64,000 nt of DNA from Candidatus Baltobacteraceae bacterium (GTDB taxonomy: Bacteria; Vulcanimicrobiota; Vulcanimicrobiia; Vulcanimicrobiales; Vulcanimicrobiaceae). The notes under the pieces are model-generated. The model did not search any database. It had not been told where the DNA came from and saw nothing but the letters and a program-made list of their open reading frames with translations. The stretch spans positions 372,001 to 436,000 of the forward strand of contig DASXEW010000003.1 in assembly GCA_036489885.1 (NCBI GenBank), read 5' to 3'. The position numbers and the translations under genes were made by a program. Below, piece after piece: positions 1 to 64,000 of this stretch (its first letter is position 1; every line of letters starts with the position of its first letter).

Positions 1-1481
1 CCCGGGACTTGCGCAGCGGGGTTTCCCGTGCCGCGCACGACGACCGCGCGCAAAAACGTGCGCAGCGTCTCGGCCGTTTGTTGCGACATCGCGCGACCTT
101 CGAGCTCCGGACCGTACGTGTGAACCGTCTTTCCGTCTGCATCGAGAACGGCGCGCACGATGTGCGGTTTGACGAGCATGCCACCGTTTGCGATCGCGCA
201 ATACGCGCGGACCATGGCGAGCGGCGTCGTGGAGATGCCCTGACCAAATGCAATCGTCGGCAGCGAGGTCCCGCTCCACTCATCGAGCGGCGGGAGAATT
301 CCCGGACTTTCACCCGGGAGATCGACGCCGGTTTCGTCGCCGAACCCGAACTTTCGTATCACACGATACTCGGCTTGACCGCCGATCCGCATTCCGACTT
401 CGGCTGCACCGACGTTATGTGAGTATGCGATGATGTCTTCCAGCGACTCGGTACTCGTCGCGAGCGGCATGTCGTCTTCTGCGTTGTGAATGATGCTGCC
501 GTTGATCTTGATCTGATCGAGCGCCGGAAAGCGAGATTTTGTATTGACTTTACCGCTATCGAGCGCAGCGGCAGCCGTGATCAGTTTGAACGTCGATCCG
601 GGTTCATACGCATCCGTGATCGCGCGGTCGCGCCACGCGTCCGGTTTCGCCGCGCCGTAGTGTGCCGGGTCAAAATCGGGCGCATTGGCCATTGCCAAGA
701 TCTCGCCCGTACGCGGATCCATGACGATGACAGAACCGCTACGCGCGTGGAATGCTCTCACCTGTGCATCGAGTAGGCGCTCGGATTCGAACTGCAGGTA
801 ACCGTCGAGCGTCAAAACGAGACTGCGGCCGGGATGCGCTTTCTCGATGACGTGTTGCTGCCCGAACGGCAGCGCGCGTTGGAACGGATCGGCCTCGAGC
901 ATCATCTTGCCGGTCGTCCCGCGTAGCATGTTGTCGTACGAATACTCGACGCCCGAGAGTCCGTTCTCATCCATGCCGACGAAGCCGAGGACCGTTGAGG
1001 CGAGACGCCCCGACGTCCAGAAACGGCGACCCGTCTCTTCCTGAACGATGTTCACGCCTTGAATGTTGAGCGCGCGCACGCGCTGCGCGACGTCGTGCGA
1101 AACTTTGCGTCTTAGCCAGCGGAAGTGCGTGTCTTCGTTGAGCGCCGCGAGGATTTCGTTCGGCGCGTAGCCGAGAATCGGCGCGAGCTTGGCGGCCGTG
1201 TCGGATTTATCGGTCATCTGCGTCGGATCCGCGTAAACGCTTTCTGACTTGAGCGAGCGGACTAAGACCGTGCGCGTGCGGTCGTAGATGGTGCCGCGAC
1301 GCGCAAAAATCTCGATCGTCTGCGCGCGCTGTTCGAGCGCTTCACGCGAGTAGAGATGCCCGTGAAGTACTTGAATATCGAAAAGACGCCACGTCAAGTA
1401 CAAGCCGATCGCAGCAAAGAGCCAAAATGTGATCTTCGCGCGGTCTGGAGAGATGCGCACGAGCGCGCCGCGCGCTCGCAC
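1..1481 (-). CDS. ftsI: Penicillin-binding protein 2/3-type transpeptidase (FtsI-like), 3' end outside window
   Basis: Septal peptidoglycan transpeptidase of the dcw cluster; the reading frame is open to the left edge, so about 493 residues of the N-terminal part are visible. An N-terminal membrane anchor lies near residues 16-36, followed by the dimerisation-type segment starting R-R-G-T-I-Y-D-R. In the transpeptidase domain the active-site S-T-F-K (SxxK, Ser about 296) and the second motif S-H-N (SxN, about 354) are both present; the K-T/S-G motif should lie past the edge. The chosen start is a GTG at 1481 with a GGAGG ribosome site at 1487-1491 inside the end of the upstream gene. It follows the ftsL-like gene by 2 bp, the usual mraZ-rsmH-ftsL-ftsI order. 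PBP family assignment is secure; the exact ftsI name follows from the neighbourhood. Confidence 0.93.
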   Translation of the reverse strand, partial: MRARGALVRISPDRAKITFWLFAAIGLYLTWRLFDIQVLHGHLYSREALEQRAQTIEIFARRGTIYDRTRTVLVRSLKSESVYADPTQMTDKSDTAAKLAPILGYAPNEILAALNEDTHFRWLRRKVSHDVAQRVRALNIQGVNIVQEETGRRFWTSGRLASTVLGFVGMDENGLSGVEYSYDNMLRGTTGKMMLEADPFQRALPFGQQHVIEKAHPGRSLVLTLDGYLQFESERLLDAQVRAFHARSGSVIVMDPRTGEILAMANAPDFDPAHYGAAKPDAWRDRAITDAYEPGSTFKLITAAAALDSGKVNTKSRFPALDQIKINGSIIHNAEDDMPLATSTESLEDIIAYSHNVGAAEVGMRIGGQAEYRVIRKFGFGDETGVDLPGESPGILPPLDEWSGTSLPTIAFGQGISTTPLAMVRAYCAIANGGMLVKPHIVRAVLDADGKTVHTYGPELEGRAMSQQTAETLRTFLRAVVVRGTGNPAAQVP

Positions 1482-1483
1482 TT

Positions 1484-1906
1484 CTACCTCCGAAGCCAGC
1501 CGAGAAACGCGATGCCGCCGGATCCCTCGTCGTGGACCGTGGGCGCGAGCGTGACGATTTCAAAGCGCGCCGGATCGCGCATCCCGAGCTGCGCGGCAAC
1601 TTGCGAGAGCCGTTCGCGCGATTCCAAGTGCGCAACCTGATCGTCGAGGCGCTGCACGTCTTGTTGGATTACCGTGCGTTGACCCTCGGCGGTCGCGAGC
1701 GCGTAGTTCAGGCTTGTGAGGTTCGACGTCAGCATGACGTACACCATGACCGGCGCCAGAACCAGCGCAACGATGCTCAGCACCCGTGCCGTGCTACCGT
1801 AGTGCGCGAGCTGAGAGCGGCGGCGACGCCGAAAACGACCGTGTTTCGGCTGGCGCGGACGGGGTTGGGCCGCAGGCGCTTCGACTTCGAACTTGGGTTG
1901 AATCAT
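1484..1906 (-). CDS. ftsL: FtsL-like cell division protein
   Basis: A 140-residue bitopic protein: a basic proline-rich cytoplasmic tail (about 1-38), one hydrophobic segment (about 39-60), then an extracytoplasmic stretch with leucine-zipper-like coiled-coil character (about 65-115). This is the FtsL/DivIC pattern; these proteins bridge FtsB/FtsQ to the septal synthase. Sequence conservation in the family is low, so the call rests on topology, size and position between rsmH and the PBP gene. Its ATG overlaps the rsmH stop in an ATGA arrangement, suggesting translational coupling. Confidence 0.8.
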   Translation of the reverse strand: MIQPKFEVEAPAAQPRPRQPKHGRFRRRRRSQLAHYGSTARVLSIVALVLAPVMVYVMLTSNLTSLNYALATAEGQRTVIQQDVQRLDDQVAHLESRERLSQVAAQLGMRDPARFEIVTLAPTVHDEGSGGIAFLGWLRR

Positions 1907-2766
1907 GGCAAACGCTCCGCGACACGAAGTTTCGCGCTGCGAGCGCGGGGATTGCGTGCAAGCTCGTCGTCGCTTGCGACCATCGGCTTGCGGGTGATCG
2001 GGTTCAGGCGCGGATCGCTGCGCATCTTGTTCTTGACGATGCGATCCTCGAGCGAGTGAAATGCGATTGCGACCAGCCGTCCGCCCGGACGCAGCACGCT
2101 CGTTGCAGCTTCCAAGCCTTCTTCGAGCGCGGCCAGCTCGTCGTTGACGGCGATACGCAACGCTTGAAACGTGCGCGTCGCCGGATGAATGCGTTCGCGT
2201 TTTCCGTGCTGATGGACGGCGCCGCTCACAATACGTGCCAGCTCACCCGTCGTCTGCGGGTGATGCTGTTTGATCGTGCGCGCAATTCGCCGCGCGTGGC
2301 GCTCTTCACCGAAATTGAAGATGACGTCGGCGAGCTCGCGCTCGCTGGTACGCTCGATGTACTCTGCGGCAGTGAACCCTTCGCTCTGGTTCATCCGCAT
2401 ATCCAGCGCCGCGTCCGAAGCGGACGCGCTGAGCGAGAAGCCGCGCTCGCCGACGTCAAATTGCATGGAGCTGACTCCCAAATCGAAGAGCACTCCGTCG
2501 ATCCGTGTGATCTCGCAGCGCGAAAGCTCCGCCTCCAGCGTGCGAAAATTCGCGTGCACAAGCAGCAGACGTGGATCGCTCGGCAGATCGCTGCGCCTGT
2601 GGACCGCCCGGTCGACATCGAACGCGATCACGCGTCCGCGCGGTCCGAGGCGCTCCATAATTGCCTGCGTATGCCCGCCCGCACCGAACGTCGCATCGAC
2701 GTACGTCCCGCCGCTCTGAACCGCGAGCCCATCGATTGCTTCCTTTAAGAGAACAGGAATGTGCAA
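1903..2766 (-). CDS. rsmH: 16S rRNA (cytosine(1402)-N(4))-methyltransferase RsmH
   Basis: AdoMet-dependent methyltransferase acting on C1402 of 16S rRNA in the decoding centre. The 287-residue protein starts H-I-P-V-L-L-K-E and shows the family signatures V-D-A-T-F-G-A-G-G-H-T (AdoMet motif I, about 22-33), D-L-G-V-S-S-M-Q-F-D (about 98-107), H-P-A-T-R-T-F-Q-A-L-R (about 194-205) and I-A-F-H-S-L-E-D-R-I-V-K (about 235-246). Length is a little short of the usual 300-315. It starts directly after the mraZ stop and its stop overlaps the next start, so it is in the mraZ operon. Confidence 0.97.
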   Translation of the reverse strand: MHIPVLLKEAIDGLAVQSGGTYVDATFGAGGHTQAIMERLGPRGRVIAFDVDRAVHRRSDLPSDPRLLLVHANFRTLEAELSRCEITRIDGVLFDLGVSSMQFDVGERGFSLSASASDAALDMRMNQSEGFTAAEYIERTSERELADVIFNFGEERHARRIARTIKQHHPQTTGELARIVSGAVHQHGKRERIHPATRTFQALRIAVNDELAALEEGLEAATSVLRPGGRLVAIAFHSLEDRIVKNKMRSDPRLNPITRKPMVASDDELARNPRARSAKLRVAERLP

Positions 2767-3222
2767 TCAATAGAGTCCCAGCTCGGTGACGAACTTGGCG
2801 AAGTCGTCGGCGTCCAGGGCGCCATCCGGATATTTCTCTTTGGCCCAAATCTCGACGCGCGTGAGCGAGCCGACCGTCACGACGTCGCGCTTGATGCCGG
2901 CGTAGGCTCGCAAGTGTGCCGGAATCGCGACGCGGCCTTGCGGATCGCACGACGCTTCCTCGGTGTTGGCGAAGATGTGGCGCACGAGGCGACGATAGCG
3001 GCCATCCTTTATAGGCGCGGATTCCAGCCTGCCGCAGAATTCGGCCCAGCTGACGGCGGGATAGAGCGCCAAACATGGCTCGGGCTCGGCTATCGTTAGG
3101 AAGAAGCCGGCGCCAAGGCGCTCGCGGAAGCGGGCGGGCACGACAAGGCGACCCTTGTCGTCAAGGGCGTGCTCCACGGAACCGGTAAAACGCGGAACCT
3201 CGCCTGGCACGAAATACCCCAC
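2767..3222 (-). CDS. mraZ: Transcriptional regulator MraZ
   Basis: Two-copy SpoVT/AbrB-like DNA-binding protein that in studied bacteria represses the dcw operon it heads. Each copy carries the D-x-x-G-R motif: D-D-K-G-R-L-V-V-P near residue 21 and D-P-Q-G-R-V-A-I-P near residue 93. The 151-residue length is normal. The start is uncertain. The annotated GTG at 3222 has no ribosome site and sits inside the proximal operator box. A second in-frame GTG at 3210, four codons on, is preceded by TGGGG at a good distance and may be the real start. rsmH follows without a gap. Confidence 0.95.
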   Translation of the reverse strand: MGYFVPGEVPRFTGSVEHALDDKGRLVVPARFRERLGAGFFLTIAEPEPCLALYPAVSWAEFCGRLESAPIKDGRYRRLVRHIFANTEEASCDPQGRVAIPAHLRAYAGIKRDVVTVGSLTRVEIWAKEKYPDGALDADDFAKFVTELGLY

Positions 3223-3279
3223 ACGGCGCCATTAGCTACCACTCAGAACCACTATACGCCACCATGCTCTGTGGGGCAA
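3218..3279 (-). promoter_or_regulatory. mraZ promoter with five 10-bp-phased MraZ-type boxes
   Basis: Read on the minus strand, 3262 to 3218 contains GTGGC, GTGGT, GTGGT, ATGGC, GTGGG, each separated by exactly 5 nt, giving a 10-bp period. Known MraZ operators are TGGGN repeats with 5-nt spacers, so this is the same design with a GTGGN core. A promoter overlaps it: -35 TTGCCC (3274-3279), a 17-nt spacer and -10 TATAGT (3251-3256). The boxes begin next to the -10 and run to the start codon, which fits autorepression of the dcw operon. Confidence 0.85.
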
Positions 3280-3571
3280 CGCCGAACGTGTGTTCGTGTT
3301 GTGAAACGCAGCAGTTGGGGGCGTTTCGCAGGAGTTAGGGCGCTACTGCCCTTCTGTAGTGCGACAATGCCCCGATCTAGTGCCTATTCAACGACGCCAT
3401 TGGGCCGACGCTGCGCGGCTGAGCCCGCCGCCTTATGCGTCGACGCCGATCGTCCAAGTGAATGCTTGACCGAAGTCGGCGGGCTACCGTAGGGGGCTTC
3501 TCCGAGAACGGCTCTAGCGGGTCTCAGCGCACCCGCGGCCAGTTGTCCGGTATCGGGATCCTCTCGGAGAG

Positions 3572-3592
3572 TATATTACTAGAAGTAATATA
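3572..3592. repeat. Perfect inverted repeat in an AT-rich intergenic patch
   Basis: TATATTACT, AGA, AGTAATATA: two 9-bp arms around 3 nt. It lies in the 3223-3685 gap between divergent mraZ and the zinc-ribbon gene, in a strikingly AT-rich stretch (about 3570-3640). It could be an operator for the plus-strand genes that follow. Apart from this, the mraZ operator and the promoter noted nearby, I see nothing else in the gap. Confidence 0.6.
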
Positions 3593-3646
3593 TCTATCTT
3601 GAGTTAGTTATATTAACCTAGTAATCGACCACCATCCTTGATATGA

Positions 3647-3675
3647 TTGCGGTAATGGGATACCGATCGTATACT
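3647..3675 (+). promoter_or_regulatory. Predicted promoter of the zinc-ribbon gene
   Basis: TTGCGG (3647-3652), 17-nt spacer, TATACT (3670-3675). The -10 ends 10 nt before the first GTG of the zinc-ribbon gene, so the transcript would be almost leaderless. Confidence 0.45.
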
Positions 3676-3685
3676 AGGTCGGGTC

Positions 3686-3850
3686 GTGCCCGAAGTGAGC
3701 GTTCCGGGATTCCAGTGTTTGCGATGCAACCACATCTGGATATCCCGATCGGCGACCAAAGAGCTTCCACGCGTGTGCCCCAAGTGCCACAGCGCTTGGT
3801 GGAATCTTCCGCGCAAGAGGGAGAAAGCGAAAAAGAAGCCGACGGGCTGA
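3686..3850 (+). CDS. Small zinc-ribbon protein
   Basis: A 54-residue protein. It contains a Cys4 zinc ribbon: C-L-R-C near residues 10-13 and C-P-K-C-H-S-A-W-W-N-L-P-R near residues 31-43, ending in a lysine-rich tail. The second half is the common C-P-x-C-x-S-x-x-W-x-x-P-R pattern of tiny zinc-ribbon proteins often found beside toxin-antitoxin and phage genes. The start is one of two in-frame GTGs, 3686 or 3695. The Panacea gene follows 124 bp downstream on the same strand, and the two may be functionally linked. The molecular role is unknown. Confidence 0.7.
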   Translation: MPEVSVPGFQCLRCNHIWISRSATKELPRVCPKCHSAWWNLPRKREKAKKKPTG

Positions 3851-3974
3851 ATAACAGGTCGAATGGCAGGTCGTTTGTGTGCATCGTCGCATTCGCGACG
3901 AAGACCGCTCACCTTACGAGGCGAGCGGGTTTTGCCTTCCACCGTCCGTGGCAAGAGGCAAGGACGTAGGGGGT

Positions 3975-4448
3975 ATGGAGCCTGTGAGCGTGCTCGACGT
4001 AGCGCAGTTCATTTTGGACGAAAAACAGAGCGCGATTGCGACTATGAAGCTGCAAAAGCTTTGCTACTACGCACAAGCTTGGACGCTCGTCTGGACTGGT
4101 ACGCCGCTCTTCGACGAAGATTTTCAAGCATGGCGTGACGGGCCAGTTTGTCCAGAACTCTACGAGTCGCACCGTGGCCAGTACAGCGTCAGCACCATCC
4201 CGGGTGCTCGCCCAGAGCGGTTGACTGCGAATCAGCGAACGATGATACAGTCGGTCCTGAAAGCCTATTCCCCATTTAGCGGTGACCAGTTAAGTACGCT
4301 GACGCATCTTGAGGATCCGTGGCGGCTCGCGCGCGAAGGCGTAGAAGATGGAGATCGCAGCCAACGCCCCATCTCAAAGCCTGCGATGCGCGCGTACTAT
4401 CTACAGCGCAAAGAACGCGCTATGATCCAGGGACAGCCAGCGGGTTAA
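3975..4448 (+). CDS. Panacea-domain (SocA/GepA-type, DUF4065) protein
   Basis: A 157-residue protein starting M-E-P-V-S-V-L-D-V-A-Q, with the DUF4065/Panacea core: M-K-L-Q-K-L-C-Y-Y-A-Q-A-W (about 24-36), W-x-D-G-P-V-C-P-E-L-Y (about 55-65) and a C-terminal helix around W-R-L-A-R-E. Panacea proteins act as versatile antitoxins or proteolysis adaptors for unrelated toxins. The ATG at 3975 has a strong AGGGGG site at 3967-3972; the frame is open further upstream but those codons do not resemble the family. No obvious toxin is adjacent: upstream is the zinc-ribbon peptide, downstream a convergent membrane-protein gene overlapping its end by 29 bp. Family call firm, partner unknown. Confidence 0.88.
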   Translation: MEPVSVLDVAQFILDEKQSAIATMKLQKLCYYAQAWTLVWTGTPLFDEDFQAWRDGPVCPELYESHRGQYSVSTIPGARPERLTANQRTMIQSVLKAYSPFSGDQLSTLTHLEDPWRLAREGVEDGDRSQRPISKPAMRAYYLQRKERAMIQGQPAG

Positions 4449-4686
4449 CACAGTCGTCCTTATATTTTGAGGGAACCGTTTTAGGCTGCTCCATAATGCG
4501 GACAGCGATATCGTAGAAATGCGCTTGTCGACACTTGTCGGCGTCATCAAGTGCAGCTCGCATTGCCTCGGCCTTTCCCGCATCGTACACGAAGTCCGAA
4601 CCAAATAGCCCAACGAGCAGCGCAACGATAACCATGAATAACATCGTGTTATCAATTCGAAGAGGCTCCAGCTCCGTCGAAGGCAC
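4420..4686 (-). CDS. Small membrane protein, unknown function
   Basis: An 88-residue protein with one hydrophobic helix near residues 14-31 and a charged C-terminal half with two cysteines (about 52 and 79). The start is a GTG two bases after the stop of the upstream gene, with a GAGGAA site inside that gene, so it is the last gene of the minus-strand operon running from 7209. I do not recognise the family. Its 3' end overlaps that of the Panacea gene tail to tail. Confidence 0.6.
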   Translation of the reverse strand: MPSTELEPLRIDNTMLFMVIVALLVGLFGSDFVYDAGKAEAMRAALDDADKCRQAHFYDIAVRIMEQPKTVPSKYKDDCVNPLAVPGS

Positions 4687-4688
4687 GT

Positions 4689-5474
4689 TTATTCCTCGTT
4701 TTCTAATTGAGGTTGCGCTGGTACAACGCCGCCCACTTCGCTCGTTCCAGCCTGGCTTGACTTAATATCGGTAAGTGACACCATTGCCGCCGACGACTCA
4801 GAACGTCGCTGACTGAAGAAGTGCAATTTCGTTGGGTCAATCTGATCATCATCCGTCATTTTTTGAATGAGTGATGCGAGCTGTTCGTCTTTCGTCCCCT
4901 CATTGAACTGCATGGCGATTTGACCGATGCCCACCTCGATATGAAAGGTCACGTGAACGTCGCTATCCGTTGGAATGCAGGGTAACTCAAGATTGTACTG
5001 TCTCGGCGTACCATCAGCGGACGAAATCTGAATTCCAATAATCGGATTTATCAATGCTGCCCGCCCGAGATTGAAGAAATCGTGTCGCCGCGGGGGTTTT
5101 TGAAATTCCTTTCCAGGTGGTGGCGTCAGGTAACGGTTCAGCAGATCGTCAGCGATCCACCATTCGATTTCCGGAGAGTCATTATGGCCTTCACGTGAAC
5201 AGGTGCGCTCAGCGAGTAGCGCTAGCCGTTCGAAATTGAGCGTGCGTTGAGCCGTCGCAAGTGATTTCTGACCGTCGATGTAAGCCTTTACGGCTTCATT
5301 CGCCGCCTTGAACGCGGCAAGCAGGATTAGAACGGTGACGACGGCGAGCAGCCACGTCGCAAGCGTCAGCGAACAACTGGGATCGCCGTAAATGCATCTG
5401 AAGAACGACCCAATATGTGTTCCGCTCCAATAGACATACCATTCGACAGCAAGAAGCGTCGCCAGCACAACCAC
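4689..5474 (-). CDS. Membrane-anchored protein, unknown function
   Basis: A 261-residue protein with two N-terminal transmembrane segments (about 1-18 and 36-56) and a soluble C-terminal region with an amphipathic helix and several beta-like stretches. I do not recognise the domain. The GTG at 5474 is the first standard start, but the frame is open upstream. A CTG at 5510, overlapping the preceding stop as CTGA, would add a basic segment (K-R-P-R-T-R-H) before the first helix, as expected from the positive-inside rule. A non-standard start is therefore possible. Next to last gene of the 7209-4420 operon. Confidence 0.6.
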   Translation of the reverse strand: MVVLATLLAVEWYVYWSGTHIGSFFRCIYGDPSCSLTLATWLLAVVTVLILLAAFKAANEAVKAYIDGQKSLATAQRTLNFERLALLAERTCSREGHNDSPEIEWWIADDLLNRYLTPPPGKEFQKPPRRHDFFNLGRAALINPIIGIQISSADGTPRQYNLELPCIPTDSDVHVTFHIEVGIGQIAMQFNEGTKDEQLASLIQKMTDDDQIDPTKLHFFSQRRSESSAAMVSLTDIKSSQAGTSEVGGVVPAQPQLENEE

Positions 5475-5506
5475 GAACGCGCCTAAGTGACGGGTGCGCG
5501 GTCGTT

Positions 5507-5809
5507 TCAGCGGGGCGGCAGAATCTTGAAGCTCGGCACGTTATCGACGAAATCACGAACGCTTTGAGTGGGCACTTTCCGAATCGCATCGTAGATTTCT
5601 CGAGCCCGTTGGACCGCCTGACTTTGTGTCAGCAACGGAGTGCCCGGAGCCATGCGAAATTGGAGGCTGCCATCTCTGTCCGGACCTTCATAGGTGACGT
5701 TCAAAGATGCAACTGCTCGCGTAATCGTCGCAAAGATTTCTGCAACGACATTTTGATCGATCGCGGCAGCTGACGAGGGGCTCATTGTGTACTCCGTTCC
5801 CATCAACAC
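5507..5809 (-). CDS. Hypothetical protein, small soluble
   Basis: About 92-100 residues, no membrane segment, no domain I recognise. Three closely spaced starts are possible (GTG 5809, ATG 5803, ATG 5785); each has a purine-rich stretch in front (GGGAGA or CGGAG), so the exact N-terminus is open. It sits between two membrane-protein genes on the same strand, about 170 bp after the upstream one. Confidence 0.55.
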   Translation of the reverse strand: MLMGTEYTMSPSSAAAIDQNVVAEIFATITRAVASLNVTYEGPDRDGSLQFRMAPGTPLLTQSQAVQRAREIYDAIRKVPTQSVRDFVDNVPSFKILPPR

Positions 5810-5977
5810 ACTCTCCCTCTAAAAGGATTCTGCGACTCCGGTGATTGCTGATCCGAACGGGGGCCAATCCGCTCGTCGCGATCAAGCGACACGATGCCGT
5901 ACCTGTGACGGTGGGGGCTTCCCAAGGAGACGGTGACCGCCTTTGCCAGACAAAGATGTCCTCCTCTCATACAACTC

Positions 5978-6760
5978 TCACTCGCTCCTTTGACCTGCAT
6001 TCAGCGGCTTTTCTTGGACGCCGTCATCCAGCCTGAATATTTCAGGTAGGATGAGGAACAGACTGACAACGATGACAATAAAACATGACCACGCAATGTA
6101 TGAGACTTTGGCAGTAATGAAGATCGCCGAACTCAAGAGCGATACCAGCGCGAAATACCTCGTACCATGCGCTACGCGCTTAAAAAACTCAATGTCTTTC
6201 AAACGAATCTTTTCCAGGCTCTGACGCAATTCCACGGCCGCCTGCGTCTCGCTGGCCGTTTTGTCCGGCACCTTCAAGGTGAACTTGCCGGGCTTCAGCA
6301 TCTCGAGATTTGTCAAACTAAATAGTGTACTTATGCCGTAGAAGTATCCGATGAAGTAGAAAACCGTACGCATCTCCGCTCCGACTGCAATAAGACCGAC
6401 GAGCGGCGCGAGGATCGCAAAGTTCAAGAGCTGTACGCCGGTGCGCAGCGGCGGCGTGTACTTCTTGTGAATCGAATACGCAATGATTGATCCGGACCAG
6501 AGCACACCCGCGACGCTAGAAAGAGTGATAAGTGCATCCTTGAGATCTCGCGGCGGCGGCACGGACGAGTACCATGGCCACAACCAATGCACGAGCGCGG
6601 CTAAAACGACGAGCGGACCAATTGTGATCGCAAACAGCGCCGCCAGTAACTCGAGTGCAACCTTTAAACAGCCAACCAATAGGGTCTGAAACGCATTGGC
6701 GACACCGGAAATGGACGGCGTCGGCAAGGCAGTCGGTTTCGGTGGTTGATTGCTGCTCAC
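5978..6760 (-). CDS. Polytopic membrane protein, unknown function
   Basis: About 260 residues from the GTG at 6760 (V-S-S-N-Q-P-P-K-P). Some five or six hydrophobic segments are visible: about 30-60, 75-93, 105-125, 128-150 and a closing pair near 195-240. Between the fourth and fifth lies a charged cytoplasmic-looking stretch. I chose 6760 rather than the longer frame to 6889. The GTG has a GGAG site 7 nt upstream and overlaps the stop of a small membrane-protein gene read in another frame across 6757-6915, which explains the extra upstream codons. Family not recognised. Confidence 0.65.
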   Translation of the reverse strand: MSSNQPPKPTALPTPSISGVANAFQTLLVGCLKVALELLAALFAITIGPLVVLAALVHWLWPWYSSVPPPRDLKDALITLSSVAGVLWSGSIIAYSIHKKYTPPLRTGVQLLNFAILAPLVGLIAVGAEMRTVFYFIGYFYGISTLFSLTNLEMLKPGKFTLKVPDKTASETQAAVELRQSLEKIRLKDIEFFKRVAHGTRYFALVSLLSSAIFITAKVSYIAWSCFIVIVVSLFLILPEIFRLDDGVQEKPLNAGQRSE

Positions 6761-6915
6761 ACCGAGCTTCTCCGCATAAACGCCGCGAGAAGTAACACGA
6801 TAAGGATCAATACGAACATCGGAAACGTTAGGAGATGGAGTAACGGGATAAAGAGCGTCGGAGCCAAGAGCACAAGGCAAATGGTGCACCCTATGATCAA
6901 GCAGCCGCGGTTCAT
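6757..6915 (-). CDS. 52-residue two-helix membrane peptide
   Basis: The frame starts with ATG at 6915, only 3 nt after the stop of the secreted-protein gene. It encodes two leucine/isoleucine-rich helices (about 5-27 and 29-46) separated by a Pro, ending M-R-R-S-S-V. The TGA at 6757-6759 overlaps the GTG of the next gene, a coupling arrangement. The tight spacing on both sides and the high hydrophobicity argue that it is real. Function unknown; it might be a subunit of the membrane protein that follows. Confidence 0.6.
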   Translation of the reverse strand: MNRGCLIIGCTICLVLLAPTLFIPLLHLLTFPMFVLILIVLLLAAFMRRSSV

Positions 6916-6918
6916 GCG

Positions 6919-7209
6919 CTATTGACCATTCCGAGTATCACGGTCACCAGCGCGGTCAGCCTCCTTGCGACAGACGTACGCTCCATGTCTCGTACGGCCG
7001 TACCAACGCATTCCTCTTTCATGGTAGATACCGGTGCTCGTGTTTAGCCAGACGACCTCGTCGTTCGGGCAATGCTTCTGTGCCAAAGATTCAGTGGTGA
7101 AGAGATGCAGGGACGTAACTGCCGGCGCGGGTGCGCTTATCGCAGCCATTGGCGTTGCGATCGCAAGCCAGACGGCGACGAGAAAACAAGCGGCGAGTCT
7201 TGTGATCAC
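6919..7209 (-). CDS. Small secreted protein with C-P-N-D / W-Y-G / Y-V-C motif
   Basis: A 96-residue exported protein: signal peptide about 1-24 ending A-I-S-A, then a compact domain with C-P-N-D-E-V-V-W-L-N-T-S-T-G-I-Y-H (about 46-62), R-W-Y-G-R-T and Y-V-C-R-K-E-A-D. I recognise this pattern as a recurrent family of small secreted bacterial proteins of unknown function; the two Cys probably form a disulfide. The start is the GTG at 7209 because a perfect AAGGAGG site lies 6 nt upstream; the frame is open to 7461 but the added residues are low-complexity and unlike a protein. It heads the minus-strand operon down to 4420. Confidence 0.75.
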   Translation of the reverse strand: MITRLAACFLVAVWLAIATPMAAISAPAPAVTSLHLFTTESLAQKHCPNDEVVWLNTSTGIYHERGMRWYGRTRHGAYVCRKEADRAGDRDTRNGQ

Positions 7210-7490
7210 GGCGACCCTCCTTGCTCTTTGTGGCGTGCATAAGACTGCGGCAGTCGAGGGTGTCTGTCCCGTCGCCGCTGCTTCTGTCGACAGTATTCCC
7301 TGTGGCCCGGTTACTGAGCCGGCGGGCACTGATCTGGTCATGAAGACGTTCGAGACATTGCACTTTCTGGTCGCTCTGGATAGTCCCGAGCAGTTGCCCC
7401 TAGATATCATTGGTGACGGCTTCGATCTCGACGACGTCCTCGATTGGATCGTCAGGCTCAACTAGCGAAGTGCGGCGTCATCCAGCGAAG

Positions 7491-7548
7491 TTGACCAGAA
7501 TGGGCCACGTTTGGTCATCGTGACATTTGTGACCAAGCGTGACCAATC
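7491..7548. promoter_or_regulatory. Cluster of GTGAC/TTGGTCA sites, possible operator
   Basis: TTGACCA (7491-7497), TTGGTCA (7511-7517), TGACCAA (7530-7536) and TGACCAA (7540-7546). TTGGTCA and the first TGACCAA form an inverted repeat. GTGAC recurs at 7520, 7529 and 7539, that is 9 and 10 bp apart. The site lies in the 7210-7652 gap upstream of the minus-strand operon starting at 7209. I see no gene in the remainder of that gap. Confidence 0.5.
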
Positions 7549-7652
7549 TCTTTAAACAATGAGGTGGACCGCGGGAAAAGGCGTCAGGACGCACTCTCGA
7601 CGGAAGACACTATGATGAACTTCCAATGAACTGTAGTAACCGCGGCGAGATT

Positions 7653-8372
7653 TTACTGTAGTACTCTTCCCGCAAAATCGAGTGCTGGCGGAAATAGGCC
7701 GCCAAGATCGTGGGCGAGCCAAAGCCGGACCCTTTCGAGCATATCTCGAGAGATTAAATAGTGTCCCCAATCAGGACCGCCAGCGAAAATGTAACGGCCG
7801 AATGAGCCCGAGCCATGCGCGATTGCATTGCGTTGTTCTTCCAGTTGGATGCGCTCAGGATCGTTCTTGACACGATATAGCTGGAGCGTAAAAGAATCTA
7901 GTGGATAAACGGCCTCAAACGATCTGAAGACGCTTTGAACGCTCTCCGCCCATGTTGTGAGAATGAATGGGACAAACGTCGGTGGCCGTTCCGGCAATGG
8001 CGCGGGAGGCCTATGTGGGTGCTGCGTTGCAGTCATTGCGTAGAACGCCATAAACGCAGCCTCGACGCACGACAATGCATTCACTACAAAATTAAAGAGA
8101 TCTCGCTCTTGCGCGTAACGATCTTCTGGCGGTGGCATCGCGGGTTCGGATAGCCGATCCCAGAGCTGGACAAAACTATCATTTGCTTCGCAGCACGCTT
8201 TGTAGCGGTAAACAACCGAATGCCATGCGCGAATGAATCGTGACCAGCAATGCGCCTTGTGCGTATCGCCGAGATATTGATGTCGATATCGTCCGAGAAT
8301 GGCGTTGAGCTGTTCCCATTCACCGCACGGAAAGTCGTCATCAATCTGAAGACGCATTTCCAGATTATCCAT
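7653..8372 (-). CDS. Hypothetical protein with R-N-x-I-A-H motif
   Basis: A 239-residue soluble, mostly helical protein. Near the C-terminus (about 187-193) it has Q-R-N-A-I-A-H-G-S-G, reminiscent of the R-N-x-x-x-H motif of HEPN-type and apolar 'RiboL-PSP' proteins, where Arg and His are catalytic in the RNase members. With no other support this is only a hint. It stands alone on the strand; spacing to both neighbours is more than 70 bp. Confidence 0.65.
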   Translation of the reverse strand: MDNLEMRLQIDDDFPCGEWEQLNAILGRYRHQYLGDTHKAHCWSRFIRAWHSVVYRYKACCEANDSFVQLWDRLSEPAMPPPEDRYAQERDLFNFVVNALSCVEAAFMAFYAMTATQHPHRPPAPLPERPPTFVPFILTTWAESVQSVFRSFEAVYPLDSFTLQLYRVKNDPERIQLEEQRNAIAHGSGSFGRYIFAGGPDWGHYLISRDMLERVRLWLAHDLGGLFPPALDFAGRVLQ

Positions 8373-8446
8373 TGCTCACCCGCTGATTGATTATGCTTCG
8401 TGTGGACACTTCGACGATTCAGAAACAAATTTCGTAGCACGGTATC

Positions 8447-8701
8447 TTAGACTTGTGCGCTCAATCCGCGCGCATTTAGGTAGCGCTCTAGTCTCTGAAT
8501 CGCTTCGAGAGCCTCTATGCGGAGCCTGTCCCACGCCTCCCGGTCAGCTGGTTTAGGTACAGGTCGAGCCGCTTCCGCGCGCTGTCTAAATGTCATGGAG
8601 AGAAGGTCGGGATCGAGCAGATCGACGCGCACACCGCACGCAGCGAGGTGCGGAAACGCCGCCTCGATTTCGGCCTTTGTCGCCTTACGAAACCCTTCCA
8701 C
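8447..8701 (-). CDS. Hypothetical small protein
   Basis: 84 residues, charged and probably helical, no recognised domain. The GTG start at 8701 directly abuts a perfect inverted repeat containing a consensus -10, so the mRNA would be leaderless. That regulatory layout is the best argument that the gene is real. Confidence 0.6.
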   Translation of the reverse strand: MEGFRKATKAEIEAAFPHLAACGVRVDLLDPDLLSMTFRQRAEAARPVPKPADREAWDRLRIEALEAIQRLERYLNARGLSAQV

Positions 8702-8720
8702 GTACGCAATTATAGCGTAC
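8702..8720 (-). promoter_or_regulatory. Inverted repeat and -10 box immediately before a start codon
   Basis: GTACGC (8702-8707), 7 nt, GCGTAC (8715-8720). On the minus strand the spacer and arm edges contain TATAAT, ending 7 nt before the GTG at 8701. That distance matches -10 to transcription start, so this predicts a leaderless transcript with the operator wrapped around the -10. No good -35 is visible. Confidence 0.55.
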
Positions 8721-8816
8721 CATTCTTACAAAGCATCCGGCACTGACTCGGTTGTCTAGTTTGATCGCAAGCAGCCACCGCACAAACCATCAGTGGAGGC
8801 CGAAGACGCAGACGAC

Positions 8817-9155
8817 TCAGTCTTGATCGTCCGGAAAGTCGTCAGCCGCATGGAGATGCAAGACTAAATTGGCAACGATCGCGCCAGCAAGCGCGACCCT
8901 GAGACGCAGATCAGATACTCCCGCCCGCTTCATCCGCTTGATCACATCTCGAAAACGCTGCACTACTCGGTCGCCTTCGCCCTCGACGAGAGCATCATGC
9001 TTAAGAATTGCGGGACTCAGCTCGAGGCAGCATGCCCGTAACGCGCGCATCTCACTTTGAATATCGCGATAGATCGGCTCTCGGTTTCGCCGGCTACGAC
9101 CTCGCTTGCTGGTTGCCCCATCGTCTACGTCTTGAGGTACGTTTTGATGCGCCAA
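8817..9155 (-). CDS. Hypothetical protein, paralogue A
   Basis: 112 residues from a TTG (the true start may be an internal Met near residue 36). The C-terminal two thirds align with the product at 9298-9537: shared C-C in the first helix, then G-D-x-x-V-x-R/A-x-x-x-x-I, then the pattern L-R-(L/I)-x-(V/F)-A-G-A-I-x-A. The pair looks like a tandem duplication. No known domain. Confidence 0.6.
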   Translation of the reverse strand: MAHQNVPQDVDDGATSKRGRSRRNREPIYRDIQSEMRALRACCLELSPAILKHDALVEGEGDRVVQRFRDVIKRMKRAGVSDLRLRVALAGAIVANLVLHLHAADDFPDDQD

Positions 9156-9297
9156 GATCAGCCGGGCCTATCTTCGCCCAGGAAATCGACCGTTGTGAGA
9201 AACCCTTTGGAATGCACCTGGTCGACGACCGACGTGGCATCCTCTCCAACGTTCGTTCCCGCGACCGAACCGTCGGACAAAAGGAAACATCGAAGTC

Positions 9298-9537
9298 CTA
9301 TGGGTCCTTTACCTGTGGCATCAGCTCCGCGAATATTGCTCCCGCGAAAGCGATCCGGAGACGAGCGTCATCCAGTCCGGATTGACGCAGCTCATCAATG
9401 TTTTCTTTCAAGGCGCGCACAACCGAGTCACCGTCCCCATCTCTCAAATCACTGGCTCCAAAGACGAACTGACTGAGCGCACAGCATTGCTGGCGTATTC
9501 TGACGATTATACTGCGGGTGCGAGCCTCGCCTGGCAT
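9298..9537 (-). CDS. Hypothetical protein, paralogue B
   Basis: 79 residues from ATG 9537. It matches paralogue A along most of its length (C-C pair, G-D-x-D-S-V-V, L-R-I-A-F-A-G-A-I-F-A-E). It lies about 140 bp upstream of A on the same strand. Function unknown. Confidence 0.6.
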   Translation of the reverse strand: MPGEARTRSIIVRIRQQCCALSQFVFGASDLRDGDGDSVVRALKENIDELRQSGLDDARLRIAFAGAIFAELMPQVKDP

Positions 9538-9823
9538 TAAGCTAGTACCGCAGCGCCGGCCAGCGTAAGGAAGCGCTGAACACGCGCGGATATCTGTGCG
9601 TTACGCACGATACCTTTATGCAATCATCCCGCCAAGAGGACACCGTCGCAGCATAGCGACGTCGACCGTCGAACGGGCGGAGAATGCGCTCAATGCTTCC
9701 GAATACGCGGTTCTGAGCGTAGCGTCAACCGGCGATTACGAGTCAGACTCTTGACGAATGGCGTCAATTTGTCTTTTGCTTTCGTAACGCGGATCATGTT
9801 AGCACTTCGGTTTTCGATAGGGC
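9538..9823. other. Gene-free stretch
   Basis: About 285 bp between paralogue B and the hydrolase gene. I see no open frame with protein-like composition, no strong hairpin and no clear promoter here. Confidence 0.5.
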
Positions 9824-10888
9824 CTAAGAGCCGCTATGGCCTTGAACCCGATTTGTTCGCCACTCCTGAATAATCGATCGAATCGCATCAATGACGAGAT
9901 TCGGCTGATCGAGTTGGATGTAGTGTCCACTGGCATATGCGAATATTTGCTCTGAATTTGAGGACAACGACAACCAACGGCCCTGAACGTGAGCTAAAGC
10001 GGTTTCCGCCGAGGTATGCTTGCGATGCAGAGCGATGCCCGTATGGCTCGTGTCGTCGTAATGGTTCTGTGCGGTCAGAATTCGGAGCGGACGCTTACCA
10101 AGAGAGCGTCGGCTCCGTATCAGGTACTCCTCGTCCCACGGCATCTCTGCCATTTCAGAAATGACTTCGTCGTATAGGGCAATCTTGGAATTAACAACCG
10201 CCAGGATTGCGGCGTTTAATGCATCGGAAAATCGTCGCTCCGGCAGGCCTCGAAAAAATTGCCGGGGACAGGCAATACCGCCGTGTCCGTGCCGCGCACC
10301 AAGCACGGGAAGAGCCCGGCCAGCCGCAAGCGCATCGCGGCACTTCCGCAACTGCTTAATGTATGTCTCGAATGCGCGATCATTGGCCAATCGATCACGC
10401 TGAGATTCTACGTCGCCGTCCTCTCCATCCACGAGAACCATCCCCGCGACGTCATTCACATAGCGGTCCGCAAACGCTCGCACATTGTACCCCCCGAAGG
10501 AATGACCAACGAGGACGTACGGACCATCCATTCCTGCTCGACGTAGAGCTTCATGAAGTTCGTCGGCGATCCGAACACTAGTCCGTGGCATAGGACCTGG
10601 ATCGCTAAAGCCCGCACCGGCGCGATCGTATGAGCACGCACGAGTCCACTTTGCGACACTCCCTTGAACAAGCGCCCACGACGCGGACCAATCTTCCCAA
10701 CCCGCGTCAAACACCACCGTCGGCGATCCCGTTCCCATACAGTACATATTCAAGCGAGTAAGGGTTATCGAAACGAGTTGTGCTGGGTGCGCGTAGACGA
10801 TATCTTGTGGACCAGCGTTAATCGGTACGGCGCACCAAAGCAGCGCTAACAACGCGCCAATCGCTGCAGAACAAAATATCGACCTCAT
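9824..10888 (-). CDS. Exported alpha/beta hydrolase
   Basis: A 354-residue alpha/beta-hydrolase-fold enzyme with a signal peptide (about 1-25). Nucleophile elbow G-H-S-F-G-G (Ser about 129), oxyanion-region R-A-G-A-G-F-S-D-P-G (about 93-102) and a closing G-H-Y-I-Q-L-D-Q-P for the catalytic His (about 325). The substrate cannot be read from sequence; esterase or lipase activity in the periplasm is the usual finding for this group. Monocistronic, followed downstream by the paralogue pair and preceded by the TonB receptor gene on the same strand with a 230-bp gap. Confidence 0.85.
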   Translation of the reverse strand: MRSIFCSAAIGALLALLWCAVPINAGPQDIVYAHPAQLVSITLTRLNMYCMGTGSPTVVFDAGWEDWSASWALVQGSVAKWTRACSYDRAGAGFSDPGPMPRTSVRIADELHEALRRAGMDGPYVLVGHSFGGYNVRAFADRYVNDVAGMVLVDGEDGDVESQRDRLANDRAFETYIKQLRKCRDALAAGRALPVLGARHGHGGIACPRQFFRGLPERRFSDALNAAILAVVNSKIALYDEVISEMAEMPWDEEYLIRSRRSLGKRPLRILTAQNHYDDTSHTGIALHRKHTSAETALAHVQGRWLSLSSNSEQIFAYASGHYIQLDQPNLVIDAIRSIIQEWRTNRVQGHSGS

Positions 10889-11118
10889 CGTTCCGAATGT
10901 CCCTCCAGATTCACGATTGCACTCGGGCTAAGAGATCGCGCTCGTCCGTCGCATATATCAATTCCCAAAAAGCTTGGCCTTCGATCTTGCGTTTATAACA
11001 CGCTATCTGCTTCTTAGGCCCACGCCCCGAACCCAATATACCAACGCACAAATTCCGCAGAAAAGCTAGACCCCAGTTCTAGAAAGACGCACTCGGCCGC
11101 CGCGTCGTCCCGACCTCT

Positions 11119-13908
11119 CTACGTCTTGTAGTTGAGCGTTAGCATAAAAGTTCTCGGGCCATAGGGAAGCGGGTAGAATGGATACGGTAATCCGCTGATC
11201 GTGGGTGCTCCCGACGTCGGGATTCCGAGCGCGGTACTTTGCCCGTAAACGTTGCTGAAGTTCCTGAATGTCGCGATGAGCGAAAGGTCCGTCGTCACCG
11301 GATAGCTGGCTCTTGCGTCAAACTCAACAAAGGCCGGCTGAAAGAACGTATTGTTATTGCCGTAGTACGTCGGCTCAATCTCGATGTACTTGCGCGGAGC
11401 CCAGCGGTATCCAAGACTTCCGGATCCATTTGCATATGGCACGGTCGAGGGATACTCGCCATTGAAGTTTGGTCCCGGAATGACGTACGTGTTCGTGCAG
11501 TTCGTGCAACTTGGCAAGTTGTAGAAGCCGGGCGGTACGTTGACGACGTAAGCGCGAGTTAGACCAATAGATCCGCGCCAATATAATCCCTTATTCGGCT
11601 CATGACGAATATCAATGTTAACGCCCTCGAAACGGGACCGTGCTAAGTTCTCATACTCCTCGGTATATAGTGGCAGGCCATTGAACATTCCACCGGACTC
11701 TGTCGACGTGTAGATCTGGCCATTTAGATTCGTCTGGTAAGCATCGAATGCGAGAACAGTATCAGGAGTTAATCGAGTATCGAGACCGAGGTCATATCCA
11801 AACGATGTTTCCGGCTTTAAGTGAAGGTTCGGCTCGGTCAACGTGTAGTATTCGTTGCCTGGGTTCGTGGCTTGGCTAATAGACCCGGTCAGTTGGTAAA
11901 GTTGCGGCAGCGCGTAGCCTCCACCAGCGGCGAGTCGCACGACTGTGCCGGGCTGAAGGCGCCAGGTCAAACCTATCCTTGGAGCGCTGTAATTGAACGT
12001 TGAATCCGACCACGAACTCGGGTTCGGAGCGAAGACGCTGTTCATCGGCACGTGGAAGGTGCTGTTCGTAAAATAATACGATGCGCCGAGTGTCACCGCA
12101 TCGGATAGCTCTGTGCTCGCATCCACGCGCGCCTCGCGCGTGCCCGCCGACTGTGCTGGCGGAAAACCGAACGTCGCGGCAAAGCCAGGGATATCGTACG
12201 CCTCTAGAAATGGCTGATTGTAGTAATCGGTGCTATACGAAATGCCGGCGCTAGATCTCGAGCCGATCGGTGTCGAATAGCTAGCTAACATTGCGCGCGA
12301 GTTCGTCCACGTATTGTAGTTGATTGTATACGGTGGAAAGGTGAGGCTTTCAGACGCTCCGTTGAAGGCGGTGAGAGTTCCGCCGTTCGGGCACGACGCG
12401 CTTACCGCAGCCGTTCCAATGCAGCCTGCCCCAGAGAGCGTATATTGCCCATTAGGGAGTTCAGATGTTGTGCGTTGCTGAAAAAATGAATTGAATTGTA
12501 AGGCGGAAAGCCGGAGCACTCCACTCCCCAAGTTCGCGGTGATTTTCTCTTCAAAAAGACTCCCTGACTGACTAAGGGGAGTTGTCGTGCCGAGATTTAT
12601 TAATTGATACGACCCGGGTGCAATGCTGCCCGCGTAAGGGGCACCTGGTGTGAAAGACGCCGGCACATACGATAACGGCTCGCTTTGCGCTGTTGTCGAC
12701 GAGCCGGCATAAAACACTTGCGCGGTCACCGCTTGGCCGATTTCGTAAACCAATGAGAGCGCGCCATTGTTCTGATTCCAATGCGTGTTATACGGTACGC
12801 CAGAGAGCAGTAAGGAGTCCTGAAGTGTATAAGCGAGCTGATAGTTCGGACTCGGCACAAAATTGACGCAACCCGCTGGCGGGGTACACGACTGGAAGGG
12901 CTGACCACCTACGGTTGCGGGCGCAACTCCATATCCGGATGTAATGGTGGTGCTGCCATTCGGGCCGGGACTGTCATTTATTCCGTATATGACTGTTGCG
13001 GAAAGGCGACCGATCCGCTCCGCCGCCTTTAGATTTGCAACAATGCCGCCGTATATCCCATTTCCTATTGAAAAGTCGAACTGGTCTTTATCGACGCGGC
13101 CAGGAGGGTGAAGGACAAACGTTCCGGCTACTGAGTTGACGATGCTCGGCGAGTCCGCTCCCGGTCCTCGTACAACATCAGCTGAACCAAATGCGTTAAG
13201 CGGCAGAACGCTCAGATCGGCCGATCCCCCCTGACCGCTAAATTGCGTGCTTATGGATGTCCCCTGAAGAGGCATACCATCGAGCATCGTTGATGTCTCG
13301 TATGGGAGTGCGCCATTGATCGAAACGACCGCCGGTGAAAGAGGCGACCCCGCAACAGCGGTTCCGAGAGTATTTCCGCCTCCAAGGTTTCCGCCAACTG
13401 CCACACCCGGTACTTGCTGCAAGATTTGTTGCCACGAGGTTTGTCCCTCGAATGCGGCGTCAGAAGGACTAATTGATGCAACGTTTGCCGCAGTCGCATT
13501 GATGTGGGTAACCGTTTGCGCAATTACCTTGGTTGGTGCCTCACCCTGGTACGAAACTGCGACATCTACATCGCCATGAACGTCTATACTCTCCCTGGCG
13601 GTGCTGCCTAAGGACGAACTCACCAGCAGCTTGTACGTTCCGAATGGAACCCCGACGAAATTGAATCTTCCACGCGAATCAGTTCGAGTTGTCGCTATGG
13701 TAGGTCCGATTAAACGAACATCCGCACCACCGACCGATCTCCCGTCTTTACTCGTAACCGTCCCGACAACATTTGCTGACTGGGAAGCTGGCTGCTGCAC
13801 ACTCTGATCCACCTGCTGCGCGACAGCAGGCACGACGCTAGCGACGAACAACGAAAGCGCTACTGCGAGGGCCAGTCCCCACGATTTTGCGCGCACATAT
13901 GAAACCAT
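11119..13908 (-). CDS. TonB-dependent receptor with carboxypeptidase-regulatory-like N-terminal domain
   Basis: A 929-residue outer-membrane receptor. Order: signal peptide (about 1-31, ends A-V-A-Q), a carboxypeptidase-regulatory-like beta domain (about 46-115, G-T-V-T-S-K-D-G...F-N-F-V-G-V-P-F-G-T-Y), plug domain (about 130-265 with Q-V-P-G-V-A and V-R-G-P-G-A-D-S), then a barrel ending in an aromatic C-terminal strand. No TonB box is obvious. Ligand unknown; the peptidase and permease genes across the divergent regulator suggest peptides. It is divergent from the LuxR-type gene with about 480 bp between, which holds the TTACSGTAA sites. Confidence 0.92.
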   Translation of the reverse strand: MVSYVRAKSWGLALAVALSLFVASVVPAVAQQVDQSVQQPASQSANVVGTVTSKDGRSVGGADVRLIGPTIATTRTDSRGRFNFVGVPFGTYKLLVSSSLGSTARESIDVHGDVDVAVSYQGEAPTKVIAQTVTHINATAANVASISPSDAAFEGQTSWQQILQQVPGVAVGGNLGGGNTLGTAVAGSPLSPAVVSINGALPYETSTMLDGMPLQGTSISTQFSGQGGSADLSVLPLNAFGSADVVRGPGADSPSIVNSVAGTFVLHPPGRVDKDQFDFSIGNGIYGGIVANLKAAERIGRLSATVIYGINDSPGPNGSTTITSGYGVAPATVGGQPFQSCTPPAGCVNFVPSPNYQLAYTLQDSLLLSGVPYNTHWNQNNGALSLVYEIGQAVTAQVFYAGSSTTAQSEPLSYVPASFTPGAPYAGSIAPGSYQLINLGTTTPLSQSGSLFEEKITANLGSGVLRLSALQFNSFFQQRTTSELPNGQYTLSGAGCIGTAAVSASCPNGGTLTAFNGASESLTFPPYTINYNTWTNSRAMLASYSTPIGSRSSAGISYSTDYYNQPFLEAYDIPGFAATFGFPPAQSAGTREARVDASTELSDAVTLGASYYFTNSTFHVPMNSVFAPNPSSWSDSTFNYSAPRIGLTWRLQPGTVVRLAAGGGYALPQLYQLTGSISQATNPGNEYYTLTEPNLHLKPETSFGYDLGLDTRLTPDTVLAFDAYQTNLNGQIYTSTESGGMFNGLPLYTEEYENLARSRFEGVNIDIRHEPNKGLYWRGSIGLTRAYVVNVPPGFYNLPSCTNCTNTYVIPGPNFNGEYPSTVPYANGSGSLGYRWAPRKYIEIEPTYYGNNNTFFQPAFVEFDARASYPVTTDLSLIATFRNFSNVYGQSTALGIPTSGAPTISGLPYPFYPLPYGPRTFMLTLNYKT

Positions 13909-14322
13909 CGGGAAATGAAACCTCCCGCCGCAATAAGCAGCGTCTCTCCAATTAAGGAAACGGATCTTTCAATAAAGAGACGGCGATCAGACGTACTCTG
14001 GGTGGGGGACCGCTCGACTAGGTAAGCGTCTGCCAAGCTCTTTTTTGATTTCCAAACACAATAGCGGAACCGCAGGCAGTGCACATCCTGGAGTCCGCTA
14101 ACAGAACTCGCGCACTGCTAGAAACATCGGAACGTCCGCTTGCCAGCAAGGCCGTTCTTGGATTTCGACTGGCCGCCCCCGATGACAAAGCAGCCCACAA
14201 TCCGCGTAAGGAGCGATTTCCCTGTAAGCCTTCGCGCGAGCCCGGAGCCTCGAATTGAGTTTCGCGTTGCTATCTCCGGTCGACAGGTCTCAGATCGCGA
14301 AGGGATACACTTTTGAAAGGAC

Positions 14323-14448
14323 ATTACGGTAACAGCGGGAATCGGCGGAACGTGTTACCGTAATGACGCGTGCCGGTGACCGCCTCGCTTGGAAAGGCCC
14401 TCGCGGACTTACGGTAACACTTGCGCGGGATCGTTCTGTTACCGTAAT
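14323..14448. promoter_or_regulatory. Four TTACSGTAA palindromes, probable regulator binding array
   Basis: TTACGGTAA (14324-14332), TTACCGTAA (14355-14363), TTACGGTAA (14409-14417), TTACCGTAA (14439-14447). Each is a 9-bp palindrome with a central base; flanks extend the matches to ATTACGGTAACA/TGTTACCGTAAT and CTTACGGTAACA/TGTTACCGTAAT. Centres are 31, 54 and 30 bp apart, close to whole helical turns. The array sits between the TonB receptor and the LuxR-type regulator and partly inside the longest frame of the latter. It is a strong candidate operator, probably for that regulator or for the divergent receptor. The rest of the 13909-14388 gap shows nothing I can name. Confidence 0.7.
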
Positions 14449-16194
14449 GCTGCGGAGAATACAACAACGACAAGCACCCTTTGGGTCCGACGGAAGCGTG
14501 AGAGAGCGCTTATCGATGGTTTGTGTACACGCTGTTGCTGTAGGCAGCCGATGCGGGATCTCCGGACATGCGAAGCATGCAATGCCAGTGCAAAAGCTCG
14601 CGTCTATCGCGCTCGAAACCGCAACAAGGAACGACGTCGTATTGCCCGCGCGTTACACAGCCTTGAGGCTGCTGGGGACACGGCGCTAAGCAAGTACGAT
14701 CATTCAGAAGCTGCGATCCATTATCAGGAAGCGCTCTCTGCGGAACTGCCTCTTATTGATGACGATCGCATCTCGGAAAAGTTGGTGCGCGCCATATTCT
14801 ATACGTCGCGGCCAGATTTGGCTCGAGGGTGGATAGAGCGTTCAATCGCAAGACACTCCGCCCTTGGCTTAAGCACTGAAGGTTTAGCAATACAGTTCAT
14901 GATGCCGCGTCAATATTGGTTGGAGGCAAAGACTCCCCTTAGCATCGCTCTCATTGGACAGATTCGCAAACATCACGGAGAACGAGCAACTGTCGAAACT
15001 CAAGCGCAACTGGAGGCGCTTTCCGCCAATTATTTGACGTTGCTTGGCCGTTATGATGAGGCTGGAGCGCACGCAGTGCCGCTAACCGCGGTTCACGCAA
15101 ACTCTCGCGCGCGCGTCATATTGGCAAACCAACGAGCAATGATCGACGCAGCACATGGAGATGCTGAAGGCGCACTTGTTGGCTTTGATTCAGCCGTCGA
15201 AGCGGCCAAGGCTCTCGAAGATGGATATCTGCTTACGATCGTGTGGGATGACTACGCGAACTGGTCGACAGTTCTTGGTAAGCTCGAAACTGCGCGAACC
15301 TGTCGTGAAAGGGCGCTGTTTGTAGCTCGCGAGCAACATATCGCATGGCGAGTTCCGTATTTGAGTCTCCGTTACGCCAGCCTCTTGATCGTAATGGGAG
15401 ACTATACAGTGGCAAAAGAGCTTCTGGCTGAGGCCATCACGCATAGTATCGAAACCCCGATACTGCGCATCCTCGCGGCGACAATCAGCGCGCAGCTTGC
15501 ATATGCGATGGGGAACGCGGTATTGGAAAGTCAACGACTTGATCGGGACGCCCTGGAAGCAGCATTTGCGTCATCCGAACCGGGTTGGATCGGTCCAATT
15601 GCCGCCGCTTATGCGCGGATACTAGAGCAAAATAACGCCGTCGACGAAGCGCGATCCATCGTATCTCGGGCCGTCTCCGCCATCAATAGTGCTGACCACG
15701 CCGAAGAATTGCTTGCGCTGACGGCTCGTTATGGTACCCGGGCGGAAGCGAAGCGCGCTCAGGACATTCTTCGACGCCGAGTTCATCTCCCAAATGGACA
15801 TGTCGCAGCGGCCTTCAGCCGACTTTGGGACGCATACGATGCCCTCAGACATCGAAGCGCAACTTCAGCCCGCACGATCGGAACGGAAGCCGCGCGACAT
15901 TTCCGTGCCATTGGGTGGATGCACCAAGAGCGGGAGGCATATAAACTCGCGGAGCCCTCTCGGCGCGTCGATGCGGAGCGTGCACGCGCCCCAATTGCGG
16001 CATTGGGAGATTTCCGCCCCGCACTTAGCGCCCGTGAGCTCCAAGTGGCGGAACTCGTCCTTCGCGGCCAAACAAATCGTGCCATCGCTAAAGCGCTGTC
16101 GATTAGCGAGCACACCGTCGAATCACACATGACGTCAATCTTCAACCGATTGGGTCTCCGATCGCGGTGGCAGCTGCAAGACCTAATGAAGTAG
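14389..16194 (+). CDS. LuxR-type transcriptional regulator with TPR-like central region
   Basis: Up to 601 residues. The C-terminal 60 residues are a LuxR/GerE helix-turn-helix: L-S-A-R-E-L-Q-V-A-E-L-V-L-R-G-Q-T-N-R-A-I-A, then S-I-S-E-H-T-V-E-S-H. The long middle part is helical and repetitive, like TPR repeats of MalT/LAL-type regulators, but there is no ATP-binding domain. Near residues 48-70 is a Cys cluster (C-T-R-C-C-C...C-E-A-C) that could bind zinc. The start is unclear: the TTG at 14389 lies inside the operator array, and later TTG or ATG codons would give a shorter protein. Divergent from the TonB receptor, so likely its regulator. Confidence 0.82.
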   Translation: MERPSRTYGNTCAGSFCYRNAAENTTTTSTLWVRRKRERALIDGLCTRCCCRQPMRDLRTCEACNASAKARVYRARNRNKERRRIARALHSLEAAGDTALSKYDHSEAAIHYQEALSAELPLIDDDRISEKLVRAIFYTSRPDLARGWIERSIARHSALGLSTEGLAIQFMMPRQYWLEAKTPLSIALIGQIRKHHGERATVETQAQLEALSANYLTLLGRYDEAGAHAVPLTAVHANSRARVILANQRAMIDAAHGDAEGALVGFDSAVEAAKALEDGYLLTIVWDDYANWSTVLGKLETARTCRERALFVAREQHIAWRVPYLSLRYASLLIVMGDYTVAKELLAEAITHSIETPILRILAATISAQLAYAMGNAVLESQRLDRDALEAAFASSEPGWIGPIAAAYARILEQNNAVDEARSIVSRAVSAINSADHAEELLALTARYGTRAEAKRAQDILRRRVHLPNGHVAAAFSRLWDAYDALRHRSATSARTIGTEAARHFRAIGWMHQEREAYKLAEPSRRVDAERARAPIAALGDFRPALSARELQVAELVLRGQTNRAIAKALSISEHTVESHMTSIFNRLGLRSRWQLQDLMK

Positions 16195-16219
16195 CAACTC
16201 GTACACGGATTCCGGGATG

Positions 16220-16252
16220 TCGAGTGTAGCATTGCCCGTTACACTCGATGCG
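16220..16252 (+). promoter_or_regulatory. 9-bp inverted repeat with -10 box at the peptidase C26 start
   Basis: TCGAGTGTA (16220-16228), 11 nt, TACACTCGA (16240-16248). The right arm begins with TACACT, a possible -10 that ends 6 nt before the GTG at 16252, predicting a leaderless transcript. The same structure could act as a weak terminator for the LuxR gene ending at 16194, but no T-run follows it. Confidence 0.5.
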
Positions 16253-16983
16253 TGCGTCCACGAATCGGTATTACGTCGATGGTCCGTTCCAATGATGCCG
16301 ATGACCATCCGGAGGTCCACCTCCACGAGGCGGCGATTCTTGCCCTTGGCGGCGAACCCGTTGTCCTGCCGAAGGACCTCGAAGTAGCTCAACTCCTTAA
16401 CCGGTTCGAGTTGTCGGGTGTGATCTTTTCGGGCGGCGGTGACGTCAACGCCGTTCATTATGGCGGACGGGAGGAGCTTTCCAACGATCGCGTAGACGAC
16501 GAGCGAGACGCATTTGAGATGTCGCTAATGCGCGAGGTTCTCGCCGCGAAAATCCCGACGCTCTGCGTGTGCCGCGGTTTCCAGATCGCTAATGTTGTTT
16601 TGGGTGGCACGCTCATTGAGCATCTCCCAGAACATCTTGGTGAGAATTACACCATCAGTCATCACCAGCGAAAGGACCTCGGGCTCGATTCCACCGCCTA
16701 TGCCCACGAAATCTCCGTGAGCCCAAAGGCGATGCTGCATGACATCGTACGTACTGACCGGTTGCGCGTAAATTCGTTCCATCATCAGGCGATACGGAAT
16801 CCCGCTTCGGGTATGGTTGTGGAGGCGGTCGCGGACGACGGAATAATCGAGGCAGCTAGTCTCGATGGCTTTTCGACATTTTTTCTTGGCGTGCAATGGC
16901 ACCCGGAGCTGCTACATAACAGGGATGAACAAGCTTCCAGAATCTACGAGCACTTCGTGCGAAGCGCGGATCGGAAACACTAG
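16252..16983 (+). CDS. Gamma-glutamyl-gamma-aminobutyrate hydrolase family (peptidase C26)
   Basis: A 243-residue class I glutamine-amidotransferase-fold hydrolase like PuuD. Nucleophile in C-V-C-R-G-F-Q (Cys about 108), the S-G-G-G-D-V segment (about 62-67) that forms part of the active site, and the His-Glu pair in G-V-Q-W-H-P-E (about 218-224). PuuD-like enzymes cleave gamma-glutamyl amide bonds; the exact substrate is unknown. Start GTG 16252 reads M-R-P-R-I-G-I-T, the normal N-terminal strand. Beside a peptidase and a permease, it fits gamma-glutamyl peptide breakdown. Confidence 0.9.
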   Translation: MRPRIGITSMVRSNDADDHPEVHLHEAAILALGGEPVVLPKDLEVAQLLNRFELSGVIFSGGGDVNAVHYGGREELSNDRVDDERDAFEMSLMREVLAAKIPTLCVCRGFQIANVVLGGTLIEHLPEHLGENYTISHHQRKDLGLDSTAYAHEISVSPKAMLHDIVRTDRLRVNSFHHQAIRNPASGMVVEAVADDGIIEAASLDGFSTFFLGVQWHPELLHNRDEQASRIYEHFVRSADRKH

Positions 16984-17015
16984 ATGTGTTCACCGTGAAA
17001 GAGGGAGAGCTACCG

Positions 17016-17060
17016 ATGACTGAGACTCTTCGTTTGAGAGTTCCGCGTGAAGCATGCTAG
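17016..17060 (+). CDS. Possible 14-residue leader peptide
   Basis: ATG at 17016 preceded by a strong AGAGGGAGAG site; 14 codons ending in TAG at 17058. That stop overlaps the ATG (17054) of the S9 peptidase gene. The peptidase gene itself lacks its own good ribosome site, so translation may be coupled through this mini-frame. The peptide (M-T-E-T-L-R-L-R-V-P-R-E-A-C) shows no codon-run typical of attenuators. Confidence 0.4.
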   Translation: MTETLRLRVPREAC

Positions 17061-19252
17061 TGATTCATGCGATGCGAGCGCTCGTAGCGGTGATAACTGT
17101 AAGCGCCCTTTCCATGTCTCTACTCGTCACCGAAGCCGTCGACGCCGCTTCACCTATCATCACTCCTCGGTCGATTGAGTTTCACGATCTCGCGTCCCTA
17201 CGGCGTGTCGCGGCGGTAAAGACTTCACCGGATGGTACGCGGGTGCTATATGAGACTGTTTGGGGTTCCGCGGATGACGTACGCACTGGCAATCGTTCTT
17301 GGACGCTTATCGATTTGCGAACCAACCGACGTAAGGTCATTCTTAGCGGCGATGCTACGCGATCATACGGCTGGCCCGTGCAAGATGTCACTTTTACGCC
17401 CGACGGAAAATCGATTGGCTTCCTAGGTGAGTCGAACGGTCGTACCGAGCTTTGGTTGCTTAATCTTACGACAGGTCAGCGCCGGGCCGTCACGGGCCAG
17501 GGGCTCGCTACATCCGACGTTTCATCTGTGGAATCGTTTAGCTTTCGTCCTGGAGGAGACTCTGTTGCCGTCGTTCGCGCCGACAACGACGACAAGCATC
17601 AGAGTGCATTATTACAACGGACGATAGTCTCTATAAACACCGATCCAAGTGTATTGAGTTATCAGTATTGCTGCCACCCTCGCATCGATCTCGTCTCACT
17701 TAGGAACGGGCGGAGTCGCAGTCTCGCGACGCCTGACTCATGGGAGCCGAACGCGACATGGTCTCCTAACGGAAAGGAACTCGCGTATCTTAGCGGCGGT
17801 CTACATCAAAAGGTCGCCCTGATTACGATCGCATCGGGAGTCACCAGAACCTTAAACGATAGGCTCGGAGACGAGCTCTTTGAGACCTGGTCGCCGGAAG
17901 GGAAGAGCGTAGCATTTATTTCCTGCCGTCGCGGCCCATTTAGTCGAGTCGGATCCGTGTTCGTCCGGAGCATCCGCCAATCCTCACCCACTCGAATCTC
18001 GAGCGCGAATGAGATGGCGACGATAATTTATGTCTCTCGCGCTCTGGTCTGGAACGCACATGACGGTTACCTCTACGATCAAGCGTTTGACGGTCCGAAT
18101 CTACGACTTTGGGCCTATGATGTTGTACACGGCAGGCGCCACCCCGTCACACCAGCCGGTTATGATGTGCACGACTTTTCGTTCTCCAAGGATGGGACTA
18201 CGCTAGCGCTCGTCCTCACTAATATGCACGTTTTAGGTGAAGTATATGTTCGACGAGCAAATGGTCACCTTCGACGTCTCACTTATTTCGACGAACAGTT
18301 GAAATCGTTAAAGCTCGGCAAGGTCCGCGATATTGTGTGGACGAGTCGAGATAGTCGGTTTCATGTTCATGGATTCCTGATTACGCCACCAGACTATGAC
18401 GCGGCACATCACTATCCGCTTGTTGTCGTACTTCATGGGGGGCCGGCAGCGCGCTATGAAGGCGATTTCGATACGGTCAACCTTTGGGGTAACTACAACT
18501 CCTCACCTCAACTGCTCGCGTCTGCCGGATACGCGGTGCTACTCCCCAGCGTGCGAGGTGACGACGGCTACGGGACGGCGTTTCTGGACGCTCTTCCCGG
18601 CAATCTCGGCACAGGTGACGTTGAACAGGACGTGTTTGGCGCGGTTGACGCGCTAGTCGCCCGCGGCATCGCAGATCCCACGCGACTTGCGATCGCGGGT
18701 CACAGTCTTGGAGGCGAGTCAGCAGCGTGGGCGATAACGCACTCAAATCGTTTCAAGGCGGTTTCGATTAGTGAAGGGCCAATGAATTGGGTCAGTTACT
18801 ACGGCGAATCGTATCAGAATAACAGCGCCTTCATCGACTATGTAATGAAGGGCACGCTTAGTGAACGACCTTGGGATTACGCAAAACGTTCACCGATAAT
18901 GTATGCGAGCCGTATCCGAACTCCAGTGCTCATGCGCTACGGTTTACTTGGTTTTGCGCCGCGTACGTCAGCCCTGTTTAACGACGGTAAACAACTCTAT
19001 AGTGCGCTGGAGCAGCTGCACATCCCCGTGCAGTTTGTAATCACTCCAAAAGATGCGCACGTAATTATGGGAGAAGTTGCTTATCGAGATTGGGTCCATC
19101 GTGAGATTGCGTGGTTCGATTATTGGGTCCGCGGACTTCCCTACGCAGATGGTAAGGCGCCAAAATGGTGGGCTCGGTGGCGGCAACATAGTCCGCGGCA
19201 ACGCGATATGTCGAACGTCGGCGTGCATCCAGCCGTTGACTGGCAGAAATAG
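17054..19252 (+). CDS. Exported S9-family (prolyl oligopeptidase-type) peptidase
   Basis: 732 residues: signal peptide (about 1-32, ends V-D-A-A-S), a beta-propeller region with repeated S-P-D/N-G-K and T-P-D-G-K blades (about 50-440), then an alpha/beta-hydrolase domain. Visible catalytic elements are the strand L-V-V-V-L-H-G-G-P (about 462), nucleophile G-H-S-L-G-G-E-S (Ser about 550) and a late D-A-H (about 672) for the His. The family includes dipeptidyl- and acylaminoacyl-peptidases. In this context it probably processes imported or periplasmic peptides. The MFS gene starts 3 bp after its stop. Confidence 0.9.
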   Translation: MLVIHAMRALVAVITVSALSMSLLVTEAVDAASPIITPRSIEFHDLASLRRVAAVKTSPDGTRVLYETVWGSADDVRTGNRSWTLIDLRTNRRKVILSGDATRSYGWPVQDVTFTPDGKSIGFLGESNGRTELWLLNLTTGQRRAVTGQGLATSDVSSVESFSFRPGGDSVAVVRADNDDKHQSALLQRTIVSINTDPSVLSYQYCCHPRIDLVSLRNGRSRSLATPDSWEPNATWSPNGKELAYLSGGLHQKVALITIASGVTRTLNDRLGDELFETWSPEGKSVAFISCRRGPFSRVGSVFVRSIRQSSPTRISSANEMATIIYVSRALVWNAHDGYLYDQAFDGPNLRLWAYDVVHGRRHPVTPAGYDVHDFSFSKDGTTLALVLTNMHVLGEVYVRRANGHLRRLTYFDEQLKSLKLGKVRDIVWTSRDSRFHVHGFLITPPDYDAAHHYPLVVVLHGGPAARYEGDFDTVNLWGNYNSSPQLLASAGYAVLLPSVRGDDGYGTAFLDALPGNLGTGDVEQDVFGAVDALVARGIADPTRLAIAGHSLGGESAAWAITHSNRFKAVSISEGPMNWVSYYGESYQNNSAFIDYVMKGTLSERPWDYAKRSPIMYASRIRTPVLMRYGLLGFAPRTSALFNDGKQLYSALEQLHIPVQFVITPKDAHVIMGEVAYRDWVHREIAWFDYWVRGLPYADGKAPKWWARWRQHSPRQRDMSNVGVHPAVDWQK

Positions 19253-19255
19253 GAC

Positions 19256-20560
19256 GTGCCTGGCGCACATCAAGTAGGGAGTTCGATTGCATTCCGAACG
19301 AGCGCCTTCGTTGGACTTTCAGCGTCTCTTTGGGTTCTCGTTGGTGTATTCAGTACAGAGAAGCTGTCGTTTCTTTACAAGGACACGCTGCATTTAACCG
19401 CAGGCGAGGTCGCGACGCTCGGAATTCTGATTGGGGTTCCGGGCTATTTACGTGTCATAATGGGCGCCGGCGCCGATCTCTTTCCTTTTCTCGGGTACCA
19501 CAGGCGTAGCTACTATGCGTTGTCGTGGTTGCTGATGGCGGCTGCAATGTTTTCGATGGCTACGGTGGCAGCGTACTCTTTAGCAACCGTCGTCTTGCTC
19601 GTTATTGTGTACGCTTCCGGCAGTAATCTGCTTTTTGTCATTATGGACGCCGTAATGGTGCGGGTCGGGAACGAAACTGGTACGATCGGACAACTGCAGT
19701 CTATCCAACAAGGCGTGCAGTTACTACTTGGGGTCACTTTTGCTGGCCCGTTGGCTGGTTTCGCTACGCAGCACTGGTCGTACAAGACCTGCTTTCTTGC
19801 GGCCGGTGCCTGCGCTCTCATCGGAGCTGTTCTAGTCGGTTTGATCGCCGAACCATCACGATTTACGTCCGTAACCACAGATCACAGACAATTGTGGAAG
19901 AATGAGCGCCGTGAAACAACCACAACACTGCTCAAGACATTTCGAGGGGCGGGTCTTTGGGCACTGATTGCATACATCTTCTATCTCGTGATTACGCCGG
20001 GTTCAGATTTGGCGCAATTTTATTACAGTGTTGACGTTTTACATTTATCAAAACAGACGATCGGAAATCTTCGCATACCGGGATCGCTAGGTGCATTGAT
20101 TGCGATGGCTGGATTTGCGCTTGCGTCCCCTCACATCTCGATCCGCGCTATGGTCTGGGGCGCTTTCTCGGCAGACTGTGCCGGATATCTTGTGAGTTTT
20201 GCTCTAGCGGACGGGCGTTCAGCATATCTCGTTGCCTTTTGCCTCGGCTTTACAGGGTATGTCTATACACTATCCCTGATCACGCTGGGAGCGAGAGCGT
20301 GCCCGGCCGGCATTGAAGCGGCCGTTTATGGACTCGTAAATGGGGCCATGAGTCTGGGCGGAACCATTTCCAATAAAATCGGCAGCACCATTTATGACGC
20401 CTTTGGGCCAATGCATGGGCACAGTTTGACTAACGGCTGGCACGCGACGTTGTGGTCCGGCTTGGCGCTATCGCTCGCCGGCATCGTCTTTATTCCGTTT
20501 CTTCCCTCGTGGACGAGAAGCAGCGAGCCTCTGCGGTCGCTGCGATCGGTTGAACGTTAG
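19256..20560 (+). CDS. MFS permease
   Basis: 434 residues with about 12 hydrophobic segments. The loop after helix 2 carries D-L-F-P-F-L-G-Y-H-R-R-S-Y-Y, the layout of AmpG-like and folate-biopterin-type MFS members (G-x-x-x-D-x-x-P-x-x-G-x-R-R). Inner-membrane uptake of peptides or amino acids released by the preceding S9 enzyme is likely but not proven. Start is GTG 19256, three bases after the peptidase stop, so one operon. Its stop codon lies inside a 14-bp motif repeated 88 bp later (20549 and 20637). Confidence 0.85.
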   Translation: MPGAHQVGSSIAFRTSAFVGLSASLWVLVGVFSTEKLSFLYKDTLHLTAGEVATLGILIGVPGYLRVIMGAGADLFPFLGYHRRSYYALSWLLMAAAMFSMATVAAYSLATVVLLVIVYASGSNLLFVIMDAVMVRVGNETGTIGQLQSIQQGVQLLLGVTFAGPLAGFATQHWSYKTCFLAAGACALIGAVLVGLIAEPSRFTSVTTDHRQLWKNERRETTTTLLKTFRGAGLWALIAYIFYLVITPGSDLAQFYYSVDVLHLSKQTIGNLRIPGSLGALIAMAGFALASPHISIRAMVWGAFSADCAGYLVSFALADGRSAYLVAFCLGFTGYVYTLSLITLGARACPAGIEAAVYGLVNGAMSLGGTISNKIGSTIYDAFGPMHGHSLTNGWHATLWSGLALSLAGIVFIPFLPSWTRSSEPLRSLRSVER

Positions 20561-20687
20561 CGACCCAGCTGAAGAAACACTCATGAGTGCTAATATGCAG
20601 TGACTTCAGGTGATTATGATGGCGCTTTATCCGCGCTGAACGTTAGTGACATTTCGAGAACTTCGGAAGATTGCAAGTCACGGTATC

Positions 20688-21155
20688 TTGCCGGAAGCGA
20701 TAGTGATTGTGATGGACGTCATCGTGTTTGCCATTCGGTAGTCGTTAAGATCCGACGCGAGACCGATGGACCTTGTTGTCGCCTTTGTCATATCGCGGCG
20801 AATCGCACTCAAAGCGAGTACCATCACTATTCCGGATGCCATTGGCCTGGGCGTCTTCAGTTCAGCGGGGACTCAAATCGCGGCCGATATGCACACTCCC
20901 ATTCTCATCTCCATAGTCATGGGCGTCATTACGGGATCCGTTGGTGGCGTCTTGCGCGACATCATTTGCAATGAGGTCCCATCAGTTTTTGTGCGCACTC
21001 AGCTCTACGCTACATGCGCGGCGCTTGGCTCAGGTATCTACTTGATCGCGCAAACCATCGGTGCCGATAATCAATCAGCGCTGACCGCGGGAGCCGTGTC
21101 GACCATCGCCCTCCGGCTCGCCGCCGTCCGATTCAACATCACGCTTCCGGCATAA
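20688..21155 (+). pseudogene. TRIC/UPF0126 membrane protein remnant with internal deletion and stop
   Basis: The frame begins with L-P-E-A-I-V-I-V-M-D-V-I-V-F-A-I, the usual N-terminus of trimeric intracellular cation-channel family proteins, then hits TAG at 20739. In the same frame it resumes at D-L-V-V-A-F-V-I-S-R-R and continues through the complete second repeat: D-A-I-G-L-G-V-F-S-S-A-G-T-Q, G-V-I-T-G-S-V-G-G-V-L-R-D-I-I-C-N-E-V-P. Most of the first three-helix repeat is missing, about 45-60 residues. A 129-residue half-protein from ATG 20766 could still be made, but the family is normally about 200 residues. Confidence 0.75.
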
Positions 21156-21176
21156 CGGTAAGCTCTGTTTATGCTC

Positions 21177-22406
21177 TTAGCCCACAAGCGGCACTGGAAA
21201 GCTACGAAGCGACCCCGTTTGTCGATTATGCGGAAGGCCGAAACAGCCGCGGATCGTGGTGAGAATCTGTTCCTTCAACCGTCTGCGCAACGTGCCAGGC
21301 TGATATCGAGCCAAGGGAGCGACGATCGCCGCAATTTCCAGCTCATGGAACCCCTTACGGACGAGACAAATGTTAGCCTCTGACTGAAGTGCTTCTGCAA
21401 TTTCCTGAAGCACCGCCAAGACTGATCCGCGGCGCTGAAGCGTCAAACTACCGACATTCTCTCCAATGTGGTCGCACAATTCCTGAAAGCATCCTAGTCT
21501 GCCCTTGCTTACGGCACCGAGTGACTCCACTGTTTGGAATCGCGCGCGCGCCGGCGCATCGCGAAAATCCGTGCCGAGTATGTGGCGTCGAGGATCGCCG
21601 TCACCCTCGCGCGTGAGATAAGGAGGCGAGACTTCTGCAGTATGAAGGTCCAAGGCGACTCGCAGGCCTTTGAAAAATGATCGGGCTTGCGCAGTGGCGT
21701 CACCTGTGCCGTCGGATGCTCCACGGGCTTGTTCTAGGAGCATTGTTTGAAACTCAATGGCGTCGGGAGACACAACGTCTGCCTTGGCTGTAGCGGAAGC
21801 ATTACAATGCTTACATAGGCAAAATGAAGGCAGCGCACTGGCATCGTTGCGTCCATGCGTCGTTTGACGATAGCGGAGCTTTCCAGCGCATCGATCGCTG
21901 CGGTCGACGAGCGACCGCGCATGTTCGACGCAGATCGTCACAAACGACAACTGCCAGTCTCGCTTCACGTGCGGCACCATTTTGATACACATCGGGCACC
22001 ACTGGGGTCCCCTTCGTGGTTTCTTGACCTCGGTATTGATTAGCCAATTATCGAGGATATCGCCGGGCGCTCGTTCCTTAATTGACAACACGCGCAAATG
22101 GCTTAAGAGCGACAATTGACGTATGTCCGATTCGGACCTTGCCGTTCCGCGTGAAAGGCGCGCAAAGTCGCGATCGCTCGCGAGCCTATCAAGACGCCAG
22201 AACTTATCCGGCCTTGCTCCGCACGGCAATGCGGCGCGGCAAAAGTCCTCGTATGAGAGACCGTTTCCCTCAGCGAGCCTCGTTATCCAGGATGAAAGCA
22301 ACTCGCCCGCTATCGGCCTCGGTCTTACCGGCCACAGTGGTGCATTGGCGACCGCCGAAAATTTTTCTTGCGCGTATTCGCGAAATGGATGCGTCGTTAA
22401 CTGCAC
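21177..22406 (-). CDS. TniQ family target-selection protein (second copy)
   Basis: 409 residues. N-terminal TniQ signature R-P-R-P-I-A-G-E-L-L-S-S-W-I-T-R-L-A-E-G-N-G-L-S, then a zinc-finger region with W-C-P-M-C...W-Q-L-S-F-V-T-I-C-V-E-H (about 137-163) and C-L-C-K-H-C (about 199). TniQ/TnsD proteins choose the target site and recruit TnsC. It is the last gene of the tns operon, 3 bp after the first tniQ, and longer with an extra C-terminal part. Which of the two recognises a fixed site cannot be told from sequence. Confidence 0.9.
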   Translation of the reverse strand: MQLTTHPFREYAQEKFSAVANAPLWPVRPRPIAGELLSSWITRLAEGNGLSYEDFCRAALPCGARPDKFWRLDRLASDRDFARLSRGTARSESDIRQLSLLSHLRVLSIKERAPGDILDNWLINTEVKKPRRGPQWCPMCIKMVPHVKRDWQLSFVTICVEHARSLVDRSDRCAGKLRYRQTTHGRNDASALPSFCLCKHCNASATAKADVVSPDAIEFQTMLLEQARGASDGTGDATAQARSFFKGLRVALDLHTAEVSPPYLTREGDGDPRRHILGTDFRDAPARARFQTVESLGAVSKGRLGCFQELCDHIGENVGSLTLQRRGSVLAVLQEIAEALQSEANICLVRKGFHELEIAAIVAPLARYQPGTLRRRLKEQILTTIRGCFGLPHNRQTGSLRSFPVPLVG

Positions 22407-22409
22407 GTC

Positions 22410-23246
22410 TCATGACATACTGCGCCCCGCTTGTGCCAGGTGCTTGGCATCTTGAAATTCGCGCGCGACACTCTCAATGAGGACGTACCGTTTGATAAGC
22501 GACATTTGCTCGATAGCAACAGTAGAGCCGTTGTTGCGAAGTCGTTTCAAACAAGCGCTGTGCACGTTCTCAAAGATGCCGATCGTCGCATCGGCCGGTA
22601 CCAGTCGCGACAGCCCGAGGCTGAGCGTGCCGATCAGTATCCTCTGGAATTCGAGACATATGTCGGACGCTGCTTCACCGATAGGGAGTTCCGCATCACA
22701 CGCAACGCAGGCACCGGGACGTCTAACGGTGCCGACGGAGTTCCACGGCCGGATGGGTTTATTGCAGTGCGCGCATCGATCTATTAGCACGCGTTTGTGC
22801 TTCGAGCAGGTCGTCACAAATCCGAGACGCCAGATTTTTCGAAAATACCCATCTTCGTCGAGACATTGCGTACAGGCTTGAAGACCGGCCCTTCTCCGCT
22901 TTCTGTGCTCGGAGCGAAGAACGAGGAGCCAAGGAACAACTCCCCGTTCTCGCTCCCGAGACAGAACGCGTGTTATTGAATCAAGCGTGGTTTGACGTGC
23001 GAGGTCTTCATCGATACCTGTCACGTGACCCAATGAGGATACGAGTTCAGGATTGTCGCCGTCGTCGATGTCCGCGTTGCCTATCGGGCCTGCATTGAGG
23101 AGAGATGTCAGCTGATGTATTGAGAGTCCATTGCCGTTCGCGACTCGCATAAGCCACGAGGAAAACAATTCTCCTCGCCGCGGTCGCGGTCGCGACGGCA
23201 GAACCATCGGAAGAGGCACGGACCACGCGGCCATCCGCCGTAGCAA
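22410..23246 (-). CDS. TniQ family target-selection protein (first copy)
   Basis: 278 residues with the TniQ N-terminal signature R-P-R-P-R-R-G-E-L-F-S-S-W-L-M-R-V-A-N-G-N-G-L-S and zinc ligands C-T-Q-C-L, H-K-R-V-L-I-D-R-C-A-H-C and C-V-A-C. It lies 12 bp after tnsC and 3 bp before the second tniQ, so both are co-transcribed. It is shorter than typical TnsD, similar in size to TniQ of Tn5053-like and CAST elements. Confidence 0.9.
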   Translation of the reverse strand: MLRRMAAWSVPLPMVLPSRPRPRRGELFSSWLMRVANGNGLSIHQLTSLLNAGPIGNADIDDGDNPELVSSLGHVTGIDEDLARQTTLDSITRVLSRERERGVVPWLLVLRSEHRKRRRAGLQACTQCLDEDGYFRKIWRLGFVTTCSKHKRVLIDRCAHCNKPIRPWNSVGTVRRPGACVACDAELPIGEAASDICLEFQRILIGTLSLGLSRLVPADATIGIFENVHSACLKRLRNNGSTVAIEQMSLIKRYVLIESVAREFQDAKHLAQAGRSMS

Positions 23247-23258
23247 TGGATCGCCCGA

Positions 23259-24131
23259 TTATCGCGATGGGCGAGCCGATGGGACCGTGTAGCCACACAT
23301 CGCCAACGTGCTTTCGTCGATGCATTCTCGACCCGACTCAATCGCCTTCAACGCCGCTGCTCGCACGAGAGCGATTATCTCTCCGATGGTACCCTCCGTT
23401 AGGGAGAGGATTTTTGTTGCAAGCCGTTCTCCCGCGAGATTCGAGGGACGTTTGAGCGGCAATATTGTTTCGAGTCCCGCGAGCAGACGGAGATACTCTT
23501 CACCCATCGACCATTTCGAAAGTTTCATGACCTCGAATCTGTTCGCCAACTGCGTGTGACGATTGAACACATTGAGCGCTTCATAGGTGCCGGCCGCAAC
23601 AATTGGGATCTGGGTCATATTCCCGATATACTTGACGGTGTCGAGAAGAATCGTTCTCGTGGTACTATTTGCATTGAGGATGTGTTGAATCTCGTCGAAA
23701 ATGAGCACTCGTACGCCGACGTTACTCAGCAGCGTGAGAGCTTGTCGACGCTTTTCGGGTGTACGAGCTGAAACGCGAATTGGACCATGGATGGCGTGAA
23801 TGATTTGCTCGTATATTTCGGCTTCGGTTGGATTTGGAGGAACCTCCACGTAGAGAATCTCTACGAGATCTGCCTCCGCGGACGGATCGCGCAGAACCCT
23901 ATGATTGCTCATGAATCGCTGGAGTAAGGACGTCTTGCCGTTATTCGTCAACCCGGCAATGACAAGATTTGGCATTCGACCGCCACGCGGCAATGCGAAG
24001 AGATATTCGAGCTTCGAGAGCACCCTTTCGCTCGTGTCATACTTGATCCAATAGTCCCGAAATAGGCGACTTCGACGATCATCTCCGCCGCCGTCTCCCG
24101 GCGCCGGCGCGGCCACAGCTACTGCTACCAT
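23259..24131 (-). CDS. tnsC: TnsC/TniB-type AAA+ ATPase
   Basis: 290 residues. Walker A G-L-T-N-N-G-K-T-S (about 60-68), Walker B V-L-I-F-D-E-I-Q (about 142-149), sensor-like A-G-T-Y-E-A-L (about 179). This ATPase links target selection by TniQ with the TnsA/TnsB transposase. Its start overlaps the tnsB stop by 7 bp. The short length is TniB-like rather than the approximately 555 residues of Tn7 TnsC. Confidence 0.93.
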   Translation of the reverse strand: MVAVAVAAPAPGDGGGDDRRSRLFRDYWIKYDTSERVLSKLEYLFALPRGGRMPNLVIAGLTNNGKTSLLQRFMSNHRVLRDPSAEADLVEILYVEVPPNPTEAEIYEQIIHAIHGPIRVSARTPEKRRQALTLLSNVGVRVLIFDEIQHILNANSTTRTILLDTVKYIGNMTQIPIVAAGTYEALNVFNRHTQLANRFEVMKLSKWSMGEEYLRLLAGLETILPLKRPSNLAGERLATKILSLTEGTIGEIIALVRAAALKAIESGRECIDESTLAMCGYTVPSARPSR

Positions 24132-25972
24132 GCGCCGTCAACCTCGAACGGCTTGACGGGACCGGTCGGATACGAAGTGTCGGGCGGATTCGCAGCTGCC
24201 GATGGAAGCGCTGGCCTTGTGATCGGCAGTTCGCGCTGTGCGCGATCGCGGCGTTCGTTGGCTCGTCGCGCAGTCTTCGTTCGTAACGCTGCCTCTGAAA
24301 TGAGGGCGTCGTTACGTTCCTTGGCTGCGAAAATGGCCTCTTCATCGACATCTTTGAGACCTTGCGCTTTGAGCTCTTTGCGATATCCAAGATACTCCCA
24401 CATGCTCATCGGCGGGTGTGGCGTACGATACGTGAGCTCGAAGTACTGCTTTAACTCCGGATCCCAGAAGTAGATCGTGCCCAAATCACGCGGATCGTAT
24501 CGAACGATGAACTTGGGCTTCTTACCGTCTGCGTTCATAACCTCAATGTAGTTGCGCAGAATCGGCGAGTAATAATCGATGTAGTGTAACCGGATGCCCG
24601 TCGGCTGTACGGTCTTTCTCGCCGACGGGAGCAGGTTGATGCGCAACATCTCAGGGTCTTCCTCAAGGTCGGGAAGGCCAACGCCACGAGTGGTAGCAGT
24701 ACCGAGCACGGCATCGTTCCACGCTTTGATCGGAGATTTGAGGATGCCGTCGTGATATTTCTGGTGGTAAATATTGGCGACCCATTCTGCCAGCCATCGA
24801 TCGAATTCAACCATCGTCATGCACGATTCCGAATCCGAGTCATAATCGCCGCGCTCCGTCGGGTTTGAGAACGTCGTTCCGGGTAGCTGATGAATCGCGC
24901 CCTCGAGTGTTCCGAAGAATCGCTCGATATGTGCGCCGAAGTGTGGCGTCTTCACCGGTCGATAGTTAACTTCGATGCCCAACTCCTGACAGGCTTCGGT
25001 GAGCCACGGACAATCGAATTCTCGAGCGTTGTCGAGAATTAAGACTCTGGGTCGTCCACGAAAGGGCCAGTCGCTTGCGATCTCAAGCCGCGAAAGCCAT
25101 CCTTCTTTGGGCAGAATCGCGTGCGCGAGGGCAAGAGATGTCGTGATGCGACCGGTTGGATCGAGGGATAGATAATATCCGAGAATTCCTCTGGTTTTTA
25201 CGTCGATAATGCAGGTGAGATACGGGCGACCGATTGGACGTCGATAAAGCTCATCCACGAGAATGATATCGAGCGTCGTATGATCGATTTGCGCAATTGA
25301 CAGCGGGTCGGTCGCATCCGTGAAGGTGCCCGGGCGTGGAAGTCGCTTCTTGAGCGCAGCGCCATAGCCGCGCGCCTTCAGGCGAATCTCTTCGGGAATG
25401 TCGAGAATGCGCTTTCGGACACTGTTGTAGGTTGGCGGCTTCAAATTTTCGGCGATGCAGTGGCGTCGTACTTCATCGTGCGTGCTCTTGATCGTTTTGC
25501 GTTGTTTGGTCAGGTAGATTTGCGCAATCATGAGTTGGACGATGTCGTTGATCTTTGGATTCAGCCTATTGCCCATCTTACCGCCGCTTCGCTTTTTTGG
25601 CGTAAGTGACGACACTCGCCGTGTGGCGAGGAAGAGCGCCATCCATTTGTACATGGTCCGTTCGTTAACGCCAGCCTCGTTCGCAATTCTCTTGACGTCT
25701 TCGCGCGTCCGATTCGGATTGTCCAGAGCCTTTTTCACAAAGGCATAGCGACGACGCGATTCGGCCTGTCCTGGCTTATCGAGATCGAGCGGTTCGATCG
25801 CCGGTCTGTAGTTTTCTGGTGGTGTAAGGTCAGCGATCTTGAGCTGCGTCGATTCTCCCGTCTTGAGATCCTTCGCTTGAACGATCTGATTGCTTAAGAC
25901 ATATTCAACGCGATAGAGGCGGTTGTTGAAGAAAACTTCGGCGCCCTTGCCGATTGGGAACGAACTGTGCAT
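24125..25972 (-). CDS. tnsB: TnsB-type DDE transposase
   Basis: 615 residues from ATG 25972 (M-H-S-S-F-P-I-G-K), chosen because AAAGGAC precedes it; the frame is open upstream, where the tnsA end overlaps it by 68 bp. N-terminal HTH segments (about 60-180), rve/RNase H-like core with D230 (Q-I-D-H-T), D314 (I-L-D-N-A-R-E-F) and E350 (A-H-I-E-R-F-F-G), then a Mu-transposase C-terminal beta barrel. It cuts the 3' ends of the element and joins them to target DNA. The catalytic triad is complete. Confidence 0.94.
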   Translation of the reverse strand: MHSSFPIGKGAEVFFNNRLYRVEYVLSNQIVQAKDLKTGESTQLKIADLTPPENYRPAIEPLDLDKPGQAESRRRYAFVKKALDNPNRTREDVKRIANEAGVNERTMYKWMALFLATRRVSSLTPKKRSGGKMGNRLNPKINDIVQLMIAQIYLTKQRKTIKSTHDEVRRHCIAENLKPPTYNSVRKRILDIPEEIRLKARGYGAALKKRLPRPGTFTDATDPLSIAQIDHTTLDIILVDELYRRPIGRPYLTCIIDVKTRGILGYYLSLDPTGRITTSLALAHAILPKEGWLSRLEIASDWPFRGRPRVLILDNAREFDCPWLTEACQELGIEVNYRPVKTPHFGAHIERFFGTLEGAIHQLPGTTFSNPTERGDYDSDSESCMTMVEFDRWLAEWVANIYHQKYHDGILKSPIKAWNDAVLGTATTRGVGLPDLEEDPEMLRINLLPSARKTVQPTGIRLHYIDYYSPILRNYIEVMNADGKKPKFIVRYDPRDLGTIYFWDPELKQYFELTYRTPHPPMSMWEYLGYRKELKAQGLKDVDEEAIFAAKERNDALISEAALRTKTARRANERRDRAQRELPITRPALPSAAANPPDTSYPTGPVKPFEVDGAW

Positions 25973-26627
25973 TGTGCGTCGTCCTTTCAATGAGCGTTTG
26001 CATCGTAAGATCGATCTGAAGGTTGACCGAAAGCTCGCCTTGAGCCAGAAGAGCCCAAAGCGACTGGAGAATGCGCGGACGCGCGTCCGCAGGGAAGGAG
26101 GCAATGATTGTGTTGATCATTGCTGCAGCGCCATTTAAGCCGGCGTAGATCGCTACTCGATCTTCGTGCGGCACTTCGCGATTGAGATATCGCGATAGAA
26201 ACTTGACGTTGCCGAGATAAGGTGTGTGTATTTCGCGATCGGTGAGGATGCAGTAACGCCACCCGCGCGATCGTGCCGCCGCTAACGCGGCTCGCAATCG
26301 AGCCTTGTACTTCGGCCACCGCTCGCGCAAGCCGCTGCGGTACATCACATCACACAGCACCGGCGGAGCGTCGTGGAACTCGATCAGAAAATCGGGGTAA
26401 CCCCGATGCCAGTCGCCCCCGGGACCTTCGTAGCCCAGTTCGAGCGGCTGCGCCGCGACCGACTTGACCCACGACAGCGAGTCAAGCCACACGGTAACGT
26501 CGCGTTCCAGTTTCGACTCAACGATCACGAGCCCGGACGTCCGCGTCGGGACAAACGCGCGCACGCTCCGATATTGTCGCCGGATCCGCCGCGCCGGCTC
26601 CCCAGAGGGCGGTTTTGGGTCAGCCAC
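25905..26627 (-). CDS. tnsA: TnsA-type endonuclease
   Basis: 240 residues from GTG 26627 (GGCGGAG upstream). The restriction-nuclease-like core shows V-I-V-E-S-K-L-E-R-D (about 34-43), Y-P-D-F-L-I-E-F (Asp about 79) and a C-terminal I-L-T-D-R-E-I-H...L-G-N-V-K-F-L typical of TnsA. TnsA cuts the 5' strands, allowing cut-and-paste. One oddity: the usual E/Q-x-K element after the Asp strand reads C-D-V-M here, so the catalytic Lys appears replaced by Met (about 95). First gene of the tns operon. Confidence 0.88.
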   Translation of the reverse strand: MADPKPPSGEPARRIRRQYRSVRAFVPTRTSGLVIVESKLERDVTVWLDSLSWVKSVAAQPLELGYEGPGGDWHRGYPDFLIEFHDAPPVLCDVMYRSGLRERWPKYKARLRAALAAARSRGWRYCILTDREIHTPYLGNVKFLSRYLNREVPHEDRVAIYAGLNGAAAMINTIIASFPADARPRILQSLWALLAQGELSVNLQIDLTMQTLIERTTHNAQFVPNRQGRRSFLQQPPLSR

Positions 26628-26683
26628 TCTCCGCCAGCCTGATGACCAAGCGCTTTATTGTCTTCATGAGGCGGCCGACTTAT

Positions 26684-26899
26684 CGTTCGCTAGTCGATTT
26701 CCTCTTTTTTGCTATTGTAATATTCTATCTGTCACTATTGATATGCGGCGCCCGCAGGCGGTCCGGCATCGAAAACCCGCATTGGCCCCTCGCTAAATGT
26801 CAGAAGCTAAAAACGGGAATGCTGTTCGGCACGCCCGCGGGGGCGTGCCGCTCATTGGTGGATAGCGAGGCCGTTACGGCCGAGAGGTGGCTAGCGAAA
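26684..26899. repeat. TCGCTA repeats and strong hairpins, candidate transposon end
   Basis: TCGCTA or its complement occurs four times: near 26686, near 26789, and as GGTGGATAGCGA (26856-26867) and GGTGGCTAGCGA (26886-26897). A hairpin with perfect 10-bp arms CGGCACGCCC/GGGCGTGCCG and a 4-nt loop lies at 26827-26850, and GGCCG-TTA-CGGCC at 26869-26881. No T-run follows, so these are not simple terminators. The region faces the start of tnsA, where TnsB sites would be expected, but the mixed orientation of the repeats is unusual. Confidence 0.45.
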
Positions 26900-27388
26900 T
26901 GCCTGCGCGGAGACTAAGTCCCTGAGGGGCTTTCCGATCGCGTTCCATACAGCACGACCATCCTCAGTGAACCGAAACGTATATGCTGTGGCCTTGGCAG
27001 ATCCAGGCGACGCCGTCGTGCGGAGACCCTCAACGATACCAGCTTCCTGAAGATCACCGACAAACTGCTTTAGCTGTTCCCACTCGCTGTCGCGACACGT
27101 GCACAGAATGTTCTGATCATCCGAAATCGCTGAATTCATTTCGCCGATTAGATCGAGAAGTTTTTGTTTTGACGGCTTCGATTTTGCAAGAACAATCGAC
27201 AAAAGCACCATCGCGGATGTCAAGTACTCACTTTGCGTCAGCTTGAGATCTTTTGCAATTGCGCTCATGCGGCCGTGAAATTCCGCCGGCCCTTTCCACA
27301 GCATGCCGCGCGATACGGCTGCATTCTCCAATTGATTTCTCGGACGACGCTCGATCACGACGCACTGACCAATCGGATAACGCGACAC
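26891..27388 (-). CDS. Hypothetical protein, probable winged-helix C-terminal part
   Basis: 165 residues from a GTG (an internal ATG at codon 29 is an alternative start; neither has a clear ribosome site). The C-terminal half, with E-W-E-Q-L-K-Q-F-V-G-D-L-Q-E-A-G-I-V-E-G-L and a beta-wing-like R-F-T-E-D-G-R-A-V-W, resembles a MarR-like winged helix. It lies between the transposon module and the NAD operon. A perfect inverted repeat sits about 65 bp upstream. Function unknown. Confidence 0.6.
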   Translation of the reverse strand: MSRYPIGQCVVIERRPRNQLENAAVSRGMLWKGPAEFHGRMSAIAKDLKLTQSEYLTSAMVLLSIVLAKSKPSKQKLLDLIGEMNSAISDDQNILCTCRDSEWEQLKQFVGDLQEAGIVEGLRTTASPGSAKATAYTFRFTEDGRAVWNAIGKPLRDLVSAQAFR

Positions 27389-27450
27389 GGTTCTGCTAGC
27401 GATTTCACGTAGACTGCATTCATGAAATTGTTGATACGCACCGTTACTAA

Positions 27451-27479
27451 TTGACTTTCAGTCGATAGTCGAAAGTCAA
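27451..27479. promoter_or_regulatory. Perfect 9-bp inverted repeat, possible operator
   Basis: TTGACTTTC (27451-27459), 11 nt, GAAAGTCAA (27471-27479). The minus-strand arm begins TTGACT, a near-consensus -35 for the gene starting at 27388. The other arms and spacer contain a nested AGTCGA direct repeat. The remaining bases of 27389-27662 contain a G-rich run near 27536-27552 but no gene that I can support. Confidence 0.55.
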
Positions 27480-27662
27480 GGTTGAAAGATGAACCTTCAC
27501 CTTAATCTGTTAGCCTAGTATAGCCGCATAGTCGCGGGAGGGGGAGGGGGTCCGAAGAGGGGCACGGCCTCCAAATTTCCCCACGGGTAGCCGCCAAGAG
27601 CGAGGCCTCCGACCATTCGGATCAGAGCGGGAAAGTGCGGGGTCTCGAGGGTCCCCAACGGA

Positions 27663-27878
27663 TCAGCTTCCCGCCTCACCTGCATCGTGCTCTTCACGAT
27701 CAATCTCGTCGAGCTCGCCCTTCACTAAGTCGCCGACTCCACTTAGGGCTCGGTGTAAGAGGACGGCGGCAAGGGGGCCTTCCCTACTGCCGAGCGCATC
27801 GGCTCGACGCTGCAGCCGCTTGCGGTCCGCTCCCGAGATGGGCACCGAGATCCGTTCGTCTCGCTCAGAGTGGGGCAT
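27663..27878 (-). CDS. Ribbon-helix-helix-type DNA-binding protein
   Basis: 71 residues. The segment R-I-S-V-P-I-S-G-A-D-R-K-R-L-Q-R-R-A-D-A-L-G, followed by an amphipathic helix, matches the beta-strand and two-helix layout of CopG/Arc-type RHH proteins; the acidic tail is free. Its ATG lies 23 bp from an array of seven 10-bp repeats, and a -10-like TACTAT is just upstream. RHH proteins commonly bind phased short repeats as a cooperative filament, so autoregulation, and control of the divergent NAD operon, is a natural inference. Confidence 0.7.
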   Translation of the reverse strand: MPHSERDERISVPISGADRKRLQRRADALGSREGPLAAVLLHRALSGVGDLVKGELDEIDREEHDAGEAGS

Positions 27879-27900
27879 GGGGCGCTATAGTACCACGTGG

Positions 27901-27970
27901 TGCAGCAAATTGCAGCATGACGCCGCACAGCGCAGCAAGCTGCCGCACGGTGCTGCATACTGCAGCAATT
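27901..27970. repeat. Seven tandem 10-bp iterons, YGCNGCANNN
   Basis: Units TGCAGCAAAT, TGCAGCATGA, CGCCGCACAG, CGCAGCAAGC, TGCCGCACGG, TGCTGCATAC, TGCAGCAATT follow one another without gaps. G2, C3, G5, C6 and A7 are invariant in all seven; position 1 is always a pyrimidine. The period is one helical turn, so all cores face the same side. The array fills the space between the divergent RHH and NrtR-type genes. Confidence 0.85.
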
Positions 27971-27990
27971 CGATTCGCGGCTGGCGACAA

Positions 27991-28033
27991 TTGACAAATA
28001 TGCATGACGCATATATAATGCCTGCATATATGC
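27991..28033 (+). promoter_or_regulatory. Consensus sigma-70 promoter with embedded palindromes
   Basis: TTGACA (27991-27996), exactly 17 nt, TATAAT (28014-28019): both hexamers are perfect consensus. The spacer holds ATATGC-ATGAC-GCATAT (27998-28014), and GCATATATGC (28024-28033) covers the expected transcription start and the ATG at 28030. Such a strong promoter overlapped by palindromes is expected to be tightly repressed, either by the NrtR-type protein it drives or by the RHH protein. The 5' leader would be only about 4 nt. Confidence 0.8.
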
Positions 28034-28764
28034 GCGATGCATCAAATAACCTTGACGAACAGCGCTTCCTGGCGGAGTACGACCAGTCGAAGTTTCCGCG
28101 CCCGTCGGTTACCGTCGACGTCGCGTTGCTCTGCCCCAGCGACGGCGATCTGCGGACGTTGATCTCCCGCCGTTCCGATTTTCCGTTCAAGAACGAGTGG
28201 GCGCTTCCCGGCGGCTTCGTCGGAATCGACGAGTCACTAGACGAGGCAGCGGCGCGCGTGCTCCGCGATAAAGCCGGCCTCCGCGACATATTCCTCGAGC
28301 AGCTCTACACATTCGGTGATCCTAACCGCGATCCGCGGGGGTGGGTGATTACCGTAAGCTACTACGCGCTTGTGCCCGCAAGCGAACTCGAGCCCTCGGC
28401 ACCGGGTACGCAACTCGCGCGAGTTCGCGTTCCGTGGGAAGGCGACGTCGGCGGGCCCGTTACGATCGAAGATGCGCAGGGCAATTCGTTACCGCTCGCG
28501 TTCGATCACGAGCAAATCGTCGGAGTCGCCGTCAAACGCATTCGCGGCAAACTGGACTACACGCCGATCGGATTCGAGCTATTACCGGAGACTTTTACAC
28601 TCTTCGATCTGCAACAAGTGCACGAGACCGTCCTCGGACGGGATCTCAACAAGGATTCGTTTCGCCGGCGCATGTTGGCGTCTGGCTTACTCGAGCCGAC
28701 GGGCGACGCCCGCGAGGGCACTGCGCACCGTCAGCCGGCACTTTATCGACGCAAGAAACACTAG
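28030..28764 (+). CDS. nrtR: NrtR-type Nudix-winged-helix regulator
   Basis: About 244 residues. N-terminal Nudix fold starting P-R-P-S-V-T-V-D-V-A-L-L, with a degenerate Nudix box (about 59-81): G-G-F-V-G-I-D-E-S-L-D-E-A-A-A-R followed by V-L-R-D-K-A-G-L, where the R-E-x-x-E-E glutamates are V, D and K. C-terminal winged helix (about 190-244) has T-L-F-D-L-Q-Q-V-H-E, F-R-R-R-M-L and a final Q-P-A-L-Y-R-R. This is the NrtR arrangement: catalytic residues lost, the pocket used to sense ADP-ribose or related NAD metabolites. Start ATG 28030 follows the promoter almost without leader. First gene of the NAD operon; SPFH starts 11 bp downstream. Confidence 0.88.
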   Translation: MRDASNNLDEQRFLAEYDQSKFPRPSVTVDVALLCPSDGDLRTLISRRSDFPFKNEWALPGGFVGIDESLDEAAARVLRDKAGLRDIFLEQLYTFGDPNRDPRGWVITVSYYALVPASELEPSAPGTQLARVRVPWEGDVGGPVTIEDAQGNSLPLAFDHEQIVGVAVKRIRGKLDYTPIGFELLPETFTLFDLQQVHETVLGRDLNKDSFRRRMLASGLLEPTGDAREGTAHRQPALYRRKKH

Positions 28765-28775
28765 GAGAACTTTTC

Positions 28776-29795
28776 ATGGCTGAAATTCGACAATTCCCAA
28801 TCTGGCGGCACGCCCGTGTTGACGCGAGTGCTTACGCCATCCACTATCGCAACGCGCGCATCCTCAAGAGCGGCCGCGGCCTGTCGTTCTGGTTCCGGCC
28901 ACTCAGCGACAGCATCGCAGAAGTTCCGATGGACGACCGTGAGTTGACCCTTGTCGTTCACGGCAGGTCAGCAGACTTCCAGGATGTGACGGCGCAAGGA
29001 ATCTTATCGTACCGGACGCAGGATGCAAACGTCCTTGCCGATCATGTTGACTTCACAATCGACTCAAGCGGAGGTAACTACGTTCGCGAGCCGATCGAAT
29101 CGCTTGAGCTCATGCTCTCTCAATTGGCGCAAGAGTTTGCCAACTCATACGTTGCGCGGACACAGTTGCGAGAGCTGCTCATTAACGGCCTCGAGCACCT
29201 TCGCCAGGCGATTGAAGCTGGCCTTAACGACAATGCACTTCTCACATCCATTGGCATCGCCGTTGCTTCCGTTCGGATATCCAGCATACGTCCGTCCGCC
29301 GACCTCGAGAAAGCCATCGAGGCACCCGTGCGCGAGGAGATCAAACAGAAGGCAGATGAAGCGACGTTCGCGCGCCGCGCCTTTGCCGTCGAAAAAGAGC
29401 GCGCGATCGCGGAAAACGAGCTGCAAAACCGCATCGCACTCGCAACGCGCGAGGAAGAGCTCCTTCAGCAGCAAGGGCAGAACGCACGGCGCAAAGCGCT
29501 CGATGAAGCTTCGACCGAGAAAATTACCGCCGAATCGCTTGCCACCACTCGCATCATTGAAAGCGACGCTGAAGCCCAAACTGTTCGTACCGTTGAAGCG
29601 GCACGGAACGAAGTAGAACGCGAACGCCTCGCCGCCTATAACGAAATGGATCCTCGAATTATTCTTGGTCTCGCAGCTCGTGAATTCGCCGGCAAGCTGC
29701 GGACGATCGAACATCTTAACGTCGCACCTGATCTCCTGAGCCCCATGCTCGCGACACTTTTCTCGGCCGGAACGAAACGACTCCAGGAGTCCTGA
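28776..29795 (+). CDS. SPFH/Band 7 domain protein
   Basis: 339 residues from ATG 28776, with AGGAG at 28764-28768. The SPFH/prohibitin-like region spans about 20-190 (L-S-F-W-F-R-P-L-S-D-S-I-A-E-V-P, V-T-A-Q-G-I-L-S-Y-R), followed by a long charged coiled coil (about 195-285, rich in K-E-R-A-I-A-E-N-E-L repeats) and a short hydrophobic end. No N-terminal transmembrane helix is apparent, unlike classical flotillins. Such proteins form oligomeric rings or membrane platforms. It ends 2 bp before the NAD-kinase-like gene. Confidence 0.87.
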   Translation: MAEIRQFPIWRHARVDASAYAIHYRNARILKSGRGLSFWFRPLSDSIAEVPMDDRELTLVVHGRSADFQDVTAQGILSYRTQDANVLADHVDFTIDSSGGNYVREPIESLELMLSQLAQEFANSYVARTQLRELLINGLEHLRQAIEAGLNDNALLTSIGIAVASVRISSIRPSADLEKAIEAPVREEIKQKADEATFARRAFAVEKERAIAENELQNRIALATREEELLQQQGQNARRKALDEASTEKITAESLATTRIIESDAEAQTVRTVEAARNEVERERLAAYNEMDPRIILGLAAREFAGKLRTIEHLNVAPDLLSPMLATLFSAGTKRLQES

Positions 29796-29797
29796 AC

Positions 29798-30727
29798 TTG
29801 CAGGCACTTATACCGCGAGCGGTTATCGTTACACGTCCGACTGACTATGAGCTCCTTTTGGCTCGATACGGCACGCGCGCGCAAGCAAGGTTCGCGCTCA
29901 AGGATCGCGGCCAAAGTCTCGACTTCGTCGATCAAAACCATCGGAAGATCGAGGATGCAATTGCCTCCGTCGTTCGCGGCGTGCCGTCGGCGTGGCGGCG
30001 CGTTCGCCTTACACGCTCACAGCTGGACCGGTTCGTGTTCGAACCCTCCGACATCGTCCTCGCGGTCGGTCAGGACGGCCTGGTCGCAAACGTTGCAAAG
30101 TACCTCACCGGTCAGCCAGTGATTGGCTTTAATCCCGATCGCGGGTTGTACGAGGGCGTACTCGTCCGCAATGATCCGGCCGACACCACCAAGATTATTG
30201 AAGCGCTAATGTCAGGTGCAATTTCCATAGAAGAACGTACGATGGTACAAGTCACGCTTGACGATCGTCAAATGTTACTCGCACTCAACGAGATTTTTAT
30301 TGGACATAGATCCCATCAGTCAGCGCGCTATCGCATCCGCGTAGAACAGCAGGAGGAGCGTCAATCATCCTCCGGCGTTATTGTCTCGACCGGCACCGGA
30401 AGCACTGGGTGGGCGCGGTCTATCAATTCGCAGCGTAGGTCGTCACTGGCGCTACCTGCGGCCGCAGACGCGGTCTTGTCGCTTTTCGTTCGAGAGGCAT
30501 TCCCGGGAACCGGATTCCAGGCAACGCTAACCGAGGCGGCCCTCCATGCAAAAGACACAGCTCTGATTACTTCGGAAATGGATGATTCAGGCGTGATCTT
30601 CGGCGACGGCATTGAGGACGATAGTATTGCGTTCACCTGGGGAGCATCCGCCACAATTTCCGTAGCAGCTCATCGATTAAGACTTGTCGTTAGCGCTTCA
30701 ACTGCGATCCTTGAGCGAGCGGCTTAG
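29798..30727 (+). CDS. NAD kinase-like protein
   Basis: 309 residues from TTG 29798 (AGGAG at 29785-29789). NAD-kinase fold: the usual G-G-D-G motif is V-G-Q-D-G (about 89-93) followed by P-V-I-G-F-N-P-D (about 107-114), and the T-G-T-G-S-T-G motif is present near 198-204. The catalytic Asp is kept, but Gly to Gln in the first motif and a non-standard N-terminal segment suggest a divergent subfamily. It may phosphorylate NAD or NADH, or only bind it. Between SPFH and TIR genes with gaps of 2 and 11 bp. Confidence 0.83.
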   Translation: MQALIPRAVIVTRPTDYELLLARYGTRAQARFALKDRGQSLDFVDQNHRKIEDAIASVVRGVPSAWRRVRLTRSQLDRFVFEPSDIVLAVGQDGLVANVAKYLTGQPVIGFNPDRGLYEGVLVRNDPADTTKIIEALMSGAISIEERTMVQVTLDDRQMLLALNEIFIGHRSHQSARYRIRVEQQEERQSSSGVIVSTGTGSTGWARSINSQRRSSLALPAAADAVLSLFVREAFPGTGFQATLTEAALHAKDTALITSEMDDSGVIFGDGIEDDSIAFTWGASATISVAAHRLRLVVSASTAILERAA

Positions 30728-30738
30728 GTGATCGCGAA

Positions 30739-32028
30739 ATGAAGGACGATCTGCGGTTTGCGATCCTCGCTGAGTTGCGCCGACGGCAAGAAGGTGGACG
30801 TAGCGAGTACGAGTGGGCGGCCTACACGGACATTGCGACGGCGCTGAAGACTGCTTTGGATCATGTGCTGCAACAATGCGACGAGCTTGTACGCGACGGA
30901 TTTATTGAAGTTCGATCCGGCGCTAATCGCAGCGGTGCCCGGGTACGCGTCACCACCAGCGGCAGAGACTATCTCGAACAATGGCTTAAAGATCAGGATG
31001 CGGCAGCTTCCGATCTTCTGTTGTCGTCCGAGCCGGTCAAAAAGTACCAATGCGACCTCTTCGTTTCTCATGCCTCAGAAGATGCAACGTACATCGATCC
31101 AATCGTCGCAACGTTGGAAGCGGGCAATATCAAGGTTTGGTACGACCGGAATCTTATGCAAATGGGAGCTAAAGCGTTCGTCGCGATGAACGAAGGCGTA
31201 ACCGAATCACGCAGCTTCCTCATTTTTGCAAGTCCGGAATACTTCAAGAAACATTTTGCAAAGAATGAACTGGGGGCGATCTTACATCTCAACTCGTTCG
31301 ATAAGGATCGTCGTATCATCGTCGTCCTTTATGGGATGTCGCAAGCCGACCTTCGACGTGACCACGCAATGCTCTCGACACATACCAACATTGATTCGGC
31401 GCTCCTAAGCGGAGAAGACATCGTACGTGCTGTCGTACACGAGCTACTAACGGGACAGGAGCTACCTCCGCCCAAGCTCGAGACCGACATCGAACCCGGG
31501 CCACGCGCTGTCGCGCAGCTCGAACCGAGTATCTATGTTCCGAATGGCCACAACCCGCCTTACGATGTTCTGGACGATACCGGCATTACCAAGAAGCCAA
31601 CCCTCGAGATACAGTGGTTCACTCCGGGATTTGTAGATCACACGTTCTCGATAAAATGGTCGCTGCGCAATACCGGTTCTACCACGGCACAGGATGTAGC
31701 CGTTTTCATGCCGGGGCTGAAAGTATACCGTGTGACGAAATTGGAACCCGGCGTTCACGCCGACCAATGCATCCGATTCGATGACCGATACGCATACTTC
31801 GAAATCATGAAGCAACCGGTTTCAGCCGTTATCGAGTTTTCTGACTCATCCGATCGCATTTATCGTCAATACGCGACCGTCAATGCGTTTCCCAAATGGA
31901 ATGAAAACGAAGCGGAATACCTTACGACGGAACTCGGATATCCATATCGTGTATCCAACCGAATTGTGACGATCGACGACAATGATCGTTTTCATCGTTC
32001 TCGTTCGATCGGCTGGCCAAGAGACTGA
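30739..32028 (+). CDS. wHTH-TIR protein with C-terminal beta domain
   Basis: 429 residues. Residues about 1-85 look like a winged helix (Y-T-D-I-A-T-A-L...L-V-R-D-G-F-I-E-V). Residues about 103-235 are a TIR domain: C-D-L-F-V-S-H-A-S-E-D, V-W-Y-D-R-N, S-R-S-F-L-I-F-A-S-P-E-Y and the alpha-C K-N-E-L with the expected catalytic Glu (about 177). The C-terminal approximately 150 residues are beta-rich, with W-S-L-R-N-T-G. Bacterial TIR effectors cleave NAD or make signalling ADP-ribose derivatives. Position after an NAD-kinase-like gene supports an NAD role. A wHTH fused to TIR is unusual. Confidence 0.85.
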   Translation: MKDDLRFAILAELRRRQEGGRSEYEWAAYTDIATALKTALDHVLQQCDELVRDGFIEVRSGANRSGARVRVTTSGRDYLEQWLKDQDAAASDLLLSSEPVKKYQCDLFVSHASEDATYIDPIVATLEAGNIKVWYDRNLMQMGAKAFVAMNEGVTESRSFLIFASPEYFKKHFAKNELGAILHLNSFDKDRRIIVVLYGMSQADLRRDHAMLSTHTNIDSALLSGEDIVRAVVHELLTGQELPPPKLETDIEPGPRAVAQLEPSIYVPNGHNPPYDVLDDTGITKKPTLEIQWFTPGFVDHTFSIKWSLRNTGSTTAQDVAVFMPGLKVYRVTKLEPGVHADQCIRFDDRYAYFEIMKQPVSAVIEFSDSSDRIYRQYATVNAFPKWNENEAEYLTTELGYPYRVSNRIVTIDDNDRFHRSRSIGWPRD

Positions 32029-33553
32029 GTTGCTGACGACTTTGCGAGCGAAGGACCCTGACGTCGTTACGCGACTCGCCCAGCGAATCGTTGATGGAAG
32101 CTTTGTCCCGTTCATTGGGGCCGGCTGCTCGAGAGAGCTGCTCGCAGGGAACGATTGGGCAGGGATCACCGAACACACGCGGGCGGCGCTTGGCTCTAGT
32201 ACTTCAACAAGCTACACGGCCATTGCGCAGGAGTATGAGGAGAGGTTCGGACGCGCTCAACTTGTCGACTTTCTCAGATGTCATCTCACGATCCTGAAGT
32301 GGGACGACAAGGCAGGATACGCACAGCTCGCAATGATGGAGTTGCGCTTCCCATCTTATTACACAACGAACGTCGACGATGCTACGGAGGCTTGTTACCG
32401 GACATACAATAAGCGACTACACGTTGTAGTTGTGCAGGAAGATCTTAAAGCCCGTCAGTCGGGCGCGCCGACACTTTATAAGTTTCACGGCGATCTGCGG
32501 CATCCAGACTTGCTCGTTTGGACTTCCAATGACTATAAACGGCGGCTTGCATCAGACGGCGACAGCTTCATGCACGTGCTTCTGAGGGCTGACGTGCTAG
32601 CAAAGTCCCTCTTGTTTATTGGCTATTCGCTGCAAGATCCGCACATTCTCGATCTACTCGATGATATGCGTACACGGTATCCCGACGCCATGAAAGAAAG
32701 CGTCATTGTGGAGTTCGGCATATCGCCACCCCTCCGCGAGAAGGCGAGCGAACTCGAGATAACTGTCGTGCATACGAGCGAGCTGTATGACGTGACCTCG
32801 CCTGCGGAAGCCTTCGACCTTTTTCTGGCCGATCTTGGGATTGCCGTCAAGGCACACGATACGAAGCTCGAGATGGAGACGCTCTTCTCACACGACGGAC
32901 CTGGTTTACCCGTGCTCTCTGACTATGATCTCAGATCTCTTGAAGACGCACTTCCGAACATCCCGCCAAACGAACAGATTAAGGGCTTCCGTGCAACATG
33001 TTGCTGGAAGTCGATACCAATAGGTTTCGAGAGCCGAATTCTGGACCTCTATCAACGGCTGTGCCTTGAAGCGTCGGCTCGCGACGTCCCCGACCTGACA
33101 TCGGCACTCTTCCTGATGGAGGGTCGACTATCGACTGACTTTCTTTTTGGAATGTACAGTGCGGCATTTACCCTGTACCGACACCCAGCACCCAACGCTT
33201 TCGGACATCATATCGTTCTGAAGCATTTGCAGGATTTGCCAATGACGAAAGTGCTGCTCATCTCGCTCGCTGCAGCGCTGCTCAAGGAGCACAACCTACC
33301 ACGTAATCAGAGCTTCGCCGATTCGGTGGCTATGGTGCCAGGCTATGGCAAGGAGACCCTCGATGAGTTTCAAGAACCTGCGCGATCTCAAGTAGCAGCA
33401 GTTTATGCGGACATTTTTCATGGCTCAGCGCGTGAGAACCCGCTAGAACAGCCTAATCGTCCCCTTAACTTCGGTGTAAACACATTTCAGCAATTGAGAA
33501 ATGATTTGATTCGACATATGCCGCCTCGACCGCAGCAGCACGGCAAGGCGTAG
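31982..33553 (+). CDS. SIR2-like domain protein
   Basis: Up to 523 residues. SIR2_2-type fold in the N-terminal 280: V-P-F-I-G-A-G-C-S (about 42), Y-Y-T-T-N-V-D-D (about 129), K-F-H-G-D (about 167) and F-I-G-Y-S-L-Q-D (about 212). The C-terminal 240 residues are unrecognised and helical. Stand-alone SIR2 proteins in defence systems (ThsA, DSR-type, SIR2-HerA, SIR2-APAZ) deplete NAD on phage sensing; the neighbours here make that plausible. Start: ATG 31982 overlaps the TIR gene by 47 bp; a TTG at 32030, two bases past the TIR stop, is an alternative. Confidence 0.87.
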   Translation: MIVFIVLVRSAGQETELLTTLRAKDPDVVTRLAQRIVDGSFVPFIGAGCSRELLAGNDWAGITEHTRAALGSSTSTSYTAIAQEYEERFGRAQLVDFLRCHLTILKWDDKAGYAQLAMMELRFPSYYTTNVDDATEACYRTYNKRLHVVVVQEDLKARQSGAPTLYKFHGDLRHPDLLVWTSNDYKRRLASDGDSFMHVLLRADVLAKSLLFIGYSLQDPHILDLLDDMRTRYPDAMKESVIVEFGISPPLREKASELEITVVHTSELYDVTSPAEAFDLFLADLGIAVKAHDTKLEMETLFSHDGPGLPVLSDYDLRSLEDALPNIPPNEQIKGFRATCCWKSIPIGFESRILDLYQRLCLEASARDVPDLTSALFLMEGRLSTDFLFGMYSAAFTLYRHPAPNAFGHHIVLKHLQDLPMTKVLLISLAAALLKEHNLPRNQSFADSVAMVPGYGKETLDEFQEPARSQVAAVYADIFHGSARENPLEQPNRPLNFGVNTFQQLRNDLIRHMPPRPQQHGKA

Positions 33554-33628
33554 TGTCATAGATACGCCTCCACGCGTGAATATGAACGCACTTACGGGCG
33601 CACGCGCGTACGGCGCGATGATCATTCT

Positions 33629-34414
33629 GTGCGAGTGATTGGTGCAAATAGGGCGCCGGCGCCCGAACGTAGCTTTGCGAGACTAGACGATGATCTTCGC
33701 CTTTGGCGGTTCATGCCACTCGGACCATTTCTGGAAATGTTAATGAGCTCTACGCTCTGTCAAACTCGAGTTGATGCATTTGAGGATGGGTCGGAGGGAG
33801 CATACGGTTACGAGACGGTTGCGTTCGCGCCCAACGTCATTCGTGTACTCAACGTAAGACCGCGTACATTCATGGATAAGGCCGGGACGCATCCCGTCGG
33901 GGTTGAATCAAAGGCAGTCATTCTAGCTGCGCGCCAGCACTCGCTTGTAACGTGCTGGTTCGCATATCCTGGACAAGAATCGTTCCCGATGTGGCGCGTA
34001 TATGGCCGCGATCGCGTTTGTGTGGCGGTCGTGACTACGGTTGGTAACTTGCGAGCAATTTTCTCAGACGAGCCGGGAGCAGTCGTTGGATCAGTTGTTT
34101 ATGAGCAACTTCCGAAAGAGATTGCGGATATACACACGCTGTTCTTTCATAAGCGAAATGAGTATGCAGAAGAACGGGAAGTTAGGTCCGTCAATGTGCT
34201 TGCAGCGGCAGCTAGAGATCGCTACGTACAGAAAGCGCTAACTGCAGCCCAGCTGGACGGCTTACTCACCGAGATCGTATCGGGGCCGGGGATGCGAGAA
34301 ACAATGTCTGATGCGCTACTCCAGACCGTGCAAAGCCGATTTAGCGCACTGGGTCTCTCCTTTGATCCTGAGCGTCTGAAAAAGACCAGTCTTGACCGTG
34401 ATTTACTCACATGA
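33629..34414 (+). CDS. DUF2971 family protein
   Basis: 261 residues. DUF2971 signatures: L-W-R-F-M-P-L-G-P-F-L-E-M-L near residue 26, L-V-T-C-W-F (about 108) and M-W-R-V-Y-G-R-D (about 121), then F-F-H-K-R-N-E-Y-A-E-E-R-E-V-R (about 169-183), whose H-K...Y-x-x-E-x-E-x-R is conserved. No biochemical role is established. The family is frequent in accessory islands. It follows the SIR2 gene by 75 bp and precedes the TPR-PIN gene by 43 bp, so it may belong to the same operon. Confidence 0.8.
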   Translation: MRVIGANRAPAPERSFARLDDDLRLWRFMPLGPFLEMLMSSTLCQTRVDAFEDGSEGAYGYETVAFAPNVIRVLNVRPRTFMDKAGTHPVGVESKAVILAARQHSLVTCWFAYPGQESFPMWRVYGRDRVCVAVVTTVGNLRAIFSDEPGAVVGSVVYEQLPKEIADIHTLFFHKRNEYAEEREVRSVNVLAAAARDRYVQKALTAAQLDGLLTEIVSGPGMRETMSDALLQTVQSRFSALGLSFDPERLKKTSLDRDLLT

Positions 34415-34457
34415 GAAAGCTAAGACGAAACTCTTGGAATCTGCAGGTGGTTAAGCG

Positions 34458-37400
34458 ATGACGGAACTGACGTCTGAACATCTCGTAACAATAAGAGCGC
34501 ATATCGATGAAGGACGGCGCATGACCGCCCTCCGTGAAGTTGATTCGCTCTTACGAACGACTGATTTTGATCGGGCGGAGGCAAACGTGCAGGCCGGTCT
34601 CCTGCGCACGCGTGCATTCTTGGCGTTGAATATCGACCACGATGTTGCTCTTAGCGCACAGCTCGCCGCTCGAGCCGCAGAATTGGAGGAGTCTGAGGAT
34701 CAACACATTCTTGAGGCAAGTATCAGGCTGCATAAGGACGGGCCCGATTCCGCTTTGAGCCTACTGCAGGCGGGCGGTATCAAGACGACACTGTTCCGGG
34801 CAACGTTGCTCTACTTTCAAGGGAATATTGCAAGTGCAGCATCACTCATCGACGCCGTTGCGGATGGGTATCCCGATAATGTCGAACTACACCGACTACT
34901 CGCGATGCTTCGGCTCGCGGCACACCAGTGGCAGCTTGCCGAAGCCGAGGCGAAGCGCGCCTATCAGCTCAGACCGAAACACTTATTTGTAAACGTGACG
35001 TTGGCCACTGTGAACTTCATGGCGTCGGTCCCACAGGATTTTATCCCCGTCAGTCTCGACGACGCTCCTGAGCCGGCTCCTCGCGAGTACATTATCGCAG
35101 ACGAAGATGCCCTGAATCATCTTCGCCGATCGGGAGACATGTTCACTGAATGTCTAGCGGTGCTCGAGCAAGGCGACCCAATGATTGCGGAGCTTGAGCT
35201 ATGGAGGCTCGCGTGTCTCTCACAGGACCCGAATCGATCGGAAGAGGCGGCGGCATACTCAAAGGTGTTACTTGAGCGCGATCCGCCTAATCACCGCGCC
35301 GCCATCTGGACAGCTGGATTTGGACTGGCGGTTGATCTGACAACATGGCTAAAGAACGCGAATGAAAGTGTTGAGCGCGGAACTGCCAGTAGCCAACAAC
35401 GCTATACGGTAGGGTGGTTAGCTTTAGATAAAAGGCAATTTGAAAACGCGACAGATGTCCTATCGGCGGCCGACGTCTCAGAGAGTGGCGCTGATCGGAC
35501 GCGGCGGACGCTTTTGCTAGCTCAAGTGTACGCGATGCAAAGGAAGTATAACGAGGCAATTCAGGTTCTGGAGGATACAGACTACGCGTCATTTGCGCGA
35601 TTACGGGAGATTCTAAAGGCGCAGCAGCAGGGCATCGATGTTGACACAGATGGGCGTTACAAGAATACAACGCAGATTTCGATTGATAGGGTCAAGCGGG
35701 CGGCTGAGGATGGAAAGTGGCAGATCGTAGCGGGCATGTCCGCGGAGATCATGAGAAGCTTTCATACGCCACTTGGTTATCAACTGGTACTTCAGGCCTT
35801 ATACAATACGGAGCAATATGATCGATTTCTCAAGATCTTTGCTGATGTTGGAACGTGGACGAGGTTAAACCGAGACGGCCAGTTCCGCAACGCTCATATA
35901 AGCTCTCTGCGTGCCGTAGGCAAGAGAGCTGAAGCCCTCCGCGCGATGGAGGCGCTATTTCATGATGATCAGAGTGCTGCTACCTGCGATTTGTATGGTC
36001 GCATGCTATTTGAGAGCGGCGATTATAATGGTATAGCCACCTTATCACGGGCTTTACGCAAAGCTGGAGATTTGACTTCTGATATTTCCCTGCGCTTCGC
36101 CGCGTGGCTCCAGAACACGCACCCGGACGATGCAGCTGCGCTCTGGGATAAGGCAGTCGCGTTGGGTGTTAAGGATGACCTGATCGGTCTCGCACTCTCG
36201 ATTGCTTACCGCGTAGGTAGAGAGACTTGCACGAAGACGCTAGTGCATCGCATGCAGGAAATCGCTACGAATGAGGCCAGCGGTATAAAGCGCGCTTCCT
36301 TTGAGGAGGTCCGAGAGGTCGTGGCTCAGAGCTCCCGATCCGACCAATACATGGGGGAGCAATATCGATTTGGGCGCGCGGCTATTCATATTGTCGGGGA
36401 CGCCATCCGATGGCCGTTATTCATGTCTCACTACATGCAACCGCAGCTAAACGCGAGCGTTCCACCTGCGCAGTGGACGAACATCTATGTCCGCCACGGT
36501 AGCCGCGGGCCACTACTAAAAGGGCCAATTACCGCGCGTGTATGTAATTTAGATCTTACTGCCCTGATGATGCTACAGTCTCTTGATGCCTTCGATATCA
36601 TCAGGGATGCATTCGACGTTATAGCGATTCCCGTGCAGACGACCATAGTGCTTCACGACGCCTTCGATCAGATCTCCGTGGGTCAGCCTTCAAGAATGGA
36701 TAGCCTTGAACGGATCAAGCATAGCGTCGAAGGAGGAGGGATACAGATCGTTGCGGCCTCCAACCCATTCCGATGGGCACGTGACAATGGCGGCTTATTC
36801 GCGACACCGCTCCCGACGATTGATACCGCAACCGCGATGCCTGTTCCCGTTACCAAAGAGGCGCGGAGTTTCGGTCTAAATCTCGTCTCGCTTATAAACC
36901 AACTCTTGGAAGTCGGTGTGATATCGAAATGGCAGGCCGACGAAGCACTTGCACTCTCCGGCACGGCGGGTAGCGAAGCGCCGATTGGCGCAAGCTTGTC
37001 CGGCAGAAAAAAGCTTTTGTGTTCGATCGTTCTTCTCGAATACTTGGACGAAGCGCAACTGTTGGGCCCGATCTTAAATTCCGGCTATAACCTTTTTTTA
37101 CTGGAACAGGATCGGGCGTTCTTGCAAAAGCAAATTGAGGACGCCGAGCGTCGGACTCAACTTGCGGATACTCTGAAGCATCTAATTCCGGTGGTTCGCG
37201 ATAACATCGGTACCAACAAGTTTGAGCAGAGATCCAGCAAGATCGAGATTGCTGACCCGTCTAATTTCAACGCACAGTCTCTCGCCACTCTGCTCGATAC
37301 GGCAGCAGAAAATGAAATTCTCGCTGTCGATGATCGAGTCGTTACGAGCTATGAGAGAACTGGGAAAGGCGCCCTCGTGGTGTCCACTCTCGATTTGCTA

Positions 37401-37847
37401 AATGCTCTTCGGGGACCAGAACTCCCAGACGGTCGGTATTATCAGATCCTGCATAGCGCCCGCAAGGGTGGTCTGTTTTTCATACCGCTCGATGCCTCCG
37501 AGATACTTTACTTCTTGCGGCGGGCGTCGGTGCGTGATGGCCTCGTGCAAGAGACTGCCGAACTGCGCGTCTTGCGGCGCTATCTTGGTGCGTGTCTCAA
37601 TCCCAATACACGATTACGCGTTATCGATCCAATAGATGAGCGCATGTTCTTGCAGGTTCTTAATGCAGAGCTATCACGCGCATGCAACCAGGCGGCTGAC
37701 GAGGGGCCGAATGCTGACGCATACGTCGATTATATCGTAGCAAGTCTCTGTGCGGCGGACATCTCGGCGTTCCATCAGCGGCTTGTTGCTGACGACCCTG
37801 CATTCTTCTCTTCGCTCGAAACATTGGTGACGCGGCTAAACGCGTAA
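34458..37847 (+). CDS. Large TPR-repeat protein with C-terminal PIN-like domain
   Basis: 1129 residues. About 1-640 are TPR-like helix pairs (F-R-A-T-L-L-Y-F-Q-G-N-I-A-S-A, H-R-L-L-A-M-L-R-L-A-A-H-Q-W-Q-L-A-E-A-E and others). About 690-770 begin a PIN-like fold: C-N-L-D-L-T-A-L-M-M-L-Q-S-L...V-I-A-I-P. It ends near 940-990 with I-L-A-V-D-D-R...S-T-L-D-L-L-N-A-L. The acidic residues resemble PIN nuclease centres; the core is split by helical insertions. TPR sensor plus nuclease is a common design in defence islands. Last gene of the plus-strand run; a GIY-YIG gene converges on it. Confidence 0.72.
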   Translation: MTELTSEHLVTIRAHIDEGRRMTALREVDSLLRTTDFDRAEANVQAGLLRTRAFLALNIDHDVALSAQLAARAAELEESEDQHILEASIRLHKDGPDSALSLLQAGGIKTTLFRATLLYFQGNIASAASLIDAVADGYPDNVELHRLLAMLRLAAHQWQLAEAEAKRAYQLRPKHLFVNVTLATVNFMASVPQDFIPVSLDDAPEPAPREYIIADEDALNHLRRSGDMFTECLAVLEQGDPMIAELELWRLACLSQDPNRSEEAAAYSKVLLERDPPNHRAAIWTAGFGLAVDLTTWLKNANESVERGTASSQQRYTVGWLALDKRQFENATDVLSAADVSESGADRTRRTLLLAQVYAMQRKYNEAIQVLEDTDYASFARLREILKAQQQGIDVDTDGRYKNTTQISIDRVKRAAEDGKWQIVAGMSAEIMRSFHTPLGYQLVLQALYNTEQYDRFLKIFADVGTWTRLNRDGQFRNAHISSLRAVGKRAEALRAMEALFHDDQSAATCDLYGRMLFESGDYNGIATLSRALRKAGDLTSDISLRFAAWLQNTHPDDAAALWDKAVALGVKDDLIGLALSIAYRVGRETCTKTLVHRMQEIATNEASGIKRASFEEVREVVAQSSRSDQYMGEQYRFGRAAIHIVGDAIRWPLFMSHYMQPQLNASVPPAQWTNIYVRHGSRGPLLKGPITARVCNLDLTALMMLQSLDAFDIIRDAFDVIAIPVQTTIVLHDAFDQISVGQPSRMDSLERIKHSVEGGGIQIVAASNPFRWARDNGGLFATPLPTIDTATAMPVPVTKEARSFGLNLVSLINQLLEVGVISKWQADEALALSGTAGSEAPIGASLSGRKKLLCSIVLLEYLDEAQLLGPILNSGYNLFLLEQDRAFLQKQIEDAERRTQLADTLKHLIPVVRDNIGTNKFEQRSSKIEIADPSNFNAQSLATLLDTAAENEILAVDDRVVTSYERTGKGALVVSTLDLLNALRGPELPDGRYYQILHSARKGGLFFIPLDASEILYFLRRASVRDGLVQETAELRVLRRYLGACLNPNTRLRVIDPIDERMFLQVLNAELSRACNQAADEGPNADAYVDYIVASLCAADISAFHQRLVADDPAFFSSLETLVTRLNA

Positions 37848-37870
37848 TCTTGAAATGCCGGCGCACGGAG

Positions 37871-38407
37871 TCATGACCCAATCATGGCGCTAATGGCTTC
37901 GACTGCTCTGGAATACTCGCTTCTCGTCTGCATTGTGATCGGTTCTTTGCGCTTTCGTCTAAGCAGCAACGTACCCGGTTCAAATGCTTTCTCATTTGGC
38001 CGTATGCTGAATTTACGTTGCTTGGCTTTGTTGAGAAAGAGCGCGGGCCCCAGGACGTGGATCAGCAGAGATTCCAGTTCCCTGGCGTGCTTGATGCCGG
38101 CCACCATGAAAACACTGAACGATGTCGTAAGCTGCCGCTTCTGGTCGTCGGCGCTGACACCACCCTGAAAATACGTCCCTAGACGTTCTCGCACATTGTT
38201 TGAGATGCCGACGTAACGCGCGGTCTCGCTTGAATCGAAGAGAACGTAGACGCCCGAAATATTATCCGGCAACTCCGACCATGACTCCCAAGGGAGCATC
38301 TCACCAACGAGGCTCAAAAACGCACGCGTCTTCCTTCGCCCAGGTCGCCGCTTTATCTCGCCCCTCATAAGAAGATGCTGTTCGTTTTCCGGTCGCAACC
38401 ATCTCAA
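37871..38407 (-). CDS. GIY-YIG nuclease-fold protein
   Basis: Up to 178 residues. G-V-Y-V-L-F-D, then T-A-R-Y-V-G-I-S-N-N-V-R-E-R-L: the Y-V...Y-V-G-I-S pair and the Arg of R-E-R-L are the GIY-YIG core, with a Glu in A-R-E-L-E-S-L-L-I. The start is not settled: TTG 38407, or ATG at 38368 (M-R-G-E-I-K-R-R-P-G). Convergent with the TPR-PIN gene, with 23 bp between stops. Might cut DNA as part of the island, but no specific partner is evident. Confidence 0.75.
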   Translation of the reverse strand: MRWLRPENEQHLLMRGEIKRRPGRRKTRAFLSLVGEMLPWESWSELPDNISGVYVLFDSSETARYVGISNNVRERLGTYFQGGVSADDQKRQLTTSFSVFMVAGIKHARELESLLIHVLGPALFLNKAKQRKFSIRPNEKAFEPGTLLLRRKRKEPITMQTRSEYSRAVEAISAMIGS

Positions 38408-38935
38408 GCCCCCGATAGGCTCTTTCCGCTCGACGTCTCTCGGCTTAAGACGGCTCTGATATCGCGTTTTTAAATTGTTTGCCGTCGGCTCCTTGGCAAT
38501 ACATCGCCTTACAACTCCCTCAGCGCTGTCGTTTGTTCTTCAGCGGTGGATTGCGTCCGGAACATCTAAGTCCTCGAGCGCAGCAAATTGTTGATTGACT
38601 GAGAGCGCTTACGTTAATCGCGTTGACTGTTCCGGCAGATCGTTTCAGCCGTCTATTTCGCATCGCGTCAAGCTAGAGTGTAGACACTTTCAATTCCAAT
38701 CACGTGGCGACAGTGCGTTAAAAGATGCCATTCCTCGATTTGGTCCTTACTTGACCTTACTTCGCGGACATCGGTCAGGAGTTACTGATAACAGGATTAG
38801 AGCGCAAAACGCTATGATGTACATGGAGCAATAGACCTTCGGCTGAAGTGTCGGCACTTGCTCCCGACAGCGGTGTTTTCGGGGCATCGTCAGTTTACTG
38901 GACGGGCATATTCGCGCAACCGGAGGAGACTCTAT
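38408..38935. other. Intergenic region without recognised genes
   Basis: About 530 bp between the divergent GIY-YIG and secreted-protein genes. The open frame around 38595-38834 has no protein-like pattern or ribosome site. A GGAGGAG site just before 38936 belongs to the next gene. I see nothing else. Confidence 0.5.
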
Positions 38936-39364
38936 ATGATAAACAGTCGCGTTTTACGACTGTGCGTCGTCGCGTCCATCGTCATTGCGGTCACGATTGG
39001 GACACAAGGATCGAACGTTAGCCCGGCGCCGGCAAGCACGCCAACGTCGTTCGCATTCGTGCTCCCTGCCAAAGAGTCAGCAACGTTTAGACAGGACGCG
39101 CAGCTCAGCATTACATTTCAATACGCGAACGCTGGAAAAGCGACGTGTCGTCGAGTCGCAGTGCAAAATGGCGCCCAACATTTCGAGCTGTGGGTCGATC
39201 AGGGTGCATCCGCCACCAACCTGCCGATCGCAAAAGGCTCCTCGCTTCGCGCGATAGCGTGTGATGACGGTACTAACTTCACGATAGCCGATCTTTACAT
39301 CACGGGATCTACTACGACTCTTCTCAGCGCCGCGACCGTCGTAACGGTTAGCAAGGATAAGTGA
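38936..39364 (+). CDS. Small exported protein, unknown function
   Basis: 142 residues from ATG 38936, with GGAGGAG 8 nt upstream. Signal peptide about 1-25, then a beta-rich domain: F-A-F-V-L-P-A-K-E-S-A-T-F, C-R-R-V-A-V-Q and C-D-D-G-T-N-F-T-I-A-D-L-Y, with two Cys that could pair. Family not recognised. Its TGA overlaps the GTG of the next gene, so the two secreted proteins are probably made together. Confidence 0.65.
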   Translation: MINSRVLRLCVVASIVIAVTIGTQGSNVSPAPASTPTSFAFVLPAKESATFRQDAQLSITFQYANAGKATCRRVAVQNGAQHFELWVDQGASATNLPIAKGSSLRAIACDDGTNFTIADLYITGSTTTLLSAATVVTVSKDK

Positions 39365-41037
39365 GCCAAATGTTAGCTCCATTTCTAAACAGAAAGGACG
39401 CGACGACGGTGAAGGCCGCTAGCAAAGGCTTGTTTCGATCCGCGCTATGCTCATTTATCGCTGTATCGAGTGTGCTCGGGTCGGTCGGTGACAGCTACGC
39501 GACCGATATCGTTCCCTCGCCAACGAACGTCCCCGTTCTGGCGCATAAAACTACCGTCACTCAAGTCGCGACCCAAGTACTGGGCGACCACATCGTCGAG
39601 ACCGGCAAGGGGCAGACGTTTTCGGTCGTCATGATCAATCCGATTGCGTACGACTTTTTAAACCTTCAAGACACAAGGACGACGACGTTGTCCCCTCTGC
39701 CGTCGTTCAACTCCCTTCCGAACGTCGGCGTAGGGCCAAACGCCGCCGCGCAGACGCAAGCCAAAGCCGTTCTTGACGCGCGGGGCGGCGGCGCCGTGGC
39801 GAGTTTACGCTGCCGAACTCTGAACGAATGTACTGCGTCATTGGCAAACCTTGAGGCGGCGGATGCACACGGCCAGTCGTTTCACGATCTCGTCTTTGAT
39901 TCGTTCACCGCATGGTCTGCATACTTGAACGCGGCGCAGAGCAGCATCGCGATCGATGCGGCGCGATACCAAAGCGATGCGTTGCTGCTCGCTAAGGAGC
40001 AGCATCTCTCCATAACGCCGGGAACGGATCACCTCCGTATTCCCGACCTGACGTGCCTCAATGAAGTCGCAGCGGTTGCGCAAGTATTGACGAGCGGCGC
40101 TGCCTCGACGCCTGCTCTTCTCCCTGTCGGCAAGAAGTCGTCATGCATCGGAGCACCTCAGTTGAAAAAGCTAGGCGCCGAGGCAATTACAGACGTCAAT
40201 GCGTTATACGCCATGGTCTTGACGTGGGAAGACACGTTAAACACGCTACAAAACGACATCGACACGCACGTCTCGGCATTTACCGCTGCAACGAACCCGA
40301 ATGTGACTCCAAACATTAACGATGCGGCTACGCTTCGGGCGAGACTCACACGGATTGATCTTTCATCGCAAGCAATAACAGGCTCCAATGGAAGTGCTCT
40401 TGCAACGCTCGTTAAGGCAATCCAACCGTTCTCCGACTTCGATCGAACGCATGACTGGGTCTCGGTCGACGTCTATTGCAACCCGTACAACATTGACGCC
40501 ATTAGCCACGCGCTCGTGCTCACGGCGCCATCGAGGATCACCCCAGCGTTCAGCGCGTTGAACCAGTCGGTCGGAACCGTCGACTGCCCGGGAGGCCTTG
40601 TTCTCAGCGCTGGCGGTGGATACTCTACAATTCCAGTGAAGACGTACCAGCTCGTCCCGACAGTGACGTCATCGGGTGGATCGTCGACGTCTACCTACAA
40701 TGTTGGTTATCAGTCGAATCAGCCCGGGCAACTATATGGGGCAGCGTTGTTCCATTACTACGTGTTTCCGGTCTCCGGCCAGAGCGCGCTATTCGCGACC
40801 GGCGGGATCGGCTCGTCCAGCTCGTTCTCTGGGTTTTACGGAGCGAGCTTTAGTATCGGTCGGCGCGTCATGTTCAACGTGCTATGGGAGTACGGTAGCT
40901 ACAATACAATTGGACCTGGTGCGTCGCTGGGCATGTTGGCGCCATCCTCCTCGTTCGCGATCCCGACGACGCCAGTTCACACAACGAAAATCACGTATGG
41001 CATCTCGATAGGCGCCGCGCCTTTCAACAGTCCGTGA
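39361..41037 (+). CDS. Large exported protein, unknown function
   Basis: About 555 residues from GTG 39361 (or ATG 39370). Signal-like segment near 24-46 (S-A-L-C-S-F-I-A-V-S-S-V-L-G-S), a helical middle, and a C-terminal 130 residues rich in G, S, Y and F with alternating hydrophobics, like a small outer-membrane barrel or beta domain. No known domain. Coupled to the upstream secreted protein by GTGA overlap; the CHAT gene starts 98 bp downstream on the same strand, which may indicate functional linkage. Confidence 0.65.
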   Translation: MSQMLAPFLNRKDATTVKAASKGLFRSALCSFIAVSSVLGSVGDSYATDIVPSPTNVPVLAHKTTVTQVATQVLGDHIVETGKGQTFSVVMINPIAYDFLNLQDTRTTTLSPLPSFNSLPNVGVGPNAAAQTQAKAVLDARGGGAVASLRCRTLNECTASLANLEAADAHGQSFHDLVFDSFTAWSAYLNAAQSSIAIDAARYQSDALLLAKEQHLSITPGTDHLRIPDLTCLNEVAAVAQVLTSGAASTPALLPVGKKSSCIGAPQLKKLGAEAITDVNALYAMVLTWEDTLNTLQNDIDTHVSAFTAATNPNVTPNINDAATLRARLTRIDLSSQAITGSNGSALATLVKAIQPFSDFDRTHDWVSVDVYCNPYNIDAISHALVLTAPSRITPAFSALNQSVGTVDCPGGLVLSAGGGYSTIPVKTYQLVPTVTSSGGSSTSTYNVGYQSNQPGQLYGAALFHYYVFPVSGQSALFATGGIGSSSSFSGFYGASFSIGRRVMFNVLWEYGSYNTIGPGASLGMLAPSSSFAIPTTPVHTTKITYGISIGAAPFNSP

Positions 41038-41134
41038 GAGTCAACCGCTTCCTTGTTCCAACGGCGTGATAGACGGACTGAAGACAAATGTGCAACGGAC
41101 CGGGCGTCGTTACCCGTGTTGAGGCTTTTACAAG

Positions 41135-43258
41135 ATGACCATCCGGGAGTGTTTCCCGACACTCGTGACAGCGCTCGAACGCTCAGCACACGAGGTCTTG
41201 AATCATCGGTGTTCGCTGCGCGTTACCAGCACTCATGAAGCGCTTTTCCGCGCGGCGGTATCCCTTCAGGACGAACTCGCGACGGATATGCCGAAGATGT
41301 CGACAACGACGAAATCGCTCATCCGCGAAATCGTCGAGTGCAAGACTCAAAGTGAAGATCCGGCCGAGAAAGACGCTCTGAATTTCCTTCAGGTCAGCGT
41401 TGCCGTAAACGCTCTTGGTCACTGTCTTACGACTGGCCAGCTGGCACGTGCGGGCGATTGGCTCATTGCCTCAGTAAGCGATGAACTGTCGTTTGCTCCG
41501 GAACCCACGTTTGGCGCTCCCGACGTGCAGCGGTTGGAAGCTATCCTCAATTCCGATCAAGCGTTTATCGAACTCAACGCGCTGCATCTTCTTTGCCAAT
41601 GGACGTCGCTCGTATTCTGGTATTGCAGCCGAACGCAATCCTTTGTAGAGTTCGCTAGACTCGTTTTTCCGTTTTGCCTACACATTGTTCGCCTCGCTGC
41701 CTCGACGGGTAACAGTGAAGCACTAGCGGCAGCCTGCCGTATGGCTGAATGGGCGGGCGCCAACGACCACAACGATGCAAGAGAACTCGCGCATCTTTTG
41801 GAGTCGATGTACGGCGACGGGACCCTAGGTGGGGCTGCGCGCATTGCGTCGACCTTATCCACCGCTGTTGGGCGCCATTCGAGCAAACCTCCCATAGAGT
41901 GGACCCGGACGATCGTGGACCGACATTGGGAAACGGCTGATGCTGCGATACGTCTTCGTGCAATCGTTGCGCTAATTTCCGAAGAGAACCGATTTGATGC
42001 GTACCGAGATCGACTGCTGACAGCGATCTCTGAATATCAAGCAACGGCCACCCACGCGCAACCATTCGAACGCGAACAATGGCGCGAGCAAGCATTCATT
42101 ACTCTTTACCCCGTCGTTCTTATCCTGATCCGAACTCAAAGAATCCACGAACTCATAGAGTTGCTGAGCGCTTGGTACGAGATCCTATTTGATGATCGGC
42201 TCGTAAATGCGGTATTCGTGTTGCCATTTTTACAACGAGAGACAATTTGGGCCGATGAGAATTCCCTTATCATGGCGACGCATGACGAGTCATTGCCACG
42301 AGACGCAGTTGCAGCCGTCAACCGTGGGTTGCGCGTCGTAATCACACATGACGGCTATACCGGTCTGGACGGACCGCACGATCCCCGCCTGACTGGTAGT
42401 CCTGATTTAACGATGGGCGGCGATTTTGAAAGAATCCTAACTGATCTATTCGCTTTTTCCGAATTGCCCGAAGACGTTTTTGCAAACGCTCCGGCAGTGC
42501 CATTCATTTCCGGATCGCTCCCCTTTCAGTCACTTTCCTTACGACGCACAAAACGAGCGTGGCCAATCTCCGCGTCTCTTGTGCTTCCGGACAGCGAAAG
42601 CGTCGTCCGTAAGGTCGGTATTTGGCTCTGCCCTTTACTCCATGGTGATTTGGAAGCGGAAATCGTGCGCGATCGTTTTCAAAGTGCAGGGGTGAGCTGC
42701 GAGCTGCATATTAGTAGTCAAGCAAGCGATAAAGATCGGTTCTTGTCCTTTTACGCTAGAGCCGATTTCGACGTAGTTTGGGTAATCGGTCACGGAGAGC
42801 GGCGCCCTCACGCGCCCGACGAGAACTCGCTAGAGATCTTGCAGGATGGCGCCGTTCATGTGCGTGATCTCGTCAACCTACCGTTAGCTCACGATCGCAG
42901 ACGATTGCTTGTTCTAAACGTCTGCAGTGCCGGAAGTACGGTGGCATACGGGGGACTGCCCCGTGTCGGCATAGCCGCTATGCTTACTACGAAGCATCAG
43001 TCGACGATTTCTCATCTTTGGCCTGTACTCCCGGAACCGGCATTAGCATTTGGAATCTTCTTGGCCGGACATCTGGCGAATGCGGACTCGTTCTTTCGCT
43101 CTCATTGTGCTGCGTCCGTCCAACTGGTTGATAGCACGACGCGTATCGCGAAAAAGCTGCGCGAGAGCGCCGCGGGCGCTGCTGCCGACATCATCGAACG
43201 GCGCGGTCTCGACATGCACAATATTTTAGTGTCTGGCTCTCCTGTATTCTTGCAATGA
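41135..43258 (+). CDS. CHAT-domain (caspase-like) protease
   Basis: 707 residues. The C-terminal part (about 490-707) is a CHAT domain: V-W-V-I-G-H-G-E-R-R with catalytic His (about 552), and L-L-V-L-N-V-C-S-A-G-S with catalytic Cys (about 596), followed by G-I-A-A-M-L and a final hydrophobic strand. The N-terminal 480 residues are helical and probably serve sensing or substrate docking. CHAT proteases work as effectors activated by a sensor (as in Craspase/TPR-CHAT). The substrate could be one of the neighbouring unknown proteins. No gasdermin-like gene recognised. Confidence 0.85.
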   Translation: MTIRECFPTLVTALERSAHEVLNHRCSLRVTSTHEALFRAAVSLQDELATDMPKMSTTTKSLIREIVECKTQSEDPAEKDALNFLQVSVAVNALGHCLTTGQLARAGDWLIASVSDELSFAPEPTFGAPDVQRLEAILNSDQAFIELNALHLLCQWTSLVFWYCSRTQSFVEFARLVFPFCLHIVRLAASTGNSEALAAACRMAEWAGANDHNDARELAHLLESMYGDGTLGGAARIASTLSTAVGRHSSKPPIEWTRTIVDRHWETADAAIRLRAIVALISEENRFDAYRDRLLTAISEYQATATHAQPFEREQWREQAFITLYPVVLILIRTQRIHELIELLSAWYEILFDDRLVNAVFVLPFLQRETIWADENSLIMATHDESLPRDAVAAVNRGLRVVITHDGYTGLDGPHDPRLTGSPDLTMGGDFERILTDLFAFSELPEDVFANAPAVPFISGSLPFQSLSLRRTKRAWPISASLVLPDSESVVRKVGIWLCPLLHGDLEAEIVRDRFQSAGVSCELHISSQASDKDRFLSFYARADFDVVWVIGHGERRPHAPDENSLEILQDGAVHVRDLVNLPLAHDRRRLLVLNVCSAGSTVAYGGLPRVGIAAMLTTKHQSTISHLWPVLPEPALAFGIFLAGHLANADSFFRSHCAASVQLVDSTTRIAKKLRESAAGAAADIIERRGLDMHNILVSGSPVFLQ

Positions 43259-43300
43259 CGGTGAACGATCTGCTAAACCAGCCTCGCAATCGGTGACAAA

Positions 43301-43867
43301 ATGACGAATGAGCAGGTATTTCTTTTTGACCATGTCGAGGAGAAAATCAACGAGTCGAAATATTTTCTTCAGGCAATGGACCTGCTGCGCGCTAAACACG
43401 TGGAGCACGTGCGATCTCTGAGACGTCCCTTCGAGGGTGAAGGCAGAGCATTCGTCAAGATGTTTCAGTACAATTTTTCCGCCTATTTGTCAGCGCACAG
43501 AACTACCCGCTACTATGTCAATCGAGTTTCCGGGAAGATTCAGGGCACGGCAGAATGGCGGAGAGCGATCGACGCCGATATGACGCTCGAAGCACTGCAC
43601 CATCTACGCGACGCTGATATTCATGATGAGACTCTCAACGTTGGAATGACGATGAGCATTCGCCAAGGACAGTTCAGCTTCTCGGGATTGCATTTGCACG
43701 AGAGGGCGTTAGCTGCGAACTCGCGCATCGCGAAGCGTCCGGAGATACTACGCTACCTGCTCAGCAAGTCAATCATCGATATCGCAACCGAAGGCCTGAA
43801 ATCTCTCGAATCCGTCGTTGAAGATGGACGGCGGCGGGGCTTTCTAAAGCCCCAGCCGTTGCCATGA
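43301..43867 (+). CDS. Hypothetical protein in the CHAT cluster
   Basis: 188 residues, soluble and helical at both ends, beta-like in the middle (M-T-M-S-I-R-Q-G-Q-F-S-F-S-G-L-H-L-H). No recognised domain. It starts 42 bp after the CHAT stop and could be its substrate or regulator. Confidence 0.65.
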   Translation: MTNEQVFLFDHVEEKINESKYFLQAMDLLRAKHVEHVRSLRRPFEGEGRAFVKMFQYNFSAYLSAHRTTRYYVNRVSGKIQGTAEWRRAIDADMTLEALHHLRDADIHDETLNVGMTMSIRQGQFSFSGLHLHERALAANSRIAKRPEILRYLLSKSIIDIATEGLKSLESVVEDGRRRGFLKPQPLP

Positions 43868-43930
43868 TCAAAACGCGCGTTCCCAAGCAACAAGGACCGA
43901 CAGCCTCGCATCCGGGAGATCGCCTAACCG

Positions 43931-45010
43931 ATGCAGTGTCTCTATTGCTCTAGCGCGCTCGACGGCTCGAGTGAGCACGTCATCCTAAACGCGATTGGTG
44001 GACGAAAGGAATCGAAACGACTCATTTGTTCCTCGTGCAATCAACTTTTTGGGAACTCGATAGATCGAGATTTCCTGAAGGCGATCGATTTCATTACACT
44101 TATTGTTGAACCGCCAACCCGACGTCGAAGCAATGGATCAGCCATCCGAGTGTTAAACGAACGCGGCGTCGAGTACGATTTGGTTGCCGGCGGCAAGGTA
44201 AAGGTTCGCTACAAGAAAGTTGCCGAGAACTCTTGGATCGCCGACGCGTCGGACGCCGATCGGCTTCGCGCCAATGTCGAGAAAGCCGCACAGGCCGTAG
44301 AGCAGCGCACAGGATCGGCCGCCACAATCAATATGGGCGAAGGTCAAGAGTTTCCCGGAAAGCTCCAATTCACAATTCGGTTGGACAACATCACTGCTGT
44401 ACGCCAGGCAATGAAATGGGTCATAAATCTGCTAGGGATGGAGGTCTTTACATCAGACAAAACGGGCGGTCGTCAAGGGCTCGTTGACGAGCGAGCATTC
44501 GTGCACGCGGCTTCGGGGGCGCCGCTCGGCGGTTACCTTGTAAACACGCTTGTTCCGAGTCTTTATGGCGGCTTAGACCATTACGTCCTTGCAGCGCAGA
44601 GCGAAGATGGGACCGTCTACTGGGAGGCATCGGCCTTTGGCGGCGCGGTAGCGATGGCTGGGCGAACGTCTAAGGTCAAGACCGATATTGGAACAATTCT
44701 CTATAGGGTTGATCCCGTTACAGGTGAGCAGAGCACAACGCGTCCAGACGACATTACTGCTCTTTCGGATTTCTTCTCGTGGGTGCCGACATTCGACGCG
44801 AATTGCGAGCGACGAACCGGAATTGCAGTCGCGCGCGTAACTCAGCTCATGAACAATAAAGTCGCTATCGATGCCATGATCCGCGAGTGCATGGAGCAGC
44901 ACCTTCCGCGGAGCGGCGTAATGCTTCAGGAGCACATTAATGCAATGTCGCGCTGCATGGCGGAGAAGTTCGTCGCGTACAAGCAACAGCTGGATCAGAT
45001 GGCCAAGTGA
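43931..45010 (+). CDS. HNH endonuclease-like protein
   Basis: 359 residues. The N-terminus has an HNH-type zinc motif: C-L-Y-C (3-6), S-S-E-H-V-I-L-N-A-I-G-G (12-23), then C-S-S-C-N-Q-L-F-G-N (about 34-43). The rest, about 300 residues, is unknown and mixed alpha/beta. Such HNH proteins are common in defence islands. A GGGAGA site lies upstream. Possibly co-transcribed with the CHAT gene and the 188-residue gene (63-bp gap). Confidence 0.75.
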   Translation: MQCLYCSSALDGSSEHVILNAIGGRKESKRLICSSCNQLFGNSIDRDFLKAIDFITLIVEPPTRRRSNGSAIRVLNERGVEYDLVAGGKVKVRYKKVAENSWIADASDADRLRANVEKAAQAVEQRTGSAATINMGEGQEFPGKLQFTIRLDNITAVRQAMKWVINLLGMEVFTSDKTGGRQGLVDERAFVHAASGAPLGGYLVNTLVPSLYGGLDHYVLAAQSEDGTVYWEASAFGGAVAMAGRTSKVKTDIGTILYRVDPVTGEQSTTRPDDITALSDFFSWVPTFDANCERRTGIAVARVTQLMNNKVAIDAMIRECMEQHLPRSGVMLQEHINAMSRCMAEKFVAYKQQLDQMAK

Positions 45011-45035
45011 GAGCCCAGTTACGGCACCGAGATGT

Positions 45036-45782
45036 CTACTGCGGCTTCAGTTCCGCGGCGTCGACGATTCGCAACAGGTGAGCAGCTGAGATAATAATCT
45101 CCAACGCATATTCCATCGAATCGACGTGCGGTATCTCGTGTACGGCACGATCACGATACAGCCCCATGAGCCCCTCGAACAAATGCTCCTCGTCGGCGAG
45201 CTGACCTTTGCGCTCGGACCGTTGCAGAGACGTCGCTTCCACGCGCGCAAAGAACGCTTTTGCGAGCCTTGAGCCATAAAGCGATGTCGACAGTCCCGCG
45301 CGCTCGCGCATTCTCACCTCGACGGCCTTAAACGCGGCCGCGATCGCCATGTCGAACTCACCCGAAACGAGGTTCGGGAGCACGCGAGCTCGGACGCTTA
45401 CGGGGATCAAGTCGATCACCCGCAACGCATACACAGCCGCGTTCGCTGCGGGAGCGGCTGCGGCAACCTCGATGCCAAGACGCGTGGGAATGAGCGGCCC
45501 CCGAGGATTGCCTCCGGGCATCATGTGTTCAACGATCAGATCGTGAGACATCAACCACCCAATCGCCTCCGCGACGGCAGCGCGCCCTGCTGGTGAAGAA
45601 TCAATGCCATCTGCGAGGCCAATGAGATTCGCAAAAGTGTGAAACGGATAATCGTCCCGCCCAGACCTTCGATGACGGTCGATATCAGCGATCAGTTGCT
45701 TGAGAATGGCAAGGCCGACATCTGACGGCCTGGCCGCGCGCAGAGCAGCCGCCTTCGGGAAAACAGTCGAGATATCGATCAT
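45036..45782 (-). CDS. Ymh-type (TIGR02391-like) protein
   Basis: 248 residues. The C-terminal region A-I-A-A-A-F-K-A-V-E-V-R-M-R-E and L-F-E-G-L-M-G-L-Y-R-D-R-A-V-H-E-I-P resembles the Hypoth_Ymh/TIGR02391 domain, whose R-N-x-x-x-H-like motif appears here as R-D-R-A-V-H. The family occurs in phage-related and abortive-infection loci; no activity is settled. It starts 10 bp after the RHH-like gene at 45793-46524, so the two form a bicistron. Confidence 0.68.
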   Translation of the reverse strand: MIDISTVFPKAAALRAARPSDVGLAILKQLIADIDRHRRSGRDDYPFHTFANLIGLADGIDSSPAGRAAVAEAIGWLMSHDLIVEHMMPGGNPRGPLIPTRLGIEVAAAAPAANAAVYALRVIDLIPVSVRARVLPNLVSGEFDMAIAAAFKAVEVRMRERAGLSTSLYGSRLAKAFFARVEATSLQRSERKGQLADEEHLFEGLMGLYRDRAVHEIPHVDSMEYALEIIISAAHLLRIVDAAELKPQ

Positions 45783-45792
45783 CGCGACGCCA

Positions 45793-46524
45793 TCAAGACT
45801 CGTCTGTCAACTCGGATATTGCGAGGACGATCTGCGCCGCGACGTTAGCGGCGGGCGTGACATTCCACGGCGTCGGAAGAAAGCGGCGAACGAGCCTTCC
45901 GGGAGCCGTAAACGACCAGCCGACATCGCCGGCGTCGCTCAACGGCCCGTTGTACGTGATTCGATACGGACCAATTAAGCGCTCGGACCCAGAAGTCGGG
46001 ACCCTGAAACCCAGCCGTTCTCCGATACCGCGAAACACGTCCTCGACCCACTCGCGGTAGGGCTCGCCATGATCCTCGCCACCTTTAGGAAGAGCGTTGA
46101 CGGTCATGATCATGCGCGGCTCGTCTTCCTCTATAAGTTCGGCGTCCTCGAGCACTCCACGCAGGTTCCCACCTTGGCTGGCAGGCCGACGGATCCAGAC
46201 AAAGCTCCGGGTTAGAGGAGTAGGCCTCAGTCGCTCGCCCACACCGCGAATAGTCTCATCCTCGGCCCCGTCCCGCCGGAAAATAACGGTCGTTGAGATC
46301 GGATCGGAGGTTGCCGCGTACGAAGGGAACGTGAGGACCTCGCAGGCCAGGATACCGCTCTTCCGTAGCCGCTCGGCTTCGCGCTCGACCAGCCGGCGGA
46401 CGATGCCGCCTTGCGACTCACCCGTGTGGTCTCGGATCTCTTGGAGCAGCCAGATCGTCGAAGGATACATTGAGATAGGGTACGGCCGGGCCTTTTCCCC
46501 GGTTCTGACTTGGTAGGGTGCCAT
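45793..46524 (-). CDS. Hypothetical protein with N-terminal RHH-like segment
   Basis: 243 residues. Residues about 13-52 (Y-P-I-S-M-Y-P-S-T-I-W-L-L-Q-E-I-R...I-V-R-R-L-V-E-R-E-A) look like a ribbon-helix-helix; the rest is unrecognised. The gene follows a pair of TCTTRTATAAGA palindromes, as expected for autoregulation by an RHH repressor. Likely DNA-binding partner of the Ymh-type protein, possibly as a toxin-antitoxin-like pair. Confidence 0.65.
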   Translation of the reverse strand: MAPYQVRTGEKARPYPISMYPSTIWLLQEIRDHTGESQGGIVRRLVEREAERLRKSGILACEVLTFPSYAATSDPISTTVIFRRDGAEDETIRGVGERLRPTPLTRSFVWIRRPASQGGNLRGVLEDAELIEEDEPRMIMTVNALPKGGEDHGEPYREWVEDVFRGIGERLGFRVPTSGSERLIGPYRITYNGPLSDAGDVGWSFTAPGRLVRRFLPTPWNVTPAANVAAQIVLAISELTDES

Positions 46525-46541
46525 TGCGGAAAAGCATACCG

Positions 46542-46599
46542 AATCTTATATAAGATTACAAGATAAGTGCGACCGGCTACGTGGCGGTCTTGTATAAGA
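46542..46599 (-). promoter_or_regulatory. Two TCTTRTATAAGA operators
   Basis: AATCTTATATAAGATT (46542-46557) is a perfect 16-bp palindrome; TCTTGTATAAGA (46588-46599) is a near copy, centres 44 bp apart. The first lies 18 bp before the start of the RHH-like gene. In the rest of 46525-46898 I see no gene; AACCGGACTGGC occurs twice within 46820-46860. Confidence 0.65.
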
Positions 46600-46787
46600 T
46601 CGGGGAGACAGACCACGTGGAAACGCAACATTCGCTGTCAGCATGTTGAGTGAACAATGGCGGCTGTCGACGTCAAAAACGAGTGCCATTTCCTCGTGAG
46701 ATTCCTGGAAGTAACGACTCTCAGTTCTGCGACGATTGACCGGCGTTTCGCGAAAAACGGCCGTTTTTGCGCTCAGCGGTGCCAGCT

Positions 46788-46804
46788 AACTCCTGCGATT
46801 CACA
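46788..46804 (+). repeat. 17-bp direct repeat, left copy
   Basis: AACTCCTGCGATTCACA, identical to 51274-51290. The two copies bracket the ArsR-rhodanese/MFS/MBL operon and two hypothetical genes, a segment of about 4.5 kb. Confidence 0.55.
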
Positions 46805-46898
46805 CGTGTCGCGGGCGCGTAGACAACCGGACTGGCGTACAGAGAACCGGACTGGCTCATATTTGATCGAGGGCGGACGCAAGTCGGCAGGAAGGTTA

Positions 46899-46922
46899 TC
46901 AATTACTTACAATAATAATTGA
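46899..46922 (+). promoter_or_regulatory. ArsR-type operator before the ArsR-rhodanese gene
   Basis: TCAATTA (46899-46905), 10 nt, TAATTGA (46916-46922), next to the ATG at 46925. AT-rich interrupted palindromes of this kind are typical ArsR/SmtB operators. The spacer includes TACAAT, a possible -10. Confidence 0.6.
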
Positions 46923-46924
46923 GT

Positions 46925-47599
46925 ATGCAGAGCGATCATCGAGCCTTTAAGGATGAACTCTACGGCGAATTCAGCCGTGTAGCGGATGCGCTCGCAAGTC
47001 CCAAGCGGCTCGAGATGCTAGACCTGCTCGCGCAGCGTGAGCGCAGTGTCGAGGACATTGCCCGCGAGATGCACGTCTCGGTTGCGAACGCGTCACGCCA
47101 CCTGCGCGTGCTAGCCCGTACGCGACTTGTCGAAGCGCGCCGCGACCGCCATTTCGCGCATTACCGTCTCGCGACTCCAGCCGTCTACGAAGTGCTTCGG
47201 AAAATCCAATCGATTGCGAACGACCGCCTTCCCGACGTCGATGCAATCATGACGCGACATCTCGGTCAGCGCCCAATTGTCGCTCCTGCACCGTCGCAAC
47301 TGATGAACCGCGTTCGCGATAAGAAAGTAACGCTAGTCGACGTTCGTCCGGCGTCTGAGTTTACCGCCGCTCACATTCCCGGCGCTCGAAATATACCAAT
47401 AGAGCAACTCGATAAGCGCGGCTCATTAGACAATTTGCCGCAGCGCGGCGAGATCGTCGTGTATTGTCGCGGGGCATATTGCGTATGGGCGGATGAGGCC
47501 GTGGAGTTTCTGCAGCGACGGGGATTTCGTGCGCACCGTCTCCTGGTCGGACCTGCCGATTGGGCCGCGCTTGGTGAGAAGGTCGCCACCGGTTCGTGA
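46925..47599 (+). CDS. ArsR-family regulator fused to a rhodanese domain
   Basis: 224 residues. ArsR winged helix (about 10-95: L-A-S-P-K-R-L-E-M-L-D-L-L-A-Q...S-V-A-N-A-S-R-H-L-R-V-L) and rhodanese domain (about 125-220: L-V-D-V-R-P-A-S-E-F...H-I-P-G-A-R-N-I-P), with active-site loop Y-C-R-G-A-Y-C. The fusion senses reactive sulfur or persulfide through the rhodanese Cys, by analogy with other sulfur-responsive ArsR proteins. ATG 46925 preferred over TTG 46919. Its stop overlaps the MFS start (GTGA). Confidence 0.9.
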   Translation: MQSDHRAFKDELYGEFSRVADALASPKRLEMLDLLAQRERSVEDIAREMHVSVANASRHLRVLARTRLVEARRDRHFAHYRLATPAVYEVLRKIQSIANDRLPDVDAIMTRHLGQRPIVAPAPSQLMNRVRDKKVTLVDVRPASEFTAAHIPGARNIPIEQLDKRGSLDNLPQRGEIVVYCRGAYCVWADEAVEFLQRRGFRAHRLLVGPADWAALGEKVATGS

Positions 47600-48846
47600 G
47601 GCTCGGTATGATGCCGAATCTCGCCCAGTTCACGTTGCTGGCGCTCGACAACGTTTTCGTTGGAATGCTGGTCGGCAGCGAGCGCACCGTCGTCCCACTG
47701 CTTGGGACTCGGCGTTTCGCAGTTTCGTCGGCGGCAGTGTTGCTGACGTTCGTCGTCGCTTTCGGTATCGTCAAAGGTCCGCTGAACCTCGTCGCGGGCC
47801 GACTCGCGGACCGATACGGTCGCCGTAATGTTTTGTGGGCCGGGTGGTTTTTTGGATTGCCGGTCCCGTGGATGTTACTCTTTGCGCCGTCGTGGGGATG
47901 GGTGATCGCTGCCAATCTCTTACTTGGCGCCAACCAAGGCTTCGCGTGGTCGATGACGGTGACGAGTAAAATCGATCTCGTTGGCAGACGCCAGCGCGGC
48001 CTCGCGCTTGGAATCAACGAGTTCTCGGGTTATGCCGGTGTCGCGATCGCGAGCACGATAACCGGAGCTCTTGCGGCTCACTACGGTCTCCGGCCGGTGC
48101 CGTTTTTGTTCGCCGCAATCGTTGCGATTCTCGGCCTCTCCCTCGTGCTCGTCATTCGCGAAACTGCTCCGTTTGTGCATCACGAGCACGCGACTGCGAC
48201 CGGCGATGCGCCGATGGCGCCCGTGGTGATGCGGGAGATCTTCGTTGACGTGACATGGCGTGATCGTACGATGCGCGCATGCAGTCAAGCCGGGGCACTC
48301 AACAAGTTCAGTGACACGGGTGTTTGGGTGCTTCTTCCCGTCGCAATGACGGTCCAGGGCTTTGGCCCCGCCGTAATCGGAGCGGTCGCCGGCGTCTACG
48401 CATTCGTGTGGGGTGCGGCCCAACTCGGAACCGGGGTCCTCTCCGATAACATCGGGCGCAAGCCGCCAATCGTCATCGGTCTCGTACTCAACGCCGCGGG
48501 CCTGGCAATCGCCGGTATCGCGCAAGATGTTACATTTTGGTTTGCTGCTGCCGCACTCGCAGGCCTCGGCACCGCTCTGCTCTATCCCGTATTGCTCGCA
48601 GCTGTGAGCGACGTCGCGGCTCCGGCCGCGCGTGGCACGGCTCTCGGCGTCTATCGCTTATGGCGCGATGGCGGCTACGCGCTCGGTGGCCTCGTAATCG
48701 GCGTTATTGCTGCGCACCTCAAGCCGAGCGGAACCTTCATCGTGCTTGCGATTTTCTTGCTGATCTCCGCCACTCTTGTTCAGTGGTGGATGCGCGAAAC
48801 GCATATCCCTCACCGCCTACCCGTCGCTCTAGGACAACCATCATGA
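47596..48846 (+). CDS. MFS transporter of the sulfur operon
   Basis: 416 residues, about 12 transmembrane segments, MFS loop G-R-L-A-D-R-Y-G-R-R-N (about 74-84) and a second G-V-L-S-D-N-I-G-R-K-P (about 278-288). Start by GTGA overlap with the ArsR-rhodanese gene and stop by ATGA overlap with the MBL gene: a strict operon. Substrate unknown; the neighbours suggest a sulfur compound. Confidence 0.87.
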   Translation: MRLGMMPNLAQFTLLALDNVFVGMLVGSERTVVPLLGTRRFAVSSAAVLLTFVVAFGIVKGPLNLVAGRLADRYGRRNVLWAGWFFGLPVPWMLLFAPSWGWVIAANLLLGANQGFAWSMTVTSKIDLVGRRQRGLALGINEFSGYAGVAIASTITGALAAHYGLRPVPFLFAAIVAILGLSLVLVIRETAPFVHHEHATATGDAPMAPVVMREIFVDVTWRDRTMRACSQAGALNKFSDTGVWVLLPVAMTVQGFGPAVIGAVAGVYAFVWGAAQLGTGVLSDNIGRKPPIVIGLVLNAAGLAIAGIAQDVTFWFAAAALAGLGTALLYPVLLAAVSDVAAPAARGTALGVYRLWRDGGYALGGLVIGVIAAHLKPSGTFIVLAIFLLISATLVQWWMRETHIPHRLPVALGQPS

Positions 48847-49562
48847 TCTTCCGTCAAATCCTCAATCCCGCGACCGGCTGCGCTTCGTACATTCTTGGTT
48901 GAGGCAGCGAAGGCCGCGCGGCGGTCGTCGATCCTCAGTTCGAGGTCGCACCGTACATCGATATCACTTCCGGATATGGGTTGCGAATTGAAGCCATCGT
49001 CAACACACACGTGCACGCAGACCATCGTTCCGGAGAGCGACGCCTGAACGAGCTCGTGCCTGGGTCCACAATCTACATGCATGCAAGCGCCGATGTAAAT
49101 TACGCATTTCGCCCACTTGTCGAAGGCGATGATATCTCGCTTGGAAACGTGGTTGCCCGTGCGTGGCACACACCGGGACACACGCCGGAGAGCGTCGCGC
49201 TGGTCGTAACGGATCGAACGCGCAGTACGGAGCCATGGATGGTCCTGACAGGCGATACACTCTTCGTCGGCGACGTAGGTCGCCCCGATCTCGGTGGTGA
49301 TGACGCCGCGCATGATTTACATCGGTCCCTCGAGCGGCTTATGAGCCTGCCCGATTATGTAGAGGTATATCCAGCCCACATCTCCGGTAGCCCCTGCGGA
49401 CGCGCAATGAGCGGTAAGCCATCGTCAACGATCGGTTTCGAGCAGCGCTACAATCCTGCATTACAGGTGAGAGAGGTTGGGGAGTTCGCACGATCGATCT
49501 ACGACGGACTGCCTCCGAAGCCTGAAGACTTCTACAGCACGATCGCGCTGAATCGCCGTTGA
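48843..49562 (+). CDS. MBL-fold hydrolase, persulfide-dioxygenase-like, with in-frame TGA at codon 20
   Basis: 239 codons. The frame opens M-I-F-R-Q-I-L-N-P-A-T-G-C-A-S-Y-I-L-G, then TGA (48900-48902), then continues without a break: G-S-E-G-R-A-A-V-V-D-P-Q. Metal ligands T-H-V-H-A-D-H (about 53-59), H-T-P-G-H-T (about 108), G-D-T-L-F-V-G-D and Y-P-A-H are all present, as in ETHE1-type persulfide dioxygenases. From memory many homologues have Cys or Asp right after Y-L-x-G. Either a nonsense mutation, or Sec; a start at ATG 48981 would remove the first strands. Last gene of the sulfur operon. Confidence 0.75.
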
Positions 49563-49882
49563 TGCGGTCCTTCGCGTTCTCGCGAAATTCAGTAGCGCAG
49601 ACTTCGGTAAATCAGGCACTTAGTAGCGTTGTTTTCGGCGACGAGTAGCGTCGACTCGCGCACAACTCGGGCTTTTCGGCCTAGGGCTCCGCGCCATTGC
49701 CGCCGCGATCGCGGTAGCGCAGGGGTCTGGGCTTGCTGCCGGCATACCCGAGAAGTTCTTGGGCATAATTCGTTTTCCGCTGATTTACACGATCATCGCC
49801 GGCTGTCGACATTTCGAGGCGATGCCTATCTGTGATGGTCTTCTTCGGTCATCAGCCTTGACGTCGTGATGAAGGTTGCGCT
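49563..49882. other. Intergenic stretch with possible membrane-protein remnant
   Basis: A frame at about 49648-49869 reads hydrophobic segments (L-G-L-F-G-L-G-L-R-A-I-A-A-A-I-A-V-A, then I-P-E-K-F-L-G-I-I-R-F-P-L-I-Y-T-I-I-A-G) but has no start codon or ribosome site. It may be the remains of a small membrane protein. No other feature seen. Confidence 0.3.
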
Positions 49883-50137
49883 ATGAACCTCACACTGAAC
49901 CACGGCCTCACACGAATTTTGGTCGTAGAAAGTGCTTCAATGGACTTCAATTCAAGGCTCGGCATCGCAACAAACACTGGTGTCCTAGAGCTGATGGACG
50001 CCATTAACGGAAACCCGCCAACGAAGTGGGATGACCAGGGCGCTTACTATATTTTCGGTCAGCTCAAATTGGGCTTCCGCATCGTCGCGGTGACTACAAT
50101 GGCTCCAAATTCGATTCTCTTCGTCACGACAAAATAA
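49883..50137 (+). CDS. Hypothetical small protein
   Basis: 84 residues from ATG 49883, with GAAGG upstream. Mixed alpha/beta, no known domain, no export signal. The next gene starts 18 bp downstream. Confidence 0.6.
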   Translation: MNLTLNHGLTRILVVESASMDFNSRLGIATNTGVLELMDAINGNPPTKWDDQGAYYIFGQLKLGFRIVAVTTMAPNSILFVTTK

Positions 50138-50155
50138 GAAGAATCACATCAAGTC

Positions 50156-50764
50156 GTGACTGAGTATCATGAGTTGTTCGCTGCCACGGCAGCGATATTT
50201 GCCGGCTTGTGGGCGCTTTTCATCGCCTTTTGCATTTACATGTCCCAACAGCGAGCAACCACCGGTGCGCGCCTCACATTTGTAACCGCACTTACTCCAG
50301 CGAGAGCATTAGTCGCAAACGCCTACTTTTTTGCGGGTATGCTGGTCTCGCTTCTAAACCTTATGCCGCAGAGCGATACAAGATACGGCGCGCAGTCGCT
50401 GTCACTTTTGATATCAATGATCACGGCCTATGCTCCTCTCGTTATGCTCTATCGGATCGCCAGAAAAGAGGGGCGACAAAGCATGGAGCAGTTCAAACGC
50501 ATCAGCCCATTTTATTTGATTGTGCCGGTTCCATTGATTGCCGCCTTTTCGTATTCGAGCAGCCAGGCAGCGACGGTTATCTTTAGCCTGCTCTGTTTTG
50601 GTTGTCTTTGGACTCTCATGGCTGCGATGTGGCTTGTGTTCTTTCCGAACGAATGGTCTAAAGCCGCTGCGATTGGCCCGATCGACGACGAAGCAGTCAA
50701 GATGCTCGAGGAGGTGCTCGCGAAATTGAAGCAAGACCAGATCCCCGCTTCGGGCGATATGTGA
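50156..50764 (+). CDS. Four-helix membrane protein, unknown function
   Basis: 202 residues from GTG 50156, with four hydrophobic segments (about 8-30, 44-65, 78-100, 120-160) and a charged C-terminal helix containing E-E-V-L-A-K-L-K. No recognised family. Co-directional with the small gene before it. Confidence 0.65.
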   Translation: MTEYHELFAATAAIFAGLWALFIAFCIYMSQQRATTGARLTFVTALTPARALVANAYFFAGMLVSLLNLMPQSDTRYGAQSLSLLISMITAYAPLVMLYRIARKEGRQSMEQFKRISPFYLIVPVPLIAAFSYSSSQAATVIFSLLCFGCLWTLMAAMWLVFFPNEWSKAAAIGPIDDEAVKMLEEVLAKLKQDQIPASGDM

Positions 50765-51324
50765 AATCCCTCGCATCAATCGTCGTATAGGCAACCTCCG
50801 CCAGCATCCGCCAAATAGCAAAACTCGACCGCGGTGGATTGTGTCCGCTTGAGGAGTGCCCACGGCAGTCTGCGGACCGTGCCCCTCCGCTTCACCCCGC
50901 TAATCGAACGCCTGTTTGGCCTCACGCTTGCCATCATACGGGTCTGATCGACCGCAATGTAGTCGATTTCTCTTGGCGCCGACGGATATGCAGTCTATCT
51001 GTCTTCGCGCCCTAGTCTACTTGACTAGGCGCCCAGATCGCCAAAAGCGGCGCGCGCGTACACTCCTCTTGGCGCCCGCGACAGTTTGGTGACGCGGGCG
51101 CATAGTGCACGAGACTGGCTAGGGTGATCGTCCGTTCGATTTTTTGTCGGGCTCCCATCAGCAGGCAGCCCGGGTCGCTCGCACTTCTGCGAAACCGGCC
51201 AGCAGCGCAACCGTCTTCTGCGGCGCCAACTTCCGCTAAAGAGCGGGTGCCGAGCTCTGTTGCAGTGAGCGTCAACTCCTGCGATTCACAGGGGCGCCTA
51301 TGAAATGCGGAAGACGTTACCGCC
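50765..51324. other. 560-bp gap with a hairpin and the right 17-bp repeat
   Basis: Contains GCGC-C-CTAGTC/GACTAG-GCGC, a stem of 10 bp with one bulge around 51007-51032, which could be a terminator-like structure, though no T-run follows. AACTCCTGCGATTCACA at 51274-51290 repeats the copy at 46788. The frame 51012-51275 on the minus strand has no protein-like features. Confidence 0.45.
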
Positions 51325-52389
51325 TCAGGCGGGCGTCATCTTGGCGCCCGACGTCTTCTTTATCGACGGCGCAATGGCGTCGTAAAGCGCGTGCGGCCCA
51401 AAGCGCACGACGTCATCGACGGGGAGCCGCGTCTCTTCTTCTGCGCGCCTGACTGCTTTGCGAGCGTCCTCATCGCTCCAGCCCTTTGTGTTTAGCGCAA
51501 TCCCCACAACGCGCGCGGGTTTGACCCCGCCAGCAAGCTTCTCATAGAGTTCCACGAGATTCGACAGCGGCAAGACTGGGACGTTCGGGAAACCTGCGAC
51601 GCTTTCGCGCGAGACGTCGTGCACGAGGAGGAGCGCGTCAGGCGCGGAGCCATGCAATAGACCAAGCGTGACCGCGGAATATGCAGGATGATTAATCCCG
51701 CCCTGTCCTTCTACGACCAGAAAATCGCCGCGTGTGGAGGCTTGTTCGACGAGCTGTTCTGCGGCTCCGGAGATAAAGTCAGCAATAACCCTGTCGACCG
51801 CAATCCCCCAACCGGCAATCATGATGCCGGTCTGCCCAGTCGGTACGAAAACGGCATCAACGCCGCGATCCTTTGCGGCGCGGACTAGCTCGAGCGATGC
51901 CGTCATTTTACCCGATGCGGCATCGCTACCGACGGTGAGTAAAATGCACGCTGGCAACTGGAACGCTTTGCCGGAAAAGATTGGGACCGCAGGGGGTTTG
52001 CGCACGTCCCAAATCGATGTGCCGGAGTTACTTGCCGCCGCAGAAAACTCGGGATCATCCGCGAGCATCTCATGAAGACCACTGACAATCTCCAGGCCCG
52101 CGCCGATCGCAATGATGATCTCGTCACGCCAATCTTTTGGCAGCGCGCCGCCTTTTGGCGCCAAGCCGATCAGCAACGACGTTGGGGAAAACGCGAGCGC
52201 TTCGCGAACCGAGGCAACGATCGGAATATCGCGTCCAAGGTGCGGCGCAACCTCGCGAGTATTGCGTCCCGCCAACTCCGGATCGATAACGGCAACCGTG
52301 AGATCGTCGGAGTACGCGATCACGCCATGTGCCGTTTTTGCGTAGTGCGTCGTGAACACGCCCGGCGCAAACGCGATGTATTTCCTCAA
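51325..52389 (-). CDS. DUF1611 family (DgcN-like) protein
   Basis: 354 residues. P-loop-type motif G-S-D-A-A-S-G-K-M-T-A-S (about 155-166), V-P-T-G-Q-T-G-I-M-I-A-G-W-G (about 185-198) and V-E-G-Q-G-G-I-N-H-P-A-Y-S (about 225-237) are DUF1611 hallmarks. A member, DgcN, has been described as a D-glutamate N-acetyltransferase in D-amino-acid catabolism, so a related D-amino-acid step is likely here. Overlaps the DHDPS-family gene (ATGA). Confidence 0.85.
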   Translation of the reverse strand: MRKYIAFAPGVFTTHYAKTAHGVIAYSDDLTVAVIDPELAGRNTREVAPHLGRDIPIVASVREALAFSPTSLLIGLAPKGGALPKDWRDEIIIAIGAGLEIVSGLHEMLADDPEFSAAASNSGTSIWDVRKPPAVPIFSGKAFQLPACILLTVGSDAASGKMTASLELVRAAKDRGVDAVFVPTGQTGIMIAGWGIAVDRVIADFISGAAEQLVEQASTRGDFLVVEGQGGINHPAYSAVTLGLLHGSAPDALLLVHDVSRESVAGFPNVPVLPLSNLVELYEKLAGGVKPARVVGIALNTKGWSDEDARKAVRRAEEETRLPVDDVVRFGPHALYDAIAPSIKKTSGAKMTPA

Positions 52390-53285
52390 GCCGGAGCGCC
52401 GATTCGCCGCTTCAACCCCTCACGAATCACTTCGAGCGTCGTGGCTAACTCATCGCCGGTTAGCTCGAGGCGCGGTGGGCGAACACGCGTCGTCCCGCGT
52501 CCACATTCGGCTTGCACGAGCTTGATTAGCTGAATAAATTTCGGCTTCGTATCGAGCCCCAAAAGCGGTAAAAACCAATCGTACAAGGCTCGCGCGGCGG
52601 TGCGATCGCCGTTTCCGATCAAGGTGTAAAGCTCGACGGTTTCGCGTGGGAACGCGTTCACAAGACCCGCGACCCAGCCAACGGCACCTGCGTCGAAACC
52701 CTCCATAGCCAGATCGTCAAGACCAACGAAAATTGCTATCCTATCGCCCAGCATGCGCCGCAACTCCGCGACCCGGCGAATGTCGCCACTCGATTCCTTG
52801 ACGGCGCGTAGATTCGAATGTCGTTTCGCCAATTCGACGATGCGGGCTGGAAGGACGTCGACGCCATAGGCAATCGGATTGTTGTAGAGCATGCAGGGTA
52901 ACGACGTCGCCGTTATCAGCGCGACAAAATGCGTTTCGGTCTCGCGTTCATCACCACGGTAGACGTACGGCGGCAGGACCATGAGGCCGGCGCAACCGAC
53001 GCGCTGCGACTCGCGGGCCAGATCGATGGCTTCAGCAGTGCTGAGGGCCGCAATTCCGGCTACGATCGGCACTCGACCGGCGACCGCGCGCACGCACGTC
53101 TGCAGAACGTCTCGTTTTTCGGCAAACGATAAGGTCGACGCTTCGCCGAGCGACCCTAATGGAATGATGCCATGGCAACCCTCATCGACAAGCCACGTAA
53201 CATGGCTCGCCAGGGCTGAGTGGTCCACCAAAAGCTGGCCATCAAAAGGTGTCGTAATTGCCGGAAAGACGCCGCTCCAATTCAT
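52386..53285 (-). CDS. Dihydrodipicolinate synthase family lyase/deaminase
   Basis: 299 residues from ATG 53285 (GGAGG 7 nt upstream); the frame is open further upstream but that region crosses the divergent gene. Motifs: G-V-F-P-A-I-T-T-P-F, G-S-L-G-E-A-S-T-L, Y-N-N-P-I-A-Y-G (Tyr) and the Schiff-base Lys in L-R-A-V-K-E-S-S-G-D. In hydroxyproline catabolism a family member (LhpC/HypD-type) deaminates pyrroline-4-hydroxy-2-carboxylate to 2-oxoglutarate semialdehyde. The divergent epimerase and dehydrogenases make this the most likely job. Confidence 0.88.
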   Translation of the reverse strand: MNWSGVFPAITTPFDGQLLVDHSALASHVTWLVDEGCHGIIPLGSLGEASTLSFAEKRDVLQTCVRAVAGRVPIVAGIAALSTAEAIDLARESQRVGCAGLMVLPPYVYRGDERETETHFVALITATSLPCMLYNNPIAYGVDVLPARIVELAKRHSNLRAVKESSGDIRRVAELRRMLGDRIAIFVGLDDLAMEGFDAGAVGWVAGLVNAFPRETVELYTLIGNGDRTAARALYDWFLPLLGLDTKPKFIQLIKLVQAECGRGTTRVRPPRLELTGDELATTLEVIREGLKRRIGAPA

Positions 53286-53304
53286 GCTATTCCTCCGCAG
53301 GACA

Positions 53305-53330
53305 AATCCTATAGGATTTCCTATATATCC
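53305..53330. promoter_or_regulatory. Palindromic operator between divergent catabolic operons
   Basis: AATCCTATAGGATT (53305-53318) is a perfect 14-bp palindrome, followed by TCCTATATATCC, so ATCC/GGAT half-sites recur. It fills the 48-bp gap between the DHDPS-family and epimerase genes, ending 4 nt before the ATG at 53334. A GntR- or IclR-type regulator is plausible, but no such gene is in the window. Confidence 0.65.
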
Positions 53331-53333
53331 TTT

Positions 53334-54281
53334 ATGACGGCGACCACTTTGAGCGTCGTCGATTCGCACACCGAGGGCGAACCAACCCGTGTGATAGTCG
53401 ACGGCTGGCCCGAGCTGCACGGTTCGACGATGGCCGCGCGACGCGATGAGTGCTCCCAAAAGTGGGATACTCTTCGCTCGGCCGCGGTTCTCGAACCGCG
53501 CGGCCATTCCGCGATCGTCGCCGCGATTCTCACGCCACCGGTTACTGCAAACGCAGTCGTCGGCGTAATCTTTTGCAACAACATCGGCTATATCGGCATG
53601 TGCGGTCACGGAACGATCGGCGTTGTCCGCACGCTCGAATTTCTGGGTCGAATCTCGCCTGGCCGAGTGTCAATCGATACGCCCGTCGGCACCGTCTCCG
53701 CTGAACTTAGCGACGACCATCACGTGACGATCGAAAATGTGCCGAGCAAATGTACGCAGCGCGACGTAAGACTCGAGGTGCCAGGTTTCGGCGTGATTAC
53801 GGGCGACGTCGCGTACGGCGGCAATTGGTTTTTTATGGCGCAGGTGCCAGAACTCTCTCTTCGATTGGACAACGTTCCGGCGCTTTTGCGTGCATCGCTC
53901 GCCATTCGCGAAGCGCTTCGTCACGCGACGATTACGGGTGACGACGCTGCCGAGATTGATCACATCGAGCTCTTTGGAGCACCGTTACGTCCGGACGCCG
54001 ACGCGCGCTCCTTCGTGTTGTGTCCGGGCGGAAGTTACGATCGTTCGCCTTGCGGGACAGGTACGTCAGCAAAAATGATGTCGCTTTACGAGCGCGGCAA
54101 GCTCGAGCTCGACGCACCTTGGCGTCAAGAGAGCATCACAGGAGGCCTCTTCGTCGGGAGCCTCCACAAGAGAAATGGGAGCCTTATTCCTAAGATCCGC
54201 GCTACCGCTCACATTACAGGCGAAGCAACGCTCCATCTTAGCAGCGACGATCCTTATCGATTTGGAATCGTCGGGACATGA
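53334..54281 (+). CDS. Proline racemase family, probable 4-hydroxyproline 2-epimerase
   Basis: 315 residues from ATG 53334. Catalytic Cys pair: M-C-G-H-G-T-I-G (Cys about 91) and S-P-C-G-T-G-T-S-A-K (Cys about 241). The Cys/Cys pair indicates racemase or epimerase rather than 3-hydroxyproline dehydratase, which has Thr in place of the second Cys. Interconverts L-hydroxyproline (or proline) with the D-form. Its stop overlaps the FAD oxidoreductase start (ATGA). Confidence 0.9.
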   Translation: MTATTLSVVDSHTEGEPTRVIVDGWPELHGSTMAARRDECSQKWDTLRSAAVLEPRGHSAIVAAILTPPVTANAVVGVIFCNNIGYIGMCGHGTIGVVRTLEFLGRISPGRVSIDTPVGTVSAELSDDHHVTIENVPSKCTQRDVRLEVPGFGVITGDVAYGGNWFFMAQVPELSLRLDNVPALLRASLAIREALRHATITGDDAAEIDHIELFGAPLRPDADARSFVLCPGGSYDRSPCGTGTSAKMMSLYERGKLELDAPWRQESITGGLFVGSLHKRNGSLIPKIRATAHITGEATLHLSSDDPYRFGIVGT

Positions 54282-55450
54282 CGCTGCGTGTAGGCATTAT
54301 TGGCGGGGGCGTGATTGGAAGTTCCATCGCCTACTTTCTCAGCGCGGATCCGGCGTTCGACGGCTCGGTCGCCGTTGTCGAGAAAGACTCAACGTACGAG
54401 ATAGCGTCGTCCGCTCTCAGCGTAAGTTCTATACGGCAGCAGTTTTCGTCGGACATCAATATAAAAATCTCACAGTTCGGAATCGAGTTCTTGCGAAATC
54501 TTTCCGACTATCTCGGGACCGAGGACAACCGGCCTGATGTCGGATTGGTTGAGCGAGGCTACCTCTATTTGGTTGCGGATTCAGGTCTGCAGACACTTCG
54601 TCAAAATTACGAGGTTCAGCGTCAGAACGGTGTCGACGTCGCCTTACTCGATGTTAACGTTTTGCGCGAGCGCTTTCCGTGGATTGCCACTGACGGTTTA
54701 GCGCTTGGAAGTCTTGGACTATCCGGAGAGGGATGGTTCGACGGCTATCTCTTGCTGCAATCCTTTCGAAAGAAAGCGATGGCACAAGGCGTGGAATACG
54801 TCTCCGGCAACGTCGTCGACATTGGTGTCGTCGGCGAGCGCGCGCGCTCCGTTCATCTTTCAGACGGAACGCAATGCGACTTCGACGTTGTCGTCAATGC
54901 TGCCGGCCCATGGGCTGCAACAATCGCAGACATGCTCGACACGCCTCTCCCGGTTCGAGCGCGCCGGCGTTGTGTTTATCACTTTTCGTCTGCAGAGGAG
55001 ACGCCGAATTGTCCGCTCGTTATCGACAAATCGGGAGTTTGGTTCCGTCCGGAGGGCAACGGGATTGTCTGCGGCTTCACTCCGGAACCCGAGGATGATC
55101 TAGACGGCATGGAGCTACGGGTCGACCACAAAGCGTTTGAAAATTTCGTATGGCCGACTCTCGCGGAACGCGTGCCAAGTTTCGACACCATTCGGGTTTT
55201 GAGGTCGTGGGCCGGTTATTACGAGATGAACACCTTCGACCAAACCGGCATCGTCGGGCGTCATCCCGCTTTGACGAACGTGTATTTCGCAAATGGCTTT
55301 AGCGGCCATGGACTTCAGCAGTCACCAGCGGTCGGGCGTGGTGTCGCGGAGTTGATCGCGCACGGTACTTATCAGACGCTCGACCTAACGCCACTTTCTT
55401 ACGAACGTATCTTGCGAAATGAGCCTCTCTTGGAGCTGAACGTCATATGA
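54278..55450 (+). CDS. FAD-dependent D-amino acid/D-hydroxyproline oxidoreductase
   Basis: 390 residues of the DAO superfamily: FAD-binding G-I-I-G-G-G-V-I-G-S-S (about 6-16), a V-V-N-A-A-G-P-W-A (about 207-215) and a C-terminal F-A-N-G-F-S-G-H-G-L-Q-Q-S-P-A (about 338-352). In the hydroxyproline route it would oxidise cis-4-hydroxy-D-proline to the pyrroline. Translationally coupled to both neighbours. Confidence 0.88.
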   Translation: MTLRVGIIGGGVIGSSIAYFLSADPAFDGSVAVVEKDSTYEIASSALSVSSIRQQFSSDINIKISQFGIEFLRNLSDYLGTEDNRPDVGLVERGYLYLVADSGLQTLRQNYEVQRQNGVDVALLDVNVLRERFPWIATDGLALGSLGLSGEGWFDGYLLLQSFRKKAMAQGVEYVSGNVVDIGVVGERARSVHLSDGTQCDFDVVVNAAGPWAATIADMLDTPLPVRARRRCVYHFSSAEETPNCPLVIDKSGVWFRPEGNGIVCGFTPEPEDDLDGMELRVDHKAFENFVWPTLAERVPSFDTIRVLRSWAGYYEMNTFDQTGIVGRHPALTNVYFANGFSGHGLQQSPAVGRGVAELIAHGTYQTLDLTPLSYERILRNEPLLELNVI

Positions 55451-56982
55451 CCGACACGATGCAGCGTGCTGAACTCGCTGCCGAAGTAGCGAAAATACTC
55501 TCTGACCTCGGCGTGCGTCCGAGTGCTTCAGGCAAAAGCTCGCTCAACGTAACGTCTCCAATCGATGGACAAACGCTCGCGGAGATAGGAATGCCGGAAG
55601 CCGAGCAACGAGCGTCAGCCGTTCGTGACGCACAGGAGGCCTTTCTCCGCTGGCGCGAGGTACCTGGGCCACGCCGAGGAGAGCTCGTCCGACTATTCGG
55701 CGAGGAACTGCGCAAAGCGAAGACCGTTTTGGCGGGGCTCGTCACGATCGAAGCCGGCAAGATCACGACGGAAGGCTTGGGCGAAGTCCAAGAAATGATC
55801 GATATTTGCGATTTCGCGGTCGGTCTTTCACGGCAACTCTACGGACTGACGATCACATCCGAGCGTAGTCAGCACCGGATGATGGAGATGTGGAACCCGC
55901 TCGGCGTGGTCGGAATAATTTCGGCGTTTAACTTTCCGGTTGCGGTTTGGGCCTGGAACGCGGCTCTCGCCATCGTTTGCGGAAATTCCGTGGTGTGGAA
56001 GCCATCGGAGAAGACGCCTCTGTGCGCGCTCGCCGCTCAGGCGCTCTTCGAGCGCGCTTGTGCGCGATTCGGTGACGCGCCGCCGAATTTATCGTCTGTC
56101 ATCCTCGGGGGAAGTGACGCAGCGCTGGAGTTGGCCGAAAATCCAGCGGTTCGACTCGTCTCCGCGACCGGATCGACAAAAATGGGCAGCGTCATCGGTC
56201 CGCGCGTTGCTGCTCGTTTCGGACGCAGCGTTCTGGAGCTGGGCGGAAATAACGGCGGAATAGTATGCCAATCTGCAGATCTCGAGCTCACACTGACCGC
56301 CGTCGCCTTTGGTGCGATGGGTACCGCAGGTCAGCGTTGCACGACGCTAAGGCGCTTGTTCGTTCACGAAGCGGCCTACGACACGTTCCTTGCACGTCTT
56401 AAGCGCGTTTACGGCGCTGCGCCGGTTGGTGATCCCCGCGATGGCCGGACACTGATCGGGCCTCTCATCGATGCTAGAGCATTCGAATCCATGCAGAAAT
56501 CGTTAGAAGAGGCGCGCGGGTCCGGAGGCACGGTTTACGGCGGCGAGCGCGTCACGATCGATGCGCATCCGGACGGGTTTTATGTCAAACCAGCGCTCGT
56601 CGAGATGCCCTCACCGTCGCCGCTTTTAAGGACAGAGACGTTCGCGCCCGTACTCTACGTACTTTCGTTCCGCAGCCTCGATGAAGCAATACGCATGCAT
56701 AATGACGTGCCGCAAGGTCTCTCGTCGTCGATCTTTACAACCGATCTTCGCGAATCAGAGATTTTTATGTCGGCGGTCGGATCTGACTGCGGCATCGTCA
56801 ATGTAAATATCGGGCCATCAGGCGCTGAGATCGGGGGCGCCTTTGGCGGCGAAAAGGACACGGGCGGCGGACGCGTAGCCGGGTCGGATAGTTGGAAGAG
56901 CTATATGCGACGCGTCACGACAACGATCAACTTTGCGAAGACGTTGTCTTTGTCTCAGGGAGTCATTTTCGAGGTAGCGTAA
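55447..56982 (+). CDS. ALDH7-type semialdehyde dehydrogenase
   Basis: 511 residues. G-S-T-K-M-G (NAD-binding), general base in L-E-L-G-G-N-N (Glu about 265), nucleophile in G-Q-R-C-T-T (Cys about 298), and a C-terminal end E-I-G-G-A-F-G-G-E-K-D-T-G-G-G-R typical of aminoadipate-semialdehyde dehydrogenases (ALDH7). Here it probably oxidises 2-oxoglutarate semialdehyde, the last step of hydroxyproline breakdown, or aminoadipate semialdehyde from lysine. ATGA overlap with the FAD gene. Confidence 0.9.
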   Translation: MTDTMQRAELAAEVAKILSDLGVRPSASGKSSLNVTSPIDGQTLAEIGMPEAEQRASAVRDAQEAFLRWREVPGPRRGELVRLFGEELRKAKTVLAGLVTIEAGKITTEGLGEVQEMIDICDFAVGLSRQLYGLTITSERSQHRMMEMWNPLGVVGIISAFNFPVAVWAWNAALAIVCGNSVVWKPSEKTPLCALAAQALFERACARFGDAPPNLSSVILGGSDAALELAENPAVRLVSATGSTKMGSVIGPRVAARFGRSVLELGGNNGGIVCQSADLELTLTAVAFGAMGTAGQRCTTLRRLFVHEAAYDTFLARLKRVYGAAPVGDPRDGRTLIGPLIDARAFESMQKSLEEARGSGGTVYGGERVTIDAHPDGFYVKPALVEMPSPSPLLRTETFAPVLYVLSFRSLDEAIRMHNDVPQGLSSSIFTTDLRESEIFMSAVGSDCGIVNVNIGPSGAEIGGAFGGEKDTGGGRVAGSDSWKSYMRRVTTTINFAKTLSLSQGVIFEVA

Positions 56983-56983
56983 C

Positions 56984-58039
56984 GTGCGAGTCACCCCGAG
57001 CGCAAGTTGGCACAACCGTTGGCATCCCGACATTCCGTCGATTGAGACCGTTAAGCCGGGCGAGCTTGTCAAGATTGAAACGCGCGATGCGCTGAACGGC
57101 GAGGTCAAACCGGGTACGACTGCGGTGGATCTCGAGAACTTTCTTGGCACCGTCGTGCACCCGTTGACCGGACCGCTCCGCATCGAAGGCGCACGACCCG
57201 GCGATCTGCTTGCGGTGCATATCGAAAAAATCAAACCTGCAAAAACCGGCTACACGTGTTTTTTCGGACCCAATTTTGGATTCTTGCGCGACGTCTTCAA
57301 CTACGTGGGAGTCGTGCACTGGGAGATCGACGGGAAGCGTGCGCGCTCGCCGGAGATTCCCGGTATCGTCATTCCCGGCGCGCCGTTTATGGGCGTGATG
57401 GGCGTTTCGCCGTCGCACGAGCTCTTGAAGCTCGCCACGTCGCGGGAGGCCGAGCTGAAGAAACGCGGATTTCCGGTCGATCTTCCCGATTCACGTGACG
57501 CAATGCCGCCGGACGAACCAATCGCGAGTACGGCGTTGCGCACGATTCCGCCGCGCGAGAACGGCGGCAACATCGATATCAAGCAGCTCATCGCGGGAAC
57601 GATTTTGTACCTGCCCGTCCTCGTCGACGGCGCGAACTTCTCAACGGGCGACGCACACTTCGCGCAAGGTGATGGTGAATCGTGCGGGGCCGCGATCGAG
57701 ATGGCCGCAACCGTGCACGCGCGCTTCGAAGTACTCAAAGGTGAAGCAAAGCGCCGCGAGCAGCGCGAGCCATCATATTCCGGAGCGTACGCGCACGATA
57801 GGGTTCGCGCGCCCGGTAAACCGTACTACGCCACGACCGGTTCGGCTGAGGAAATGAGCCTGGCCGCGCGCAGCGCCCTGCTGGCGATGATCGCATACCT
57901 CGTGGACGCACGCGGTTTCACGCAGGACCAGGCCTACTGCATTTGCAGCGTTGCCGTCGATTTGCATGTCAGCCAAATCGTCGACATGCCGAACTTCACC
58001 GTCTCGGCGTTCCTACCGCTCGATATTTTCACCCGGTAG
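56984..58039 (+). CDS. Acetamidase/formamidase family protein
   Basis: 351 residues from GTG 56984, one base after the ALDH stop. Family features: G-P-L-R-I-E-G-A-R-P-G-D-L-L-A-V-H-I, F-F-G-P-N-F-G, G-G-N-I-D-I-K-Q-L-I-A-G, and G-D-A-H-F-A-Q-G-D-G-E (about 222-232), which binds the metal. Hydrolyses short-chain amides such as formamide; it could release an N-acyl or formyl group in this pathway. Last gene of the operon; 27-bp tail overlap with a convergent gene. Confidence 0.9.
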   Translation: MRVTPSASWHNRWHPDIPSIETVKPGELVKIETRDALNGEVKPGTTAVDLENFLGTVVHPLTGPLRIEGARPGDLLAVHIEKIKPAKTGYTCFFGPNFGFLRDVFNYVGVVHWEIDGKRARSPEIPGIVIPGAPFMGVMGVSPSHELLKLATSREAELKKRGFPVDLPDSRDAMPPDEPIASTALRTIPPRENGGNIDIKQLIAGTILYLPVLVDGANFSTGDAHFAQGDGESCGAAIEMAATVHARFEVLKGEAKRREQREPSYSGAYAHDRVRAPGKPYYATTGSAEEMSLAARSALLAMIAYLVDARGFTQDQAYCICSVAVDLHVSQIVDMPNFTVSAFLPLDIFTR

Positions 58040-58273
58040 ATGGTGCAAATACCAGCGATCGAATTCAGCCACAAAGGGTTCCGACGCAACCACTAAACCC
58101 GGCGTGTAAACTGACGAGTTAATCCCTTTTTGGACATTGTCGACGAGAATCTTATCCTCTTTGACCGTTATCTCAAAGATGGTCGAAACGACCTCGGTAT
58201 CATAATCGACGTAGAAATGCCGCGGAAATGACATTCCGATCGCATTCGAAGGCAATTGAGTGGCGCTGCTCAT
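58013..58273 (-). CDS. Hypothetical small protein
   Basis: 86 residues, beta-rich pattern (V-V-S-T-I-F-E-I-T-V-K-E-D-K-I-L-V). Tail-to-tail overlap with the amidase gene. Starts 19 bp after the solute-binding-protein stop, so it ends that minus-strand operon. Function unknown. Confidence 0.55.
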   Translation of the reverse strand: MSSATQLPSNAIGMSFPRHFYVDYDTEVVSTIFEITVKEDKILVDNVQKGINSSVYTPGLVVASEPFVAEFDRWYLHHLPGENIER

Positions 58274-58292
58274 GCTCGCATTCCTTTTTCAA

Positions 58293-59903
58293 TCAGTTTC
58301 GTGAGGTTTTCGACCATTTCCACATGTTGACCCACGGCGACTCGTTGGAGGGTTCATAGCCGCCCACGCCGCTCGAGAGAACGGCGATGTTTTGCAACTG
58401 ATATAGCGCAACAAAAGCTGCACCTCGATCGAGCGCCTGCTGCATTGCGTCGTTGGTACGCTCCAAGGCGACCGGATCGAACGCTCGTAGGCTCGCTTCG
58501 TACGCGGAATCCAACGCAGCATCACAGAGGCGCGTGAAGTTAAATCCGGCCGGGGGCCTCTGTGCGCATGTAAACGTCAAACCCTCTTCGAGCGGAGAGT
58601 TTACGAACGTGTTGAGCGCAAGATCGAATTTGCCGCCGAAGAGCGGCCCATCGGGTGGTGGTTCAAAGAACTGGATTCGATTGTACATGCGAACATTTAG
58701 CGGAATTCCAACGCTACGAAGTTGGCCTTGAATCTGGGTTGCGATAATGCTCTGGATTAGGGACCCGGTCGAGCTGATGAGGGTGAGTTGAAGTCGCTGA
58801 CCGTTTTTCGTGCGAATGCCGTCTGCGCCCGTACGCCATCCTAGCCTGTCAAGCGTCGACCGAGCCGCCGCCGGATTGAACGACAGGCTCGTCGCTCCCG
58901 AATACGTTTCTCCCCAATACCCGCGCAGTGCGTTGCGTGAGTGAAATTGGCCTTGGGTCGCTCTATTCACAATAAACGGGATGTTGAGCGCTTCAATGAT
59001 AGCCAAGCGCAGTTGAGGACTCGTAAGCGACGCGGTGTTCAGGAGAACGGCATCGAATCCTAACATCGGCGTCAGGACAACCTTTAGTCCATTGATGTTT
59101 TGAAGCTGCTCGATAAGGAGTGGATCCAGAAGATCCGGCGCCATGTCAATTTCGTGCGTTCGCAGTTCGTTAACGATCGTCGTCTCTGCCGGTATGAACT
59201 TAAACGTCATATGCGAGATCGCCGGACGCCCCTGAAAATAATCATCGTTTGCGGCAACCTCGAGGCGATCGCCGTGGTGCCAGGTCACCAGCTTAAATGG
59301 ACCTGAACCGACCAGGTGCGTTGAGAAATCGGCTTGATTTAAGTCTGGATACTTCTCCCAAATATGCGCGGGCAATATCGGATAGTTCGTGTCGAGCGAG
59401 AGAAAAGCGGGCACGAAATTCGCAAAGGGATGCCGCAGACGAACAACGATGGTCGTACGATTCGGGGCCGTGACCGAAGCTATCTCGGTGTAGCCCTCTC
59501 GCACCGGCAAATTGGTCTTCGGATTCATGATTGCGTGAAACGTGAAGACGCAATCCGATGCGGTCAAAGGAACGCCGTCTTGCCAACGTATTCCCGGCTT
59601 GAGGTGGTACGTTATTCGCAATCCGTCGCGCGATAGGCCCCCGTTCTCGATCGTCGGAACCTCGGTCGCCGCCTCGGGCACCGGCCTTCCCCGTGCGTCT
59701 CGAATGAAGAGATACGAGTAGAAGAGTTCCGAGACGAAGGGCGACAACTGGCCGGTGACGAGGAGTGGGTTGAGCGACGTTGGCTCAATGCTCATGGCCA
59801 CGGTCAGCGTTCCGTCTTTAGATGCCGGTCGGGAACAACCGCACTGCAGGCTGCACAGGATGAGCGCCACCAGCGCGAGGATGCGGCGAATTACTGCATC
59901 CAT
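58293..59903 (-). CDS. Peptide ABC-type solute-binding lipoprotein (SBP_bac_5)
   Basis: 536 residues. Signal peptide with a Cys-rich end L-Q-C-G-C-S (lipobox not ideal; Cys about 22-24), then DppA/OppA-type features: E-P-T-S-L-N-P-L (about 40-47), G-I-R-W-Q-D-G-V-P-L-T-A-S-D and L-V-G-S-G-P-F-K-L. Binds peptides or related solutes in the periplasm. No permease or ATPase genes are in the window. Overlaps the S15-type gene by 13 bp. Confidence 0.9.
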   Translation of the reverse strand: MDAVIRRILALVALILCSLQCGCSRPASKDGTLTVAMSIEPTSLNPLLVTGQLSPFVSELFYSYLFIRDARGRPVPEAATEVPTIENGGLSRDGLRITYHLKPGIRWQDGVPLTASDCVFTFHAIMNPKTNLPVREGYTEIASVTAPNRTTIVVRLRHPFANFVPAFLSLDTNYPILPAHIWEKYPDLNQADFSTHLVGSGPFKLVTWHHGDRLEVAANDDYFQGRPAISHMTFKFIPAETTIVNELRTHEIDMAPDLLDPLLIEQLQNINGLKVVLTPMLGFDAVLLNTASLTSPQLRLAIIEALNIPFIVNRATQGQFHSRNALRGYWGETYSGATSLSFNPAAARSTLDRLGWRTGADGIRTKNGQRLQLTLISSTGSLIQSIIATQIQGQLRSVGIPLNVRMYNRIQFFEPPPDGPLFGGKFDLALNTFVNSPLEEGLTFTCAQRPPAGFNFTRLCDAALDSAYEASLRAFDPVALERTNDAMQQALDRGAAFVALYQLQNIAVLSSGVGGYEPSNESPWVNMWKWSKTSRN

Positions 59904-61621
59904 TCGCGCAAGACGTCATCCGAGATTACCGTAGTGTTTGGGTTTCCAACAGGCAGAAGAATGTAGCTTGCATGTGGCGGCTTGTGAAACACGGTCACAT
60001 TCGCGACACGCGCATCGGCCGCAGTCTCCCACATGACGTCACCGCCTGAGTTATAATTTTTTTGATTGTAAGGCGTGTTCGGGCTTGAGACGACGAAGCG
60101 GAAACGGCTATACCGCGCAATGAGCCGTGACTGAAATGCCAGCCGGTCGAACACGTACTCGATCGGTACGCCGGGTTCCGGAAACTCGGCCTCTCTGAAC
60201 GACCGGCGATAGCGTGCGCGAAGCAATGTCTCCCCAAGAATTAGGCTTTCACCGGTCGGAAGAATTTGATACAGCGAGACGCGAAAATCGGCGTCCGGCA
60301 CGTCGAGCGCAATCCAGAGATGGATCTCGATAAAGCCGGCTAAGAACATCGCCTCCGGCAGTGGGTCGGTGTGGTATATCAACCCATTTCCAAAGGTGTT
60401 CAGCGCGAGTGTTTGATCGAACAATGTTATCGGTGTAACTAAATCAATTGGTCCGATAAGGTCGGCAGGACGCGTGTCTAACGGGTCGTTTTGATAGGTC
60501 GCCGCCGGCGATGCGGAATCGGTTTCGTCGAGGCGCCCGGAATAGAAAACGTCATTTGCCTGACCATTCCGAGAATGTAAGAATAGGGTCTTTCGCGATT
60601 GGGTGACATCTTCGATTCGATCCGCGGTACGCCATGACTCCTCGCCGGTCACGTAATAAACGACGCGATGCTCCATAAGTGACGGCTTTTCGCGTCCTTG
60701 CATGATCCATTGATACCAGGCCACGTGCAAAGCATTGAGATCGAGCAACGCCTTCGCAAATTTCAGACCGCCTACTTCGGGCCGCGGGTTTTGAGCGCCG
60801 GCGTGATCCCACGGACCGAGGAGGAGATGGTGAGCGGGTGCTACGCCGCCCGCAGCGGCGTTATGTCGCGTGTAATACTCCACGGTTGCAACCAAGGCAT
60901 CGTCGTATAAGCCGCCGATCGTCAAGACCGGCATTGTGATTGCCTCAAATTCGGCTGTCGACGGAACCTGCAGATCCCAGTATGCGTCCATGGTCTGATG
61001 CGCAATCCACGTATCAAAGATCCGAGACTGATTCCCGGATAGGTTTGCGAGTTCGCCGAAGGGTCGGTGTTCGAGATACAAGCGCCTATAGACGTCCAGC
61101 CAATAATCTTGATCGTCGATCGCGTTGAATTGAGGCGAACGTCCTCCCGTTAATGCCAACCACTGGACGTAGAACGGTGTGAAGCTTCCGCCGACAGCAG
61201 GATGGTCAATGCCCGCCATGGACGGCACGCACGGAGCAATCGTCCGGAGATGACTGGGACGTTCAGCTGCAGCAAGCCACTGAGCCATGCCGAGGTAGGA
61301 ACCTCCCCACATTGCGACGTTCCCGTCGCACCACGATTGGTTTGCGCTCCACTCGATAACATCACTACTGTCGTGCCGTTCATGGACATGCGGCTCAAAG
61401 ACTCCGTCAGATTCTCCGCGTCCTCGGACGTCGACAACGACAACATTTAGCCCGTGCTCGGCAAAGTAGCGACTCTTTGCGTGCGTACGATCGACACCGT
61501 AAGGTGTCATAACGACGATCGTCGGATGGACGCCCATATCTGCAGGATGATAGATAGATGCAGAAAGCAACGCGCCGTCGCGTATCGGAATGCGAGAATT
61601 CCACTTGACCGCGAAGCTCAC
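59891..61621 (-). CDS. CocE/NonD (X-Pro dipeptidyl-peptidase S15-type) hydrolase
   Basis: 576 residues. Alpha/beta-hydrolase core with V-V-D-V-R-G-R-G-E-S (about 56-65), nucleophile in W-G-G-S-Y-L-G-M (Ser about 107), G-P-W-D-H-A-G (His about 284) and a C-terminal jelly-roll X-Pro domain. The family includes X-Pro dipeptidyl peptidases and cocaine esterases. With proline-type catabolism on both sides, cleavage of proline-containing peptides is likely. No signal peptide. Coupled (ATGA) to the upstream FAD gene. Confidence 0.9.
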   Translation of the reverse strand: MSFAVKWNSRIPIRDGALLSASIYHPADMGVHPTIVVMTPYGVDRTHAKSRYFAEHGLNVVVVDVRGRGESDGVFEPHVHERHDSSDVIEWSANQSWCDGNVAMWGGSYLGMAQWLAAAERPSHLRTIAPCVPSMAGIDHPAVGGSFTPFYVQWLALTGGRSPQFNAIDDQDYWLDVYRRLYLEHRPFGELANLSGNQSRIFDTWIAHQTMDAYWDLQVPSTAEFEAITMPVLTIGGLYDDALVATVEYYTRHNAAAGGVAPAHHLLLGPWDHAGAQNPRPEVGGLKFAKALLDLNALHVAWYQWIMQGREKPSLMEHRVVYYVTGEESWRTADRIEDVTQSRKTLFLHSRNGQANDVFYSGRLDETDSASPAATYQNDPLDTRPADLIGPIDLVTPITLFDQTLALNTFGNGLIYHTDPLPEAMFLAGFIEIHLWIALDVPDADFRVSLYQILPTGESLILGETLLRARYRRSFREAEFPEPGVPIEYVFDRLAFQSRLIARYSRFRFVVSSPNTPYNQKNYNSGGDVMWETAADARVANVTVFHKPPHASYILLPVGNPNTTVISDDVLREWMQ

Positions 61622-62850
61622 AGGCCGAATCGCCCCGGAAGCATTTCATTCGGTAGCTCAGCGACACCGTCCAAAAGGTCGCCGGCAATTGCTTCACCCG
61701 TTGCCGGTGCAAGAGTGATTCCCAAACCTGCATGTCCCGTTGCGAAAGCCAGGTTCTCGATCCGGCTTGACGATCCAATGATCGGCAGTCCATCGGGTGT
61801 GAGGGGTCGGAAACCCGACCACGGTTCACCTTCGTGGATAATCGAAGGGCCCTCGAGATATAATTTACAGGCTTTATGTATCTTATCGAGCCGCCGAGGA
61901 TCGATACTCGGGTCATATCCGTGAAAGTCGTGGCCTGTGGTAGCACGAGTTACATCATTGAGTGGAGTCAGTGACACGTGTTCCTCACAGAACAGCAACG
62001 CAGTGCGTGGATTCCGTTCTAGTCGGATGTCGAAACTGTAGCCCTTAGCGGGCTGCATCGGAATATCTAAGCCAACACTTCGGGCAACGAATGTGCTCCA
62101 ACATCCGGCTGCGATGACGACGCGATCCGCCTCAATCAACCTCGCCTCCGTTTGAACCCCTCGGGCCCGCTTTTCTTCGAGCGCAATCCCGACTGCTCGC
62201 GTCTTTATGACCTCAGTGCCGTGCTTGACGGCACGCTCGGCCAGCATTCGCACAAAATTCAAGGGTTGCAGACGTCGATCATCGGGATACCAGACGGCTC
62301 CGACCACGTTACTTGAAAGTGTTGGCTCGTGGGCGCGAGCTTCGTTTCCATTGAAAACGACTGAAGAGACCCCGACCCGCTTGAGGCGGCCTGCGAGCGA
62401 TACCATCCGATTCTGCGATCGACTGCTGAGAGACGCGTACATGGTCCCAAACTTCGCGAAATCGACGTCCGCCGGCGCATCGGCAAGAAGCTCATCGTAG
62501 AGAGCGAGACTTCGTTGCGAGAAACCCGCCAGGATCGCGAGCCCTCTGTCGACGATCGTCTTTCGCGTTGAGAGAAGAAACCTGACGATCCACCCCAACG
62601 AGCTGCTGTCGAGCGGCAGCCGCACATCGATCTGCGAGTGCAGGCGCAAAAGAGAACGGAGGCCTTCCATTGCGTTCGCAAAGTTTGCAAGCGGCAACCC
62701 GTAGCTTGGGACGACGAGGCCCGCATTTCCGAATGACGCTCCGTGGCCGATCTCATTCGCGTCAAGAACGGTCACCTCCGCACCACGCCTACTAAGGGAA
62801 TACGCGATCGACATGCCGATGGCTCCCCCGCCAACGACTACGACGTGCAT
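61618..62850 (-). CDS. DadA-like FAD-dependent amino acid dehydrogenase
   Basis: 410 residues: V-V-V-G-G-G-A-I-G-M-S (about 3-13), G-A-S-F-G-N-A-G-L (about 37-45) as in D-amino-acid dehydrogenase DadA, and G-H-A-G-L-G-I-T-L-A-P-A-T-G (about 374-387). Oxidises D-amino acids, probably feeding electrons to the membrane. Second DAO-family enzyme in the region; first of the operon after the TonB gene. Confidence 0.9.
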   Translation of the reverse strand: MHVVVVGGGAIGMSIAYSLSRRGAEVTVLDANEIGHGASFGNAGLVVPSYGLPLANFANAMEGLRSLLRLHSQIDVRLPLDSSSLGWIVRFLLSTRKTIVDRGLAILAGFSQRSLALYDELLADAPADVDFAKFGTMYASLSSRSQNRMVSLAGRLKRVGVSSVVFNGNEARAHEPTLSSNVVGAVWYPDDRRLQPLNFVRMLAERAVKHGTEVIKTRAVGIALEEKRARGVQTEARLIEADRVVIAAGCWSTFVARSVGLDIPMQPAKGYSFDIRLERNPRTALLFCEEHVSLTPLNDVTRATTGHDFHGYDPSIDPRRLDKIHKACKLYLEGPSIIHEGEPWSGFRPLTPDGLPIIGSSSRIENLAFATGHAGLGITLAPATGEAIAGDLLDGVAELPNEMLPGRFGL

Positions 62851-62861
62851 CCGTGAATCTT

Positions 62862-64000
62862 TTACTGACCAACTTTCAAATGGTAGTCGAGGCGAACGTT
62901 CGTCGGTCCAATATTCCCGGCTTGCGTCGCCCCTTGAAGACCATTGACGAGCGGTACCGGAATCCCCGCGAAAATATTCGGCGTGATCGTACTATAGGCG
63001 CCCGTCAAGTTATATGCCGAGAGGACGAGTGAGGAACGTTGCCCGATCGGATACCGAAAGCTGGCGCTCACGACTTCGAAGGCCGGTTCGTTGTACTGGT
63101 TATTGTTCCCATAATAAGTCATGCCGACTGCGAGGTGAACTGCGTTCGAGAACGTGTAGTTGACCTCTCCATATCCCTGCGCGTAAGGGACCCTGCCGTA
63201 GGACATGCCGTTGTAGCCGTTACCGCTGGTCTGGAAATTGACGTACGGTAGGATGCCCAAGTTCGTGGTATTGGGTCCGGCGCTCGTATTATAGAAACCG
63301 GCCGGCAAGTCGTACGGATAGGCGCGAATAAGCGAGAAATTCGCTGTGAAACCAACACCTTTTGGAACCGCACGCCGCGCGGAGAATTCGATTCCCGCGT
63401 ACTGCGAGTGACCTAAGTTCGCTGTTTGCGTGTCATACAACGGAGCCGTAATGCCCGCATTTGCGCCTGACGTTGCTGTGTAGCTTCCGTTCGCTGTCGT
63501 CGCCGACAAGAACTGATTGCGAAGGACCGATTGATAGAGATCGGATGATATGACCGTGCCACCAAGGTTGGGTAACCGTTGATCGACTCCAATATCCCAG
63601 CCAAAAGCGGTTTCCGGTGCGAGCTGGCCGGAACTGACTTGTTGCGTATACAACGTCGCCGCACCGTAGTTATCGCCCACCGGTGGTCCGCTCGGAATGC
63701 TGAGTAACGAAATGTAAGGCGGTGCTATCGACGAGCCGGCCGACGCTCGCCATGAAGTGTTGAAATTCGGACGCCATGTAAACGCGATACGCGGTCCAAA
63801 GAACGTGTGCGTCGAATCTGAAAAGCTGGTGCCACCGTCAGGTGAATAATGCACGGTATAGTCGATGAAGTAGTTGCTGAGTACGCCCTGCAGCGTCGGA
63901 CTCAATTGAAAGATTCCCCGAGCCAAGATTGTCTGAAAAAGTTCGCTTGAGCCGGGGGCTATCGTGACGGCTGGAGGGTTATCAAAAAATGAATTCGCCT
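62862..64000 (-). CDS. TonB-dependent receptor, C-terminal part, 5' end outside window
   Basis: The frame is open to the right edge: the visible ~380 residues are barrel strands with Y-Y-G-N-N-N-Q-Y, F-S-A-R-R-A-V-P-K-G and F-G-W-D-I-G-V-D-Q-R-L-P-N, closely resembling the end of the receptor at 11119-13908. The start is beyond 64000. The DadA-like gene follows 11 bp after its stop, linking receptor and catabolic genes in one operon. Confidence 0.88.
   Translation of the reverse strand, partial: ANSFFDNPPAVTIAPGSSELFQTILARGIFQLSPTLQGVLSNYFIDYTVHYSPDGGTSFSDSTHTFFGPRIAFTWRPNFNTSWRASAGSSIAPPYISLLSIPSGPPVGDNYGAATLYTQQVSSGQLAPETAFGWDIGVDQRLPNLGGTVISSDLYQSVLRNQFLSATTANGSYTATSGANAGITAPLYDTQTANLGHSQYAGIEFSARRAVPKGVGFTANFSLIRAYPYDLPAGFYNTSAGPNTTNLGILPYVNFQTSGNGYNGMSYGRVPYAQGYGEVNYTFSNAVHLAVGMTYYGNNNQYNEPAFEVVSASFRYPIGQRSSLVLSAYNLTGAYSTITPNIFAGIPVPLVNGLQGATQAGNIGPTNVRLDYHLKVGQ

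Follow-up and report, generated by a model that had tools for sequence, protein, structure and literature searches.

Between two divergent genes of a Candidatus Baltobacteraceae bacterium lies a run of seven short repeats, and this locus raises the question of which protein occupies them and which of the two neighboring genes is controlled from there. The window, i.e. the whole stretch of 64,000 nucleotides that was analysed, contains a small gene read leftward from the repeats and, on their right, an operon that begins with an NrtR-type regulator (Table 1). An earlier note on this DNA had placed and oriented both genes correctly and had recognized the regulator, whose Nudix and NrtR winged-helix domains are confirmed by Pfam. 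It had also claimed that the small gene encodes an RHH protein and suggested that this one protein may set the activity of both promoters, two proposals that fare less well below. The array is best read as a multi-site operator of an ordinary kind, serving a small DNA-binding protein specific to this lineage.

Table 1. Coordinates of the repeat array, of the genes and predicted signals around it, and of viral arrays used for comparison
Feature	Position	Strand	Support
Array of seven YGCNGCANNN units, period 10 bp, palindromic core TGCNGCA	27901-27970	no strand	sequence and significance tests
Orphan ORF, 71 aa, probable gene, RHH-like in appearance only	27663-27878	-	coding score
Inferred promoter of the 71-aa gene: extended -10 TGG-TACTAT (27892-27887), -35 position 27915-27910 in units 1-2	27887-27915	-	
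NrtR operon promoter, perfect sigma-70 TTGACA-17-TATAAT	27991-28019	+	12/12 consensus
Predicted NrtR-type operator 1, ATATGCATGACGCATAT, in promoter spacer	27998-28014	no strand	counterpart in three homologous operons
Predicted NrtR-type operator 2, ATATGCGCGATGCAT, over start codon	28028-28042	no strand	counterpart in three homologous operons
NrtR-type regulator, Nudix and winged helix	28030-28764	+	PF21906 E 1e-22, PF00293 E 9e-10
SPFH/Band_7 protein	28776-29795	+	PF01145 E 1e-14
NAD-kinase-like protein	29798-30727	+	NCBIfam NAD kinase models down to E 5e-12, under their cut-offs
TIR-domain protein	30739-32028	+	PF13676 E 3e-15; PADLOC ThsB
SIR2-like protein (SIR2_2), start codon uncertain	31982-33553	+	PF13289 E 4e-21; PADLOC ThsA E 1e-23
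Viral in-gene array, example	L047:10164-10200		
Viral in-gene array, example	L056:2195-2231		
Viral in-gene array, example	L063:4354-4390		
Viral in-gene array, example	L060:3365-3401		

A phased array with a palindromic core

The seven units read, in order, TGCAGCAAAT, TGCAGCATGA, CGCCGCACAG, CGCAGCAAGC, TGCCGCACGG, TGCTGCATAC and TGCAGCAATT. Five columns (G2, C3, G5, C6 and A7) are invariant in all seven, and the first column holds T in five units and C in the other two. The core TGC-N-GCA is a 7-bp palindrome, perfect in the five units that begin with T. The array is real and non-random. A three-unit pattern allowing up to two mismatches found 11 matches in the window, every one of them in the array, for an expectation of 0.11. 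A scan of the window free of any motif, over periods of 6 to 15, returned the array as five invariant columns over seven units; all periods other than 10 gave at most two invariant columns anywhere, and two was also the maximum reached in 100 dinucleotide-preserving shuffles. The description of these repeats as exact iterons holds for the period and for the core, including the five invariant bases, but the units are not identical to one another.

The six spacers between the units are all different (AAT, TGA, CAG, AGC, CGG and TAC). Together with the palindromic core, this suggests a constrained array of binding sites rather than a recent tandem duplication, and a satellite duplication as the origin of the array was rejected because the spacers differ. 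A conserved core with free spacers would be the expected look of a set of protein-binding sites. Two other natures of the array were considered and rejected: the ORFs that cross it have coding scores of about zero or below, i.e. they score as non-coding, and as an RNA element it has no Rfam match, with folding z values (-0.24 and -1.87) not clearly beyond those of shuffles.

The organism's genome (3.48 Mb) has no second copy of the four-unit pattern, which is also absent from 147 other genomes. The sole other exact two-unit site in the same genome, with T first in both units, falls within ORFs, and a regulon of the array elsewhere in this genome was therefore discarded. In public genomes, 72 stretches with at least five units were collected. 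At least one spacer is repeated in all of them but one, a short array (L131) that is the only one of the 72 with all spacers different. Many of these stretches carry a single spacer throughout, as recent tandem duplication would give, and most lie inside ORFs. Two five-unit arrays of other genomes (L129 and L126) were inspected at their loci, and their contexts proved unrelated.

The small gene and its own promoter

Only 2% of 51 wrong-frame ORFs of comparable size have a coding score as high as that of the 71-aa ORF, which is therefore probably a gene. Its product, in which a strand-like RISVPIS precedes two helices, has an appearance that is only suggestive of an RHH protein, and the identity asserted previously is not borne out. 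Searches of Pfam, NCBIfam, PADLOC and PHROGs gave no match to the protein (even at E 10 for Pfam and PHROGs), and PDB sequences gave no relevant one. A single-sequence AlphaFold model, built without an alignment, places two helices after an unstructured N-terminus with moderate confidence (pLDDT 73.5), and a fold search with this model returned nothing significant. As weak evidence, the protein scores no better than shuffles against a home-made RHH profile of eight short sequences. No credible homologue was detected in the genome and viral contig scans; the one weak match (G102, E 7e-4, 40% identity), which lies in an open frame of 252 aa and is itself interrupted by a stop, was discounted. 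No second genome was found to hold both the gene and the array.

A separate 243-aa ORF of the window (45793-46524, minus strand) has an RHH-like start and a weak match to PSK_trans_fac (E 0.15), and its upstream region and the left edge of the array have a 9-mer in common, ACCACGTGG, which may be a coincidence.

The best minus-strand promoter site in a consensus scan is weak, with 7/12 positions plus the TG extension. Its -35 position falls inside the array, in units 1-2, with the -10 just beyond the array edge, an arrangement for which autorepression is the natural mechanism. Each palindromic TGCNGCA would take up one dimer of a small DNA-binding protein, most probably the one encoded by the adjacent gene. 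As the sites are 10 bp apart, these dimers would be aligned on one helix face and could touch one another, so that binding along the 70 bp would be cooperative. The filled array, covering the -35 with its units 1-2, would then shut off the 71-aa gene, which amounts to negative autoregulation. Autorepression from phased repeats is known for RHH regulators, and in the case of ParR these are 10-bp repeats (PMC5016525).

We infer the binding of a protein to the array, the 71-aa product as this protein, the leftward promoter and the repression. A phased palindromic array beside a small gene with coding character, and with the best-placed -35 of that gene inside it, fits a cooperative autoregulatory operator, and this part of the earlier interpretation survives, whereas the RHH identity and the joint control of two promoters do not. 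The reading in which the array is such a multi-site operator, most likely bound by the autorepressing 71-aa product, with the NrtR operon mainly under NrtR, is given a probability of about one in two. Counted against the autoregulatory operator are the unrecognised nature of the protein, the weakness of the leftward promoter and the failure to find a second pair of gene and array.

It is unlikely that the array is occupied instead by some other protein, encoded by the host or by an element, for example one that oligomerises on direct repeats in the manner of BldC or of a response regulator. BldC and some response regulators do form cooperative multimers on direct repeats (PMC5859096), and the 71-aa product is recognised by neither family nor profile searches; the palindromic units, however, favor symmetric dimers over head-to-tail binding, and a cluster that is the only one of its kind in the genome makes a regulator with a wider regulon improbable.

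Control of the NAD operon in the window and in its relatives

Three loci from the same family (L037, L038 and L039) carry NrtR, SPFH and NAD-kinase-like genes in the same order as the window. The earlier note had asked for the array to be sought upstream of homologous operons; it is absent in all three, and no match to the 71-aa protein was found in these loci either. The window thus has both the array and the small gene, and these relatives have neither, a pattern that counts in favor of the autoregulatory operator. Since the relatives have the same NrtR-SPFH-NADK genes, the array does not belong to the conserved control of the NAD operon. What the four operons do have in common is a pair of ATATGC-N5/6-GCAT palindromes over the core promoter, the first in the promoter spacer and the other a short way downstream; across the four operons, these differ by one or two bases. 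It can be predicted that NrtR binds these palindromes at 27998-28042. The parsimonious reading of this comparison is that NrtR would control the operon, the array being a local addition.

Between the last core of the array and the -35 of the NrtR promoter lie 23 bp, a distance from which a protein bound upstream could act. On this basis, and with the array lying between the two genes, the 71-aa protein could set both divergent promoters and so also switch the NrtR-SPFH-NADK-TIR-SIR2 operon. This proposal is nevertheless improbable: the three operons of the same family keep the two NrtR-type palindromes with neither array nor small gene, and the NrtR promoter, which matches the consensus at every position, shows no obvious dependence on an activator. 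In the preferred reading, the NrtR operon promoter would be mainly under the control of NrtR bound to its own pair of palindromes, and any effect of the array on this operon would be a secondary, lineage-specific addition. No sign of such an effect emerged from the comparison. More doubtful still is a stronger version, in which a small inserted protein, from a DNA-binding family not yet recognised, would form, with the array, a second cooperative switch on a NAD-based defence operon made of NrtR-SPFH-NADK and of the gained TIR and SIR2 genes.

The TIR and SIR2 genes (30739-33553) form a Thoeris-like pair, ThsB-like and ThsA-like according to PADLOC, joined to the NAD module; the operons of the three relatives gave no match to either of them. 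The NAD-kinase-like protein reads VGQDGL, and GQDGL is common to the three family homologues, where NAD kinases usually carry GGDGT. The SPFH-NADK pair is also found elsewhere in the phylum and on plasmids of Streptomyces, Kitasatospora, Roseomonas, Rhizobium and Cupriavidus, an NrtR-like gene being divergent from the pair on the Rhizobium and Cupriavidus plasmids. Two GTTGTAC-type palindromes lie between the NrtR-like and SPFH genes of the Cupriavidus locus (L036).

A same-genus genome contained no flanking DNA matching the stretch tried for an empty-site comparison, and short matches of 25-51 bp between relatives and 27389-28030 were judged to be due to chance.

Binding of the 71-aa protein to its own array, if it occurs, would make this locus a compact case of cooperative autoregulation, by a DNA-binding family not recognised so far. 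The sounder lesson comes from the comparison of operons, namely the pair of NrtR-type palindromes over the NrtR-SPFH-NADK promoter in four operons of one family. As this module is followed in the window by TIR and SIR2 genes, a link between the sensing of NAD metabolites and NAD-based defence becomes testable.

Comparison with known systems

A small protein gene beside an array of short repeats is also the arrangement of ParR/parC, with its 10-bp repeats, and of omega of pSM19035, with its iteron arrays. RHH partition proteins bind arrays of 7-10 iterons, and the same proteins repress promoters (PMC5016525). By analogy, the 71-aa protein and the array might work like these partition and repressor systems, provided that the protein binds. 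The window differs from them by its chromosomal site, by an RHH fold that is unconfirmed, by a core sequence that is unrelated as far as is known, and by the motor ATPase, which is missing among the neighbors tested: no ParA-like or ParM-like Pfam match, as would mark a ParMRC or ParFG-type locus, was found in the 20 neighboring proteins scanned.

The same YGCNGCA core at 10-bp spacing is found in phages. A scan of viral contigs returned 22 of them (L044-L065) with at least four units, and in at least 15 of these, the covering ORF being judged by eye, the array lies within a gene that looks like those of phage replication initiators; the four initiator genes that were tested all match PHROGs 'replication initiation protein' families. 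These arrays look like in-gene iterons of replication origins. They often adjoin GGATTC-type repeats. In the window, by contrast, the array is intergenic, the ORFs crossing it score as non-coding and the neighboring genes are not initiators. Moreover, the phage spacers are mostly purine-first, unlike those of the window, and this difference, added to that of context, led to the phage arrays being treated as a parallel rather than a relative of the window array.

The phage arrays, and the 10-bp repeats bound by RHH partition proteins (PMC5016525), raise the idea of a replication-origin or centromere-like iteron cluster left behind by a mobile element. Genes for Tn7-like transposition (TnsA-like, Mu-type transposase, TniB and two TniQ) indeed lie nearby at 21177-26627, by a defence-like cluster; an end of this element was looked for near 27.4-27.9 kb and no clear one was found. 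Such an origin for the array is very unlikely, given its intergenic position on a 2.1-Mb contig, the purine-first spacers of most phage arrays, the lack of any initiator or of a ParA or ParM-type motor among the neighbors tested, and the lack of similar DNA in the phage and plasmid collections searched.

MetJ-type operators are a further parallel. They too consist of tandem short palindromes, which suit one symmetric dimer per unit, with met boxes spaced by 8 bp as against 10 bp in the window array; no homology to MetJ was found. For the NrtR side of the locus, a known case is the mycobacterial NrtR, an autorepressor acting on a palindrome at its own promoter, from which it is released by an ADP-ribose intermediate (PMC6800001). 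The array departs in sequence and in geometry from the palindromes common to the homologous NrtR operons, and the features expected of an NrtR operator, a palindrome placed at the promoter of the regulator itself and common to homologues, are found at 27998-28042 instead of in the array.
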